Source: a bacterium
GTDB lineage: Bacteria > Zhuqueibacterota > QNDG01 > DSAB01
Reading direction: 5' to 3'
Assembly: GCA_011388275.1 (NCBI GenBank)
Contig: DSAB01000020.1
Coordinates: 1 to 55,956, forward strand
DNA length: 55,956 nucleotides
Both the position numbers and the translations under genes were made by a program. This document shows positions 1-55,956 of this stretch, in pieces. Every line of letters begins with the position of its first letter. Position 1 is the stretch's first letter. The notes under the pieces are model-generated. The model saw nothing but the letters and a program-made list of their open reading frames with translations, did no database searches and was not told where the DNA came from.

Positions 1-49
1 AGGCGAAAAGACGCAGATCGCAGAGCGCGAAGCGCGAAGCGGAAAAGCA
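1..49. repeat. degenerate 7-nt tandem repeat at the left edge
   Basis: From base 1 the sequence divides into seven consecutive heptamers resembling AGAGCGC / GAAGCGC, ending near base 49. Two perfect GCGCGAA units lie at 25-38. The array probably extends beyond the window. It lies downstream of the pyruvate:ferredoxin oxidoreductase gene and has no coding content that I can support. Confidence 0.5.
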
Positions 50-101
50 TTTCGAATTTCGAAGGGCTGGAAAAAACGTGAGATAGTTAGATGTCAAAAG
101 A

Positions 102-138
102 AAAAGGTCTTCCGGTCCTGACGGCCGGAAGACCTTTT
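102..138 (-). terminator. intrinsic terminator of the pyruvate:ferredoxin oxidoreductase gene
   Basis: A perfect 14-bp inverted repeat (arms 102-115 and 125-138, 9-nt loop) begins with AAAA and ends with TTTT, so it can act in both directions. It lies 25 bases past the stop codon of the leftward gene. Confidence 0.8.
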
Positions 139-163
139 AATATAATAGAAATGAGAATGTTTT

Positions 164-3100
164 TCAGCTCTGTGCCAGATTCCTGTACATTTCGTACCGG
201 CGGCGCACCACCTCCTGGAACTCGGTCCAGAATCCTTCCACTCTCTCGGGGAAGGTCTGCTTCAGGGCGGTATAGCGTGTCTCGCCTTTGAGAAACTCTT
301 CCAGATCCATGGAGGGTTCCTTCGAGTCCAGCGTGAAGGGATTCTTTCCCTCCTTTTTCAGCATCGGATTGTACCGGTAGAGCATCCAGTATCCGGAATC
401 CACGGCCCGTTTTTCCTCTTCCTGGGTTTTGGCCATGTCGATGCCGTGGTTGATGCAGGGCGCGTAGGCGATGATGATGGAAGGTCCGGGATAGGATTCG
501 GCTTCGATCACGGCCTTCATCAGCTGGTTCTTGTTGGCTCCCATGGCCACGCTGGCGACATAGACATAGCCGTAGGTCATCATCATCATGCCCAGGTCCT
601 TCTTGATGGTGTTCTTTCCGGCTTCGGCGAATTTGGCCACTGAGCCCAGAGGCGTGGCCTTGGAGGACTGGCCTCCCGTGTTGGAATAGACCTCCGTGTC
701 CAGAACCAGAACATTCACGTTGCGGTTCATGGCCATGACGTGATCCAGTCCGCCGTATCCGATATCGTACGCCCAGCCGTCACCGCCGATGGACCAGACC
801 GATTTATCCACAAAATAGCTCTGCAGTTCCTTTATCCTGGAAAGAGCCGCTTTGGCCTCGCCGTCAGCCTTCTTCAGCGCATCGGGCAGAAGTTTCTGCA
901 GGTTCATGGCGTTCTGCCTGGCCTCTTCACCGGTTTCCGCAAAGAGCTCTTTGGCTTTCTGAAGAGCGGCCTTGAGATCCCCGCCGACACCGGTTTTCAG
1001 AGTCTTTTCAACCTGATACAGAAGCTGTTTCCGGTTGGCGTCCACGGCCAGCCGCATTCCGAATCCATACTCGGCATTGTCCTCGAACAGAGAGTTGGCC
1101 CAGGCCGGACCATGACCGTCCTTGTTCTTGGTATATGGAATGGTTGGAAATGTGGCGCCCCAGATCGAAGAACATCCCGTGGCATTCGCCACAATCATCC
1201 GGTCGCCGAACAACTGTGTAATCAGCTTGACATAGGGCGTTTCACCACAGCCGGCACAGGCTCCCGAGAACTCAAGCAAAGGTTGCTTGAACTGGCTGCC
1301 CTTGACGGTTCCTGTTTTCACGGCGCCGGACAGCACATCTTCCGGAAGACTCAGGAAGTATTTCAGATTCTCGTTCTCACCGGCTTTGCGTTCCTTCTCG
1401 ATGGGCCTGGCGACCAGGGCCTCCTTGGGGCATTCGTTAACGCAGTTCATGCACCCGACACAGTCTTCCACGAAAACCTGAATTTTGTAATCGTATTGAT
1501 CGCCGTCTTTACCCACGGCCTTGAGCGTTTTAAAGGTTTTCGGAGCGTCTTTCAGCAGGGACCGGTCGATGAGTTTGGATCGAATGGCCGCGTGGGGGCA
1601 CACGAAAGAGCACTGGTTGCACTGTATGCAGTTTTCTGGAATCCAGTGCGGTACTGACGGAGCCACGCCCCGTTTTTCCAGCGCCGTGGTACCAGACGGA
1701 ACGAATCCATCGAACGGCATGTGACTGACAGGAATACTCTCCCCTTTCAGCCGCATGACAGGTTCGACCACATTTTTTACAAAGGAACCCGCGTCATCCG
1801 GAACCAGCTTGCCGGTTTTCATGTGCATCTTTGGCAAGGTCCTGGGAATCGGAACTTTTTCCAGAGCCTCGGCGGTCTTGTCCACAGCGTCCCAGTTCAT
1901 TTCCACGATTTCATCGCCCTTTTTCCGGTAGGTCTTCTCAATGGCCTTCTTGATGAGATCGATGGCCTCCTGTCTGGGAAGCACATTTGAAATGATGAAA
2001 AAGGCCGCCTGCATCACGGTATTGATGCGTCCGCCCAGACCCAGGCTCCTGGCAATTTCAAGGGCATCGATATTGTAAAACTGGATGTTCTTTTCGATGA
2101 TGGTCTTCTGCATCTCTTCGGTCAGATTGGCAAAGGCCTCATCCTGAGACCAGTTGGAATTCAGCAGAAAAACCCCGTTTTCCTTGATGCCTTCCAGAAT
2201 GTCATAACGGCCGATGAACGCCTGATTATGGCAGGCCACGAAGTCGGCGTCGGAAACCAGATAGGGAGACTGAATGGGCGATTTTCCGAAACGCAGATGG
2301 CTTCGGGTGATGCCGCCCGATTTCTTGGAGTCGTATTCGAAATATCCCTGGGCGTACATATCGGTGTGGTCACCGATGATCTTGATGGAGTTCTTGTTGG
2401 CGCCCACGGTGCCGTCGGCGCCCAGGCCCCAGAATTTACAGCTGATTGTGCCCTCGGGCAGGGTGTTGATGCGGTCCTTCACGGGAATGGACTTTTTCGT
2501 GACATCGTCTTCGATGCCCACGGTGAAGCCGTGAAATCCATCGGAATTCAGGTGATCGTAAACGGCTTTTACCATGGACGGCGTAAACTCCTTGGAGCTC
2601 AGGCCGTAACGACCGCCGATCACGGAAATTTCCGGCCGGCCTTTAAGAGCCGCCACCACGTCCAGATAGAGGGGTTCGCCGATGGAGCCCGGTTCCTTGG
2701 TCCGGTCCAGAACGGCGATTTTCTTTACCGTTTTGGGAAGGGCCTGAATGAAATGTTCCACGGAGAAAGGCCGGTAAAGGCGGACCTTGATCGCACCAAC
2801 TTTGTATCCGTTTCTGTTCAGATAGCCGATGGTTTCATCCAGGGTCTCATTGGCCGATCCCATGGCGATGACCACCGATTCCGCGTCAGGCGCGCCCACA
2901 TAATCGAAAAGGTGATAGGCGCGGCCGATCTTCTTCGACACCGCGTCCATGATTTGCTGAACGATTTCGGGGGTTTTATCGTAATAGGGATTGACGGTTT
3001 CCCGGCCCTGAAAGTAGACATCCGGATTCTGGGCGCCGACTTTGACCCGGGGCTGTTCCGGATTCAGGGCCCGGCTGCGGAACTTTTCCACATCCTTCAT

Positions 3101-3691
3101 GTCCAGCAGGCTCGCCATGGTTTCATAATCGATGACTTCGATCTTCTGCACTTCACTGGATGTCCGGAATCCGTCGAAAAAATGGACAAAGGGAACCATT
3201 GATTTCAGGGACGCCAGATGCGAAACAATGGCCAGATCCATGACTTCCTGCACGGAACTCGAAGCCAAGAGGCCCCAGCCTGTATTCCGGGCAGACATGA
3301 CGTCGGAATGGTCACCGAAAATGGACAGGGACTGGCAGGCCAGTGAGCGCGCCGAAACATGGAACACCGAAGGCAGCATCTCTCCGGCGATCTTGTGCAT
3401 ATTGGGCAGCATGAGCATCAGACCCTGAGACGCCGTAAAAGTCGTGGTCAGAGCGCCGGCGGAAAGAGAACCGTGCACGGCACCCGAGGCTCCCGCTTCC
3501 GACTGCATTTCAATCACATCGACCTGCTGACCGAAAATATTTTTCCTTCCCTGGGCGGACCAGGAATCGGCCATTTCACCCATGCCGGACGACGGGGTAA
3601 TGGGATAAATGGCGGCCACGTCGCTGAACGCATAGGCCACATGAGTCGCGGCCGTGTTGCCGTCCATCGTCTCTTTTTCAAATGGTTTCAT
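164..3691 (-). CDS. nifJ: pyruvate:ferredoxin (flavodoxin) oxidoreductase
   Basis: Single-chain 1175-residue enzyme that converts pyruvate and CoA to acetyl-CoA and CO2, passing electrons to ferredoxin or flavodoxin in the cytoplasm. The N-terminal domain has the conserved YPITPSS motif. Two ferredoxin-type 4Fe-4S motifs, CIQCNQCSFVCP and CVGCMNCVNECP, lie near residues 687 and 742. The thiamine-diphosphate domain follows, with GCAGCGETP and GGDGWAYDIGYGG. Length and domain order match full-length NifJ/Por enzymes. The start at 3691 is chosen because an AGGGG ribosome site lies just upstream; the frame remains open 13 codons further without a better site. It is monocistronic here, ends at a strong terminator, and points to anaerobic or facultative central metabolism. 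Confidence 0.97.
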   Translation of the reverse strand: MKPFEKETMDGNTAATHVAYAFSDVAAIYPITPSSGMGEMADSWSAQGRKNIFGQQVDVIEMQSEAGASGAVHGSLSAGALTTTFTASQGLMLMLPNMHKIAGEMLPSVFHVSARSLACQSLSIFGDHSDVMSARNTGWGLLASSSVQEVMDLAIVSHLASLKSMVPFVHFFDGFRTSSEVQKIEVIDYETMASLLDMKDVEKFRSRALNPEQPRVKVGAQNPDVYFQGRETVNPYYDKTPEIVQQIMDAVSKKIGRAYHLFDYVGAPDAESVVIAMGSANETLDETIGYLNRNGYKVGAIKVRLYRPFSVEHFIQALPKTVKKIAVLDRTKEPGSIGEPLYLDVVAALKGRPEISVIGGRYGLSSKEFTPSMVKAVYDHLNSDGFHGFTVGIEDDVTKKSIPVKDRINTLPEGTISCKFWGLGADGTVGANKNSIKIIGDHTDMYAQGYFEYDSKKSGGITRSHLRFGKSPIQSPYLVSDADFVACHNQAFIGRYDILEGIKENGVFLLNSNWSQDEAFANLTEEMQKTIIEKNIQFYNIDALEIARSLGLGGRINTVMQAAFFIISNVLPRQEAIDLIKKAIEKTYRKKGDEIVEMNWDAVDKTAEALEKVPIPRTLPKMHMKTGKLVPDDAGSFVKNVVEPVMRLKGESIPVSHMPFDGFVPSGTTALEKRGVAPSVPHWIPENCIQCNQCSFVCPHAAIRSKLIDRSLLKDAPKTFKTLKAVGKDGDQYDYKIQVFVEDCVGCMNCVNECPKEALVARPIEKERKAGENENLKYFLSLPEDVLSGAVKTGTVKGSQFKQPLLEFSGACAGCGETPYVKLITQLFGDRMIVANATGCSSIWGATFPTIPYTKNKDGHGPAWANSLFEDNAEYGFGMRLAVDANRKQLLYQVEKTLKTGVGGDLKAALQKAKELFAETGEEARQNAMNLQKLLPDALKKADGEAKAALSRIKELQSYFVDKSVWSIGGDGWAYDIGYGGLDHVMAMNRNVNVLVLDTEVYSNTGGQSSKATPLGSVAKFAEAGKNTIKKDLGMMMMTYGYVYVASVAMGANKNQLMKAVIEAESYPGPSIIIAYAPCINHGIDMAKTQEEEKRAVDSGYWMLYRYNPMLKKEGKNPFTLDSKEPSMDLEEFLKGETRYTALKQTFPERVEGFWTEFQEVVRRRYEMYRNLAQS

Positions 3692-3840
3692 ATAAAGACC
3701 CCTTATTAGTATATTTGATGAATACTCCAATCCAAAACGAGATCTAGTAATCTAAAGTATTTATTATAAAAAATCAAATAATTTTTAGAAGAAATTAAGT
3801 TTCGAAAACGCGCGGATTCTCCTGAGGGATAAAAAAAGCC

Positions 3841-3868
3841 TTGACATTCGGGTAAAAGTTTCTATATT
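3841..3868 (+). promoter_or_regulatory. sigma70-type promoter of tRNA-Asn
   Basis: A perfect TTGACA -35 box (3841-3846), a 16-bp spacer and TATATT at 3863-3868 lie immediately before the tRNA, whose first base is 3879. Confidence 0.8.
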
Positions 3869-3878
3869 CATTGTTTGT

Positions 3879-3953
3879 TCCGGAGTAGCTCAATGGTAGA
3901 GCGGGTGGCTGTTAACCACTAGGCTGGGGGTTCAAGTCCCTCCTCCGGAGCCA
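3879..3953 (+). tRNA. tRNA-Asn (anticodon GTT)
   Basis: A cloverleaf can be drawn by hand. The acceptor stem pairs TCCGGAG with CTCCGGA, followed by G and an encoded CCA. The D arm contains AGCTCAATGGTAGAGC. The anticodon stem-loop reads GGTGG-CTGTTAA-CCACT with GTT in the anticodon position. The T arm is GGGGG-TTCAAGT-CCCTC. It has its own promoter and terminator. Confidence 0.97.
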
Positions 3954-3958
3954 CTGAG

Positions 3959-3986
3959 CCGCCGGGACCACCTGGCGGTTTTTTTA
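3959..3986 (+). terminator. intrinsic terminator after tRNA-Asn
   Basis: An 8-bp GC-rich hairpin (CCGCCGGG / CCTGGCGG, loop ACCA) is followed directly by a run of seven T, 6 bases after the encoded CCA. Confidence 0.85.
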
Positions 3987-4022
3987 TGCGGCTCTTCGAC
4001 CCGCGACGGCGGACGATGTTCT

Positions 4023-4134
4023 GACCATAGACCATAGACAACAGACGATGGCAGACCATGGTCGATGGTCTGTGGTCCATCGTCGCGGCCGAAGGCCGCC
4101 GCGGTCTGCGGTCCGCGGTCTGTGGTCGCAGACC
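4023..4134. repeat. inverted array of 7-nt repeats (GACCATA / TGTGGTC)
   Basis: Heptamers of the type GACCATA run from 4023 to about 4059. After a turn, complementary-type heptamers (GATGGTC, TGTGGTC, CGCGGTC, TGCGGTC, CGCGGTC, TGTGGTC) run to 4127, followed by GCAGACC. The two halves are in opposite orientation, so the array could fold into a long hairpin or cruciform. The rest of the 3987-4329 gap shows no gene I can support; short open frames across the array look like artefacts of the repeats. Confidence 0.7.
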
Positions 4135-4329
4135 GAAGGTCTGCATCAAGTACCCCGCCGGAGGCACCCGTATAGGTGCTCGGAATCGTAGATTTGACGG
4201 ATCCGGCCACCCGGCAGGTTTTCAGATCGCCGTCAAACAGACTGGAAGACGGATACTTCGCGTTGATGGCCGTTCGACCGGCAGTCAGGAACACGTCATT
4301 CCAACAGCATTATTTCTCAGCCCAATTCC

Positions 4330-4668
4330 TCAATTCGCGCTTGATTTTTTCTTCGATTTTTTTGCCGATCTCTTCCCACTCATCTTCTTTTTCACCGGAT
4401 TCCACAATCCGCCGTGACCCAAAGCGATGACCGCGCCGAGTATGAATCCGAAATCATACCATCCACCCGAATTGTTGATCTCATAGATACCCACGCTGTC
4501 GGTAAAGAGGCTGATGATGAACGTCACAATACAGATCAGACCATGCCAGAATCCCGCCCAAAAACCGGCCGGTTTGGACAGATACATCTCATTGTTCGCC
4601 GCGCAGCCGATAAGACACATCACAAGAGACATGATGGCCAGAACAGCGATCACTTTTCCTGTTTTCAT
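4330..4668 (-). CDS. small putative lipoprotein with membrane segments
   Basis: A 112-residue protein I do not recognise. It starts with a lipoprotein-type signal: MKTG, a hydrophobic stretch, then LIGC-AAN, giving a probable lipidated Cys near residue 18. Hydrophobic segments follow around residues 38-53 (GFWAGFWHGLICIVTFII) and 73-85, with a GGLWNP motif between the last one and a very basic Lys/Ser-rich tail. The start at 4668 has GGAGAA upstream. It stands alone between the repeat array and the Lon-like protease gene, both leftward. Similar short lipoproteins with an aromatic membrane segment are common hypothetical proteins. Function unknown. Confidence 0.75.
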   Translation of the reverse strand: MKTGKVIAVLAIMSLVMCLIGCAANNEMYLSKPAGFWAGFWHGLICIVTFIISLFTDSVGIYEINNSGGWYDFGFILGAVIALGHGGLWNPVKKKMSGKRSAKKSKKKSSAN

Positions 4669-4743
4669 TATGAGTTCTCCCTGACTTTGGATCATACTGT
4701 CTGTTTACGTATATTTCGCCGATTTGGATAAAGAAAGGGCGCC

Positions 4744-7194
4744 TCAGCTTTCCGCATGAAAGCCCTTCAAAGCTTCGGCATAGCGCCGGATCTTCTGATC
4801 CACCTTGTCGTGTATGGATCCCGGGGTGAATCTTCCGTCGTTCTCCCTTTTACCAGCGGGTTCGCCCGTGAGCAGCTCGATCCCCTCATCAACGGTCCCG
4901 GCAGCCCAGATGTGAAACCGGCCCTTTTTCACGGCATTCACCACGTCCTTGCGCAGCATAAGCTGATCGATGTTGGCCCTGGGGATCAGGACGCCCTGGG
5001 AGCCGGACAGACCTTTGGCGCGGCATACATCGTAGAATCCCTGAATTTTATAATTGACGCCACCGATGGCCTGTATCTCTCCTTTCTGATTGACGGATCC
5101 GGTCACGGCGATATCCTGGCGCAGAGGCACATCCGAAAGGGCTGATAAAAGCGCGTAAATTTCCGTGGAGGAAGCCGAATCGCCGTCCACTCCGGAATAG
5201 GACTGTTCGAAGCACAGAGAGGCGGACACGGCCAGGGGTTTGTCCTGGGCGTAGAGACGGCGCAGATAACCGGACAGAATGAGAACGCCCTTGTTGTAAC
5301 TCGAGCCTCCGAGTCCCGCTTCCCGTTCGATATTGATGATGCCGGCTTTTCCCATAGCGGTTTCGGCCGTGATCCGGGAGGGTTTCCCGAATACGTAATC
5401 ACCCAGGTTGTAAACGGAGAGCCCGTTGACCTGACCCACGCGTTTGCCTTTTACATCGATGAGCAGCGTGCCGTCCTCGATCATCTCCTGAATTTTTCCC
5501 TCGATTTTACCGAGGCGGTATTCTTTTTCTTCGATGGCCCTGTCGATATGTTTTACCGAAATTTTCTTCGCCCCGGCCTCGGACGCATAGAAGTGGGCTT
5601 CGCGCATCAGGTCGGCCAGATCGCTGAAACGCGTGGAAAGCTTCTTTTTATTACCTGAAAGTAAAACGCCGTATTCGATCAGACCGGTCAGACCCGTGTC
5701 GTCCAGGGGAAGAAGGTTTTCATCACGGCATATTTTGCTGCTGAACCCCAGGTACTGTTTCAATCCGTTGTCGTTATTTTCCATGACCGTATCGAAATCA
5801 GCCCGGACCTTGAAAATTTTCTTGAACTCATCATCCATCTCGTAGATCAGACGGTAGGTGTATTCATCTCCGATAACCAGGACCTTGACATCGATTCCGA
5901 TGGGTTCGGGTTTCAGGGCGGATGCGAAGAAATTGGAAATCGCTTCAAATCCCTGAATAATGGTTTCCCGGTTTTTCAGAATCCGTTTCAAGACTTTCCA
6001 GACCCCGGGTTCGGCGATGGCTTCAACCAGGTTGAACACCAGATAGCCCCCATTGGCTCTCAGCATGGATCCCGCTTTCAGTTTCGTGAAATCGGTGCGC
6101 CAGATTCCAGATGGATCCCATGACCGCTCGATCATGCCGAACAGGTTGTTGAAGGTGGGGGCCGTTTCGATGACGATGGGAACCCCTTTGGTTTTGGAGT
6201 TGTCCACGATGGTGTTAACCTTGTACGGCAGGAACGGATCGATTGCCGGGGTTTTAATGGAGAGCAGGGTCTGGGCCCGCGTTTGCTTTTCCTCTTCAGA
6301 TTTCTGCTTGAAGGAAGCCAGGTTCTCGAGTATGTGATTCTGAACTTCATTCAGATATTCGGAAACGGCCTTCTGGTCGTGTTTCTTTTTAAGAGCTTTG
6401 ACATGAGTCTCGACAGACGGAAGCACGGCTTCCTTCTCCATCTGCAAAAGCTGTTCCTGGATCTGCTTCTCCTGGTCATGGTGATAAGAAGCCATTTCCT
6501 CCAGCTCCTGAAGAAACGCGTCGTGTTTTTCTCGAAGCGCGTTCACTTCTTCCCGACTCATTTTGCCCGCTTCGACCAACTCCGCCAGTTTTTGCCAGGG
6601 AACAGGCTGTCCGTCGATAACCGGCAGGATCTCGGGCCGGGTGACAAAGCCGGCCTGAACCTGAACCACGGCCATGCCCTGTTTCTTGACCTTTTCCTCG
6701 AGTTTCTGGAACGCTTCCTGAAGATTATTCTTGAACGTGTCCACCACCGACTTGGTTCGGCTCTTGAAGGAATCATTCTCGTAAATCAGCGGGATGTTTT
6801 TTCGCAGCGCCTCGATCATTCTGTCCATGTCTTTGGAAAAGATCTTTCCCTTTCCTGCGGGGAAGAAAAGGGCCCGGGGAGAATCGGCATCGGAAAAATT
6901 ATTCACATAACAGATGTCGTCCGGAGTTTCACCCCTGGAATCCATCTGTTCCAGCAGTTTTTTCACCGTGGTCGATTTTCCGGTTCCGGTCAGGCCGGAT
7001 ACATAAATGTTGTATCCGTGGCTCTTGATCTTCAGGCCCAGACGGATGGCTCTGAGTGCCCTTTCCTGTCCGATGATCTCTTTGCAGGGGGGAACATCAG
7101 CGCAGCTGGTGATACCCCCCAGCCGTTTTTTTTCGCAGGTCCAGCGAAGCTGTTCAGGAGAAAGGCGATGGTTGTTCGCGCCGTTTTTTTGCAT
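4744..7194 (-). CDS. Lon-like ATP-dependent protease (LonB type, peptidase S16)
   Basis: An ATP-driven serine protease of the COG1067 group, distinct from classical LonA because it lacks the LonA N-terminal substrate domain. The 816-residue protein has IIGQERALRAI, then a Walker A motif GLTGTGKST near residue 65. A long, charged, coiled-coil-rich insertion within the ATPase follows (about 130-300). The C-terminal S16 domain has the catalytic Ser in GDSASS (about 671) and the catalytic Lys in GGVNYKIQGF (about 713), so the Ser-Lys dyad is present. The frame is open upstream to a TTG at 7269. I prefer the ATG at 7194 because GGAGG lies 8 bases before it and the family starts close to LSPEQLRW. 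Transcribed divergently from prmC. Role: cytoplasmic protein quality control, inferred from the family. Confidence 0.92.
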   Translation of the reverse strand: MQKNGANNHRLSPEQLRWTCEKKRLGGITSCADVPPCKEIIGQERALRAIRLGLKIKSHGYNIYVSGLTGTGKSTTVKKLLEQMDSRGETPDDICYVNNFSDADSPRALFFPAGKGKIFSKDMDRMIEALRKNIPLIYENDSFKSRTKSVVDTFKNNLQEAFQKLEEKVKKQGMAVVQVQAGFVTRPEILPVIDGQPVPWQKLAELVEAGKMSREEVNALREKHDAFLQELEEMASYHHDQEKQIQEQLLQMEKEAVLPSVETHVKALKKKHDQKAVSEYLNEVQNHILENLASFKQKSEEEKQTRAQTLLSIKTPAIDPFLPYKVNTIVDNSKTKGVPIVIETAPTFNNLFGMIERSWDPSGIWRTDFTKLKAGSMLRANGGYLVFNLVEAIAEPGVWKVLKRILKNRETIIQGFEAISNFFASALKPEPIGIDVKVLVIGDEYTYRLIYEMDDEFKKIFKVRADFDTVMENNDNGLKQYLGFSSKICRDENLLPLDDTGLTGLIEYGVLLSGNKKKLSTRFSDLADLMREAHFYASEAGAKKISVKHIDRAIEEKEYRLGKIEGKIQEMIEDGTLLIDVKGKRVGQVNGLSVYNLGDYVFGKPSRITAETAMGKAGIINIEREAGLGGSSYNKGVLILSGYLRRLYAQDKPLAVSASLCFEQSYSGVDGDSASSTEIYALLSALSDVPLRQDIAVTGSVNQKGEIQAIGGVNYKIQGFYDVCRAKGLSGSQGVLIPRANIDQLMLRKDVVNAVKKGRFHIWAAGTVDEGIELLTGEPAGKRENDGRFTPGSIHDKVDQKIRRYAEALKGFHAES

Positions 7195-7397
7195 AGGCAA
7201 AGCCTCCATGGATAACAGGGGTTCGATACGGTGCATTGGTATTGTACGCTTTTCCAAACCAAGAATCAAGTTAAAAAGCAGTGAGTGAGCAGCGCTGAAA
7301 TGAGTTGGCGTCCGGGCGATTAAAGATTTGTAAGTCTTTAAAAAAATGATTATGTTTAGAAAGAAGCCGGGCGTCGGGAAAAAAAGAAGGGGTTTTT

Positions 7398-8282
7398 ATG
7401 GCATCTCGAACTGCGACCGTCTGGCGTCTTCTGGACGTGCTGCGGGAGGCCTCGGAATATCTGGAACGACAGTCTGTTGAACAGCCCCGTCTCAATGCCG
7501 AGCGGCTGCTGGCGCATGTGCTCGGCCATTCGAGGGTTGATTTGTATCTCCGGTTCGAGCAGCCCATTCAGGCGGATAAGCTCCTGGCCTATAAGGAACT
7601 TCTGCACCGGAGAGCCGGCCGCGAACCGCTGCAGTATATAATCGGTGAAACGGAGTTCATGTCGCTTCCTTTGAATGTTGATTCCCGTGTCCTGATACCC
7701 CGCCCCGAAACCGAGATTCTGACCGAATCCGTCATCACGGACTGGAAAGGCCGTTCACCTTGTATTTTGGACATCGGTACGGGCAGCGGCTGCATAGCGG
7801 TGAGCCTGGCCCATTATCTGCCCGGGTCCAGAGCCCTGGCGATTGATGCGGATGAAGACGCCCTGTCTGTTGCCCGGCTCAACGTGGACAGGCATGGCCT
7901 GTCCGAACGCGTGATCCTGAAACGGGCAGACGGCACAGAGGATATTTTTCTGCGGTCTGTCAGACCCCCTTTGGATGTGGTGGTCTGCAACCCGCCGTAT
8001 GTTTCTTCAGAATCCTGGGAAGATCTGGCGCCGGAGATACGGGAATTCGAGCCCAGAAAAGCCCTGTGTGATGAAGGCGATGGTCTGACATTCTATCGGA
8101 TGCTGGCCCGCGGGCTGTCTCTGATCCCGGTTCCGGAGTTTATGTTTTATCTTGAGATGGGAGACGGCCAGGCCGATGCGGTTCGTACCTTGTTTGGTAC
8201 GGAATGTGTTGCCGATCTGCAAGTTATTGAAGATCTGAATCGCATACCACGGGTTCTTAAAGGAAAGAAAAAGCCGGTTTGA
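7398..8282 (+). CDS. prmC: peptide chain release factor N5-glutamine methyltransferase
   Basis: A SAM-dependent enzyme that methylates the glutamine of the GGQ motif in release factors RF1 and RF2, which speeds peptide release. The 294-residue protein has the N-terminal helical domain that recognises the release factor. It then has the SAM-binding loop LDIGTGSGC (about residue 123) and the diagnostic NPPY motif (about 197), which distinguishes PrmC-type glutamine methyltransferases. AAGGGG lies upstream of the ATG. prfA, often its neighbour, is not adjacent here. The sugar-phosphate mutase follows closely, and the two may be co-transcribed. Confidence 0.95.
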   Translation: MASRTATVWRLLDVLREASEYLERQSVEQPRLNAERLLAHVLGHSRVDLYLRFEQPIQADKLLAYKELLHRRAGREPLQYIIGETEFMSLPLNVDSRVLIPRPETEILTESVITDWKGRSPCILDIGTGSGCIAVSLAHYLPGSRALAIDADEDALSVARLNVDRHGLSERVILKRADGTEDIFLRSVRPPLDVVVCNPPYVSSESWEDLAPEIREFEPRKALCDEGDGLTFYRMLARGLSLIPVPEFMFYLEMGDGQADAVRTLFGTECVADLQVIEDLNRIPRVLKGKKKPV

Positions 8283-8329
8283 TTTCGACCGAACAGGATA
8301 AATGGCATTTTTCAATCAAGGAGGGGACC

Positions 8330-9703
8330 ATGAATCCCAATATTTTTCGCATGTATGATATACGCGGTATCGCAGAGACCGACCTGACAGACGATGTTGT
8401 AACCCTTATAGGCAAGGCTTACGGCACTCTGATGAAGAGAGCCGGAAAACACCGAATTTCGGTGGGCCGTGATGTGCGGCTGAGTTCCTCCCGCATTCAA
8501 AAGGCTCTGGTGAACGGGATCCTGTCCACGGGTCTCGATGTGATCGATGTCGGAGAACTGCCGACCCCTGTTTTGTATTTTTCCATCGTGCAGCTGGATG
8601 CGGACGGCAGTGTGATGGTGACGGGAAGCCATAATCCCATCGAGTTCAATGGATTGAAAATCAACGACGGAATGCTGTCCATTTACGGAGAGCAGATCCA
8701 GGCCCTGCGGTCACAAATCGAGTCTGAAGACTTCGAAGCCGGAAAGGGAACGCTCATCGAAGCATCGGTGGTTCCTTCCTATATGCAGATGCTCAAGGAG
8801 CGGATACAGATCATGAGACCGTTCAAACTGGTCATCGACGCGGGGAACGGAACCGCCGGACCCATTGCTCCGGCTGTCTTTCGCGAGATGGGATGCGAAG
8901 TGATTTGTCTTTTCTGTGAACCGGACGGCACCTTCCCCAATCATTTGCCGGATCCCACGGTCATGAAGTATATCGAACCTCTGCGCAAAGCCGTTATCAA
9001 AGAGGAAGCGGATCTGGGTATCGGTTATGACGGGGATTCGGACCGTCTGGGTGTGATCGATGAACAGGGACGCGTGGTCTATGCCGACAAACTTCTGGCT
9101 ATTCTGGCTCGTGAAGTGCTCGACCGCAATCCTGGAGCGACGATTCCCTTTGATGTCAAATGTTCCCAGCTGCTATTTGAAGAGATCAAGAAGGCCGGCG
9201 GAAAACCCCTTATGTGGAAAACCGGACACTCTCTCATCAAGAAGAAGATGCAGGAAGTGAACGCTCCTCTGGCCGGAGAAATGTCGGGACATATCTTTTA
9301 CAAGGACCGCTATTTCGGTTATGATGACGGCATCTATGCCTCTTTTCGCCTGGTGGAATATCTTTCCAGTCAGAGAAAGTCATTGGGACGGCTTGTGGAT
9401 GAACTGCCTCAATTTGTGAGTACGCCGGAGATCCGCATCACCTGCCCCGATGAGGATAAATTCAAAGTCGTAGACGCCCTGACCGAAGATTTTCGAAAAA
9501 CCCATGAGGTGGTGGATGTAGACGGTGCCCGGGTTCTTTTCGGAGACGGATGGGGTTTGGTGCGTGTTTCCAACACGCAGCCCATACTGGTGCTGCGTTT
9601 CGAAGCCAAAAACGAGGCGCGCCTGAAGGAAATACAGAATCTTTTCCGCGAGAAGCTGTCGGCGTTTCCGGCGGTTCATGTCAATGAGATGGACATGCAT
9701 TGA
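8330..9703 (+). CDS. phosphomannomutase/phosphoglucomutase
   Basis: Alpha-D-phosphohexomutase that interconverts hexose 1- and 6-phosphates and so feeds nucleotide-sugar synthesis. The 457-residue protein carries the phosphoserine loop TGSHNP (about residue 97), the metal-binding loop GYDGDSDRLG (about 233), the sugar-binding GEMSGH loop (about 319) and the phosphate-binding region RVSNTQP near the C-terminus. Overall it is closest to the dual-specificity AlgC/ManB group. GGAGGGG before the ATG at 8330 fixes the start; upstream codons are in frame but have no ribosome site. The next gene, a uronate epimerase domain protein, starts 11 bases after its stop, which supports a polysaccharide-precursor role. 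Confidence 0.93.
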   Translation: MNPNIFRMYDIRGIAETDLTDDVVTLIGKAYGTLMKRAGKHRISVGRDVRLSSSRIQKALVNGILSTGLDVIDVGELPTPVLYFSIVQLDADGSVMVTGSHNPIEFNGLKINDGMLSIYGEQIQALRSQIESEDFEAGKGTLIEASVVPSYMQMLKERIQIMRPFKLVIDAGNGTAGPIAPAVFREMGCEVICLFCEPDGTFPNHLPDPTVMKYIEPLRKAVIKEEADLGIGYDGDSDRLGVIDEQGRVVYADKLLAILAREVLDRNPGATIPFDVKCSQLLFEEIKKAGGKPLMWKTGHSLIKKKMQEVNAPLAGEMSGHIFYKDRYFGYDDGIYASFRLVEYLSSQRKSLGRLVDELPQFVSTPEIRITCPDEDKFKVVDALTEDFRKTHEVVDVDGARVLFGDGWGLVRVSNTQPILVLRFEAKNEARLKEIQNLFREKLSAFPAVHVNEMDMH

Positions 9704-9714
9704 GGGTCTATTCC

Positions 9715-10563
9715 ATGAAACCAGGCCCTTATCCTTTTACTTTTTCTCGAAAAACCGGCGAGGACTTCTCCTCGTATGTGTCCGATGAGAGCGGACTTCC
9801 CATGGTTCGTTTAAACAGGAGGCGGCCTCCGGTTTACAATCCAGTGACAATATGCCAGTACGGTCTTGACCGGGGAAGGCACGAGGAGGAGATTCTACTC
9901 AAGGCCGCTGATTGGCTGATGCGTCATGCGGAAAAAAGTCCCGGCGGACACACGGTGTGGCATTATTCTTTTGATTTTCCACTGTACGGCATGAAATCTC
10001 CCTGGATTTCGGCCATGGCCCAGGGCCAGGCGATTTCACTTCTGGTTCGGGCCCATGCGCTGACCGGACACTCCCGATATTCGGAAACGGCCGAATCGGC
10101 CCTGGATGTTCTTTTCACTCCTGTGGAACAGGGAGGGACGCTGCGCCATTTTTCGGATGGACACGCCTGGCTGGAAGAGTATCCGCTGCCCGGACGGATG
10201 ACGGGTGTATTGAACGGATGCCTGTTCGCCTTGATCGGAATTTATGAATTCGCCCGAAGCCGAAACAGCCACACCGCCCAAAAACTGTTTGAGAACGTCA
10301 TGATGGGACTGTATGCCCATCTGAAGGATTTCGATACCGGGTTCTGGACGTATTATGATCTTTCCTGCCCTCCTCGAATCGCCTCTGTGGCCTATCACCG
10401 CAACCATTTCCGGCTTTTGGACATCCTTTGGATCTATACCGGAGATCAGCGATTGCACGAGTACAGCACCCGCTGGAAAAAATACGCCGGTTCACCTTTA
10501 TGCCGTATACGACGGTATATATACAGGGCGCGATATGCCCTGCACCGTGAAACACCGAGGTGA
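9715..10563 (+). CDS. D-glucuronyl C5-epimerase domain protein
   Basis: A 282-residue protein matching the C-terminal catalytic domain of heparan/heparosan glucuronyl C5-epimerases (pfam C5-epim_C type). The recognisable landmarks are the WISAMAQGQAISLLVRA segment, the GG...WLEEYPLPGRMTGVLNG segment and a late YHRNHFRLLDILWIYTGD segment. The family inverts C5 of glucuronic acid residues in a polymer, giving iduronic acid. There is no signal peptide, so it would act in the cytoplasm unless exported otherwise. The start is the first ATG after the phosphohexomutase, with GAGGG 8 bases before it. It is followed within 8 bases by a flippase, which fits a polysaccharide-modifying role. The exact substrate is unknown. 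Confidence 0.85.
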   Translation: MKPGPYPFTFSRKTGEDFSSYVSDESGLPMVRLNRRRPPVYNPVTICQYGLDRGRHEEEILLKAADWLMRHAEKSPGGHTVWHYSFDFPLYGMKSPWISAMAQGQAISLLVRAHALTGHSRYSETAESALDVLFTPVEQGGTLRHFSDGHAWLEEYPLPGRMTGVLNGCLFALIGIYEFARSRNSHTAQKLFENVMMGLYAHLKDFDTGFWTYYDLSCPPRIASVAYHRNHFRLLDILWIYTGDQRLHEYSTRWKKYAGSPLCRIRRYIYRARYALHRETPR

Positions 10564-10570
10564 TTCATCA

Positions 10571-12028
10571 ATGGATTCAGCCATAAAACATCTCAGCAAA
10601 AATTCTCTGATCTATGGTTTCGGTCTGTTTGCGGTACGCGGGGCGGGGTTTCTTCTGTTTCCGGTGTACACCAATTTTGTTTCCACGGATGATATGGGAC
10701 GGTACGCACTGGGCGTTCTTCTGGCTTCGATGATGGTCCTTTTAATTCAGGGAGGACTTGGACAGGCATTTATTCGGGAATACGGGACGGTCGGATCTGA
10801 AGAAGAGAGACGTGCCGTGTTTTTTCGGACCTTTTCCTCGGTTTGTTTTTCCGCGTTGGTCCTGTTTCTCATTCTCGCTGTTTTTCGCGTTCATCTGGCC
10901 GGGTTTCTTTTCGGAAAGGGGTTTGAAAGGCTGATTCTTTTACTCGGCGCTTCGATATTTTTCGAGGCGGTGTCTCAATATCCCATGCTCGTCCTGCGCT
11001 GCCGCGAACGGGTTTTGCTCTATCAGGGGATTCAACTGGCCGCCATGGCCGTACAGATCGGGACGGCTCTGCATCTGGTCATGATAAAGCGCATGGGAGT
11101 GGAAGGAATTTTCATCAGCCAGGCGGCCGCTTTTCTTTTTACTTTGATCCTGGTCTCTCCCCTGATTCTTCGCCATCTTCCCCGAACCGGTTCCTGGAAA
11201 GGGCTGGGTTCCATGCTGCAGTTCGGTCTGCCTCATCTGATATCGGGCCTCTTTATCGTGATAATTGATCTTTCCGACCGGTTTCTGCTTCAGCGTCTGA
11301 CGGATTTGCATACCGTGGGTGTTTACAACGCGGGCTGCAAACTGGCGGCTCTGATGGCTTTGGCTGTAGCCGGTTTCCGCTACGCCTGGATTCCCTTAAT
11401 CGTTTCACTGGACGAGAACCGGATCAGGGATGTTCTTTCCCGCGTGCCAACGTATTTTTTACTCGCGGGCGGGTGGTTTTATTTGTTTCTCTTTTTCTTT
11501 ATCAATGATCTGGTACGTTTTCAAATCGGATCGATTCGTTTTATGGGTCCCCGATTCACCGAAGGACTGTCTATGGTGCCCTGGATTGCAGGCGCCTATC
11601 TCTGTTACGGTTTTTTCATTCTTCTCTTACCCGGAGTGTACAGAGCCGGAAAAAGCGGAGGCCTGATTCTGATTGCCGGTTTGGGGGCATTGGTTAATCT
11701 GGCGGGGAATTTTTGGCTGATTCCCCTGACGGGCATGAAAGGTGCGGCCTGGTCCACGCTGGCGGCCTATTTCCTGATGATGAGTTGGCAATATATATAT
11801 GTCCAGCGGCTGTTTCCGGTTCAATATGAGTTGCGGCGTCTGGGGATTCTTCTTTGTCTCTTTGTTTGTACCGGTATTGCCGGCATCCTGATCGGCGGAT
11901 CCTGGGCCGGCCTGATCAGAGGAGTCCTGCTGCTGAGCATTCCTCTGATTCTGTGGATTGTTCCGTTTTTTGACTCTGCCGAGCGCAGCGTGATTCGGGA
12001 AAAGGCTGCATGCCTGATTCGTCTCTGA
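10571..12028 (+). CDS. polysaccharide flippase (Wzx / MOP superfamily)
   Basis: An integral membrane protein of 485 residues with about a dozen or more hydrophobic segments and the N-terminal pattern LSKNSLIYGFGLFAVRGAG. This is typical of oligosaccharide-lipid flippases of the polysaccharide-transport family. These move undecaprenyl-linked repeat units across the inner membrane. The start at 10571 has AGGTGA upstream; longer versions of the frame overlap the epimerase gene and are unlikely. It ends the run of three polysaccharide-related genes. No glycosyltransferases or polymerase are nearby, so the rest of the pathway must be elsewhere. Confidence 0.9.
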   Translation: MDSAIKHLSKNSLIYGFGLFAVRGAGFLLFPVYTNFVSTDDMGRYALGVLLASMMVLLIQGGLGQAFIREYGTVGSEEERRAVFFRTFSSVCFSALVLFLILAVFRVHLAGFLFGKGFERLILLLGASIFFEAVSQYPMLVLRCRERVLLYQGIQLAAMAVQIGTALHLVMIKRMGVEGIFISQAAAFLFTLILVSPLILRHLPRTGSWKGLGSMLQFGLPHLISGLFIVIIDLSDRFLLQRLTDLHTVGVYNAGCKLAALMALAVAGFRYAWIPLIVSLDENRIRDVLSRVPTYFLLAGGWFYLFLFFFINDLVRFQIGSIRFMGPRFTEGLSMVPWIAGAYLCYGFFILLLPGVYRAGKSGGLILIAGLGALVNLAGNFWLIPLTGMKGAAWSTLAAYFLMMSWQYIYVQRLFPVQYELRRLGILLCLFVCTGIAGILIGGSWAGLIRGVLLLSIPLILWIVPFFDSAERSVIREKAACLIRL

Positions 12029-12110
12029 TTGAAGGCAACGAGGCTGTTTAACCGGGTCTCCTCGTGTTTGGTTTTCCTGTTTGCCGGGGATGCATTTTCA
12101 TCCGTGCGTC

Positions 12111-12126
12111 TGGCACAGTCTTGGCA
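12111..12126 (+). promoter_or_regulatory. sigma54-like promoter candidate
   Basis: TGGCAC-AGTC-TTGGCA has the GG-N10-GC spacing of sigma54 promoters. The -24 element is perfect and the -12 element has one mismatch. It lies about 150 bases upstream of the PKD-protein start codon. No sigma54 gene or activator is visible in the window, so this is tentative. Confidence 0.3.
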
Positions 12127-12274
12127 ATAGTGATTGGCATTCGTCATCATTCAGAGGCGGAAGCGCTTTAAGCATAAAAAAAACAAGAGCAAGCGAGACA
12201 TGGAAGACCTTCCCGGCGTCCGGTTTGTTTTCGATCAGTCTTGCGCGGGAATCTTTCGCTGCCTGAGGGGCCGT

Positions 12275-15200
12275 ATGAGGAAATACCTGCATTTGATTCT
12301 GTTTCTCGCCATGGGCCTGGGTCTGAATGCACGAGGTGAATGGTCCAGCCCGATATCCGTGTCTCAGGGCAGTTGTCCGGATCTGGATATTAACAAGAGT
12401 GACGGGACCCTGCATATTGTCAGTATGTTTCAGGGAGTAACCTACACGGTTATGGATTCACTGGGAAATCTTATTTCTCAGGAGATTGTACCGAATGCTC
12501 ATGGTGATGTGGGCGACTGGTATTACGGAGCCTCCATCGCTTTGGATGCTTCGGGAAATCCTCATGTCCTGTTTCGAACGCCCCTGGGCTATGACAATCG
12601 ATTCGATCTGTTCTATACCAAAAAGGAATCCGGGCGATGGAGCACCCCAATATTAATCTCTTCAGAGCTTCGCCGCGGATATATTGTTCGCCATGTTGTG
12701 GATCAGATGGGTCGAGTGCATATTGCACAGGGTTATGTGCCGGAAGCCAATTCGGTTCCTTATGGTGCGGCCAACTACTATCAGGTCTATCAGAACAGGC
12801 TGATCACCGAGAAAACCCATGAAGGTCTGACACCCTATCGAGTGGACAGCAGCCTGGAAATCGGGTTGACATCCGATGGGACAGCACATTTGATATTGGG
12901 CAATCCAGATCTGTATCACGGCCATATTCAGTATTATACAATCGAACAAGGTGGATCGGTCATCACAAACAGGGGCGATTTACACAGTATTCAATGCCCA
13001 AACCGAAACGGGATGCCTGATATTTTCGTGGACGGCCAAGACCATTTGCATGTGATATACGGAGCCCGTGTCGACAATGCTGTAGAAGGAACCCTGTCAA
13101 TCCGTTATGTTCGCATAGAAAACGGCGTTAAGGTCCTGGATCGTCCGGCTACAAGAGCCGGCGCCATCGAAGCCTGGAAAGGAACAGAAAAATCAGGTTG
13201 GGGGCTGGGTTCTGTGGCATCCACGGCCGACGGAAAAATCGTGGGGGTTGCCTATTTGCAGGTTCCTGAAGGCCCGCTGAAATGGGTTGTTTCAAATAAT
13301 GGCGGCATCTCCTGGTCACAACCCAGTGAAATCACCGATGTGTGTGGCGGTAGAAGCGAATCCTCAGATGGCCGCAATCTTCATGTTGTTCGGGCTTACA
13401 GGAATCATTTCTATTGTGTGTACCCTGTCGGGAATCTGATCCGCCTCCGTGTATTTCGTGATGCAGGCGATTTTCCGCCGACCGCTCATTCCGGTGGACC
13501 CTATTACGGGCAGGAAGGTTCCCCTGTCACGCTGGACATGTCTGCATCAACGGATTTCGGGCAGAATGCCGGTATTGTGGAGTATGCCTGGGACTGGGAC
13601 ATGGATGAGATCTATGATCTGATTACCGCATCCAATACTGTTGAAGTTACTTTTATGGATGATTTTGATTCGAATGTTGTACTCAGGGTTACGGATCGTT
13701 CAGGACAAACCGATTATGATACGACCCGGATCACCATTGCCAATGTTCCGCCTGTAGTGGATGCGGGACCGGACCGGTCCTGTTTTGAAGGCGATACTTT
13801 GCTGTATACCGTAGAGATTTGGGATCCAGGCGATGACGAACATACAATCGAGTGGAACTTCGGAGATGGAACCGTCGCCGCCGGCGACAGCATCTATCAT
13901 GCCTATCGGGACGAGGGCACAGGGCTTTATTATGTTGTGGTGAAAGTGACTGACGATGACGGCGGTGTTGGACGCGATACCGTTCGAGTAACGGTATGGA
14001 ATGCTCCACCTGTGGCAGATGGGGGGGGGCCCTATTCAGCTCCTGTCGGCGAGGTGATTCAATTCATGGGCTCAGGATGGGATTCGGGTGTGGATGACGT
14101 TCTCTCTTATGCCTGGGATCTGGATTTTGACGGTATTTTTGAAACACCCGGCCGAAACGCTTCGAGAAGCTATGACGAGGTGGGTCTCTATTATGCCGCA
14201 TTTCGAGTCCAGGACAATGATGGAGGTGTGGACATCGACACGGTTAAAATCAGGATCTCAGAGGAAGCTCCAACGATTGTGGGTCTTTATGATCAGACAA
14301 TTCTGGAGGGAGAATGCTTCCCTGATTTAAATCTGGACGATTATGTGGTTGATCTGGACCATACTCCAGACAGAATGACCTGGACGGTAACGGGGTATGT
14401 CGATTTGGTTGTTGAGCTCAATGGACGAATACTCTCTGTGTGTCCGCCTGACACGAATTGGAACGGTGTGGAGAAGCTGACTTTTACGGTTGCAGACCCG
14501 CTGGGCCTTTCAGACACGGCCGATGTGCTTTTTACGGTACTGCCGGTGAATGACAGACCGCTCTGGCTGGAAGAAGTGCATTATACATTCAATGAAGATG
14601 ATACACTGCAAATAAAATTCAAGGACTTGCAGAAACGGGTCATGGATGTGGACGATCCGGTAACCTCGCTGCGTTTTTCGATAACCGGAAACCGGCATAT
14701 TCACTGGCATTCCGATACAGTTAAAGCCGTGTTTTATCTATGGGCCGATCCAGACTGGTATGGAGTTGAGATTGTTTCTTTTGTGGTCTCTGATCCGCAC
14801 GGGGCCTGGGATGCTTATGATTGCCAAATCACCGTTATATCGCAGCCGGATCCTCCGCGGCCGTTTTCCCTGATTTCTCCGCTGTACTCGGAGTATTTCA
14901 TCTGGCCGGATTCTCTGCGCTTCAAGTGGCATAATACAACAGACCCTGATCCGGACGATCAGGTCTATTTTGAGTGGAAGATGTGGAAATCGGTGGAAGA
15001 TCATAACGTTACCCCACATACGCATATGACGCTGGATACCACCTGTCAATTTATCACTCCGGAGAATATGGAAGCCGGAACCTATCTGTGGCGTGTCTGG
15101 GCCTGGGATAATACGGGTCTTTCACGTCCCAGTTCCAATATCGGAATTTTGGTAATTGAAATGAACACAGATGTAAACGAAGAAACGTCGGTTCCAACAG

Positions 15201-15475
15201 AGTATAAATTGTTACCCAACTTCCCCAATCCTTTCAACCCACAAACCGCCATTACCTGGCATCTTCCCTTGGAAAGTCATGTAAAACTCACGATTTTCAA
15301 CATGCTGGGCCAGGCGATTCGTGTATTGACCGACGAGCGCCGGCCAGCCGGCATACACACAATCCTCTGGGACGGCATGGATGACCAGGGTCGTTCGGTT
15401 CCCAGCGGAGTCTATATTTACCGTTTGCATGCGGGGGATAAAGTCTTTTTCAGAAAGATGACTTTTCTTCAGTAA
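12275..15475 (+). CDS. secreted multidomain PKD protein with T9SS-type C-terminal sorting domain
   Basis: Exported protein of 1066 residues. It has a signal peptide (MRKYLHLILFLAMGLG), then an N-terminal region of sialidase/BNR-like beta-propeller blades (to about 395). Three PKD-type immunoglobulin-like domains follow (about 400, 490 and 577), then two cadherin- or Ig-like modules (about 663-860, including VNDRP) and a fibronectin-like module (about 862-960). The C-terminus is a FlgD/T9SS type A-like sorting domain with NFPNPFNPQTAI. I infer export through the Sec system and then T9SS to the cell surface. GAGGGG before the ATG decides the start. A run of nine G at 14021-14029 lies in the third PKD domain. 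Function unknown; probably adhesive or carbohydrate-binding. Confidence 0.85.
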   Translation: MRKYLHLILFLAMGLGLNARGEWSSPISVSQGSCPDLDINKSDGTLHIVSMFQGVTYTVMDSLGNLISQEIVPNAHGDVGDWYYGASIALDASGNPHVLFRTPLGYDNRFDLFYTKKESGRWSTPILISSELRRGYIVRHVVDQMGRVHIAQGYVPEANSVPYGAANYYQVYQNRLITEKTHEGLTPYRVDSSLEIGLTSDGTAHLILGNPDLYHGHIQYYTIEQGGSVITNRGDLHSIQCPNRNGMPDIFVDGQDHLHVIYGARVDNAVEGTLSIRYVRIENGVKVLDRPATRAGAIEAWKGTEKSGWGLGSVASTADGKIVGVAYLQVPEGPLKWVVSNNGGISWSQPSEITDVCGGRSESSDGRNLHVVRAYRNHFYCVYPVGNLIRLRVFRDAGDFPPTAHSGGPYYGQEGSPVTLDMSASTDFGQNAGIVEYAWDWDMDEIYDLITASNTVEVTFMDDFDSNVVLRVTDRSGQTDYDTTRITIANVPPVVDAGPDRSCFEGDTLLYTVEIWDPGDDEHTIEWNFGDGTVAAGDSIYHAYRDEGTGLYYVVVKVTDDDGGVGRDTVRVTVWNAPPVADGGGPYSAPVGEVIQFMGSGWDSGVDDVLSYAWDLDFDGIFETPGRNASRSYDEVGLYYAAFRVQDNDGGVDIDTVKIRISEEAPTIVGLYDQTILEGECFPDLNLDDYVVDLDHTPDRMTWTVTGYVDLVVELNGRILSVCPPDTNWNGVEKLTFTVADPLGLSDTADVLFTVLPVNDRPLWLEEVHYTFNEDDTLQIKFKDLQKRVMDVDDPVTSLRFSITGNRHIHWHSDTVKAVFYLWADPDWYGVEIVSFVVSDPHGAWDAYDCQITVISQPDPPRPFSLISPLYSEYFIWPDSLRFKWHNTTDPDPDDQVYFEWKMWKSVEDHNVTPHTHMTLDTTCQFITPENMEAGTYLWRVWAWDNTGLSRPSSNIGILVIEMNTDVNEETSVPTEYKLLPNFPNPFNPQTAITWHLPLESHVKLTIFNMLGQAIRVLTDERRPAGIHTILWDGMDDQGRSVPSGVYIYRLHAGDKVFFRKMTFLQ

Positions 15476-15663
15476 ATTCAAATCCACAAAGTAATACGAA
15501 TCAAGGTTCATGACTTTAATGTACAATGCCCAATCATCCGTCTCCACCAACCAGCCGTGTTTGAAAATGGATTATTATTCGTTTTTGTGAAACTTGCATC
15601 AGCTGAATCCGTAAACACAGGGAAAGTGTCAATAACCAACCATACTATGAGGAGGGATGGAGA

Positions 15664-16407
15664 ATGTTGAAAAAAATTTTGATTGCCGCAGCGGTATTCG
15701 GTTGCTGTTTTTCCCTGACACTCACGGCCCAGACTGCCGATGAAGTCGTGGCCAAATATATCGAGGCGCATGGCGGGTATGAGACCCTGAAAGCCGTCAA
15801 CAGCATGAAAATTACCGGTGCCCAGGCCGTCCCCATGCAGGGCCTGGAACTGCCGTTTACCGTTTTCCTGAAGCGGCCGAATAAAATGTATATGGAAGCC
15901 ACCTTTCAGGGCATGAGTTTCATCACCGCATTTGATGGTGAAAGCGGCTGGACGATCAATCCCTTTATGGGCGATCCTGCTCCTCAGCCCATGACGGAAT
16001 CCGAACAGGAACAAATAAAAGTGGAGGCCGACATTGACGGAGTTCTGATGGATTACAAGGAAAAAGGGCATCAGATCGAAGTGCTGGGCAAAGAGGATCT
16101 GGAGGGTACCGAGGTTATCAAATTGAGAGTCACACTGAAAAACGACAATATACAGACCTGGTACCTGGACGCAGACTACTTCATCGAGCTGCGTGTCGAT
16201 TCAAAAACCAGTCAAATGGGTCAGGAGATGGACATCTCCACCACATTCAGCGATTTCAAGGAAGTGGAGGGAATGATGATGCCATTTTCCATGGAGGCCA
16301 GGACCAACGGCACCGTAATTTTTACCCGAAAGCTGGAGACGATCGAAATCAATCCTGAACTGGATGATGTCAAATTCAGAATGCCCGAGAAGGGAAGCCG
16401 TCCATAA
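15664..16407 (+). CDS. exported LolA-like (outer-membrane lipoprotein-sorting-like) protein
   Basis: A 247-residue protein with a signal peptide (cleavage near LTLTAQ) and the pattern of COG2834 proteins. An N-terminal helix (VVAKYIEAHGGYETLKAV) is followed by alternating beta strands, with WYLDADYFIELRVD in the middle and MPFSMEARTNG toward the end. The family shares the LolA/LolB fold, a half-barrel that can hold a lipid acyl chain in the periplasm. True LolA function is not proven by these features. The ribosome site is GGAGGGATGGAGA before the ATG. It lies between the PKD protein and the Asp-box protein, all rightward. Confidence 0.75.
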   Translation: MLKKILIAAAVFGCCFSLTLTAQTADEVVAKYIEAHGGYETLKAVNSMKITGAQAVPMQGLELPFTVFLKRPNKMYMEATFQGMSFITAFDGESGWTINPFMGDPAPQPMTESEQEQIKVEADIDGVLMDYKEKGHQIEVLGKEDLEGTEVIKLRVTLKNDNIQTWYLDADYFIELRVDSKTSQMGQEMDISTTFSDFKEVEGMMMPFSMEARTNGTVIFTRKLETIEINPELDDVKFRMPEKGSRP

Positions 16408-16528
16408 TCTAAACTCACGGCACACAGAATCCATTTGCCGTTTATGCCGGTGTGAAACCATTCCGGTCTGTTTCATGGACTCGTGAATGACACTTCGGCA
16501 TTTTTGTCAACAACCAGGGAGATGAATT

Positions 16529-19500
16529 ATGAAACGCATACCTTTCTGTATTTTTCTATGCGGTTTTATCGCCATGGCAGCGGCTCAGCAGCCGGCGGTG
16601 AAGATCGACAGCAATACTTTTGGAGAGATCAAGGCACGGTCTATCGGTCCGGCGGTTATGTCCGGCAGGGTCACAGACATTGATGTTGTGCTGAAGGACA
16701 TAAACATCCTGTATGTGGGTGCGGCCAACGGGGGCGTATGGAAATCCATCGATGGAGGGAACCAGTTCAAGCCGGTTTTCGATGATCACATTATGCCAAT
16801 CGGCTGTTTGACCATCGATCAAAACCATCCCGACACGGTGTGGGTGGGAACCGGAGAGTGTAATACTCGGAACAGCATCTCCCCGGGTGCCGGTATATAC
16901 CGGACCACGGATGGAGGCAGTCACTGGGAATGCATGGGCCTGGAAGACACCGAGCATATCGCGGATATACTCATCGATCCAGGCAACTCGAATGTCGTAT
17001 ATGTTGCGGCCCTGGGACATCTGTGGAATACAAATGAAGACCGGGGTGTTTACAAGACCACGGACGGAGGCAAGAGCTGGGAACGAATCCTCTATGTGGA
17101 TGCGATGACGGGTTGTTCGGATCTGGCCATGGATCCACAGGAACCGGAGATCATCTACGCGGCGATGTGGCAGGTGCGGCGCTGGCCCTATTTCTTCAAG
17201 TCCGGCGGTCCGGGCAGTGGATTGTATCGAACCCGTGACGGCGGAAAAAACTGGGAAAAGCTCACCAACGATCTTCCGGAAGGAGAACTGGGACGAATCG
17301 CCGTGGAGGTCGCGCCCGCCCGGCCCAGTGTGGTTTACGCCACTGTGGAAGCCGGTGAAGGTCAGACGGCTCTATATCGTTCGGATGATTTTGGTGATTC
17401 CTGGGAAAAGATGAACGATTCCGGCACGGTCAATTACCGACCCTTCTACTTCAGTCTGCTGGTGGCCGATCCTCAGGATTACAATCGAATCTACAAGACA
17501 GCCTATTTGCTTCAGGCCAGCGGCGATGCCGGAAAGAGTTTCACGGCTCTGGGCAATTCCGTACATCCCGATCATCATGCCTTGTGGATCAACCCTGAAA
17601 ACACCAAACATCTGATTTGCGGCACGGACGGGGGGGTCTATGTCTCGACAGACCGGGGGCAGTCCTGGCGCATGCTGAGAAGTCTGCCGCTCTCACAGTT
17701 TTACCGTGTGAGTGCGGACATGCAGAAGCCCTATAATGTGTATGGAGGCATGCAGGACAACGGCTCCTGGTTCGGGCCGTCGGCGAGTCCCAACGGCATA
17801 GAAAACAAAGACTGGCGGAATGTCGGGGGCGGCGACGGATTCGCGGTCATACCGGACCTGACGGATCATGACATTCTGTATTCCGAATCGCAGGGCGGCA
17901 ATATCAGCCGCACGCATCTTTCCACCAATGAATCGCAGTATATCCGACCCGAGCCTGCCGAGGGGGAAGAGGTCGAATACCGCTACAACTGGAACACACC
18001 CATCGCGGCCAGTCCCAATGAAAAGGGGGGCATCTATATCGGCAGCCAGTTTCTGTTTTATTCCAATGACAGGGGTCTTTCCTGGACCCGGCTTTCGCCG
18101 GATTTGTCCACCAATGATCCGGAAAAACTGAAACAGGAAGAGTCGGGAGGCCTCACTGTTGACAATACAGGCGCCGAGAATCATTGTACGATATTCACCA
18201 TCAGTGAATCGCCTCTGAATTTTGATGTCATCTGGGCGGGAACCGATGATGGAAACGTGCAGGTAACCCGCGACCGCGGGAAAACATGGACGAACGTGGT
18301 GAAGAACATGCCCGATCTGCCCGCCTGCACCTGGTGCAGCAGCGTCGAGGCCGGTCATTTCGATGAAGGAACGGCTTACGCCACCTTTGAGGGTCACCGA
18401 ACGGGTGATAAGGCCGTGTATGTATATAAAACCACGGATTTCGGCAAGATCTGGACCAGTCTGTACAGGGAGAGTATCGAGGGATATGCCCATGTCATCA
18501 GAGAGGATCTTGTCAATCCCGATCTCCTTTTTCTGGGCACGGAACGCGGTCTCTTCGTGACCATTGACGGCGGAGAGCAGTGGGCCCGGTTTACAGGGGG
18601 CCTTCCGCCAGTATCCGTCAAAGATCTGGTCATCCATCCCGTGGAATCGGATGTGATTCTGGGAACGCATGGAAGAGGTATCTACATTATCGATGACATC
18701 ACCCCTCTGCGTCATTTGACCGCGGAGATGATTCATCAGGATGTCGTGTTTCTCAAATCCCGGCCGGCAGTCAAACGGTTTTCTTTAGGCAATCAATTCT
18801 GGAGAGGGAGTGATGAGTTTGTGGGTTCAAATCCATCGGACGCGGCGACAATCACCTATTATATGAAGAAACGTCATATATTCGGAGACATGAGACTCGA
18901 GATCTACAGTCCGGAAGGTGATCTTGTCAGCACCCTGGCCGGAGGGAAACGGGCCGGTATCAACCGCGTGGAATGGGCCATGCGCCTGCCTCCGCCCAAG
19001 GTTCCCAGGTCCCAGGTAATGGCGGGAGGCGCATTCATCGGACCCGATGTGCCGGAGGGCAGCTATACGCTGAAACTCATCAAGGGCAAGGCGGTCTATA
19101 CATCCACACTGGATGTCATTGCCGATCCCGAGTCTCCGCATTCGACAGAGGACAGGGCCATCAGGAATCAGACGGTCTGGGATCTCTACAATATGCTTGA
19201 AGATCTGGCATTCACGTCCGAACGGCTGCTCCGGGCTAAAGAGGCTGCCGCCGAAAAAGCAGAATCCCTTAAAAGAGGCGGTTTGAAAAAGTCTCTGGAG
19301 AAATTTGCCGAAGAAGCCGAAGAACTGAACAACACGTTTATCGCAACCCGAGGGCGCGAATCGGGAATTTCCGGAGAGGAGAAACTGCGGGAAAAAACCG
19401 CCATGGTGTATTATTCTGTTGTGCGCTTCTCCGGCCGGCCCACGCAGACTCTGATAAACCGGGCCAACGCCCTTAAGATAAAGATCGATGAAAAGGGCGA

Positions 19501-19621
19501 AGAAGCGGCAGCGTTTCTGGACAGGGAGCTTCCCGGCTTGAACAGGAAACTGGAGAAAGAGGAGATAGAGCCCATTGTGCTTCTGACTCGCGAAGAATGG
19601 GAAAAAGAAAAGCAGAAGTGA
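16529..19621 (+). CDS. large exported Asp-box / VPS10-sortilin-like beta-propeller protein
   Basis: A 1030-residue protein with a signal peptide (cleaved near AMAAAQ) and many Asp-box repeats of the form S/T-x-D-x-G-x-x-W (for example TTDGGSHWE, TTDGGKSWE, TRDGGKNWE and STDRGQSWR). These mark a large beta-propeller as found in sialidases, xyloglucanases and the sortilin VPS10 domain. The family is often annotated as glycosyl hydrolase, but I see no specific catalytic residues. After the propeller (to about residue 730) comes a beta-rich domain, then a charged, coiled-coil-like C-terminal region ending in Lys/Glu. Unlike the other large exported proteins here it has no T9SS-type sorting domain, so it may stay periplasmic. 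GGGAGATG precedes the ATG. Confidence 0.88.
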   Translation: MKRIPFCIFLCGFIAMAAAQQPAVKIDSNTFGEIKARSIGPAVMSGRVTDIDVVLKDINILYVGAANGGVWKSIDGGNQFKPVFDDHIMPIGCLTIDQNHPDTVWVGTGECNTRNSISPGAGIYRTTDGGSHWECMGLEDTEHIADILIDPGNSNVVYVAALGHLWNTNEDRGVYKTTDGGKSWERILYVDAMTGCSDLAMDPQEPEIIYAAMWQVRRWPYFFKSGGPGSGLYRTRDGGKNWEKLTNDLPEGELGRIAVEVAPARPSVVYATVEAGEGQTALYRSDDFGDSWEKMNDSGTVNYRPFYFSLLVADPQDYNRIYKTAYLLQASGDAGKSFTALGNSVHPDHHALWINPENTKHLICGTDGGVYVSTDRGQSWRMLRSLPLSQFYRVSADMQKPYNVYGGMQDNGSWFGPSASPNGIENKDWRNVGGGDGFAVIPDLTDHDILYSESQGGNISRTHLSTNESQYIRPEPAEGEEVEYRYNWNTPIAASPNEKGGIYIGSQFLFYSNDRGLSWTRLSPDLSTNDPEKLKQEESGGLTVDNTGAENHCTIFTISESPLNFDVIWAGTDDGNVQVTRDRGKTWTNVVKNMPDLPACTWCSSVEAGHFDEGTAYATFEGHRTGDKAVYVYKTTDFGKIWTSLYRESIEGYAHVIREDLVNPDLLFLGTERGLFVTIDGGEQWARFTGGLPPVSVKDLVIHPVESDVILGTHGRGIYIIDDITPLRHLTAEMIHQDVVFLKSRPAVKRFSLGNQFWRGSDEFVGSNPSDAATITYYMKKRHIFGDMRLEIYSPEGDLVSTLAGGKRAGINRVEWAMRLPPPKVPRSQVMAGGAFIGPDVPEGSYTLKLIKGKAVYTSTLDVIADPESPHSTEDRAIRNQTVWDLYNMLEDLAFTSERLLRAKEAAAEKAESLKRGGLKKSLEKFAEEAEELNNTFIATRGRESGISGEEKLREKTAMVYYSVVRFSGRPTQTLINRANALKIKIDEKGEEAAAFLDRELPGLNRKLEKEEIEPIVLLTREEWEKEKQK

Positions 19622-19642
19622 ATCCGGCACAGTCGAATATCG

Positions 19643-19676
19643 AAAGGCATCCGGGAGCGATTCCGGATGCCTTTTT
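19643..19676 (+). terminator. terminator between convergent genes
   Basis: A 9-bp GC-rich stem (GGCATCCGG / CCGGATGCC, 8-nt loop) is followed by TTTTT and preceded by AAA. It lies between the Asp-box protein gene and the convergent toroid gene, and may serve both. Confidence 0.85.
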
Positions 19677-19696
19677 GTTAAAGCCTGAACCGGTTG

Positions 19697-21559
19697 TCAA
19701 TGACCGGCATGGAGAGAAAAACAGATACTTTTGATTTCATTCCTGGTAAAAGAAAAATCGGGAATTCTGACAGCCGCGACGACCGCTGTTCCTTTGGCGG
19801 TATGGATTTTTTCGATGAGCTGAATGGGGGCGGGAAAATCGGAATGAGTGATTTCAGTTATAAATGTTTTCTTATTCAATATCAACCGCAGTCGATTTTT
19901 TGAGGCGGCAATCCTGAACTTTTCTTGATTCACAGGAAAATTAAATGGTCGAAATTCGCAACAATTTCCGCTCTCTTTAAAAGTAAAAATATCTTTCACC
20001 GAAATCCGGAAAGCTGTAAAAGAGTACGTTCTTTCAAGGCCAAAGGCTCCATAACTGCAAAATACTTTCAGGCAGGCTCTTTTTTCATCCCATTCATGAT
20101 GATCGGCCTGAACCGGAACGAACCATTGATCCCCATTTTTATACAAAGGCGAAAAAAAGTTCAGATGAATATTTGGATCGGCATATTGCTTGCCATACAG
20201 TGAAGGAGATGCTCCTCCAGGGCATGAAAAGATCCATCCAAGATCACGAAACCATAAGTGACAAGGTGTTACGCCTGGTTCGGAGAGATATTCCGGAGCA
20301 CCCCGATCCACGGCAATGAAATAAGACGGTCGGCGGAGTAAAAGAGTCTGGGATACCCGTGAAAAATAAACATGATCCCGCGGCAGTCTAACGGGTTGGA
20401 TTTCTGCTGTTTTCTTTTGGATGGAATGGGCCAGAGCCAGCCAGACGCCCAGAAAGGCATTATACACAGTCAAATGATGATAATCATACCACCCCATTTT
20501 TTCGGCATCATCATGATGGTTAAGAACCAGATGATAATACCCCTTGGCTGCAACCTGAAACTCCGAGAGATGGCGCCACAGCAGGTCGGCACAGCGTTGA
20601 TACAACATTTCCCGTGAGGGATTCAACTTTTTTGCTGTTTCCAGGACATACAATCCGGCTCCGTAACCGAATATCTGTTCCTGCCCCCGGCCCTGATAAT
20701 TGAAACAGCCGTCGGGATCAATATGCTTGATAAAATAGTCAACACCTTCGTTGAAATGGCGTATAAAATGCTTCAGGGGCCAAATGGCAATCATACGAGC
20801 GATAAGGGCCAGAGTGTAGACATGATATTGTATCGGCCGGCTCAAATTGCGGTAATCTTCGTAACACCCATCTTTACGCCGGGCCCTTTCCATCAATATC
20901 AGCCTGAATAATAGTCGTCCGATATCGGCTTTTTTACCCCATAGCTTGTAACGCATCAAGGCTGACCATGCCCGCATCGCCACCCAGTTGGTCAGAGGAT
21001 TATTCAGATTTTCCCGATTGCGAAGGATTTCCGTTCTCCACGTGTTTTTTTCATCGCGGCTCAGTGTTTGATCCAGGAAAAACAGGGTTTCCAGCAGGGC
21101 CATGTTTTTAAAATCCCAATGATAAAATCCCCATCTTGAAAATTTGTATTCATCTTTGCCCGTACGAAACTGAAAATGAGCCGCGTTTTTAATGGCTTTC
21201 AATGAAACAGCCGAAGGATCAAACCGGCGGATAATCGATCCAAGAAGGGCAAAATGCGTTGTCGCATAGTGGTCTCCCGGAACCCTGCGGTCCAGAGGAT
21301 CGTAAATACCGCCGTGGTCATAAACAATGAGTCGGGCGGAATTTTTTCCTCTTTCGGCAATGCATAATCCGATGCCGTCTACCTGAAAGCAGGATTCCCG
21401 AGGGATATCGGTCACCTTTTTCATTTTTCCCATAACAGGATGATCCAATGAAAAAACGAGCCTGTTATTATTGATTTGTGCTCGAATTTCCTCCTGGTCA
21501 ATCTGCAAACCGGAAAGCCAGCGATAAATATCTTTTGATTTCTCCAGGTATGGATTCAT
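19697..21559 (-). CDS. unrecognised cytoplasmic protein, probable alpha/alpha-toroid plus beta domain
   Basis: A 620-residue protein without a signal peptide that I cannot assign to a named family. Residues about 100-400 are helical and rich in aromatic residues. Motifs such as FSRWGFYHWDFKNMALLE, DPDGCFNYQGRGQEQIFGYG and GWYDYHHLTVYNAFLGVW resemble the (alpha/alpha)-toroid of heparinase/alginate-lyase-like proteins and related sugar enzymes. Residues about 400-620 are beta-rich, as in the sandwich domains that follow such toroids. This is a fold-level guess. Its start codon overlaps the stop codon of the upstream nitroreductase-methyltransferase gene (ATGA), so the two are translationally coupled. 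It is somewhat more AT-rich than its neighbours, which may reflect transfer. A polysaccharide-related role is possible given the C5-epimerase 9 kb away. Confidence 0.7.
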   Translation of the reverse strand: MNPYLEKSKDIYRWLSGLQIDQEEIRAQINNNRLVFSLDHPVMGKMKKVTDIPRESCFQVDGIGLCIAERGKNSARLIVYDHGGIYDPLDRRVPGDHYATTHFALLGSIIRRFDPSAVSLKAIKNAAHFQFRTGKDEYKFSRWGFYHWDFKNMALLETLFFLDQTLSRDEKNTWRTEILRNRENLNNPLTNWVAMRAWSALMRYKLWGKKADIGRLLFRLILMERARRKDGCYEDYRNLSRPIQYHVYTLALIARMIAIWPLKHFIRHFNEGVDYFIKHIDPDGCFNYQGRGQEQIFGYGAGLYVLETAKKLNPSREMLYQRCADLLWRHLSEFQVAAKGYYHLVLNHHDDAEKMGWYDYHHLTVYNAFLGVWLALAHSIQKKTAEIQPVRLPRDHVYFSRVSQTLLLRRPSYFIAVDRGAPEYLSEPGVTPCHLWFRDLGWIFSCPGGASPSLYGKQYADPNIHLNFFSPLYKNGDQWFVPVQADHHEWDEKRACLKVFCSYGAFGLERTYSFTAFRISVKDIFTFKESGNCCEFRPFNFPVNQEKFRIAASKNRLRLILNKKTFITEITHSDFPAPIQLIEKIHTAKGTAVVAAVRIPDFSFTRNEIKSICFSLHAGH

Positions 21560-22836
21560 TTTTTTAGCACCAAGATAAGTGTATCCCCCTGGATTCGGAA
21601 TAACTGTCTGGCCAGGGATTTGACCAGGCCGTGTGAACGAAGGACACGGCTCTCGGTTATTTCAAAACCGGCTGAACGGATCCAGCTCAGGATCACCCTT
21701 TTTGACCGTGGTTTCACGGCTCCCGTGTTCCACCACTTGCTGGTGTGCAGTGTTTTGTGCTTTCCAGGCAGCATGCGCGGTATTCCGGTCAATCCTTTCA
21801 ATTCGGCAGCCAGTATCAATGTGCCGCTCGAATCCAGAACCCTGTGCATCTCATTAAGAAGATGAAGCGGTTCGGGCATTTTTTCTGTCCTGAAAAAACA
21901 CGTAATAAAGGAATAGGGGCCATTCGGCAATTTCAGTTCCGTATCGGTGCCAACAGCAAAGAGTGGTTCCGGAAGTGAAAAACCGTCCAGATTCTCTCTG
22001 ATGAATTCCACGTTGCCTTCACTCAATTCAAAGGCGGTGATTTGTTTGGGATTTTTGGCGATTTTCAACAGCCCCGCCAGAAAGCCGCCCGCATACGGAA
22101 GCACATCCAGAACTCTGCCCGATACAGGCCAAAGGCGTTCGGCATATTCCATGAGAGTGGAATAGGTCCGGCCTTGGAAGCCGACTCTTTCAAGTATGAA
22201 ATCCGGACTGATGTTTCCGCCGAACCAGCAGACCTGGGCCCTGTAAGCGGAAAGTGCTTCGAGGGACCAATCCTCCGGATCCGGAGAATTGGGGTAGGTC
22301 GCCGGACCCTGTCTATACTGGTCATAGTGAACAAAAGATTGAAACGGGCGACGATAGGGCGGTTTGGGTGTTTCTGCGGGATATCCCACGGCGACGATAG
22401 CCACGGGCCGGATTGAAGACGGCACATGAAGGATCTTATTAAGTTTCATCATGTGTCGGATCGAGCCTGCCCATATAGATCCAAGCCCCAGGGAATGGGC
22501 GGTCAGAATCATGTTCTGAATGGCGGCCGAGGCGCTCTGAATGGAATCGTGCTTTGCGGGATGATCCTCATCCTGCCTCTCTTTGGTGTCATCGTAAAAA
22601 ACAGCGATAATAACCGGAGCGCCGAGTAAAAATTTCTGACCAAAACAGGCTTCTCTGGCGATTCGTTCCCTGATATCCTTGCGACGAATCACAACAAATT
22701 CCCACAACTGCCGGTTACAGGCGCTGGGTGCCCAGCGGGCGGCATCGAGCATCTTCTCGATTTCAGCCTTGGGGACCGGTTGATCTTTGAATTTACGAAT
22801 GCTGCGCCGACTTTTGATTGCTTCAACAAGTTCCAT
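21556..22836 (-). CDS. nitroreductase-SAM methyltransferase fusion protein
   Basis: A 426-residue protein with two enzyme domains. Residues 1-about 175 are a nitroreductase-like flavoprotein: SRRSIRKFKDQPVP, WAPSACNRQLWEFVVI, the helix SIQSASAAIQNMILTAHSLG, GLGSIWAGS and VAVGYPAE. After a proline-rich linker, residues about 210-426 form a class I SAM methyltransferase-like domain, with VLDVLPYAGGFLAGLLKI as the modified SAM-binding loop, then EMHRVLDSSGTLILAAEL. The canonical glycine loop is not typical, so methyltransferase activity is uncertain. I know of no standard family with this arrangement. It is the first gene of a coupled pair with the toroid protein. A frame error joining two genes is unlikely, because the frame is continuous and the linker is plausible. 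Confidence 0.85.
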   Translation of the reverse strand: MELVEAIKSRRSIRKFKDQPVPKAEIEKMLDAARWAPSACNRQLWEFVVIRRKDIRERIAREACFGQKFLLGAPVIIAVFYDDTKERQDEDHPAKHDSIQSASAAIQNMILTAHSLGLGSIWAGSIRHMMKLNKILHVPSSIRPVAIVAVGYPAETPKPPYRRPFQSFVHYDQYRQGPATYPNSPDPEDWSLEALSAYRAQVCWFGGNISPDFILERVGFQGRTYSTLMEYAERLWPVSGRVLDVLPYAGGFLAGLLKIAKNPKQITAFELSEGNVEFIRENLDGFSLPEPLFAVGTDTELKLPNGPYSFITCFFRTEKMPEPLHLLNEMHRVLDSSGTLILAAELKGLTGIPRMLPGKHKTLHTSKWWNTGAVKPRSKRVILSWIRSAGFEITESRVLRSHGLVKSLARQLFRIQGDTLILVLKK

Positions 22837-22988
22837 AATCCGATCTCTTTTTTTACCACATTCTAATGTCCGCCATTCGAAACAGACGGAGTGCTTTCAT
22901 CTGCCAGGGATATGCTGGACGATATGATTTTACCGAGTAATTCCACAGCCGCTTTCTCGTCGACCGTTGATCTTTCTGGATGAATGGA

Positions 22989-24422
22989 TTACGATTTACG
23001 TTTCGTCAACAGGCTCACTGTTTCGATATGACCTGTATGGGGGAACATGTCCACAGGCTGAACAGCCTCGATGTCATAACCGGGATGAAGAAACTGCAAA
23101 TCCCGAGCCAGGATGGCCGGATTGCAGGAGACGTACACAATCCGGGGAGGGGCCATGTGAACGAGATCCCTGATGGTCCGTGGATGGGTGCCGCCTCTGG
23201 GCGGATCCAGAATCACCGCGTCCGGCAGGCCGTGGAGGCCGAATACCGCGTCGGTGTGGAGGGCGTCTTTCATGTCCGCCAGAATAAATTCCGTATTGTC
23301 CAGCCTGTTGATCTCCGCGTTGCGGCGGGCGTCCTCTACGGCCTGGGGAATGACCTCGATACCCACCACCTTCCTGACCCGGTGCGCGAGAACGATGCCG
23401 ATGGCACCGGTACCGCAGTAAAGATCATACACGATTTCGCTTTTCTTAAAGTCACCCAGTTCCATGATTGTACGAAACAGGGATTCGCATTGAAAGGAGT
23501 TGGTCTGGAAAAACGCATCGGGGGAAATTTCGAAGCGCCTGTCCAGAATGACCTCGGATATCTTCCCCGTTCCGAAAAGCACCCGGCTGGCCTCCCCGTA
23601 GGCTACCTGGGCCAGGCTGTCGCTGATGCTGTGAATCAGAGTGGTGATTTGCGGATGCCGTTTTCTCAGGGTTTCGGCCAGAGTGTCCATAACCTCATCC
23701 CCCTGGCGCATCTGTCCCGAGGTCAAAAAGTTCAGCATCACGTCACCGGTTCGGGCTCCTGTCCGCATGACCAGAAAGCGCCAGAAACCCGAATGATGCT
23801 GCACGCTGTAGGGCGGCAGTCCCGTGTCGGGAATCAGTTCCCTGAGTGTTGAAAGAATGTCGTTGCAAACCGGTTCCTGAAGCAGACAGGCGTCGATGTC
23901 CAGCACTTTCTGATACTGACGGGGCACGTGAAGCCCCAGGGCGAAATCCCGGGGAGCATCGGGGGGGTCCTCGGGGAGAATCCACCGCCTGTCGGAGAAG
24001 GTGAATTCCATCTTGTTACGGTAGTGGAAAATTTTTTCGGAAGGCAGTGTGTCACGAACCGGTGGCACCGGAATTCCTCCCAGATGCGCCAGGATCTCCT
24101 GAATCTGCCGGGTTTTGGATTCAACCTGGGCCGAATAATCCATGTGCTGCAGCTGGCAGCCTCCGCAGGTGCCGAAATAGGGACAGGGAGCCTGAATCTG
24201 ATGAGGGCCGGGTTCGAGCACTTCGGCGACAGAGGCTTCACCATACTGTTTCTTCACCTTCCTGATCCGGGCCATGACTTTCTGGCCTGGCAGGGCCCGG
24301 TCCACAAACCACACAAAACCCTCAGAGCGCGCTACCCCTCTCGAGCCGAAGGACAGGGTCTCTATTTCAAGCTCGACCAGATCTCCTGTGGACCATTTTT
24401 TCTGCTTGTCAGAACGTTTCAT
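22989..24422 (-). CDS. rlmD: 23S rRNA (uracil-C5)-methyltransferase, RlmD/RumA family
   Basis: A SAM-dependent RNA methyltransferase that makes 5-methyluridine in 23S rRNA. The 477-residue protein has an N-terminal TRAM RNA-binding domain (about 10-70). An iron-sulfur ligand set follows, with C80, C86 and C89 in CPYFGTCGGCQ and a fourth Cys near residue 170. Then come the SAM loop DLYCGTGAIGIVLA and the DPPRGG motif, with the nucleophilic Cys in VYVSCNP near the C-terminus. The exact target base (U1939 or U747, or a tRNA site) cannot be read from the sequence, so the symbol is the family default. It is divergent from the DUF3467 gene. Confidence 0.92.
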   Translation of the reverse strand: MKRSDKQKKWSTGDLVELEIETLSFGSRGVARSEGFVWFVDRALPGQKVMARIRKVKKQYGEASVAEVLEPGPHQIQAPCPYFGTCGGCQLQHMDYSAQVESKTRQIQEILAHLGGIPVPPVRDTLPSEKIFHYRNKMEFTFSDRRWILPEDPPDAPRDFALGLHVPRQYQKVLDIDACLLQEPVCNDILSTLRELIPDTGLPPYSVQHHSGFWRFLVMRTGARTGDVMLNFLTSGQMRQGDEVMDTLAETLRKRHPQITTLIHSISDSLAQVAYGEASRVLFGTGKISEVILDRRFEISPDAFFQTNSFQCESLFRTIMELGDFKKSEIVYDLYCGTGAIGIVLAHRVRKVVGIEVIPQAVEDARRNAEINRLDNTEFILADMKDALHTDAVFGLHGLPDAVILDPPRGGTHPRTIRDLVHMAPPRIVYVSCNPAILARDLQFLHPGYDIEAVQPVDMFPHTGHIETVSLLTKRKS

Positions 24423-24476
24423 GGAATATTCAATTTATAAAGCCTGTGGATGAAATGCAAGAATAAATATTGTTCC

Positions 24477-24505
24477 TTGACAATAAGGTCAGGAATCCGT
24501 ATAAT
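24477..24505 (+). promoter_or_regulatory. perfect-consensus sigma70 promoter
   Basis: TTGACA at 24477-24482, a 17-bp spacer and TATAAT at 24500-24505, about 50 bases before the DUF3467 start codon. It shows that this organism uses E. coli-like -35/-10 boxes, not the Bacteroidota type. Confidence 0.88.
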
Positions 24506-24554
24506 TTTCTTTAATTAATGTTGAATAGACACGCTCATTCCAGGAGGAAACATC

Positions 24555-24872
24555 ATGGAAAACCCCAAAGGGCAGCATATCAATGTACAGCTGGGTGAAA
24601 AGGAGGCCGAGGGAATCTATTCCAATCTGGTTTTGATCAGTCACTCTTCCGCCGAATTTGTGCTGGATTTTACGCGTATGGTTCCCGGGGTCCCCAAAAC
24701 CAGAGTCTACGCAAGAATCATCATGGCTCCACAGCATGCGAAATCACTGGTGCGGGCTCTCAAGGACAATGTCGAAAAATTTGAAAAGGAGTTCGGAGAG
24801 ATAAAGGGCGCCGAAAAGGAAGCGCCCAGGAATTTCGGGTTTCAGCCCGGACCGGATTCGAAAAAGGAATAG
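24555..24872 (+). CDS. DUF3467 family protein
   Basis: A 105-residue cytoplasmic protein matching the small DUF3467 family. Landmarks are the start INVQLGEKEAEGIYSNLVLI, the SSAEFVLDF core, the central VPKTRVYARIIMAPQHAKSL and the helix LVRALKDNVEKFEKEFG. Members are widespread in FCB bacteria and others, usually near housekeeping genes; function is unknown. AGGAGG precedes the ATG and the gene has a near-perfect promoter, so it is probably expressed strongly. It abuts the next gene (stop TAG followed immediately by ATG). Confidence 0.9.
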   Translation: MENPKGQHINVQLGEKEAEGIYSNLVLISHSSAEFVLDFTRMVPGVPKTRVYARIIMAPQHAKSLVRALKDNVEKFEKEFGEIKGAEKEAPRNFGFQPGPDSKKE

Positions 24873-25505
24873 ATGCGGATGGGATTTCCAGAAAGCCTGA
24901 ACCGGAGATGGATTTTTCCGGTCTTACTGATCGCGTTTCTGCCAGGCGGGCTGGGCGCGAAAAGTCCGTTTTCTTCTCTTTCCCGGCGGTACAGTCTGTC
25001 TGTGGAAGTGGGGAACTGGCAGCCTCACAGTCTGAACGATGAACCGCGGTTCAACACATTCGGTGCGGCAGGGGCCACTCCCTATTTCGGAGTTTCCTTC
25101 TATATTCCGGTATTTCAGCGGATCGGTCTTTCCGTTTCATCCGGATACTGGTCGCTGAAAGACGTCAGCCGGGTCGAGAGTATTCATTCACTGACCCTGT
25201 ATCCGGTCACCCTGTGTGTGAAATACTGGCTGATATCAGACGACCGCCTGGCCGCGTATGCAAGCTATGGGGGCGGTGTTTACTGGGGTATTGAGAATGA
25301 GTCAGAACCCTTCGGCCGGGTGTGGAGTCTGGCCAGGGGAGGATGGGGCATTATCGTGGGGGCCGGCTTCGAGCTGGGGTTAACGCGATGGCTCGGAGCC
25401 GGAATGAACTTTGAGTATCGTCTGACGGGTTTCAAAGAACCTCTGGGCGGTGTGGATGATTTCAGCGGGCCGAAGATCACGGCCATGTTTTTGGTCTATT
25501 TTTAG
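24873..25505 (+). CDS. small outer-membrane beta-barrel protein
   Basis: A 210-residue protein with a signal-like N-terminus (hydrophobic WIFPVLLIAFLPGGLGAKS), followed by amphipathic beta strands and ending in the terminal Phe typical of outer-membrane barrels (AMFLVYF). Its size fits an eight-stranded OmpA/OmpW-like barrel. A glycine-rich hairpin (YASYGGGVYWGIEN) and GWGIIVGAGFELGLT are recognisable strand pairs. No specific family can be assigned. Its ATG directly follows the DUF3467 stop; a second ATG lies two codons later. It is followed by the aldehyde dehydrogenase gene in the same direction. Confidence 0.75.
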   Translation: MRMGFPESLNRRWIFPVLLIAFLPGGLGAKSPFSSLSRRYSLSVEVGNWQPHSLNDEPRFNTFGAAGATPYFGVSFYIPVFQRIGLSVSSGYWSLKDVSRVESIHSLTLYPVTLCVKYWLISDDRLAAYASYGGGVYWGIENESEPFGRVWSLARGGWGIIVGAGFELGLTRWLGAGMNFEYRLTGFKEPLGGVDDFSGPKITAMFLVYF

Positions 25506-25517
25506 AAGGCAGAACCG

Positions 25518-26966
25518 ATGAAGACACCATTTCCATTTTATGTCGGAGGAACCTGGAAGACTTCGCCCGAACACATGCCGGTTGTCAATCCATACAACGG
25601 CCGGGTCGTGACGGAGATATGCCGCCCGGGTGCCGAAGATGTCCAGGATGCCGTGGAGGCCGCGGCAAGAGCGTTTTCCCATACGCGCAGCGCTCCTTCA
25701 TGGAAGCGGGCCCTGTGGCTTCGAAAGGCCGCGGATCAAATCGAGTCGACCAAAGAGGAGCTGGCGCGCGTTTTGTGTCTCGAGGCCGGCAAACCACTCC
25801 GCTATGCCCGGGCCGAAATCGGCAGAGCGGTTTGCACCCTGAAAGTGGCTTCCGAAGAGGCCGGTCGATTGGGGGGTGAAGTGCTTCCCCTCGACTGGAC
25901 GGAGGCCGCGGAAGGCCGTCTGGGCCTTGTGAGGCGTTTCCCGCTGGGTCCTGTGGCGGGCATCTCGCCGTTTAATTTTCCCATGAATCTGGTCTGTCAC
26001 AAAGCCGCGCCTGCTTTGGCAGCGGGGAACTCCATGGTGCTGAAGCCGGCCAGCGCAACACCCCTTTCCGCGCTGCGGCTGGCGCAGATACTGGAAGAGG
26101 CGGATATACCGGCCGGGGCTTTTAACGTGATTCCCTGCAAAGCGTCTCTGGCGGAGGCCCTGGTAACGGATGAGCGGTTCAAGATGATCTCCTTTACCGG
26201 AAGCGCGGATGTGGGATGGGGGATAAAACAAAAGGCCGGGAAAAAACGGGTTTGTCTGGAACTGGGAGGAAACGCGGCCGTGATCATTGAACCGGACGCG
26301 GACATGGAGACAGCCGTGCGGAGGTGTGTGATGGGCGGTTTCGCCTATTCGGGACAAGTCTGTATCTCCGTGCAGAGAATCTATGTTGATCAATCCGTGT
26401 ACGAAACCTTTGCTCACGATTTCGTAAATCGGGTAAAGACGCTGAAAATAGGTGATCCCCTTTCGGAGGAAACCGATATCGGTCCCATGATCGACGAGGC
26501 ATCCGCGGTTCAGACTATAGAATGGATCGGCGAGGCCGTGAATCAGGGAGGCCGTATTTTATGCGGAGGCCGGCGGGACGGCCGGATCGTTGAACCGACC
26601 GTGCTGGAAAATGTTTCGAGAAACGCGAAGGTTTCCTGCAGGGAGGTCTTTGCCCCGGTGGTGGTGATGGCTCCCTATGAAACCTTCGAACAGGCTTTGG
26701 ATTGGGCGAATGATTCCGTTTACGGGCTTCAGGCCGGCGTGTTCACGCGGGATCTGGAAAAAGCCTTTCAGGCATACAACGAATTGGAAGTCGGTGGAGT
26801 GGTTGTCAATGATGTGCCGACTTTCAGGGTGGATCATATGCCTTACGGGGGCGTGAAAGATTCGGGATTCGGCCGCGAAGGAGTGCGTTACGCGATGGAG
26901 GAGATGTCGGAGATCAAACTGATGGCCATTCGCGGAGGACTCGGTCAAACGGGCCGGTCCCTTTAG
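25518..26966 (+). CDS. NAD(P)-dependent aldehyde dehydrogenase
   Basis: An aldehyde dehydrogenase superfamily enzyme of 482 residues that oxidises an aldehyde to an acid with NAD(P)+. The family signatures are all present: ISPFNFPMNLVCHK (nucleotide-binding entry), the cofactor loop SFTGSADVGWGI, the general-base Glu in LELGGN (about 249) and the nucleophilic Cys in GQVCIS (about 281), then the C-terminal MPYGGVKDSGFGREG. It is most like the lactaldehyde / succinate-semialdehyde / non-phosphorylating glyceraldehyde-3-phosphate group, and the substrate cannot be settled. The L-2-hydroxyglutarate oxidase gene follows 43 bases later, so C5 dicarboxylate or semialdehyde metabolism is one possibility. 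Confidence 0.92.
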   Translation: MKTPFPFYVGGTWKTSPEHMPVVNPYNGRVVTEICRPGAEDVQDAVEAAARAFSHTRSAPSWKRALWLRKAADQIESTKEELARVLCLEAGKPLRYARAEIGRAVCTLKVASEEAGRLGGEVLPLDWTEAAEGRLGLVRRFPLGPVAGISPFNFPMNLVCHKAAPALAAGNSMVLKPASATPLSALRLAQILEEADIPAGAFNVIPCKASLAEALVTDERFKMISFTGSADVGWGIKQKAGKKRVCLELGGNAAVIIEPDADMETAVRRCVMGGFAYSGQVCISVQRIYVDQSVYETFAHDFVNRVKTLKIGDPLSEETDIGPMIDEASAVQTIEWIGEAVNQGGRILCGGRRDGRIVEPTVLENVSRNAKVSCREVFAPVVVMAPYETFEQALDWANDSVYGLQAGVFTRDLEKAFQAYNELEVGGVVVNDVPTFRVDHMPYGGVKDSGFGREGVRYAMEEMSEIKLMAIRGGLGQTGRSL

Positions 26967-27009
26967 GATCGGTACCATTCCGGAACGAAACTGCGTAAAG
27001 GGAGATGGA

Positions 27010-28260
27010 ATGATAACGACCGATGTGGCGGTTGTCGGAGGGGGTATCGTCGGACTGTCAACCGCTTATCAGCTTCTCAGGCGGTATCCGCATGTCAAGG
27101 TGACGATTCTGGAAAAGGAAAAAGAGATCTGCCGTCATCAAACCGGACGGAATTCCGGCGTCATCCATTCCGGTTTGTATTACCGGCCGGGATCGATCAA
27201 GGCCGATCACTGCGCGCGAGGCCGCGAGACGCTGATCCGGTTTGCCGTGAAGCATCGGATTCCCCATGAAATCTGCGGCAAAGTGCTGGCAGCCACCCGC
27301 GTGCCAGAGCTGATTCATCTCGACCGGATCGAACAGATCGGTCGTGCGAACGGCCTGAAGGGTCTGAAGCGCATTGACAACACACAGATCCGTGAAATCG
27401 AACCCCACTGTCACGGCATTGCCGGTCTCTTTGTGCCGCAGACAGGGATCATCGATTACGAGGTCGTGGGACGGACACTCAGGCGTGAAATCGAGAATTT
27501 GGGGAAAAAGGCCGGTTCGGACGTTTTATGCGGTTGGGAGGTGCGGGATCTGAGACGTGAGGCCGATGGCGTCATTCTCGAAACGGGCCGTGAACCCGTT
27601 CGGGCCCGTTTTCTGATCGCGTGTGCCGGATTGCAGAGCGACCGGCTGGCTGAAAAAGACGGCCTGGCTCCGGACCTGCGTATCGTGCCTTTCCGGGGAG
27701 ATTATTATGAGTTGGTTCCCGAGTCCGAATACAGGGTGCGCAACCTCATCTATCCGGTGCCCGATCCCGATCTGCCGTTTCTGGGAGTTCATTTCACGCG
27801 AATGATCGGCGGCGGCGTGGAAGCGGGACCCAGCGCCGTATTCAGCTTCATGCGTGAAGGGTACGGCAGACTGGATTTCAGTTTGAGAGACACGCTCGAA
27901 TCATTGGCGTTCAGAGGCACCTGGCGGCTTTTTATACGGCACTGGAGATACGGCCTGGGAGAATACAGCCGGGCTTTTTCGAAGAAGCTTTTTCTCAAAG
28001 CGCTCAAAAGGCTTATCCCGGATCTGAATGCCTGTGAAATCAAGCCCAGCCGTTCGGGAATACGCGCTCAGGCGCTGAACCGCCGCGGCGAGCTGCTCGA
28101 CGATTTCCGTATCGAATCCACGGATCATTCCATCCATGTCCTGAACGCGCCCTCACCCGCGGCGACCGCTTCTTTGGCCATCGGGGATACGATTGTGGAT
28201 ACGGCTTCACGGCGGTTTGATTTCAGCCGGAGGTCCATGATTAAACAGGGCGGGTTTTAA
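27010..28260 (+). CDS. lhgO: L-2-hydroxyglutarate oxidase/dehydrogenase
   Basis: A FAD-dependent enzyme that oxidises L-2-hydroxyglutarate to 2-oxoglutarate, donating electrons to oxygen or to the quinone pool. The 416-residue protein has the FAD-binding GGGIVGLSTAYQLL near the N-terminus, ILEKEKEICRHQTGRNSG and VIHSGLYYRPGSIKA, which are diagnostic of LhgO. It also has the substrate-side PQTGIIDY motif and, near the C-terminus, SPAATASLAIG. GGGAG lies before the ATG. It probably shares a transcript with the aldehyde dehydrogenase. It removes a toxic by-product or takes part in lysine/glutarate degradation, according to the known roles of the family. Confidence 0.93.
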   Translation: MITTDVAVVGGGIVGLSTAYQLLRRYPHVKVTILEKEKEICRHQTGRNSGVIHSGLYYRPGSIKADHCARGRETLIRFAVKHRIPHEICGKVLAATRVPELIHLDRIEQIGRANGLKGLKRIDNTQIREIEPHCHGIAGLFVPQTGIIDYEVVGRTLRREIENLGKKAGSDVLCGWEVRDLRREADGVILETGREPVRARFLIACAGLQSDRLAEKDGLAPDLRIVPFRGDYYELVPESEYRVRNLIYPVPDPDLPFLGVHFTRMIGGGVEAGPSAVFSFMREGYGRLDFSLRDTLESLAFRGTWRLFIRHWRYGLGEYSRAFSKKLFLKALKRLIPDLNACEIKPSRSGIRAQALNRRGELLDDFRIESTDHSIHVLNAPSPAATASLAIGDTIVDTASRRFDFSRRSMIKQGGF

Positions 28261-28458
28261 ATGCGGTACCGCACGGAGCCCTCCACGGCATCAATGATCC
28301 GCAGTCAGGTACATGATTTATACTGGAACCGGCAGTTGAATTGCGCCCGGGTCGGACTCAAAGTGTTGGCGGAACTTCATGGTTTCGCCATTCACGATCA
28401 GGTTATGCACGCGGCTGTGGGGTTGCACGGTGCGGATTTGCCATTGCCGCGGCGTTGA
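28261..28458 (+). pseudogene. truncated C_GCAxxG_C_C-family-like fragment
   Basis: A 65-codon frame starting directly after the lhgO stop. Residues 17-55 (LYWNRQLNCARVGLKVLAEL, then the segment up to AVGLHGA) look like the N-terminal half of the cysteine-rich C_GCAxxG_C_C redox-type family. In those proteins a glycine-rich loop and further Cys residues should follow. Here the frame ends after LPLPRR, and neither other forward frame restores the expected C-terminal half. I infer a decayed gene. The identification is by eye from a short match. The rest of the gap to 28574 holds an interspersed palindromic repeat and no other gene. Confidence 0.4.
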
Positions 28459-28522
28459 GCGGGAAACGGGTGTGCGGGAGGGGGTTGTTATACCGGCGGG
28501 ACATTTCGGAGGTCCTGTTTTA

Positions 28523-28553
28523 TCTGGATCCCCGCTTTCGCGGGGATGACAGC
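28523..28553. repeat. interspersed palindromic repeat (GGATCCCCGC-TTTC-GCGGGGATGAC type)
   Basis: A perfect 8-bp stem (ATCCCCGC / GCGGGGAT, 4-nt loop, 28528-28547) is flanked by CTGG and GACAG. This is the widespread short dispersed repeat whose complement, when translated, gives the familiar VIPAKAGIQ peptide; that peptide is indeed present in a spurious leftward frame here. It lies just before the MalY-type gene. Confidence 0.75.
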
Positions 28554-28574
28554 ATTGAAAACAAAAGGAAAGGT

Positions 28575-29726
28575 ATGACGGTTCAATCTGTTTATAAATG
28601 GAATAAGGTGATCGACCGGAGAGGCACGGCCAGTGTCAAGTGGGATCGTTATCGGAATACACCGGTGCTGCCCATGTGGCTGGCGGACATGGATTTCATG
28701 GCTCCTCCGGAAGTGCTGGCCGCATTGCACAGGCGCGTGGATCACGGAGTTTTCGGCTATACCGGGCCGCCCGATTCACTGGTGGAAACGGTTCTGGAAA
28801 ACCTGGACAGGAATTTTTCCTGGAAGGTGGAAGGGGACTGGATCGTGTGGCTGCCCGGTCTGGTGACCGGACTGAATGTGGCCTGCCGGAGTGTGGGAAG
28901 GGAGGGGGACGGGGTGATGACTACCGTGCCCGTGTATCCTCCTTTCCTGTCGGCACCCGGATTCTCGGGCCGCAGCCTGCAGACCGTGCCCATGAAGCTG
29001 GACGGCAGTCGATGGGTTTTCGATTTTGACGCCCTGAAAGACGCTGTGACCGACAGGACGCGGCTTTTCATTCTCTGCAGCCCTCACAACCCCCTGGGGC
29101 GTGTTTTTTCAAGGCAGGAGCTGGAAACCCTGACAGAAATTTGTCTGGCCCATGATATCGTGATCTGTTCCGATGAGATCCACTGCGGTCTGGTTCTGGA
29201 TGAAAGCTGCCGGCATGTGCCGACGGCCTCCCTGAATCCCGAAGTTGCTTCGAGAACCATCACTCTGTTGGCTCCGAGCAAGACTTACAACATTCCCGGA
29301 CTGGCCTGTTCTTTTGCCGTCATACCTCACGGCGAACTGAGGCGGTCCTTTCAAAAAGCCGCGGCCGGAATCGTGCCTCATGTGAACACGCTGGGTTATA
29401 CGGCCGCCGAGGCGGCTTATCGGTACGGTGAACCCTGGCGGCGTTCACTGATCGATTATTTAAGGGGGAACCGGGACAGGACGTTCTCCGTTATACAGGG
29501 AACCCGGAATCTGTCCACCACACCGGTAGAGGGGACGTATCTGGCCTGGATTGACGCGAGGGCACTGGGCATGGAGCCGGTCCCGTTTTTCGAAAAAGCG
29601 GGTGTGGGGCTTTCCGACGGAAGTGATTTCGGAGCAGAAGGATTTGTGCGTTTGAATTTCGGCTGTCCAGGAAAGATACTGGATGAAGCGCTGAATCGAA
29701 TGGTAAAGGCGCTGGACACACTCTGA
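28575..29726 (+). CDS. MalY/PatB-type PLP-dependent aminotransferase / cystathionine beta-lyase
   Basis: A fold type I PLP enzyme of 383 residues. The pattern PMWLADMDFMAPPEVLAAL, the FGYT substrate-loop motif and the Schiff-base Lys in LLAPSKTYNIPGLACSF (about residue 236) are those of the MalY/PatB group, which cleaves cystathionine or related C-S bonds. Other conserved points are NPLGRVFS and CSDEIHCGLV, which bind the cofactor. The frame is open far upstream, but AGGAAAGGT directly before the ATG at 28575 and the family length fix the start. Likely role: methionine or cysteine metabolism in the cytoplasm. It follows the palindromic repeat. Confidence 0.92.
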   Translation: MTVQSVYKWNKVIDRRGTASVKWDRYRNTPVLPMWLADMDFMAPPEVLAALHRRVDHGVFGYTGPPDSLVETVLENLDRNFSWKVEGDWIVWLPGLVTGLNVACRSVGREGDGVMTTVPVYPPFLSAPGFSGRSLQTVPMKLDGSRWVFDFDALKDAVTDRTRLFILCSPHNPLGRVFSRQELETLTEICLAHDIVICSDEIHCGLVLDESCRHVPTASLNPEVASRTITLLAPSKTYNIPGLACSFAVIPHGELRRSFQKAAAGIVPHVNTLGYTAAEAAYRYGEPWRRSLIDYLRGNRDRTFSVIQGTRNLSTTPVEGTYLAWIDARALGMEPVPFFEKAGVGLSDGSDFGAEGFVRLNFGCPGKILDEALNRMVKALDTL

Positions 29727-29799
29727 TGCCTTTGTATCAATGACAGCCGGCAGCCGATTCCCGGTTTGCCGGCATGGCGGGTCCATAAGGAGAAAGATA

Positions 29800-30021
29800 A
29801 TGAAGGAAAAAGTCAAGGAAGCTCTGGAAAAAGTCCGTCCATCGCTTCAGGCCGACGGCGGCGACGTGGAATTTGTCGATGTGGTGGACGGTGTGGTTCA
29901 GGTCCGTCTGAAGGGGGCCTGTGCGGGCTGCCCCATGTCACAGATGACTCTGAAGCAGGGCATCGAACGGTTTCTCAAACAGGAAGTTCCGGAAGTCAAG
30001 TCTGTTGAATCGGTGAACTGA
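29800..30021 (+). CDS. NifU-like C-terminal domain (Nfu) Fe-S protein
   Basis: A 73-residue single-domain protein of the Nfu type, which carries and delivers Fe-S clusters to target proteins. The signature GACAGCPMS holds the CxxC pair that binds a cluster between two monomers. It is preceded by LQADGGDVEFVDV and followed by QMTLKQGIERFLKQEVPEV, the normal family order. AAGGAG is placed correctly before the ATG at 29800. Stand-alone versions this short are common. A hairpin follows about 75 bases after the stop. Confidence 0.95.
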   Translation: MKEKVKEALEKVRPSLQADGGDVEFVDVVDGVVQVRLKGACAGCPMSQMTLKQGIERFLKQEVPEVKSVESVN

Positions 30022-30094
30022 TTTTTCTAATGACGGCAGGTCTTTCAAGATGAGAATCGAAAGGCATGAGGTTGCATCAATCCTGTAATGCGAT

Positions 30095-30130
30095 CAAAAC
30101 AGCGGGGTCAAACCATGCCCTGCTGTTTTG
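30095..30130 (+). terminator. hairpin downstream of the Nfu gene, possible terminator
   Basis: A 13-bp stem (CAAAACAGCGGGG / CCCTGCTGTTTTG, one G-T pair, 10-nt loop). The T run is inside the stem and no T tract follows, so termination is uncertain. Confidence 0.4.
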
Positions 30131-30222
30131 CCATGAATCCGAAAAGGCCGTTCGAAGTCGGGTAAAAACCGACGTGCGAATATCGGCAGGATAAACAGGC
30201 TGAACTGGCAAGAGGGCTAACC

Positions 30223-31038
30223 GTGGTCGAGTTGCTTGAATCATTTACCGTAAAGGCCGTGTGCAAGGCTTTTGAATACAATTTGCTGGCCAGGTGGCAG
30301 AGCGCTGCGGTCTGGCAGGGCCTGTCCCTGGAAAGCACGCCTGAAATGGTCTCCACACGCTCCGAAGTGCCGGATCCCATGTTTAATAATGTTTTAAAAA
30401 CGCGTCTCAACGCGGGGCTGGTCGACGCGTCAGTGGAAGCGGTCATGGAACGGGCGAGATTGAAAAATGTTCCCATTCGGTGGTGGGTAGGCCCCTGGAC
30501 CGAACCGGACAATATCGCGGAATGCCTCCTTGAAAAAGGTTTCCATGAAGAACGGCGGCAGTTTCTCATGGGTGTACAATTAAAAAAAATAACACCGGTT
30601 TCTTCTTCCGGGGTGCGTATCGAATATGTCAACACGGCCGATTCGCTGTCGTGCTGGTCCGATGTGGTTCTCGAAGGTTTGGACCTGCCTCCCTACACAT
30701 ATCAGCCGTGGAAAGAAATGGTCGACGCCGTGGGCTGGCAGCCTGACGGACCCTGGCATCATTTTCTCGGCTTTCGCGAGAAGGATGCCGTGGGTGCGGT
30801 CTCTGTTTTTGCCGAATGCGGTGTGGCGGTGCTGGATCAATGGGTCGTGCTGCCCGGCTGCCGAAAGCGGGGAATGGGCAAGGCCATGCTGCTTCACGCT
30901 TTAACGCATGTGCGAAACCGCGGATTTCATATCGGTTTGCTGCTTGCCGATCCGGCCATTTCCGTTTTTCTGAAAACCCTGGGTTTCCGTGAATTCTGTC
31001 CGGTCAGTCTTTACGAGTGGGAAGCCGCCTGGCATTGA
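30223..31038 (+). CDS. GNAT family N-acetyltransferase
   Basis: A 271-residue protein whose C-terminal half carries a GNAT acetyl-CoA-binding fold: LDQWVVLPGCRKRGMGKAML contains the R-x-x-G-x-G/A pyrophosphate loop, followed by FLKTLGFREF. The N-terminal half (to about 130) resembles a second, degenerate GNAT-like lobe, with WWVGPWTEPDNI and LEKGFHEER, so it may be a tandem-GNAT protein. The start is a GTG with AGAGGG upstream. Substrate unknown. It is the last rightward gene before a convergent leftward pair. Confidence 0.82.
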   Translation: MVELLESFTVKAVCKAFEYNLLARWQSAAVWQGLSLESTPEMVSTRSEVPDPMFNNVLKTRLNAGLVDASVEAVMERARLKNVPIRWWVGPWTEPDNIAECLLEKGFHEERRQFLMGVQLKKITPVSSSGVRIEYVNTADSLSCWSDVVLEGLDLPPYTYQPWKEMVDAVGWQPDGPWHHFLGFREKDAVGAVSVFAECGVAVLDQWVVLPGCRKRGMGKAMLLHALTHVRNRGFHIGLLLADPAISVFLKTLGFREFCPVSLYEWEAAWH

Positions 31039-31057
31039 ACGGATCGCCGGCTCTTGG

Positions 31058-32515
31058 TCAATCAGCCGGTCCGGCGGGAGGCCGATAGTTTTTCATTCTC
31101 AGATTCCAGGCGGTCTGTAAATTTAAAAGATAACTTTGAAACCGCGGATCGGAATGCATCTCCCGGAAATGCGGGTCCTGCGCCAGCCACGGGTATTCTT
31201 TATAGCCCCATTGGGCGGCTTTCTCCAGCCAATTCATGGATTGACCGTTCTGTTTCAGGAGGGCGTATACCGCCGCGACAGCCACGGCCAGTCCGCTGTC
31301 GCTTCCCACTCGGGGCTTGACCTCCAGCTCAAGGATCGCCAGGGCTTCATCCAAATTGCCGCTGCGGGCTTCCAGCATGGATCGAACCGCCAACCCGAGC
31401 GCGTCGGGTTCAACCACACGGGCGAGATTGCGGCGCGCCGATCGAGTCCGGTTCTGATACAAATCGTTCAGCGCCAGCAAGATGATTGAACGGGAAGCGT
31501 CCGGATCGATATCCAGGGCCTGTTTCAACGTCTCCTCCGCCTCATCGTACCGTCCCAGTCCCATGAGTATAGCGGCCCTGCGCTGAAAAACGTTCGCGCA
31601 AAAACGCAAAGAGAGAGTCCGGTCAATGGCCTGAAGACCGGCTTCATACAGCCCGTAAGCGGACAGGACGCGGCTCAATCCGTCCCAGGCTTCGAACTGA
31701 CTCGGGCCGATATGAAGGGCCTTTCGAAAGCCGGCTTCCGCATCTCTCAAGTCGCCCAGTTTCAGGGAAATTTGTCCGTTGAGTGTATGGGCCGCGGCCA
31801 GCCGGGGCTCGATGGAAAGCGCTTTTAAAACCGCCTGACGGGACAGCTGAAGCCACACGAGGCCTCGCTCCCAGCCGTTTTCAAGGATCCGCAGATAGGC
31901 CCGGGCCAAACCGAGATGGGCCTGAACCTGGGTGGAGTCATCTCTGAGGACGGTTTTAAAAAGGATTACAGCTGTCTGAATGCTGTCATGAACCATGGAT
32001 TCCGTCAGACGCCATCCGGCAAGTACTCTTCTGTCCAAACGGATTGATTCGGAATAAAGGCGGGTGGGTGGGGTCTGTGGGCTCAGAACCAGTGCCACAT
32101 GGTGTCCGGCTTTTTCCATAACAGCCAATGTTTCCTCTTCAGGGCCTTCCCAGGTTTCCTGAAAAACCCGGTTTCCCTGATCATCCGAAAGATTCAGAGC
32201 CAGGCTGATCCGGCCGGATTCATGAGCGGTTTTTCCGAAGAGCGTCCAGCCGCCGGGTTCACGCATTCTCAAATCATCCACCGCTTTCCAGTCCGGCGGA
32301 ATCCATTGACCGGCCAGTGATTTTCTGAAAATGCGGAACAATCCGTCACTATCCCCCTTTCCTGAAAGCACAAGCAGTGTGTGTTTCCAGGCCGGAGAGG
32401 GCAGAGACACGGTCACTGCGGGCAGCGCTTCTTCCTTTAGGAGGGTTTGCGGTGATTCCTTCTCACAATGCACAATCAGCACGATCAGACAGAGAGCGTA
32501 GAAAAACCGTTTCAT
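31058..32515 (-). CDS. TPR-repeat putative lipoprotein
   Basis: A 485-residue protein with a short signal segment (MKRFFYALCLIVLIVHC-EKES); the Cys could be lipidated, although the lipobox is weak. The first half contains a beta-rich domain. The second half has several tetratricopeptide-like helix pairs (for example GLARAYLRILENGWERGLVW, LGDLRDAEAGFRKALHIGPS and MGLGRYDEAEETLKQALDID). GGGGAGGAC before the ATG at 32515 fixes the start; the frame extends upstream across another gene and should not be used. Such proteins act as scaffolds in the periplasm or at the outer membrane; the partner is unknown. It overlaps the preceding gene by ATGA. Confidence 0.85.
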   Translation of the reverse strand: MKRFFYALCLIVLIVHCEKESPQTLLKEEALPAVTVSLPSPAWKHTLLVLSGKGDSDGLFRIFRKSLAGQWIPPDWKAVDDLRMREPGGWTLFGKTAHESGRISLALNLSDDQGNRVFQETWEGPEEETLAVMEKAGHHVALVLSPQTPPTRLYSESIRLDRRVLAGWRLTESMVHDSIQTAVILFKTVLRDDSTQVQAHLGLARAYLRILENGWERGLVWLQLSRQAVLKALSIEPRLAAAHTLNGQISLKLGDLRDAEAGFRKALHIGPSQFEAWDGLSRVLSAYGLYEAGLQAIDRTLSLRFCANVFQRRAAILMGLGRYDEAEETLKQALDIDPDASRSIILLALNDLYQNRTRSARRNLARVVEPDALGLAVRSMLEARSGNLDEALAILELEVKPRVGSDSGLAVAVAAVYALLKQNGQSMNWLEKAAQWGYKEYPWLAQDPHFREMHSDPRFQSYLLNLQTAWNLRMKNYRPPAGPAD

Positions 32516-32835
32516 GCGTCCTCCCCGAACTTTTCGGAATCGTTGTCTTTTTTCTGTTCCCGCAAAGGGCTGATACAGCACAGGAGACGGAAAAAACACA
32601 TGATAAAAAGAGCGAAATAAAAATGAGAGGCCGTAAATTCCGCGGGAGGTTTTCGAATGAGAGCCGACCAGAACAGAACGGTCAGAATGGCCCACAACAG
32701 CCGGGGAATGAACCGGCGGAGATCGGGGGGAACCTGGCGGCGTTCCAGAAAACCGGGGTACCAGCGCATGAAGAGCTCGATTCCGGTCATGGTCAAAAGC
32801 GAAAAGAGGACAATGGATAAAAGATGGGCGCCCAT
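32512..32835 (-). CDS. small integral membrane protein
   Basis: A 107-residue protein with about three hydrophobic segments: the N-terminal MGAHLLSIVLFSLLTMTGIE, the middle LLWAILTVLFWSALI and FYFALFIMCFFRLLCC, then a charged tail. No family recognised. The GGAGGTGATT ribosome site before the ATG at 32835 is nearly ideal. Its stop codon overlaps the start of the TPR-lipoprotein gene (ATGA), so the two are translationally coupled and may work together at the inner membrane. Confidence 0.8.
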   Translation of the reverse strand: MGAHLLSIVLFSLLTMTGIELFMRWYPGFLERRQVPPDLRRFIPRLLWAILTVLFWSALIRKPPAEFTASHFYFALFIMCFFRLLCCISPLREQKKDNDSEKFGEDA

Positions 32836-32914
32836 AATCACCTCCTGATCTGCGCTTGTCAAATGATAAGGAATTCTTCCCGCAAAAGCAATGAAAAAGC
32901 CCGGCTCGAACCAT

Positions 32915-32945
32915 GAAAAAACCCCGACGGACGGCCATCGGGGTT
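32915..32945 (-). terminator. intrinsic terminator of gcvPA
   Basis: Read leftward, AACCCCGA / TCGGGGTT forms an 8-bp stem with a 10-nt loop followed by a T run, about 27 bases after the gcvPA stop codon. Confidence 0.8.
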
Positions 32946-32971
32946 CGGGAAAAACGGCTGACGCCTTTCTA

Positions 32972-34312
32972 TCAAAGCAGATTTTTCAGAACGTCCATAT
33001 ACCGGTCAATTTCTCCGCGGGTCCTTTTTTCCGTAACCGCGATGAGCAGCCCGTCTTTGATTCCATAATCGAAACGGTCCAAATCAATACCGGCGAAGAT
33101 TTTTTCTTTTCGAAGTGCGTCGATGGCTTTTTGGGGAGAAACAGGAAGCCGGACCGCAAACTCTTTGAAAAAAGGTCTCGAAAAGAGCCTGTCCACGCCC
33201 GGCAATTCGGCCAGGCGCCCGGCCATATAGTGGGCTTTCTGAGTCGAGAGATGGGCCACTGTGCGAATTCCCGCCTTGCCCATCAGGGCCAGATACACCG
33301 TGGATGCCAGCGCGCAGAGCTGCTGATTGGTGCAGATGGACGATGTGGCTTTCTCACGCCGAATATGCTGTTCCCGAGTCTGCAGGGTCAGGACGAATCC
33401 GCGTTTCTCATCCGAGTCCATGGTCACACCGACCAGCCGGCCCGGAAGCCGCCGGATCAGTTCCTGTTTGACGGTGAAGATGCCCACATAGGGGCCTCCG
33501 AATGACACGCTGTTTCCCAGACTCTGGCCTTCACCGGTGGCCACGTCCGCGCCGTATTGTCCCGGAGGTTTCAGCAGCCCCAGTGAGATGGGGTCCACGG
33601 AAACCACAAAGAGTCCGCCGGCTTCATGAACAATCTTTTCCATGGATTCCACCTCTTCCAGACAGCCGAAGAAGTTGGGATGCTGAACCAGGACCCCGGC
33701 GGTCTGGTCACTCAGGGCGCCGCGAAGCGAATCCGGATCCGTGCCTCCGTTTTGGATGTCTATTTCACGAACCTCAACGCCGCTGCGCATGCAGTATGTT
33801 TTGACGGTTTCACGGTAGAAGGGATGAACGGCTTTGGAGACAAGGATTTCGGGCCGACGGGTCTGGGTGTGGGCCAGCAGCGCGGCTTCGGCCAGTGAAG
33901 AGGCCCCGTCGTACATGGATGCATTGGCTACGTCCATGCCGGTCAGATTGGCGATCATGGTTTGATATTCATAAATGGCCTGCAGATTGCCCTGACTCAC
34001 TTCGGGCTGGTACGGAGTATACGCCGTGTAAAATTCGGAACGTGAAGTGACATGACCCACGGCGGCAGGGATGAAATGATCGTAGGCTCCGCCGCCCAGA
34101 AAACAGGTATGGGTTCCGCCGTGCTCGTTTTTCGCGGCCAGATCGTGCAGCAGGCCCGTGACTTCAAGCTCGGAAAGCGGCTGCGGAAGATCGTAGGCTT
34201 TTTTGAACCGTATCTTCTCCGGAACAGGCTGCAGAAGTTCTTCGAAATCGGAAACACCAATCGTTTTCAGCATTTCCTTCCGATTCGAATCCGTGGTGGG
34301 GATAAATGGCAT
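32972..34312 (-). CDS. gcvPA: glycine dehydrogenase (decarboxylating) subunit 1
   Basis: Subunit 1 of the split-type P-protein of the glycine cleavage system, which decarboxylates glycine with PLP and transfers the aminomethyl group to the lipoyl arm of GcvH. The 446-residue protein starts MPFIPTTDSNRKEMLKTIGV and has FLGGGAYDHFIPAAV, TAYTPYQPEVSQG and QYGADVATGEGQSLG, typical of GcvPA. The PLP lysine is in subunit 2 (GcvPB), which is not in this window. GGAG precedes the ATG. It is in the same direction as gcvH, but a symporter gene and a terminator lie between them. Confidence 0.95.
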   Translation of the reverse strand: MPFIPTTDSNRKEMLKTIGVSDFEELLQPVPEKIRFKKAYDLPQPLSELEVTGLLHDLAAKNEHGGTHTCFLGGGAYDHFIPAAVGHVTSRSEFYTAYTPYQPEVSQGNLQAIYEYQTMIANLTGMDVANASMYDGASSLAEAALLAHTQTRRPEILVSKAVHPFYRETVKTYCMRSGVEVREIDIQNGGTDPDSLRGALSDQTAGVLVQHPNFFGCLEEVESMEKIVHEAGGLFVVSVDPISLGLLKPPGQYGADVATGEGQSLGNSVSFGGPYVGIFTVKQELIRRLPGRLVGVTMDSDEKRGFVLTLQTREQHIRREKATSSICTNQQLCALASTVYLALMGKAGIRTVAHLSTQKAHYMAGRLAELPGVDRLFSRPFFKEFAVRLPVSPQKAIDALRKEKIFAGIDLDRFDYGIKDGLLIAVTEKRTRGEIDRYMDVLKNLL

Positions 34313-34441
34313 ACCCTGACTCCTTCAATTGGCATCATTTGTTTGCTGCGTTATGGACAATATAATAAAATCAACAATTGATTAAAAGATATTTTTCTCC
34401 GGCTATTTTCAGCACCCGATGCATGCACGTATGAAACAAGA

Positions 34442-35953
34442 TTACGTGTTCAGTCCCGTTACCCGCCGAAAAATCCATCGGTTCAGAATGAGAAAGATAC
34501 CCATGACCAGTCCCCATTGAGCCGCGAGGGTCATGACGCTGTACGGGTTCAGAGGATTAAACCATTGATCCGGAGCGTAAACCGTGGCCGACAGAAAGAA
34601 CCACCAGACAAGCAGAGCCAGCGCCGCGGCGGGAATGAATATTCGAATGACGAATTCCCACCAGCGCCCCAGGTTCCAGTCGTGAGGATCTCCGAGAATG
34701 TCGTCCGAACGGATGCGGCAGACTCCGGCCCGAATCACGGTCAGGGCGATAAAGGCTCCGGAAATCATGAGGCCCACTCCCCAGACGAAGTCCTGATTGC
34801 TGAGGAAGTTCACGCTTCTGGCCGAAGGAATGCCCAGCAGATAGACAAAGGCCACCACCAGTCCGATCGCCAGGGGCCGTTTGAATCCCGAATCGACCAG
34901 AACCCGGGTGGGAAGTTCCAGCATGGCGATGAGCGAAGAGAATCCCGCAAAGGTCAGGCCCAGGAAGAATAAAACCGCCAGGGGATGTCCCAAAAACATT
35001 CGGGCGAAAAGCTGCGGCATCCAGATGAATGTCAGGCCGGTCGAAGCCGGCCCGCTGGTTTTCATGATTTCCAGCACTTCAGGCCGGCTCATGCCCATTT
35101 CCGCCTGAAGAACCGCGAAAACCGTCCCGAAAATCATCAGCGCGGCCAGCAGACTGACCGCGTTGTTCCCGATGCCGGTAGTAAAGGCGTTTTTAACCGC
35201 GCCGTGTTCCCGTTTCATGTAGGCGGCGTAGGTCATGAAAAGGCCCCAGCCGGCACCCGTGTCCCATGCGTTCTGGGTGAGTGCTTCCAGCCAGATCTGC
35301 GGCCGCGCCAGCTGACCGAGCTGGGGGGTAAAAAGGTAGGAAACACCCGCCCAGGCTCCGGGCAGGGTCAGGGCGCGGACGACACAGAGTACAACGATAC
35401 CCAGAAGAGTGGGGATAAGCACTTTATTGACTTTTTCGATGGATGATACGCCTTTCCAGATCGCCCAGGCCCCGAAACCCATGGCCAGGGCGTGAAAGAG
35501 CAGGGGCCAGCCGCCGGCCTGGAATTCGTTCCATATGGCCATGGAGGCTTCCGTGGTGACAGGCAGGGGATGTGTCAGCATGTGAATAAAATAGAATATG
35601 CACCAGCCGACCACGACGGAATAGAAAAAACAGATAGCGGTCGATACAAAGGCCACAAAGGTTCCCATCCAGGTCCACTTTTTCCCTCCGGCCCGGGCCA
35701 TTGTGCCGATCACACTTTTGCGGTGTTTTCGCCCGAGGGCGTATTCACATATGATCAGGGGGATACTCCAGAGGAATAGAAACACGAGCCAGGCGATAAG
35801 CAGGGCGCCGGCCCCGTCTTCACCGCCGTTCTGCGCGGCGATGCGCGGGAAACGCCATATGTTCCCTGTGCCCACGGCGATGCCGATGGCGCTGAGAAGA
35901 AGTCCCAAACGGGAGTTGAATCGTGCGTTGACGCTCTCATCAAGGGGGGACAT
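34442..35953 (-). CDS. sodium:neurotransmitter symporter (SNF/NSS) family transporter
   Basis: A Na+-coupled solute importer of 503 residues in the inner membrane. The N-terminus FNSRLGLLLSAIGIAVGTGN followed by IWRFP is the conserved NSS signature, which in LeuT contributes sodium and substrate sites in TM1. About eleven to twelve hydrophobic segments follow. The start at 35953 is fixed by GGAGG; the longer frame has no ribosome site. It lies between gcvH and gcvPA, so glycine or another amino acid is a reasonable but unproven substrate. A strong terminator separates it from gcvH. Confidence 0.93.
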   Translation of the reverse strand: MSPLDESVNARFNSRLGLLLSAIGIAVGTGNIWRFPRIAAQNGGEDGAGALLIAWLVFLFLWSIPLIICEYALGRKHRKSVIGTMARAGGKKWTWMGTFVAFVSTAICFFYSVVVGWCIFYFIHMLTHPLPVTTEASMAIWNEFQAGGWPLLFHALAMGFGAWAIWKGVSSIEKVNKVLIPTLLGIVVLCVVRALTLPGAWAGVSYLFTPQLGQLARPQIWLEALTQNAWDTGAGWGLFMTYAAYMKREHGAVKNAFTTGIGNNAVSLLAALMIFGTVFAVLQAEMGMSRPEVLEIMKTSGPASTGLTFIWMPQLFARMFLGHPLAVLFFLGLTFAGFSSLIAMLELPTRVLVDSGFKRPLAIGLVVAFVYLLGIPSARSVNFLSNQDFVWGVGLMISGAFIALTVIRAGVCRIRSDDILGDPHDWNLGRWWEFVIRIFIPAAALALLVWWFFLSATVYAPDQWFNPLNPYSVMTLAAQWGLVMGIFLILNRWIFRRVTGLNT

Positions 35954-36025
35954 GATTGCCTCCGGAAATTGAAATACAGGCGGAATGAACCATTGACATC
36001 GGCCACCAGAAGGAGACGGGATGAT

Positions 36026-36056
36026 ATAAAACAGCCCCATGAGTTATGGGGCTGTT
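36026..36056 (-). terminator. intrinsic terminator after gcvH
   Basis: Read leftward, an 11-bp perfect stem (AACAGCCCCAT / ATGGGGCTGTT, 5-nt loop) is followed by TTTTAT. It lies about 20 bases after the gcvH stop and ends the efp-accB-accC-gcvH transcript. Confidence 0.88.
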
Positions 36057-36074
36057 CGACCGGGTCCGTATGGA

Positions 36075-36452
36075 TTACTCAATGAGTTTTTTATACTCGT
36101 CGGGCGGAAGCAGATTGTTCAGCTCATCCTTGCTTGAGATTTTGATTTTCAGAATCCAGCCTTCTCCATAGGGATCCTTGTTGATGATCTGGGGATCGCT
36201 TTCCAGCGACCCGTTGACTTCCGCGACTTCGCCTGAGAGCGGGGCGTACAGGTCGGATACGGCCTTGACGGCTTCCACATTGGCACAGGGCTGGAATTGC
36301 CGGGTGGCATCTCCCGGCTGGGGCAGTTCGACAAACACGATATCCCCCAGTTCTCCCTGGGCATACTCGGTAATACCAATAACCGCGATATCGCCTTCCA
36401 CTCTGGCCCATTCATGGTCTTTGGTATAGTAAAGATTTGCGGGAATGTTCAT
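36075..36452 (-). CDS. gcvH: glycine cleavage system H protein
   Basis: The lipoyl carrier of the glycine cleavage system, 125 residues. The start MNIPANLYYTKDHEWARVEG and GITEYAQGELGDIVFVELP are standard. The lipoylated Lys is K63 in NVEAVKAVSDLYAP. The later DPYGEGWILKIK is also conserved. The ATG at 36452 has AGGTGATT close before it; a GTG three codons earlier is possible. It starts only 12 bases after accC ends, so it is cotranscribed with the acetyl-CoA carboxylase genes rather than with gcvPA. Confidence 0.96.
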   Translation of the reverse strand: MNIPANLYYTKDHEWARVEGDIAVIGITEYAQGELGDIVFVELPQPGDATRQFQPCANVEAVKAVSDLYAPLSGEVAEVNGSLESDPQIINKDPYGEGWILKIKISSKDELNNLLPPDEYKKLIE

Positions 36453-36464
36453 AACAATCACCTG

Positions 36465-37820
36465 TCAGTTGGTTTCGGGTTTGATTTGAAAAGTTTCAAG
36501 AAAACGGGTGCTGAATTCTCCTTTGATGAAGTTGTCGTCCATGAGAACCTGCTGGTGAAAGGGAATGGTCGTGGGGATGCCCTCGATGATAAACTCTTCC
36601 AGTCCCCGGGCCATACGGCTCAGGGCTTCCTTGCGGTCGTAACCGTGGGCGATGATTTTGGCCAGCAGGGAATCGTAATTCGGCGGTATTCGGTACAGGG
36701 CGTAGGCGTGCGTGTCCACGCGAATGCCCATGCCGCCGGGAACGTGAAAACTGGTGATCATTCCGGGCATGGGGCGGAAACTCTTGTACGGATCTTCGGC
36801 ATTGATCCGGCATTCGATGGCATGCCCCTTGGGCTCCAGGGCCGCGTGCATTTCGCTGAGCGCACCGCCCGTGGCAACGCGGATCTGTTCCTTGATGAGA
36901 TCGATGCCGAACACCATTTCCGTCACGGGATGTTCCACCTGGATTCGAGTGTTCATCTCCATGAAATAGAATTTTTTATCTTCATCCAACAGAAATTCGA
37001 TCGTTCCGGCGCTCTGATATCCGACGGATTGAGCGCCCCGGACGGCCGCGTCGGTCATCTGCTTTCTGAGATCGGCATCCACCACGGGAGAGGGTGATTC
37101 TTCGATGAGTTTTTGATGTTTGCGCTGAATGGAACACTCCCTCTCTCCGAGGGCCATCACTTGCCCCTGACCGTCGCCCAGCAATTGAACTTCAATATGG
37201 CGGGGATTCTCGAAGTATTTTTCCATATACAGGGTGGGATTCCCGAAGGTGATGCAGGCTTCGGACTGGGCCATGTTGAAAGAGTTGGACAGCTGTTTTT
37301 CATCCCGTATGATGCGCATGCCGCGGCCCCCGCCGCCGGCTGCGGCTTTGAGGATCACCGGATAACCGATTTCACGGGCCAGAGACAGGGCCTGTGATTC
37401 CGATTCCACTCCTCCCTCGCTGCCCGGAATCGTGTGGACCCCGGCTTTTTTCATGATTTTTTTTGCCTGGATTTTATCGCCCATGCTGGAAATCATCTCG
37501 GCCGTGGGTCCCACAAAGTTCAGTCCGGAGGAACGGCAGATGTCGGCGAATTCGGCGTTTTCGGCCAGGAAACCGTACCCCGGATGCAGGCCGTCGGCAT
37601 TGCTGATTTCAGCCGCGCTGATGATTCGCGGGATGTTCAGATAGCTCTGCTGCGGCAGGGCCGATCCGATGCACACGGCCTCATCGGCAAAGCGGACATG
37701 CAAAGAATCCTTGTCGGCCGTGGAATAGACCGCAACTGTCTGGATGCCCAGCTCCCGGCAGGCACGGATGATACGGAGAGCGATTTCACCCCTATTGGCG
37801 ATTAGGATCTTGCTGATCAC
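36465..37820 (-). CDS. accC: acetyl-CoA carboxylase, biotin carboxylase subunit
   Basis: An ATP-grasp enzyme of 451 residues that carboxylates the biotin on AccB at the first committed step of fatty acid synthesis. It has the N-terminal [36 protein letters not shown], the glycine-rich ATP loop [13 protein letters not shown] (about 159-171) and the catalytic-site [14 protein letters not shown]. The start is a GTG at 37820. It lies directly downstream of accB in the usual accBC order. The carboxyltransferase genes accA and accD are not in the window. Confidence 0.97.
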
Positions 37821-37831
37821 AGAAGGCCCCT

Positions 37832-38323
37832 TCAGGATTTTTCAACGAGAAACAGGGGTTGATTGAACTCGACAGGATGGGCGTTTTCAACCAGAATTTT
37901 AATCAGTTTGCCGGAAATTTCCGCTTCGATCTCGTTCATCAGTTTCATGGCTTCGATAATGCACAGAATCTTTCCGGGCTGTATGTCATCACCCGCCTGA
38001 ATATATGGAGACGCGTCGGGCGCGGGCGCTCTGTAAAAAGTGCCCACCATGGGGGAGCAGATCTCAACGATGTTTTCAGAATGGGCACCGGGCAGGGGTT
38101 CGACTTTGGCTTCGTGAACCGGCGCTCCGGAGGCGGCGCCTGGAAAGGGCTGAGGACCTGGCGGCGGATAGGGCAGCGTGTATACAGGGTAACCCGCCGA
38201 GGCGGTGACCCCGCTCCTGCTTTTACTGACGCGTATTTGAAAGTTCTGATCATGGATTTCCAGCTCGTCAATCTGGCTGGATTCCACCAGTTTGACAAGG
38301 CGGCGAATCTCACCAATATCCAT
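37832..38323 (-). CDS. accB: acetyl-CoA carboxylase, biotin carboxyl carrier protein
   Basis: A 163-residue biotin carrier of acetyl-CoA carboxylase. The C-terminal biotinyl domain has [15 protein letters not shown] with the biotinylated Lys at position 127, and the thumb-like loop before it typical of AccB. The N-terminal helix ([20 protein letters not shown]) and a flexible proline/alanine-rich linker are also usual. It begins about 26 bases after efp and is followed by accC after 11 bases. Confidence 0.97.
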
Positions 38324-38349
38324 TCGAATTCTCCCTCTTAAATGTCTGC

Positions 38350-38910
38350 CTATTTAACCCGCTCCACATAGGTTCCGGTACGGGTGTCGACTTTGACTTT
38401 TTCGCCTTCTTCCAGGAACAGCGGAACCTGAATCACGGCACCGGTTTCCAAAGTGGCCGGCTTGGACCCGCCCGTAGCCGTGTCTCCCTTGAATCCCGGT
38501 TCAGTTCGGGTGATTTCCAGTTCCACGAATATGGGCAGCTCAACGCCCAGAGGGTTATGGCCCTCGAACAGGATATCGGCTTCGATTCCTTCTTTGAGAA
38601 ATTTGGCCGATTCTTTCACAACCGCTTCTCCGACGGAGATCTGTTCATAGGAGTTCATGTCCATGAATACGAATTCACCCTCGCCGCGGTAAAGATACTG
38701 AACGCTTTTCTTTTCCAGCCGGACATCATCCACTTTTTCGCCTGACCGAAATGTCCGGTCGAGAACGCGCTGGGTTTTGATGTTTTTCAGCCGGGTACGG
38801 ACAAACGCTCCCCCCTTGCCGGGTTTGACATGCTGAAATTCGACCATGGTCCAGAGATCGCCGTCGAGACGAATGACCAGGCCGTTTCGAAATTCCGATG
38901 TGGATACCAT
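38350..38910 (-). CDS. efp: elongation factor P
   Basis: A 186-residue translation factor that rescues ribosomes stalled at polyproline stretches. Three EF-P domains are present. The tip loop HVKPGKGGAF places Lys at position 32 (the site modified by beta-lysylation in EpmA bacteria), so this is a Lys-type, not an Arg-rhamnosylated, EF-P. No modifying enzyme is nearby. The start at 38910 has GGAGAGGAAA upstream. It is the first gene of the efp-accB-accC-gcvH operon and has a promoter matching TTGACA-17-TATATT. Confidence 0.96.
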   Translation of the reverse strand: MVSTSEFRNGLVIRLDGDLWTMVEFQHVKPGKGGAFVRTRLKNIKTQRVLDRTFRSGEKVDDVRLEKKSVQYLYRGEGEFVFMDMNSYEQISVGEAVVKESAKFLKEGIEADILFEGHNPLGVELPIFVELEITRTEPGFKGDTATGGSKPATLETGAVIQVPLFLEEGEKVKVDTRTGTYVERVK

Positions 38911-38955
38911 CGTTTCCTCTCCTGAACTGGGCACGGCAAAAGGGACAATGGACTC

Positions 38956-38984
38956 AATATAACGGATTCGGGACAATTTGTCAA
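38956..38984 (-). promoter_or_regulatory. sigma70 promoter of the efp-accB-accC-gcvH operon
   Basis: Read leftward: TTGACA (38984-38979), a 17-bp spacer and TATATT (38961-38956), about 45 bases before the efp start codon. Confidence 0.85.
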
Positions 38985-39160
38985 CTACCGATTTTCACGT
39001 TCCGGTTTTTCAATTGTGAGCCGGAGACACCCCAATCGATGCGGTCCGCACATGGCGAGTGTCTTTTTTGGCCGGACTGAAAAAGGCGGGTCGCGGCTGT
39101 GACTGTGTATTTTTTTTCAGAACAAATTATCGCTTGTTATTTTGTGCCTTTTCTTTTAAA

Positions 39161-39200
39161 ATATACAATATCCTCATACCCGCCGCAAGAGATTGTATAT
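39161..39200. repeat. 9-bp inverted repeat in the efp / beta-helix intergenic region
   Basis: ATATACAAT (39161-39169) and ATTGTATAT (39192-39200) are perfect inverted copies 22 bases apart, so they could form a hairpin or bind a dimeric regulator. The rest of 38985-39308 shows no gene. The rightward gene has no convincing -35/-10 pair that I can see. Confidence 0.45.
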
Positions 39201-39308
39201 TCAGAAACGGCTGAATTTGGTTGTTGATTGTTTCCGTATCTGTCAAGTTGTATGAACCGGCTTGCCGGAAATTTTCGGACGTGTTTATTCATTGAGAAGG
39301 GGGTTGCC

Positions 39309-39590
39309 ATGAAACGGAGTGGCGTTCTGTTTTGGTTGATTGTCCTTTTTTCCGTAAGGGCATCCGGAGATCAGTTTGCGGTTGTCAATACCAATGACAG
39401 CGGGGTCGGCTCTCTCCGTCAGGCGATTGCCGACGCCAACAGCCATGCGGGCCCGGACACCATCGTCTTTCATCTGGATCCGGGCATTCCGGGTCATGAC
39501 GCGGGGTCCGGCACCTGGACCATCGCCCTCTCTTCTACGCTTCTCATGTCTGGTGATGATTGTCTTGTTGACGGCTGGTCTCAGGCGTAA
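39309..39590 (+). CDS. N-terminal fragment of the beta-helix surface protein
   Basis: A 93-codon fragment: signal peptide and the first CSLREAI-like module, ending at TAA after DGWSQA. If translated alone it would be an exported peptide without the beta-helix. It has the only clear ribosome site of the interrupted gene. Confidence 0.5.
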   Translation: MKRSGVLFWLIVLFSVRASGDQFAVVNTNDSGVGSLRQAIADANSHAGPDTIVFHLDPGIPGHDAGSGTWTIALSSTLLMSGDDCLVDGWSQA

Positions 39591-39758
39591 TACACAGGGG
39601 GCGATCCCAACCCTCTGGGGCCGGAGATCGTTCTGGACGGCCAGGGAAGCATTAATTACGGTTTTCAAATTCAGGGGGAAGGGAACACGATTCGGGGGTT
39701 TGTCCTTTTCCGGTTCAACAGCTACGCGATCACGATCTACGCAAGCCATAACCGGGTC

Positions 39759-42700
39759 ATGGGATGTTATATCGGGACCGATCATACGGGCAGTTCTGGG
39801 AGAAGCCCGGGAGGCGGCGTTTTTATTTCCATGGCCAGTTACTGTCAGGTGGGAGGCGAAGAAGATGATGAGCGCAACGTGATTGCCGGAAACGGGTATT
39901 TCGGAATCACGATCAGTCAGACGGAGCATGTCCGTGTGCTGAACAATTTCATCGGCGTCCGGGCGGATCACGGCGACACGCTCGGCAACGGATATTCCGG
40001 AATCGGAATTCGTGGACGGTTTAATGAGATCGGACCCGGCAATGTTATTTCCGGCAATAAACGGGACGGCATCGAGATCTCCAGTGAGGCCGCGGACAGC
40101 AACCGGGTTTTCGGCAATTTCATCGGCACGGACAGCACCGGAACACGGGCCTGGCCCAACGAAATGAACGGTGTTTTGATCTATCAGGGCGCGGATCACA
40201 ACCGGATCGGGGGTCCGGCCCCGGAAGAGAGAAACCTCATCTCCGGAAACAGACAGCATGGTGTGTATTTCGGAGACACCGGAACGGATTCCAATCAGGT
40301 TTCGGGCAATTATATCGGTACGGACCGGACCGGCACGCTGGCGCTGCCCAATGAATCGGGCGGGATTGCTCTTTTTAACGGGCCCCGCTACAATGTAATC
40401 GGCGGAGACGAGCCGGCCGAAGGAAATCTCATTTCCGGAAACGACGGCAGGGGAATCTGGTTTTGGGGAAGCGGGACCGAAAACAACCGGGTCATGCACA
40501 ATCTGATCGGAACCGACTCGACGGGCGAGGCGCCTCTGCCCAACACGACTTCCGGAATCCATATCACGATGGCGGCGAAAGACAACCTGATCGGGCCCGG
40601 CAATGTCATCGCGTTCAATGAGGACGATGGAATTTACATTACAGGCATGGATTCTCAGGGAAACCGGATCACCCAAAACTCTATTTTTCAAAACGGCTTG
40701 CAGGGCATTCGTCTCCACAATAACGCGCAGAATCAAATGCCCGCTCCGGAAATCACGGGCATCGGATCCGTGTCGGGAACAGCGTCGCCGGAAAGCCGTG
40801 TCGAAATTTTCTGCGGCCCGGATAATCAAGGCAAGGTCTATCAGGGATTTACAACGGCCGATGAATCGGGCGTTTTTTTCTATCCGGGCGCGGTCAGCGG
40901 CCCCTTTATCACAGCCACGGCCACGGATGCAGCGGGGAATACGTCGGAATTCTCCCTGGCCTGGCATAAGGGAGGATTAACAGTGACCACCACGGCCGAT
41001 ACGGGAGAGGGATCGCTGCGGTGGGCCATAGAACGGATGAATCAGTCATACGGCGCGGATACCGTCTTTTTCGAGATTCCGGATACGGATGAAAATTTTA
41101 ACGGTTCGGTATGGACCATCAGACCCCGGACGGCCCTGCCGGCCATTTCGAAAGACCACAAGGTGATCGATGGATTTTCACAGGACGTTTTCGGCGGCAA
41201 CCGGAACAGTCTCGGGCCCGATGTGGTCCTGGACGGCAGTCAGGTCGAAGAGAGCTGTTATTACGGCCTGCTCCTTTACAGCGGTCACAATACGGTCCGG
41301 GGCCTGGTGATCGTCCATTTCAACACCGGTATTGTCGTGAATTACAATTCCGGAGGGTACAATCGGTTTTACGGCAATTACATCGGAATCGCGTCTGACG
41401 GCATGACACCGGCACCCAATGGAACAGGAATCTATATCAGTTCCATGAACCCGGAAAACCGGTTCGGAGGCGCGGCAGCCGGCGAGGGCAATGTGATTTC
41501 GGGAAATCTGTATATTGGAATCTACTGCTTATCCGACAGCAATTATTTCGACGGCAATCACATCGGCGTCACGGCCGATGGAACCGGCCGCGCGGGCAAC
41601 GGGACGCAGGGTCTTTATTTTACGGGCGGATCCAGTCACAACCGGATCGGCCTGGACCGAGGCAATGTGATTTCGGGAAACGGGGCCGCGGGTGTGCATA
41701 TTGCGGACGGCCGTGACAATCATATTGCGGGCAACTTCATCGGACTCAATGCCGCGGGCACGGACACGATTTCGAACCAGTCGGGTGTCTTTTTAAATAA
41801 TGCCTGCCGGAATCGGATCGGAGGTTCCACTGCCGGAGAACGGAACGTGGTTTCCGGAAACCGGCTGGATGGCATCGACTTCGCCAATGCCGACAGCAAC
41901 ACGGTCTCGGGCAATTTTATCGGTTTGAACCCGGCCGGCACGGACACCCTGGGGAACGGCCGGTACGGTCTTTTAATACGGGTGGAATCCAGTTACAACC
42001 GGATCGGGGGCAGCGGGGCCGGTGAGGGCAACCGGATAAGCGGCAATCGATCTTCCGGCATTCGCATTCAGAGTGAGGGAACCGGCCATAACCGGGTCGA
42101 GAACAATCTGATCGGCACGGATGCGGAGGGCCTCGCGCGCTGGGGAAACCGCGGATATGGAGTGATGATAAGTCATTCGGCATGCCATAACCGGATCGGC
42201 CCGGGCAACCGCATCGCCTATCATTTGAATGCCGGTGTCAGAGTGGATTATACAGACAGCAACAGGAACCGCATCACACGAAACGCCATCCATCACAACA
42301 TCGGTAAAGGAATAGAACTTTCGCGGGGAAGCAACAATTTGATGGAAACGCCGGTCATCACCTCCATGGTTCCCCTGCAGGGAACGGCCCCGGCCGGCTC
42401 GTGGATCGAAATCTTTTCCGATTCGACCGATCAGGGGGCCGTGTTCGAAGATTCGGTTCAGACGGATGGGTCCGGTCACTTTACCTGGTCCGGAACGCCG
42501 CAGGGACCGTACGTCACGGCCACGGCCACGGATGCCGACGGCAACACGTCGGAATTTTCCGGTCCGGGTGACACGCCGGTTCGCCTGCTCGAATCGAATC
42601 TGCCGGCGGCTTTCCGGCTGCATCAGAATTATCCCAATCCCTTCAATCCGGAAACCACCATCCGTTTTGACGTGATGCACGCCACGCATGTGTTGATGCG

Positions 42701-42869
42701 GGTATTCAATGTGCTGGGTCAGGAGGTGGCCCGTCCCGTGGACAAATGCATGGAGGCCGGAAGCCATGAAATTCTTTTCCGGTCCGGCGGGCTGGCATCG
42801 GGAATCTACACCCTGCAAGTCGAGATGGGCGAATACCGGGCCCGGCGAAAAATGATTATTCTGGAATAG
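39759..42869 (+). CDS. C-terminal fragment of the beta-helix surface protein
   Basis: The longest ATG-started part downstream of the in-frame TAA, 1036 residues: two beta-helix blocks, the second CSLREAI-like module, two Ig-like modules and the T9SS-type sorting domain. The true reading continues 56 codons upstream to the TAA with family-like sequence, so this ATG is probably not a natural start. It lacks a signal peptide and would not be exported alone. Confidence 0.6.
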   Translation: MGCYIGTDHTGSSGRSPGGGVFISMASYCQVGGEEDDERNVIAGNGYFGITISQTEHVRVLNNFIGVRADHGDTLGNGYSGIGIRGRFNEIGPGNVISGNKRDGIEISSEAADSNRVFGNFIGTDSTGTRAWPNEMNGVLIYQGADHNRIGGPAPEERNLISGNRQHGVYFGDTGTDSNQVSGNYIGTDRTGTLALPNESGGIALFNGPRYNVIGGDEPAEGNLISGNDGRGIWFWGSGTENNRVMHNLIGTDSTGEAPLPNTTSGIHITMAAKDNLIGPGNVIAFNEDDGIYITGMDSQGNRITQNSIFQNGLQGIRLHNNAQNQMPAPEITGIGSVSGTASPESRVEIFCGPDNQGKVYQGFTTADESGVFFYPGAVSGPFITATATDAAGNTSEFSLAWHKGGLTVTTTADTGEGSLRWAIERMNQSYGADTVFFEIPDTDENFNGSVWTIRPRTALPAISKDHKVIDGFSQDVFGGNRNSLGPDVVLDGSQVEESCYYGLLLYSGHNTVRGLVIVHFNTGIVVNYNSGGYNRFYGNYIGIASDGMTPAPNGTGIYISSMNPENRFGGAAAGEGNVISGNLYIGIYCLSDSNYFDGNHIGVTADGTGRAGNGTQGLYFTGGSSHNRIGLDRGNVISGNGAAGVHIADGRDNHIAGNFIGLNAAGTDTISNQSGVFLNNACRNRIGGSTAGERNVVSGNRLDGIDFANADSNTVSGNFIGLNPAGTDTLGNGRYGLLIRVESSYNRIGGSGAGEGNRISGNRSSGIRIQSEGTGHNRVENNLIGTDAEGLARWGNRGYGVMISHSACHNRIGPGNRIAYHLNAGVRVDYTDSNRNRITRNAIHHNIGKGIELSRGSNNLMETPVITSMVPLQGTAPAGSWIEIFSDSTDQGAVFEDSVQTDGSGHFTWSGTPQGPYVTATATDADGNTSEFSGPGDTPVRLLESNLPAAFRLHQNYPNPFNPETTIRFDVMHATHVLMRVFNVLGQEVARPVDKCMEAGSHEILFRSGGLASGIYTLQVEMGEYRARRKMIILE

Positions 42870-43113
42870 GATGCATAGCAGACAATATGCGCGGGACAGG
42901 CATATTTTGACCCGTGTGTCCGGTTTTTGCTTAATCGAAAAGCAGAAGCCCTTGAAGAGACCCGCTTTTCATCGATCGAACCAAAGGATGTATCCTGTTG
43001 AATACAAAGGAGATGCCGTCGAACGGCCGTGATCTGTCCGGCTGCGGGATGAACCGGCTTGTTTTGGTATGATCCTTGCACTGCTATGGACCGAAAGGCC
43101 GAATAGAAAAAAC
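42870..43113. other. intergenic stretch with no gene
   Basis: No supported gene. A weak inverted repeat (GAAAAGC at 42937-42943 and GCTTTTC at 42964-42970, 20-nt loop, no T run after it) could be a poor terminator for the beta-helix gene. Confidence 0.4.
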
Positions 43114-43142
43114 TTGACTTTCAGAGTCAGAATCGCTATATT
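43114..43142 (+). promoter_or_regulatory. sigma70 promoter upstream of porV
   Basis: TTGACT at 43114-43119, a 17-bp spacer and TATATT at 43137-43142. Transcription would begin near 43149, about 215 bases before the porV start codon. Confidence 0.8.
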
Positions 43143-43148
43143 TTTTAA

Positions 43149-43339
43149 AATCTTAAGGAGAATGCCTATCGTCGTTCGTTAAAGGTTGGGTGGATTGCAA
43201 ACATATTTTTTTCTGGTGTCAAGGCACAGGAACAGACTGCCAATCCAACAGCCTGGAGCGAACGTTGTTTTTTTTCCACCGCAACCGAATGCTCTGGGTC
43301 ATGTGTCCGCTCCGGTGCCCTGAAAATTCGGTTTTTTTT
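43149..43339 (+). promoter_or_regulatory. porV leader RNA with two terminator-like hairpins
   Basis: Hairpin 1 pairs 43173-43198 with 43239-43264 (CGTTCGTT/GGCGAACG-like closing stem with G-T pairs, then GTTGG/CCAAC and ATTG/CAAT) and is followed by eight T at 43268-43275. Hairpin 2 closes with ACCGAAT (43284-43290) and ATTCGGT (43326-43332), has an inner GGG/CCC pairing, and is followed by eight T at 43332-43339. That is just before the porV ribosome site. This looks like an attenuator, or a small RNA followed by an attenuator. It does not match any riboswitch I know. Confidence 0.5.
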
Positions 43340-43364
43340 ATGGCCATGTTTGGAGGAAAGAATC

Positions 43365-44420
43365 ATGAAGAGAACTCTTGTGTGGATTTTGACGGCGGTC
43401 CTGATGATGACCGGTGCGTCCCGGCTGCTGGCCGTGAGTGAATCGGCTGTTCTGTTTCTGCTGATCTCTCCCGGCGCACGGGCCTCCGGTATGGGAGAAG
43501 CGTTTGTGGCCGTGGCCGACGACGCGACTGCTGTTCACTGGAATCCGGCGGGCCTCGCCTTTCAGCGGGGCAATGAAATTATTGTCATGCACTGCAAGTG
43601 GCTGCCCGGACTCGTTGACGACATGTACTATGAATTCGCCTCATACCGGAGATACTTCAAGAGTCTGGGCGGCACACTGGGTGCAAACATCACCTATTTG
43701 AATATGGGTGAACAGGTCTGGATGGATGAATACAATATCGAGCAGGGCCGGTTTACCAGCTATGACTTCGCCGTGTCTCTGAGCTATGCCACCCAGCTGT
43801 CCGACAACATGGGTCTGGGCGTCACCATGCGGTACATTCAAAGCCTGCTGGCCCCCGACTGGGTGCAGGTGGGTGAAGAGAAGGGAAGCGGAAAGGGGAA
43901 CGCCTTTGCCGTGGATCTGGGATTTCTTTATCACAATTTATTCATCAAAGGCCTGTCTCTGGGCGCCAATCTGTCCAATATGGGGCCGAAAATCACCTAT
44001 GTGGACGCGGCCCAGGCCGATCCCATTCCGACCAACCTGAAACTCGGTATTGCCTATAAAATTATGGACACCCAGTACAACCGGCTGACTCTGGCCATCG
44101 ATACCAACAAACTCCTGGTACGGCGGACCGAAGAAGGGGCGGATCCTTTTTACAAGGCCATTTTCACTTCCTGGTCGGACGGTTCCGTACGCGATCAGAT
44201 GAAGCGGCTGATCACATCGGTAGGCACTGAATATGTTTACAACAACATGATATTCCTGAGGGCCGGATATTATTACGATGAAATCGGCAAGGTGAAGTTT
44301 CCCGCATTCGGTGCCGGTCTGCAGTATCACAAGTATCGTTTTGATTTCGCCTATGTGGCGGCCGAACAGGGTCATCCGCTGTCCGACACCATGCGTTTTT
44401 CGCTGTCCATAGGATTTTAA
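43365..44420 (+). CDS. porV: PorV/PorQ-family outer-membrane protein of the type IX secretion system
   Basis: A 351-residue beta-barrel protein. After the signal peptide (cleaved near SRLLAVSE) comes the family signature FLLISPGARASGMGEAFVAV, then DDATAVHWNPAGLAF, then alternating beta strands and a terminal aromatic residue (SLSIGF). PorV is an outer-membrane protein of T9SS that binds the C-terminal domains of cargo and passes them to the attachment machinery. The exact paralogue (PorV or PorQ-like) cannot be decided. GGAGG 8 bases before the ATG at 43365 decides the start. The surrounding genes encode likely T9SS cargo, which supports the role. Confidence 0.85.
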   Translation: MKRTLVWILTAVLMMTGASRLLAVSESAVLFLLISPGARASGMGEAFVAVADDATAVHWNPAGLAFQRGNEIIVMHCKWLPGLVDDMYYEFASYRRYFKSLGGTLGANITYLNMGEQVWMDEYNIEQGRFTSYDFAVSLSYATQLSDNMGLGVTMRYIQSLLAPDWVQVGEEKGSGKGNAFAVDLGFLYHNLFIKGLSLGANLSNMGPKITYVDAAQADPIPTNLKLGIAYKIMDTQYNRLTLAIDTNKLLVRRTEEGADPFYKAIFTSWSDGSVRDQMKRLITSVGTEYVYNNMIFLRAGYYYDEIGKVKFPAFGAGLQYHKYRFDFAYVAAEQGHPLSDTMRFSLSIGF

Positions 44421-44452
44421 CGGCCGGTCGGTGATCTGAAAGAGAAAATTCC

Positions 44453-44483
44453 AATACCCCACTTTCCTGTGGGGTATTTTCTT
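44453..44483 (+). terminator. intrinsic terminator after porV
   Basis: A 10-bp stem (AATACCCCAC / GTGGGGTATT, 6-nt loop) ending in TTTTCTT, 33 bases after the porV stop and before the next rightward gene. Confidence 0.82.
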
Positions 44484-44497
44484 AATGAGGTGCCGGG

Positions 44498-47400
44498 ATG
44501 ATCAGAGTTCTGAAGGTTGCCGGACTTTTCACATTGCTTATGGGCTTGCGTGTGGTCCGGGCGGAGAGACCCGTTTTTCAATATCGTTCCGGTCATTTTT
44601 CCCGGCGGATGACGCGTACCGCCCCCCTGGAGAAGGGGCGCCACCCGTGGATGTTCGAACGATCCTTTCACGCGGACAAAAACGACTCCATTCACGTGGT
44701 GGCTTTGCGCGCGGAGTTTCAGCCCGATGAAAATCCCCTGACTACAGGGTCCGGCCTTTTCGATCTTTCCGAACCGGCGGAACAACGCGTGGATCCGCCG
44801 CCTCATGACAGGGCCTATTTTGAAGCCCAGATGCGAGCCCTGGCCCATTATTATCGAACCGTATCCCGCCATCGACTGACCGTGACCTTCTCCGTGCCCG
44901 ATCCCGTGCTGCGCCTTCCCGATGAAATGGGCGGATACAATCCCGCCACGGATCCGCAAAGTACGGAGCGGGGACTGGTTCGCCTGTTCCGGGACGCGGT
45001 CAAAGCGGCCGACAGCCTGGGGATCGGGATCACTTCCGGCGACGCGGTGATCGTTTTTCATGCCGGGGTGGGTAAAGATCTGGATCTGGGTTACGATCCC
45101 ACGCCCCGGGACATTCCCTCGGCTTTTCTGGACCTGGAGGATCTTCGAAGCCATCTGGCTGAAGGCGACCCGGGCTATGCAGGCATTCCGGTTCAAGGCG
45201 GTTCCCACCGGGTGCGGGAAGGCATTATTGTACCGGAAACCCAGTCGCAGGAGGGGTATGAAATCGGACTTTTAGGCACCCTGACCCTGATGTTCGGTTT
45301 CCAGCTGGGGCTGCCGGCTCTTTGGGACACGGATACGGGCACGAGCGGAATCGGCCGCTGGGGGCTGATGGATCAGGGATCCAATAATTATTTCGGATTG
45401 ATACCGGCCTGGCCCTGTGCCTGGACGCGGCTGTACATGGGGTGGGATGAAGCCGCAGAGACGGTTTGGGGTGTGGATCTGGCCGTGGCCTGCAGCATGG
45501 CTGAAAGCGCTCAGCGCATCATTCGGGTTCCAATCAATGATCACGAGTATTTCCTGGTGGAAAACCGGCAGTATGACGTGAACGGGGACGGCATTACCCG
45601 GGGATGGGACGCGGCCGGCGTTGAGGTCACGTTCCATCCGGACGGAAGACTGGTGTCTTCGGTTCCTTTCGGAGTGATCACGCGGGTGGAGGAGTATGAT
45701 TACGGACTTCCCGGATCGGGTATTCTGATATGGCATATCGACGAGGATGTAATTTCACGGAAGCTGCCTGAAAACCGGATCAACAGCGACCGGGAACATC
45801 GGGGCGTGGATCTGGAAGAGGCCGACGGCGCCAAAGATATCGGATACCGGTACGGGCTGACCGACCCGGGTGCGGGCGCGGAACTGGGCGTGCTGCATGA
45901 CGCCTGGTTCGCCTCGAATGAGGTGCATAAGCGGGTCAACCGGAGCGACAGCGTGGCTTTTACTCCGGCAACCTATCCCAGAACCGCATCCAACTCGGGT
46001 GCGGATTCCCATCTCCATCTCACCCGGTTTTCCGAGCGGGATACGATCATGTCTTTTCAGGTTCGAAATGAATGGATACGTTCCGGTTTCCCCCGTGATT
46101 TCGGTCTCGGGCATGTGCCCTTTTCACCCCTCATGGCCGATATAAACGGCAGCGGCATCCGTGAAGTGGTGGTCGTGACCCGGGGGGGCATGATTTTCGC
46201 ATGGGACGAATCAGGGCATCCCCTGGTGAACAATGGAGCATTGGGTCGAACTGTGAACGTGGCTGGAGACACCGTCGACATTCCCGCAGCTCTTTTGGCT
46301 GTAACCGGATCTTCTGTGGTGACGGAACCCGCGGCCGCGGATCTGAACGGAGACGGATTCGATGAAATCGTTACAGCCACAGCGGATGGACAGTTGACAG
46401 GCTGGACGGCGCGTGACGAAGACGGAGACGGATTCGGTGACAGGGTGTTTCAGTGGCAGAGTTCCCAGGACAGCATTACCGCCCTGCTTTTGTATCCGGC
46501 CGCCGGCGGCTATTATCCGGTTCTGGGCACGGCCTCGGGAGAACTGATATTTCTCGACCCGGCTGCCGGAATACCCCTCTGGACCCAAAACCTCGGCGCG
46601 GCCGTAAGCGGACTGTGCATGGGAGTCTCCGGCGGACTGCGTATCCTTTGGGCCGGAACGTCCGCGGGAAGTTTGTTTTGTTACAACGGAATCACCGGAG
46701 AACGGCTTTGGAATGAATCGGTCGGATCCCGTCCTTTATGGCCTCCGGCTGCGGGATTGTGGCCGGAAACGGGTGCGGGTGTGGCGGTCTGTTATGAAGG
46801 CGGAGGGGCCGTGTTCGACATTCAGGGAAACCGGATCGGAACCCTGACGCATTCCGTGATTCCCGCGGGCCGTCCGGCTTTGGGCGATGTGGACGGAGAC
46901 GGGGTGCCGGAAGTGGTTCTGCCCGGCAGGGACAGACTCTGGGCGTTCAACCACAACGGCAGCCTGTGCAGCGAATTTCCGGTGCCCCGATTGAGCTGGG
47001 ATACGCCTCCCTCGTCCCCGATTTTAATCGATGCCGACGGGAACGGAGACTTGAATATTGTGGCTGCCACGCAAGGGGGAGAGGTGTCGGCTTTCAGCCG
47101 TAGAGAGAGGGTATCCGGATTTCCCCTGAGTACGGGGAGTGAAACCACGCTGACTCCCTTTGCCGGTGATCTGGATGGCGACGGTCTTCTCGAGCTGGCC
47201 GCTGTTTCCGGGCGCGGCAGTGTGTTTGTCTGGAACCTGAATGCCGATGTTTCTGAAACGGCATCCTGGGCGGCATGGGGTAAAGATGCGGCCCGGACCG
47301 CTTTTTTCGCTCAGCCGTCCGAGCCCGCCGCGCCGCGTGAAGACTGGATGCCTTCCCGGGGAGTCTACAATTATCCCAACCCCGTGCGTGACGGCCGAAC

Positions 47401-47626
47401 GTTCATCCGTTATCGCCTGGAGGTGGACGCCCGGGTTGCCATCCGCATTGTCGATATGGCCGGCATGCTCGTTCAGCGTCTGGAAGGGCCGGGGCGGGGT
47501 CAGACGGAGAATGAAGTGATCTGGGATGTTTCGCGTGTGGACAGCGGGGTCTATTTCTGTCATGTCCGGGCTGTCTCGGCGAAGGGGGAGAAACAGGCCG
47601 TGATTAAAATAGCCGTAATCCGATAG
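44498..47626 (+). CDS. M6-like metalloprotease homologue lacking active-site residues, with FG-GAP repeats and T9SS-type sorting domain
   Basis: An exported 1042-residue protein. Signal peptide (1-about 21), then a domain that follows M6 peptidases closely (VPETQSQEGYEIGLLGTLTL, SGIGRWGLMDQGS, SGILIWHIDED). Where M6 enzymes have HEFGHQLGLPD, this protein has LMFGFQLGLPA (264-274). Both metal-binding His, the catalytic Glu and the third ligand are replaced, so it should not be catalytic. Residues about 540-930 contain several FG-GAP/VCBS-like blades (AAADLNGDGFDEIVTATADG, LGDVDGDGVPEVVLPGRD and others). The C-terminus is a T9SS type A-like domain (YNYPNPVRDG). GAGGTG precedes the ATG. Probably a surface-binding protein. 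Confidence 0.85.
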   Translation: MIRVLKVAGLFTLLMGLRVVRAERPVFQYRSGHFSRRMTRTAPLEKGRHPWMFERSFHADKNDSIHVVALRAEFQPDENPLTTGSGLFDLSEPAEQRVDPPPHDRAYFEAQMRALAHYYRTVSRHRLTVTFSVPDPVLRLPDEMGGYNPATDPQSTERGLVRLFRDAVKAADSLGIGITSGDAVIVFHAGVGKDLDLGYDPTPRDIPSAFLDLEDLRSHLAEGDPGYAGIPVQGGSHRVREGIIVPETQSQEGYEIGLLGTLTLMFGFQLGLPALWDTDTGTSGIGRWGLMDQGSNNYFGLIPAWPCAWTRLYMGWDEAAETVWGVDLAVACSMAESAQRIIRVPINDHEYFLVENRQYDVNGDGITRGWDAAGVEVTFHPDGRLVSSVPFGVITRVEEYDYGLPGSGILIWHIDEDVISRKLPENRINSDREHRGVDLEEADGAKDIGYRYGLTDPGAGAELGVLHDAWFASNEVHKRVNRSDSVAFTPATYPRTASNSGADSHLHLTRFSERDTIMSFQVRNEWIRSGFPRDFGLGHVPFSPLMADINGSGIREVVVVTRGGMIFAWDESGHPLVNNGALGRTVNVAGDTVDIPAALLAVTGSSVVTEPAAADLNGDGFDEIVTATADGQLTGWTARDEDGDGFGDRVFQWQSSQDSITALLLYPAAGGYYPVLGTASGELIFLDPAAGIPLWTQNLGAAVSGLCMGVSGGLRILWAGTSAGSLFCYNGITGERLWNESVGSRPLWPPAAGLWPETGAGVAVCYEGGGAVFDIQGNRIGTLTHSVIPAGRPALGDVDGDGVPEVVLPGRDRLWAFNHNGSLCSEFPVPRLSWDTPPSSPILIDADGNGDLNIVAATQGGEVSAFSRRERVSGFPLSTGSETTLTPFAGDLDGDGLLELAAVSGRGSVFVWNLNADVSETASWAAWGKDAARTAFFAQPSEPAAPREDWMPSRGVYNYPNPVRDGRTFIRYRLEVDARVAIRIVDMAGMLVQRLEGPGRGQTENEVIWDVSRVDSGVYFCHVRAVSAKGEKQAVIKIAVIR

Positions 47627-47633
47627 ACAATAT

Positions 47634-50537
47634 ATGATCAAACGTTTGCTGACAGGGTTCGCCGTTTTGACCACAGCCGCTTCGTGGGTGTGGTCCCAGA
47701 GTCTTTACAATCATCCTGAATTGGAATGGATGACACTGGAGACCGGGCATTTTTACGTGCATTATCATGCGGGAGCCGAACGAACGGCCCGCGTCACCGC
47801 GTCCGTCGCCGAATCCATTTACGAACCGGTCACCCGGCTTTATGATTACGAACCGGACACGAAAATACACTTTGTGATTCGGGATCATGACGATCAGTCC
47901 AACGGAGCGGCTTTTTATTATGACAACAAAATCGAACTGTGGGCGCCGGCCATGGACTTCGCGCTGCGCGGCACGCATCACTGGCTGTTGAACGTGATCA
48001 CCCATGAGTTCAGCCACATGATCTCCATGGGAGCCGCCCGCAAGGCGCCGCGTCAGATTCCCGCCGTGTATCTGCAGTGGCTGGATTATGAGAAGGAAAA
48101 ACGGCCCGATGTGATCCACGGGTATCCACGTACGCTGGTTTCTCTTCCGCTGGCCGGAACCGTCATGCCGGTTTGGTTCGCCGAAGGCATGGCCCAGTAT
48201 CATGCTCGCGGTGTGCATCATGACACCTGGGATTCCCACCGTGACATGCTCCTGCGCACGGCTGTGCGGGAGAAGGCGCTTCTGCCGCCGCACGAGATGT
48301 CCCGTTTCGGTAAAACCAGCCTGGGCAATGAACGGGTGTACAATCAGGGTTACGCGTTGACTCTGTATCTGGTTGACCGCTTCGGAGAGTCTGTGCTTCC
48401 CAGGCTGGTCGAAGCTCTCAGGCCGCTGAACCGGATTCGGTTTACGGCGGCCCTGGAGAGTGTGACGGGATTGAGTGAGGCGGAACTTTACCGCCAATGG
48501 GTTCAATGGCTGGAAAACGGTTATGAGCAGTCAGGCGAATCCTGGACGGAGGGTGAGATTCTGGAATCCGCCGGAGAAGCCAATTTTTTCCCGGTTTTTT
48601 CTCCGGACGGGCGGTACCTGGCCTATGTGTCCAGCCGTGGCAGGGATTATATGAGTCAGAGCTCCGTGTGGATTTTTGACCGGCGTGAAGGGAAAGCCCG
48701 CAAGACGATCTCCCGTGTGACCTCTCCGGCCGGCTGGTCGCCCGATGGAAAGCACCTGGTCTATTCCAGCAACCGGGACCGCGGCAGACACGGTTCGCGG
48801 TACCATGATCTTTATGTTTACAACCTGGAAACCCGCAAGGAGAAGCGTCTGACCCGCGATTTGAGGGCGCATTCACCGGCGTGGGGCCCCGGCGGAATGC
48901 TGGCCTGTATCATTGAAAACGACGGGACGTCCAATCTTTTTCTTTTGAACACGGAGGGAGACTCGCTTCGGTCTCTGACCGCTTTCAAGGCCGGCGAGCA
49001 GCTGTTTGCGCCGCGCTGGATGAGTGATTCGACTCTGGTGTTTACGATCGGGGGTGCGTTTCAAGGCCGGGATATCGCCATGATTCATATTTCCGGCGGG
49101 CAATGGGAGTACCTGTTAAAAACCGCGCATGATGAGCGGGATGCGGTTCCCGGACTCGATGGAGAGTGTGTCTATTACAGTTCCGATGCTACGGGCGCGT
49201 TCAACATTTACCGGCTCCATCTGCCAACCGGAGAGCGGCATCAGCTGACCCATGTGCCGGGAGGCGCCTTCATGCCCGCAGTCAGGGGCGATACGCTCTG
49301 CTATGCTCTTTTTACGGCGGATGGCTACCGCATCGCGAAACGGGAAGGATTGAGTCCTCTGTCCGCCCGGACCGTGACCAGCCCCTATTTTCGCATCAAG
49401 CCCGAAAAGAGGCCGATCGATATCGCTGTTGACACCTCTTTGACTGCGAAGCCCTATCAGCCGGTGTTCTCGAAACTGGCTTTTCTGCCGCGGATCATGA
49501 TGGATTATCCTCAAAAACTGAAACTGGGAACGTATTTTTATGGAAGCGATTTTCTCGACCGGATCTCTGTTCTCGGCGGGGCGGCCGCCAATTTCGGCGG
49601 GGACATGGATCTTTTCGGCATTTTCGAATATCGGCGATGGAGGCCCACCCTGTTTGTCGAGGCTTACCATCAGACACGGCATTTTCGTCAGGATGATGTC
49701 GATTACCGGTTCAACCTGATGGAAGTCGACGCGGGCGCGGACTGGCGACTGGGAGACAACAATGTGCTGCGCACAGCGGCCATCTTCAGCCGATACAGCG
49801 CGGGCATGCGCTTTACGGATCAGGGACTGGATTTCAAGTTTTCATATATCTATCATCTGGGCACTGTTTTACAGGCCCGCTGGAACCATCGGGCCATTCG
49901 GGGCGCTTTGAATGCCGATATCGCGCCCTCAAGCGGCCGCATAATGACACTGGATATTCAGGCGGCATGGCAGCGGTTCCTCAGAGACTTCAAGATTCAT
50001 CAGGATTTTGGAACTCTGGTGGAGGTTTATGAACCCTATCATTACTGGCAGCTGCTGATGGACTGGACCGAATATGTGCCGTCACCGGTTTCGGGCCACA
50101 GCCTTGCCATACGGGTCAAGGGAGGATGGATCGACCGGCGCGTGGAAGGGTTCTATCATCTGTTCGGCGGCGGCCTGGACGGCATGAAGGGATATCCCTA
50201 TTACAGCCTGGAAGGCCGGAATCTGATTCATCTGGGGCTGGCCTACCGCATGCCCCTTTTCAGGCGCATGCGCTTGCGTCTGGGATTTATGGATCTGGAA
50301 AAACTCTATGTGTCGGTGTACGGAGATGCCGGCAATGCCTGGTCCGGAGGGTCTTTCCCGGGCTGGAAGCGCGATGTGGGTGTTCAGCTTCGTCTGTCCA
50401 TGCTCAATTTTTACGCCTATCCCATGAAAGTTTTCTTTGACGCGGCCTACGGTCTGGATGAATTCGTTACGCGTAAACAGACGTACGGAAGGGAGTGGCG
50501 CTTTTATTTCGGGATGCTGTTTGATTTTCTCAGGTAG
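47634..50537 (+). CDS. HEFSH metallopeptidase - TolB-like propeller - outer-membrane barrel fusion
   Basis: A 967-residue exported protein with three parts. After a signal peptide (to about 21) comes a gluzincin-like peptidase domain with the zinc motif HEFSH at 124-128 and a further Glu at 184 in WFAEGMAQY. Next is a TolB/PD40-type propeller (about 305-590; FSPDGRYLAYVSSRGRD, WSPDGKHLVYSSNRD). The C-terminal third (about 610-967) is beta-rich, like an Omp85-type surface-antigen barrel, ending in FYFGMLFDFLR. I infer an outer-membrane-anchored protease whose protease and propeller parts sit in the periplasm or outside. It begins 7 bases after the M6-like gene; no clear ribosome site, so coupling is likely. 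Confidence 0.82.
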   Translation: MIKRLLTGFAVLTTAASWVWSQSLYNHPELEWMTLETGHFYVHYHAGAERTARVTASVAESIYEPVTRLYDYEPDTKIHFVIRDHDDQSNGAAFYYDNKIELWAPAMDFALRGTHHWLLNVITHEFSHMISMGAARKAPRQIPAVYLQWLDYEKEKRPDVIHGYPRTLVSLPLAGTVMPVWFAEGMAQYHARGVHHDTWDSHRDMLLRTAVREKALLPPHEMSRFGKTSLGNERVYNQGYALTLYLVDRFGESVLPRLVEALRPLNRIRFTAALESVTGLSEAELYRQWVQWLENGYEQSGESWTEGEILESAGEANFFPVFSPDGRYLAYVSSRGRDYMSQSSVWIFDRREGKARKTISRVTSPAGWSPDGKHLVYSSNRDRGRHGSRYHDLYVYNLETRKEKRLTRDLRAHSPAWGPGGMLACIIENDGTSNLFLLNTEGDSLRSLTAFKAGEQLFAPRWMSDSTLVFTIGGAFQGRDIAMIHISGGQWEYLLKTAHDERDAVPGLDGECVYYSSDATGAFNIYRLHLPTGERHQLTHVPGGAFMPAVRGDTLCYALFTADGYRIAKREGLSPLSARTVTSPYFRIKPEKRPIDIAVDTSLTAKPYQPVFSKLAFLPRIMMDYPQKLKLGTYFYGSDFLDRISVLGGAAANFGGDMDLFGIFEYRRWRPTLFVEAYHQTRHFRQDDVDYRFNLMEVDAGADWRLGDNNVLRTAAIFSRYSAGMRFTDQGLDFKFSYIYHLGTVLQARWNHRAIRGALNADIAPSSGRIMTLDIQAAWQRFLRDFKIHQDFGTLVEVYEPYHYWQLLMDWTEYVPSPVSGHSLAIRVKGGWIDRRVEGFYHLFGGGLDGMKGYPYYSLEGRNLIHLGLAYRMPLFRRMRLRLGFMDLEKLYVSVYGDAGNAWSGGSFPGWKRDVGVQLRLSMLNFYAYPMKVFFDAAYGLDEFVTRKQTYGREWRFYFGMLFDFLR

Positions 50538-50573
50538 CTGTCACCAGGAATGGGACCGCAAGGAGGAACCGTT

Positions 50574-51326
50574 ATGTTTCCCTGGATACTGGTCATCATG
50601 AATCTTGGATTCGGTGCCGCGGATCAGGTCGCGGCGCCTTATTTGCCGCCTTCAGCGGCTTTTCAGACAGAGTTGCGGTGGGGTAAACCCGGCCCGGCAT
50701 CGTTCGGTCAGCTGGCTGATCCTTCGGCCCGGATTCCGGTTCGAACCAAGTCCGCTGCACTGGGCATTCTGATGTCCGCCGCGGTTCCCGGAACCGGAGA
50801 GATCTATGCCGGTTCATGGATAAAGGGGGCGGTTTTTCTGGGTGTGGAAGCGGCTCTGTGGGTTGGGTACTTTTCGTTCAGTGCGCATGGACGTGACTGG
50901 GAGGACAAGTTTCATGAGTTTGCGGACACGCATTGGAGTGAGGAGAGATATTATGAATGGCTCGCGGCCAATCCGAACTTTGCCGACACCACGCATTCTC
51001 TGCCTTCCACCAGGACGCAGCAGTATTATGAGATGATCGGAAAGTACGATCAGTTCAAGGCGGGTTGGGATGACTGGGATGAAGGGGATAATCCCTTAAC
51101 ACCGAATCGGGATTATTATGAGGGCCTCAGGCACAAGAGCAATCAGGCTTTTATCCGCGCTTCCTACTGCACCATGGTGGTTTTGGCCAATCATGTGCTT
51201 TCCGCTTTTGATGCGGCCTGGACACTGAACCGGTATAACCGCCGGGTGGAGAGCAAGCTGCGTGTTTCATGGCAGCGCGGTTTGGAACAATGGGTCCCTG
51301 TGCTGTCCCTGGGTGTGGGCTGGTGA
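50574..51326 (+). CDS. DUF5683-like membrane protein (copy 1)
   Basis: A 250-residue protein with a short N-terminal hydrophobic segment and a core ALGILMSAAVPGTGEIYAGS followed by WIKGAVFLGVEAALWVGYF. This is the pattern of DUF5683 proteins, which have a 'PG-x-G-x-x-Y-x-G' loop between two hydrophobic helices. The rest is hydrophilic with one more hydrophobic helix (YCTMVVLANHVLSAFDAAW). GGAGG precedes the ATG at 50574. The next gene is a divergent paralogue. Function unknown; found in FCB bacteria near outer-membrane or secretion genes, from general family knowledge. Confidence 0.78.
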   Translation: MFPWILVIMNLGFGAADQVAAPYLPPSAAFQTELRWGKPGPASFGQLADPSARIPVRTKSAALGILMSAAVPGTGEIYAGSWIKGAVFLGVEAALWVGYFSFSAHGRDWEDKFHEFADTHWSEERYYEWLAANPNFADTTHSLPSTRTQQYYEMIGKYDQFKAGWDDWDEGDNPLTPNRDYYEGLRHKSNQAFIRASYCTMVVLANHVLSAFDAAWTLNRYNRRVESKLRVSWQRGLEQWVPVLSLGVGW

Positions 51327-51371
51327 GTATTCGCGGCGTGCGATTCAATATGGACGATTGGAGGATTCGAA

Positions 51372-52064
51372 ATGAAGGGTTTAAGACCCCGGATCTGTCT
51401 GCTGACGGTATTTTGCCTGATCTTCGGAACGGCATGGGCTCAATCGATTCCGGCGGAACCTCAGCCGTTTGATGCCGGCTTTCTGACGAAATCCGAATCC
51501 GCACCGTCTCCGGCCAGGGCTTTCTTCTATTCTTTGCTGGTGCCCGGACTGGGTCAGGTTTACGCGGGCGCCGGGACCATGACCCGTGTTTTTGTCGCTT
51601 CCGAGGCCGCGCTCTGGTCTCTTTATTTTACGTTTCGAACCGTTGGAAACTGGAAAGAAGCGGATTACAAACGGTTTGCCGTTCTGCACGCGGGCGTCGA
51701 TCCCGAAGGCAAAGACCGTCGCTATTATGTGAATCTGGAACATTACGACTCCATGGAGGCCTACAATCAAGCCAAACTGAGGCAGCGGAATCTAAACGCC
51801 GTGTATCCTGCGCATGAAGGGTATGAGTGGGAGTGGGACAGCCGCGAGTCGCGTCTTCGGTATGAGAGTTTGCGGGTTTCCAGTGACAAGGCCTTCAACC
51901 GCGCCCTTTTGGTGACAGGTGCCGTGGTTCTGAACCATCTGGCCAGCGCCATAGACGCCGCCCGTGCGGCCCGAAAGGGCCGGATTGAGGAAAACCCCCT
52001 TCACATGGGGGTGATGCCGTTGGCCGAGGGGGGGTGGATGGGTTATGTGGTGAAGGTTTTTTAA
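51372..52064 (+). CDS. DUF5683-like membrane protein (copy 2)
   Basis: A 230-residue paralogue of the preceding protein: signal peptide (cleaved near GTAWAQS), then ARAFFYSLLVPGLGQVYAGA and FVASEAALWSLYF in place of the matching segments of copy 1, and a late hydrophobic helix (ALLVTGAVVLNHLASAIDAA). Copies 1 and 2 match in the paired-helix core and in this C-terminal helix, so they arose by duplication. It starts 45 bases after copy 1. No enzymatic motif is seen. Confidence 0.78.
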   Translation: MKGLRPRICLLTVFCLIFGTAWAQSIPAEPQPFDAGFLTKSESAPSPARAFFYSLLVPGLGQVYAGAGTMTRVFVASEAALWSLYFTFRTVGNWKEADYKRFAVLHAGVDPEGKDRRYYVNLEHYDSMEAYNQAKLRQRNLNAVYPAHEGYEWEWDSRESRLRYESLRVSSDKAFNRALLVTGAVVLNHLASAIDAARAARKGRIEENPLHMGVMPLAEGGWMGYVVKVF

Positions 52065-52089
52065 AATACAAATACAACAGGAGAGATTG

Positions 52090-52995
52090 ATGAGAAGATG
52101 GATTGGATTTATTCTGCTGGGAACCCTGATCGCTGCCTGTTCCGGTTCGCGTTATGGAATTCCGAAGGGAGAAAGCATCACGATTTACAGGGGAGACGCG
52201 CCTGTTCAGATCGGTTTTTCCGATCTTGTTGAAGATCTGGCGGGGGCGGACGCGGTGTTTGTCGGAGAAATACACACCGACAGCCTGACCCATGTGCTGC
52301 AAAGGCTTCTTCTGGAAGCCCTTTACGAAAAAGGAGTTCGGCCGGCCGTGGCCATGGAGATGTTCGAGCGGGACGTTCAGACCGTGCTGGACGCCTATCT
52401 GGCCGGTGAGGTTACGGAAGGGGACTTTCTGAAACGGTCCCGTCCCTGGAGAAACTATCAAACGGACTACCGGCCTCTGGTGGAGTTCGCCCGTGAAAAG
52501 GGGCTGCCCGTGCTGGCCATGAATGTGCCCGGCCGTTACGCGCGGCGGATCGCGATGCAGGGAGAATCGTTCATGAAGAGTGTGCCGGACTCCGAAAAGG
52601 TGTGGCTGGCCGACAGGCTGAAACCCCTGGAGGATGAGTACAAGGTCCGTTTCATGGAATTGATGAAAAACCGCCCCCCTTCTCCCATGTCTCATCTGGA
52701 TCCGGAAAAAATGTATCTGGCCCAGGTGCTTCGCGACGATACCATGGCCGAAACACTCTTTCGGTTCATTCAGGATCATTCCGGAACACCGGTTTTCTCC
52801 TGTCAGGGAGATTTCCATTCGGCCTATGGGCTGGGTATCGTGAAAAAGCTCCGGCTGCTGGAGCCGTCTCTGGACTGCCGGGTGATTTCCGCGGTTCCGG
52901 TGGAGAATCCCGACTCGGTTCGTTGGGAGGACCATGAGGGACGCGGCGATTATTTGATATTTGTACCGAAGAAAGAGGATGGGAATCAAACGTAA
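52090..52995 (+). CDS. ChaN family lipoprotein
   Basis: A 301-residue lipoprotein with lipobox LIAAC (Cys17) and the features of the ChaN/Tiki-type family: VFVGEIHTD followed by AMEMFERD, then a helical domain (VLDAYLAGEVTEGDFLKR, WRNYQTDYRPLVEFARE) and FSCQGDFHSAYGLGI. In known members such as Campylobacter ChaN the fold binds haem; some relatives are proteases. The start is the ATG at 52090, with GGAG upstream; TTG at 52087 is less likely. Its last bases overlap the next gene by 17, so they are co-transcribed. Confidence 0.88.
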   Translation: MRRWIGFILLGTLIAACSGSRYGIPKGESITIYRGDAPVQIGFSDLVEDLAGADAVFVGEIHTDSLTHVLQRLLLEALYEKGVRPAVAMEMFERDVQTVLDAYLAGEVTEGDFLKRSRPWRNYQTDYRPLVEFAREKGLPVLAMNVPGRYARRIAMQGESFMKSVPDSEKVWLADRLKPLEDEYKVRFMELMKNRPPSPMSHLDPEKMYLAQVLRDDTMAETLFRFIQDHSGTPVFSCQGDFHSAYGLGIVKKLRLLEPSLDCRVISAVPVENPDSVRWEDHEGRGDYLIFVPKKEDGNQT

Positions 52996-53860
52996 AACAC
53001 TGCTGATTACCGGGGTTTCCGGACTGGTGGGCGGGCATGTTCTGGCCCGGGCTGCGAAACAGTATTCGGTGACGGCCACCTGTCATGATCATCCGTTCGC
53101 CTGGCCCGGAGTCAGGGTGCGAAGGCTCGATCTGGAATCGGCCGATAATATCCGGCGCTGCATGGAAGAAACCAGGCCCCGGGCGGTTATTCACTGCGCG
53201 GCATGGAGCGGGCTGGACGCGTGCGAACAGGATCCGGATCGGTGTTTTCGAGTCAACGCGGAGGCGCCGGGCGTTTTGGCCCAAAGTTGCGAGGCAGTTG
53301 GTTCCCGCCTGGTTTTTGTGTCCACGGACATGGTTTTCGACGGAGAGAATGCGCCATACGATGAGACCGATGAGACGAATCCCGTCAACGTTTACGGCCG
53401 GGCGAAAGTGGAAGCCGAGAAGCGGGTTTTATCGGCATGCCGGAACGCCGTGGCTGCCCGCTCCGCCCTGGTTTACGGTCCATCGGTCACGGGGGGACGC
53501 TCCTTCTCTGAGTGGATATTGGAGCGGCTTGGCAAAGGGGAAGAGGTTCCTCTGTTCACGGATCAATACCGGACACCCGTTCCGGTACAGGATCTGGCCG
53601 CGGCCCTGCTCGAGCTGGCGGATCATTTCTGCACCGGCATTCTTCATCTGGCCGGTCCGCAGCGGATCGACCGGTATGCTTTCGGGGAGGCTTTGGCCCG
53701 GGCCCGCGGGCTGGATGCCGGTCTCCTGCGGCCCGTATCCATGAAAGATGTCCAATATGCGGCGCCTCGCCCCGTGGATGCGAGCCTGAACACGAAACGG
53801 GCGGTTTCGATTCTCCATACCCGTTTTTCGAATATTCAGGAAGGTGTTCAAAAGAATTGA
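52979..53860 (+). CDS. RmlD-like NAD(P)-dependent sugar nucleotide reductase/epimerase
   Basis: A 293-residue short-chain dehydrogenase of the RmlD substrate-binding family: nucleotide-binding ITGVSGLVGGHVLARAA, HCAAWSGLDACEQDPD, the VSTDMVFDGENAPYDE stretch and the catalytic YGRAKVEAEK. dTDP-4-dehydrorhamnose reductases and methionine adenosyltransferase beta-type regulators share this pattern, so dTDP-rhamnose synthesis is only one option. No other rml gene is adjacent. It overlaps ChaN by 17 bases; the ATG at 52979 follows AAAGAGG very closely. Confidence 0.85.
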   Translation: MGIKRKTLLITGVSGLVGGHVLARAAKQYSVTATCHDHPFAWPGVRVRRLDLESADNIRRCMEETRPRAVIHCAAWSGLDACEQDPDRCFRVNAEAPGVLAQSCEAVGSRLVFVSTDMVFDGENAPYDETDETNPVNVYGRAKVEAEKRVLSACRNAVAARSALVYGPSVTGGRSFSEWILERLGKGEEVPLFTDQYRTPVPVQDLAAALLELADHFCTGILHLAGPQRIDRYAFGEALARARGLDAGLLRPVSMKDVQYAAPRPVDASLNTKRAVSILHTRFSNIQEGVQKN

Positions 53861-53883
53861 AATCGTTTTCCGATCAGAATGAG

Positions 53884-53916
53884 AAAGCCCCTTTCCCTTT
53901 GCGGGGAAGGGGCTTT
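53884..53916. terminator. bidirectional terminator between convergent genes
   Basis: A 14-bp stem with one G-T pair (arms 53884-53897 and 53903-53916, 5-nt loop) lies midway between the RmlD-like and PhoU-like genes. Confidence 0.75.
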
Positions 53917-53943
53917 GGATTTTCTATCTGCCGAGGTGAAAAA

Positions 53944-54612
53944 TCAGTCGGCTTCTTCATCGGTCTGTTTGTAAAAACCGATCAGTTCAAAGGGGTTGGC
54001 TATGCCGGAACAGATGTTTTCCAGGTGGGCGGTGACTCTTTTAAGAAACCGTGAAAAAAGGACGTTGGCCACGGCATCACGCGGCTTGAAATACTTCTTT
54101 TTCGCGATTTCTCCGATATAGAGATCGAAGTCTTTTTTAAGCGGATTGGCTCTCTTCATCAATTCGAGGGCTTCGTTCCGGTCGCCGGTTTTAAATGTTT
54201 TTTTCGTGTCCGCGAATGTCGCCGAGATGATTTGCGCGTCTTTTCGGAGCTTCTCATCGATACGGATTTTATCCGAATCCTCATACAGATCCAGCAGTTC
54301 GTATATATTCTTGGAGTAATCGCCGATGCGTTCGATGCTGATGATCACGGACGTGAGAACCAGCGAGGCGATCAGGTCCTGCTGCGGATTGATGGACAGA
54401 TGCTCCAGGACTTTCCTCCGTATTTTCTTTTCCAGGGCGTTGATCTCTCTGTCCAGCTGATAGATATCCTGCTCGGGTTTTTCCTTGTCTGCGATGGAAC
54501 GCACGGAAAGGTCGAAAATATTGTGGGCCTTGTCCAGCATCTCGTTTGTATCCTGAAGCGCCTGACTGACGAGGTCTCCTTTTTTCAAAATAGCCAGCAA
54601 TTGCCTGAACAT
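53944..54612 (-). CDS. PhoU-like protein (DUF47-type)
   Basis: A 222-residue all-helical protein with a PhoU-type three-helix-bundle arrangement: IFDLSVRSIADKEKPEQ, LDREINALEKKIRRKVLEHL and VLTSVIISIERIGDYSKNI (the conserved E-R-I-G-D). In other bacteria this domain is the C-terminal part of Na/Pi cotransporters or a separate regulator of phosphate uptake. Here it is a separate protein starting 2 bases after the cotransporter stop codon, so the two are likely coupled. It probably binds the transporter on the cytoplasmic side. Confidence 0.88.
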   Translation of the reverse strand: MFRQLLAILKKGDLVSQALQDTNEMLDKAHNIFDLSVRSIADKEKPEQDIYQLDREINALEKKIRRKVLEHLSINPQQDLIASLVLTSVIISIERIGDYSKNIYELLDLYEDSDKIRIDEKLRKDAQIISATFADTKKTFKTGDRNEALELMKRANPLKKDFDLYIGEIAKKKYFKPRDAVANVLFSRFLKRVTAHLENICSGIANPFELIGFYKQTDEEAD

Positions 54613-54614
54613 GG

Positions 54615-55733
54615 TTAAAAGCCTCCTTTCATCAGGACAATAATCAACAGGGGGATAAGAAAGAAAAAGAGAACAATGTAAAAAACCGACATCATGCGTT
54701 GACGCGCCATGAAGCGGCCGAATATTTCCGATCCTTTAATGGGAATGATGCGAAGAGGATAGAAGACAAGGGTTGCCGCTATATTGAAACATAAATGGGC
54801 GAACGCCACGGTGACCGCCGCCGGGCTGCGGGTGACCAGAGAAGCCAGTATGGCCGTGATGGTCGTGCCGATGTTGGCGCCCATCACATAGGGGAAAATT
54901 TGGTTCAGAGAGATGATGCCTGCTCCGACAATGGGCACCATGATGGATGTGGTGGCTGAACTGGACTGGACCGTGGCTGTCAGCAGAGCACCGAGAAGAA
55001 AACTGCGCGCCGGGGAGTTGAAAAGATACTGATGCATAAGACCCTCGACGCGTCCGATGATCAGTCTTTTCATCAGGGTGACGATATTCTTCAGAGCCAG
55101 AAAAAGGAGAGCCAGGGCGACTGTCAAAGTGATCATGGCGACAAGCCAGACGGGTGCTTTGATGCACAGTTGAATGAGACTAAGAATACCGTCGGCAGCG
55201 GGTTTGACAACGGCTTTCAAGGGGCTGATGAAAGCGAATCCGCCGATGTGACCGAAAGTATTCGAAAGGAATATGGCGGAACGCTCTATAAAACGGGTGG
55301 CCCATTCCAGCGGGAAAAAAATCAAAACAGCAAACAGATTGAAAAAATCGTGAAGTATGGCTCCGGACATGGCTTTCGAGAATTCATTTTGACGGCTGAT
55401 GCTTCCCAGAGAGACGATGGTGTTGGTGACGGTTGTGCCGATGTTGGCGCCCATCAGTATGGGAATGGCGTTTCGAATGGGCATCATGCCGCCAGCCACC
55501 AGGCCGACCAGAATGGATGTGGTGGAGGAAGAACTCTGGACCACACTGGTGGTGACTATCCCGATAAACAGACCGACAATGGGATTGGCGGTGGTGGACA
55601 TCAGGTTTTCGGCGAATTTCTTGCCCATGAGCCGGAAGGCTGAACTCATGAGTTCGATGCTGACAAAGAAGAGATATAAAAAGAACAGGAAAAAAACAAT
55701 TTGTATCAGGGCCTTTTGGGTGTTTCGGCTCAT
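54615..55733 (-). CDS. Na/Pi cotransporter family protein
   Basis: A sodium-dependent phosphate importer of 372 residues (PNaS/NptA family). It has about eight to nine hydrophobic segments and the two inverted repeats with QSSSS motifs: VVQSSSSTTSILV (Q66) and TVQSSSATTSIMV (about 260). Each is followed by a GANIGTT motif, which together form the sodium and phosphate site. The start at 55733 has AAAGGA before it; the longer frame upstream is unlikely. It lacks the C-terminal PhoU domain found in YjbB-type relatives; that domain is encoded by the next gene. Confidence 0.93.
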   Translation of the reverse strand: MSRNTQKALIQIVFFLFFLYLFFVSIELMSSAFRLMGKKFAENLMSTTANPIVGLFIGIVTTSVVQSSSSTTSILVGLVAGGMMPIRNAIPILMGANIGTTVTNTIVSLGSISRQNEFSKAMSGAILHDFFNLFAVLIFFPLEWATRFIERSAIFLSNTFGHIGGFAFISPLKAVVKPAADGILSLIQLCIKAPVWLVAMITLTVALALLFLALKNIVTLMKRLIIGRVEGLMHQYLFNSPARSFLLGALLTATVQSSSATTSIMVPIVGAGIISLNQIFPYVMGANIGTTITAILASLVTRSPAAVTVAFAHLCFNIAATLVFYPLRIIPIKGSEIFGRFMARQRMMSVFYIVLFFFLIPLLIIVLMKGGF

Positions 55734-55779
55734 GAAAGGTCCTTTCGCTTGCACCAATCTTGCCTGGAAAATTAAAAGC

Positions 55780-55808
55780 AATATAATGAATCCAAAACTG
55801 TCGAACAA
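55780..55808 (-). promoter_or_regulatory. weak sigma70-like promoter of the Na/Pi cotransporter gene
   Basis: Read leftward: TTGTTC, a 17-bp spacer and TATATT, about 47 bases before the start codon. The -35 box is poor. Confidence 0.35.
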
Positions 55809-55902
55809 GCGGAATTCTTCTCAAATGCATGAATCGGAGCGAGGAATGAACGCGGATTTGAAAAAGGGTTTGAAATATTGAAAGGGATGATTATATTCCG
55901 GT

Positions 55903-55956
55903 ATGAATGCGAGCCGCAAAACGCCGGATCATGAATCGGTGATTCATCTGGAGCGC
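55903..55956 (+). CDS. possible start of a rightward gene (truncated by window end)
   Basis: The last 54 bases form an open frame from ATG (MNASRKTPDHESVIHLER, continuing off the window). No convincing ribosome site is visible, and a competing ATG at 55887 leads to an early stop. Reported as a possibility only. Confidence 0.25.
   Translation, partial: MNASRKTPDHESVIHLER

Follow-up and report, generated by a model that had tools for sequence, protein, structure and literature searches.

The m6i locus and its product

The gene m6i lies at positions 44498..47626 of the window (the whole 55,956-nucleotide stretch of contig DSAB01000020.1 that was analysed), on the forward strand, as do the protein features and conserved neighbours described below, and its open frame, starting with ATG, encodes a 1042 aa T9SS-type inactivated homologue of M6 metalloproteases, M6i (NF052323 E 2.4e-173). 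A hydrophobic helix at residues 2-16 of the structure model indicates a probable Sec signal peptide (residues 1-22, 44498..44563), which is followed by a pseudo-M6 peptidase domain (residues about 59-526, 44672..46075; delimited by the AF2 domain model, Foldseek and homologues), a beta-propeller of the FG-GAP/PQQ-like type (residues about 530-930, 46085..47287; PF13517 and PF13360, as well as the model and PDB propeller matches) and a T9SS type A C-terminal sorting domain (CTD; residues 955-1042, 47360..47623) exceeding the cut-offs of both PF18962 (29.1 bits, cut-off 27) and TIGR04183 (26 bits, cut-off 23). A homologue from the same family shares 47% identity with M6i (47 rows aligned).

As the Foldseek search with the full-length model was dominated by propellers, it was rerun with the AF2 model of the pseudo-M6 domain alone (mean pLDDT 95.3), for which the best PDB match was Bacillus InhA2 (4yu6, E 7.5e-15), four InhA2 chains (4yu5/4yu6) being the only matches at E<0.001. 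The Pfam M6 model itself remains below its threshold (9.6 vs a cut-off of 22), and the M6 assignment thus rests on the profile, the fold and the homologues. The domain fold is shared with peptidase family M6 (placed in MA(M); PMC3890501) and its immune inhibitor A, whereas M6i has neither the zinc ligands nor the catalytic Glu and ends in different C-terminal domains, namely, the propeller and the T9SS CTD.

Directly upstream lies porV, encoding the outer-membrane shuttle of the T9SS (43350..44420; NF033710 252.9 bits, cut-off 250; NF033709 320 bits), and this arrangement recurs in 105/108 readable distinct loci with a dead M6i (locus L128 being counted as dead). Directly downstream, a gene at 47634..50537 combines, according to its domain matches, a Peptidase_MA domain with an intact HEFSH, a TolB/PD40 propeller and a probable outer-membrane barrel (an Omp85 match was seen in its relative L181); it follows m6i in 85 of the 88 readable loci, HExxH is intact in all 89 of 89 homologues, and the protein looks active. 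The next gene, at 50550..51326, encodes a 258 aa protein devoid of Pfam matches, and its homologues occupy the corresponding position wherever the flank of a locus is long enough. Further along, a DUF5683-like domain is encoded at 51372-52064, and the Rhodohalobacter locus (L180) has such a domain next to it as well. Upstream of porV, at 39759-42869, lies a gene whose product, a surface protein, has a right-handed beta-helix and a T9SS type A CTD; the place of this gene is not conserved.

The lost zinc site

The former zinc-binding helix, located by both the homologue and the PDB profile alignments, reads LMFGFQLGLPA (residues 264-274, 45287..45319) instead of the expected HExxHxxGxxD. The PDB profile search aligned it to the InhA2 helix (4yu5, HAFGHDLGLPDEYDT, a sequence in which the catalytic Glu is already Ala), with L264, M265, F268 and A274 falling on the His, Glu, His and Asp positions, respectively; the zinc pocket was judged via alignment and secondary structure. 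About 109 distinct homologues have a broken catalytic His-Glu-His set, and chance can be excluded as the source of the changed motif, since the same positions are non-catalytic in all of these. The claim of the sequence-only reading that the ligands and the Glu of this helix have been replaced is, therefore, borne out by the InhA2 alignment and the homologues alike, and a scan over the entire M6i chain found no other HExxH or HxxxH, which that reading had named as what would refute it.

Every member of the main clade has the dead motif, and the residues that fill the four catalytic/ligand positions vary within the family, being hydrophobic, small or polar. The third-ligand Asp is retained in the Ignavibacteria and Bacteroidota-type members (e.g., GSHLGLPD), whereas it is also gone in the Neomarinimicrobiota and “KSB1-type” members, the latter being those of the window's own phylum, which is of the type of candidate division KSB1. 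Two residues of the old zinc helix, G267 and P273, as well as Met291 (45368..45370), are invariant in the 46 aligned sequences despite the missing zinc ligands, and Met291 is presumably the residue of the metzincin Met-turn. The retained fold and this methionine are what might be cited in favour of M6i still being a hydrolase that employs an alternative metal or catalytic site, a notion rendered very improbable by the chain having no HExxH/HxxxH and by all four of the catalytic/ligand positions being both changed and variable across the family.

Constraint on the inactivated domain

Mean pairwise identity within the phylum amounts to 53% for the pseudo-M6 domain, 51% for the CTD and only 27% for the propeller, the least conserved part of M6i, and rises to 69% for residues 245-320 around the former zinc helix. 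The dN/dS of the M6 domain is 0.033-0.105 in close pairs of dead members, comparable to that of an intact pair (0.055), and is lower than the dN/dS of the propeller in the pairs measurable for both, except for two with close values or saturated dS. The low dN/dS, the high identity and the invariance of G267, P273 and M291 indicate that the scaffold of the active site has been conserved despite the lost chemistry. That M6i is a maintained pseudoenzyme and not a product of decay, as had been proposed from the single sequence, thus gains firm ground from the family-wide loss, the intact frames across phyla and the M6 dN/dS values. Decay or a sequencing error, for which nothing speaks beyond the departure from the consensus, is effectively refuted by the intact frames, by the low dN/dS and by about 109 distinct homologues that show the same loss.

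Family identity and distribution

By far the best match of M6i is NF052323.1 (T9SSA_dep_M6i, “T9SS-dependent M6-like inactivated metalloprotease”; 578.7 bits, E 2.4e-173), with which it shares full-length homology, an M6-like domain without HExxH and a type A CTD. The curated cut-off of that family (600 bits) is not reached, so that, by NCBI's rule, the window protein does not receive the name automatically; 26 of the 82 genomes of the phylum, including relatives from the same order and the same family, do exceed it, and the members above the cut-off occupy the same position beside porV as the window gene, as orthologues would. The Rhodohalobacter-type members differ in scoring up to 1454 and in keeping the third-ligand Asp that has been lost from the window protein. 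The pseudoenzyme family is, hence, already named in NCBIfam and the pseudoenzyme itself is not new; what is new here is its genomic context, and a search of the open-licence literature for an M6 pseudoprotease of the T9SS found nothing.

M6i is matched in 82/82 genomes of the window's phylum at E<=0.001 (nearly all of the matches are strong, with fragmentary or weak ones in a few assemblies), in 38/41 Neomarinimicrobiota and in 94 of the 248 sampled Bacteroidota genomes, many of the searched genomes being incomplete metagenome assemblies. At E<=1e-30, no Bacteroidota genome has more than one locus, double matches being pieces of one frame. Intact M6 homologues were found in 5/81 Gemmatimonadota genomes.

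Phylogeny and the direction of the change

For 83 M6 domains, a tree computed after removal of the four motif columns and rooted on generic active M6 proteins united the dead family (74 rows) in a single clade (bootstrap 93, SH-aLRT 93), the sister of which is an intact Eisenbacteria protein (L112, HEFGHQLGLPD; 99/90). Further out are intact Gemmatimonadota proteins and a separately inactivated second Eisenbacteria copy (CHMTGR), and parsimony explains the catalytic residues with no fewer than two changes. A single loss that would include this second copy (L055/L056) was rejected by the AU test (p 0.0165, for a group chosen post hoc and having long branches). This apparently independent inactivation (CHMTGR) is seen beside a PorV-family gene at L175:6262-9579, in an Eisenbacteria genome that also retains an intact copy (L176). 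Two seeming exceptions to the loss did not hold: L057 is not an intact orthologue but an active paralogue, as the same genome has a dead M6i (L106), and L128, flagged as active by a regular expression, has its HEMAH elsewhere in the domain and is dead at the motif position.

The intact Gemmatimonadota/Eisenbacteria homologues (L108, L112, L122-L125) share with M6i the M6 domain, a T9SS genome and, where flanks could be read, a PorV-family neighbour (as well as a CTD above the cut-off in L176), and differ in keeping HExxHxxGxxD and in their position outside the dead clade. Proteins of the same architecture with an intact HExxH, named in the sequence-only reading as what would speak against a pseudoenzyme, are thus literally present, yet, falling outside the dead clade, they show the direction of the change and do not refute it. 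In Eisenbacteria L176, the order is porU (547 bits, cut-off 420), a PorV-family gene and an intact M6 gene with a CTD, while the Gemmatimonadota homologues and the second Eisenbacteria copy have the PorV-family gene, where detected, immediately downstream. The M6/PorV pairing is, therefore, probably older than the inactivation, and, given that intact homologues are found only outside the dead clade and that the Eisenbacteria order is porU-porV-M6, catalysis was probably lost within an already existing T9SS operon. Together with the tree, the intact homologues beside PorV offer an ordered example of how a protease turns into a pseudoenzyme within a secretion operon.

Association with the type IX secretion system

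The order porU-porV-m6i is seen in 77 of the 82 Bacteroidota genomes with listed positions, porU preceding m6i by 1.2-1.75 kb on the same strand, a gap sized for porV. Within the phylum of the window, porU lies elsewhere and not beside porV-m6i; in the window's genome, PorU (G000, C14:25292-28471) and PorZ (C2:20596-22734) are encoded separately from M6i, and, since the genome thus already has both families, M6i as a substitute for either was rejected. PorU accompanies M6i in 87/94 Bacteroidota genomes (Fisher p 2e-13), a p-value that ignores phylogeny; the neighbourhood and co-occurrence counts come from related genomes and are, hence, not independent trials. Another 76 PorU-positive Bacteroidota genomes of the sample lack M6i, which makes it a lineage-specific part and not a universal one of the T9SS.

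SprA was found in 16/16 of the M6- or M6i-bearing genomes tested, including seven Bacteroidota genomes (G086, G231, G251, G278, G289, G341 and G373) that have M6i and for which no PorU was found, even at E 1e-20. One of the seven is Rhodohalobacter halophilus, in which porV-m6i-MA is intact (L180) and the gene preceding porV encodes a thiolase. As these genomes keep SprA and M6i without PorU, M6i seems to be tied to PorV and translocation and not to sortase attachment, and the seven represent a natural separation of the two processes. M6i is, then, linked to core T9SS genes and co-occurs with the translocon, and its linkage to the T9SS is well supported.

A proposed role for M6i

The most probable reading (roughly 0.6) is that M6i is a PorV-associated, surface-exposed accessory subunit of the T9SS that uses its dead protease groove for binding. 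Export would be by Sec at the inner membrane and by the T9SS at the outer membrane, the latter step relying on the type A CTD that M6i itself carries. M6i would then remain on the cell surface together with the shuttle PorV, the product of the neighbouring gene, and the dead M6 domain might serve there as a non-cutting peptide- or protein-binding platform holding substrates or partners as they exit the SprA-PorV translocon. What is observed in favour of a T9SS subunit is the loss of HExxH on an M6 fold, the CTD, the constraint, the porV linkage (with porU-porV-m6i in Bacteroidota) and the co-occurrence with SprA, whereas the export via SprA, the stay with PorV and the holding by the groove are suggested by shuttle-partner gene pairs and by analogy with the biology of PorU, PorZ and PorV. 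Docked at the lateral opening of SprA, PorV binds the CTD of the cargo and carries the cargo out (PMC10994853); PorU and PorZ, themselves CTD-bearing T9SS components, are surface subunits forming the attachment complex with PorV and PorQ, and the CTD of PorZ stays uncleaved (PMC8545088). M6i would share with these two the export by its own CTD and the status of a T9SS component, as well as the propeller in the case of PorZ (PMC8545088) and the gene neighbourhood in the case of Bacteroidota porU, and differs from both in its main domain. Counting against a subunit are the separation of porU from porV-m6i in the window's own phylum, the fact that a CTD also marks ordinary cargo (a comparison of CTDs of retained subunits with those of cleaved cargo did not discriminate between the two) and the consideration that neighbourhood and co-occurrence are no proof of physical contact.

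If M6i were instead an ordinary T9SS cargo, i.e., a binding or scaffold protein exposed at the surface and serving some purpose other than secretion (e.g., nutrient or surface binding), its porV linkage would reflect mere co-expression. The type A CTD and the variable FG-GAP/PQQ propeller, as found in many surface binding proteins, fit such a role, which nevertheless appears unlikely given the match in every genome of the phylum, the porV linkage across phyla, an M6 domain more conserved than the propeller and the absence of any comparable conservation of place for the beta-helix cargo gene upstream of porV. Of the initial suggestion that M6i has become a surface binding or scaffold protein, the export to the surface thus stands on account of the CTD, whereas a general adhesin or scaffold gives way to a T9SS component because of the single-copy near-universality, the linkage to porV (and to porU in Bacteroidota) and the far better conservation of the M6 domain.

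Alternatively, M6i might be the partner or regulator of the Peptidase_MA/TolB-propeller/outer-membrane-barrel protein encoded downstream, that is, a pseudoenzyme steering another metalloprotease. Pseudopeptidases can regulate active relatives (PMC11266112), and both the constancy of this neighbour and its retained HExxH are in line with the idea, yet no Peptidase_MA gene was found beside the Gemmatimonadota/Eisenbacteria homologues, whereas PorV-family neighbours are present there, and the predicted compartments differ (the surface for M6i by virtue of its CTD, probably the periplasm for the MA domain), which leaves such a partnership quite improbable.

A more far-reaching version of the T9SS subunit reading, which is offered tentatively and given somewhat less than even odds, regards M6i as an unrecognised PorV-bound subunit in the non-classical T9SS lineages, namely, KSB1-type bacteria, Neomarinimicrobiota, Ignavibacteria and Rhodohalobacter-type Bacteroidota, descended from an active M6 protease of a porU-porV operon (perhaps an original processor of exported cargo) that was retained after the loss of its zinc as a PorU-independent, substrate-holding part. 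Most work on the T9SS has concerned Porphyromonas and Flavobacterium, and, should M6i be a working part elsewhere, the parts list of this system would be incomplete for several phyla.

Genes for type B shuttles are frequently neighbours of the gene for the cognate CTD partner (PMC12618676). In the window's genome, two PorV-family paralogues (L003:459-1505 and L005:211-1491) each adjoin a gene for another CTD-bearing protein, and shuttles resembling PorV apparently go together with CTD partners of their own.
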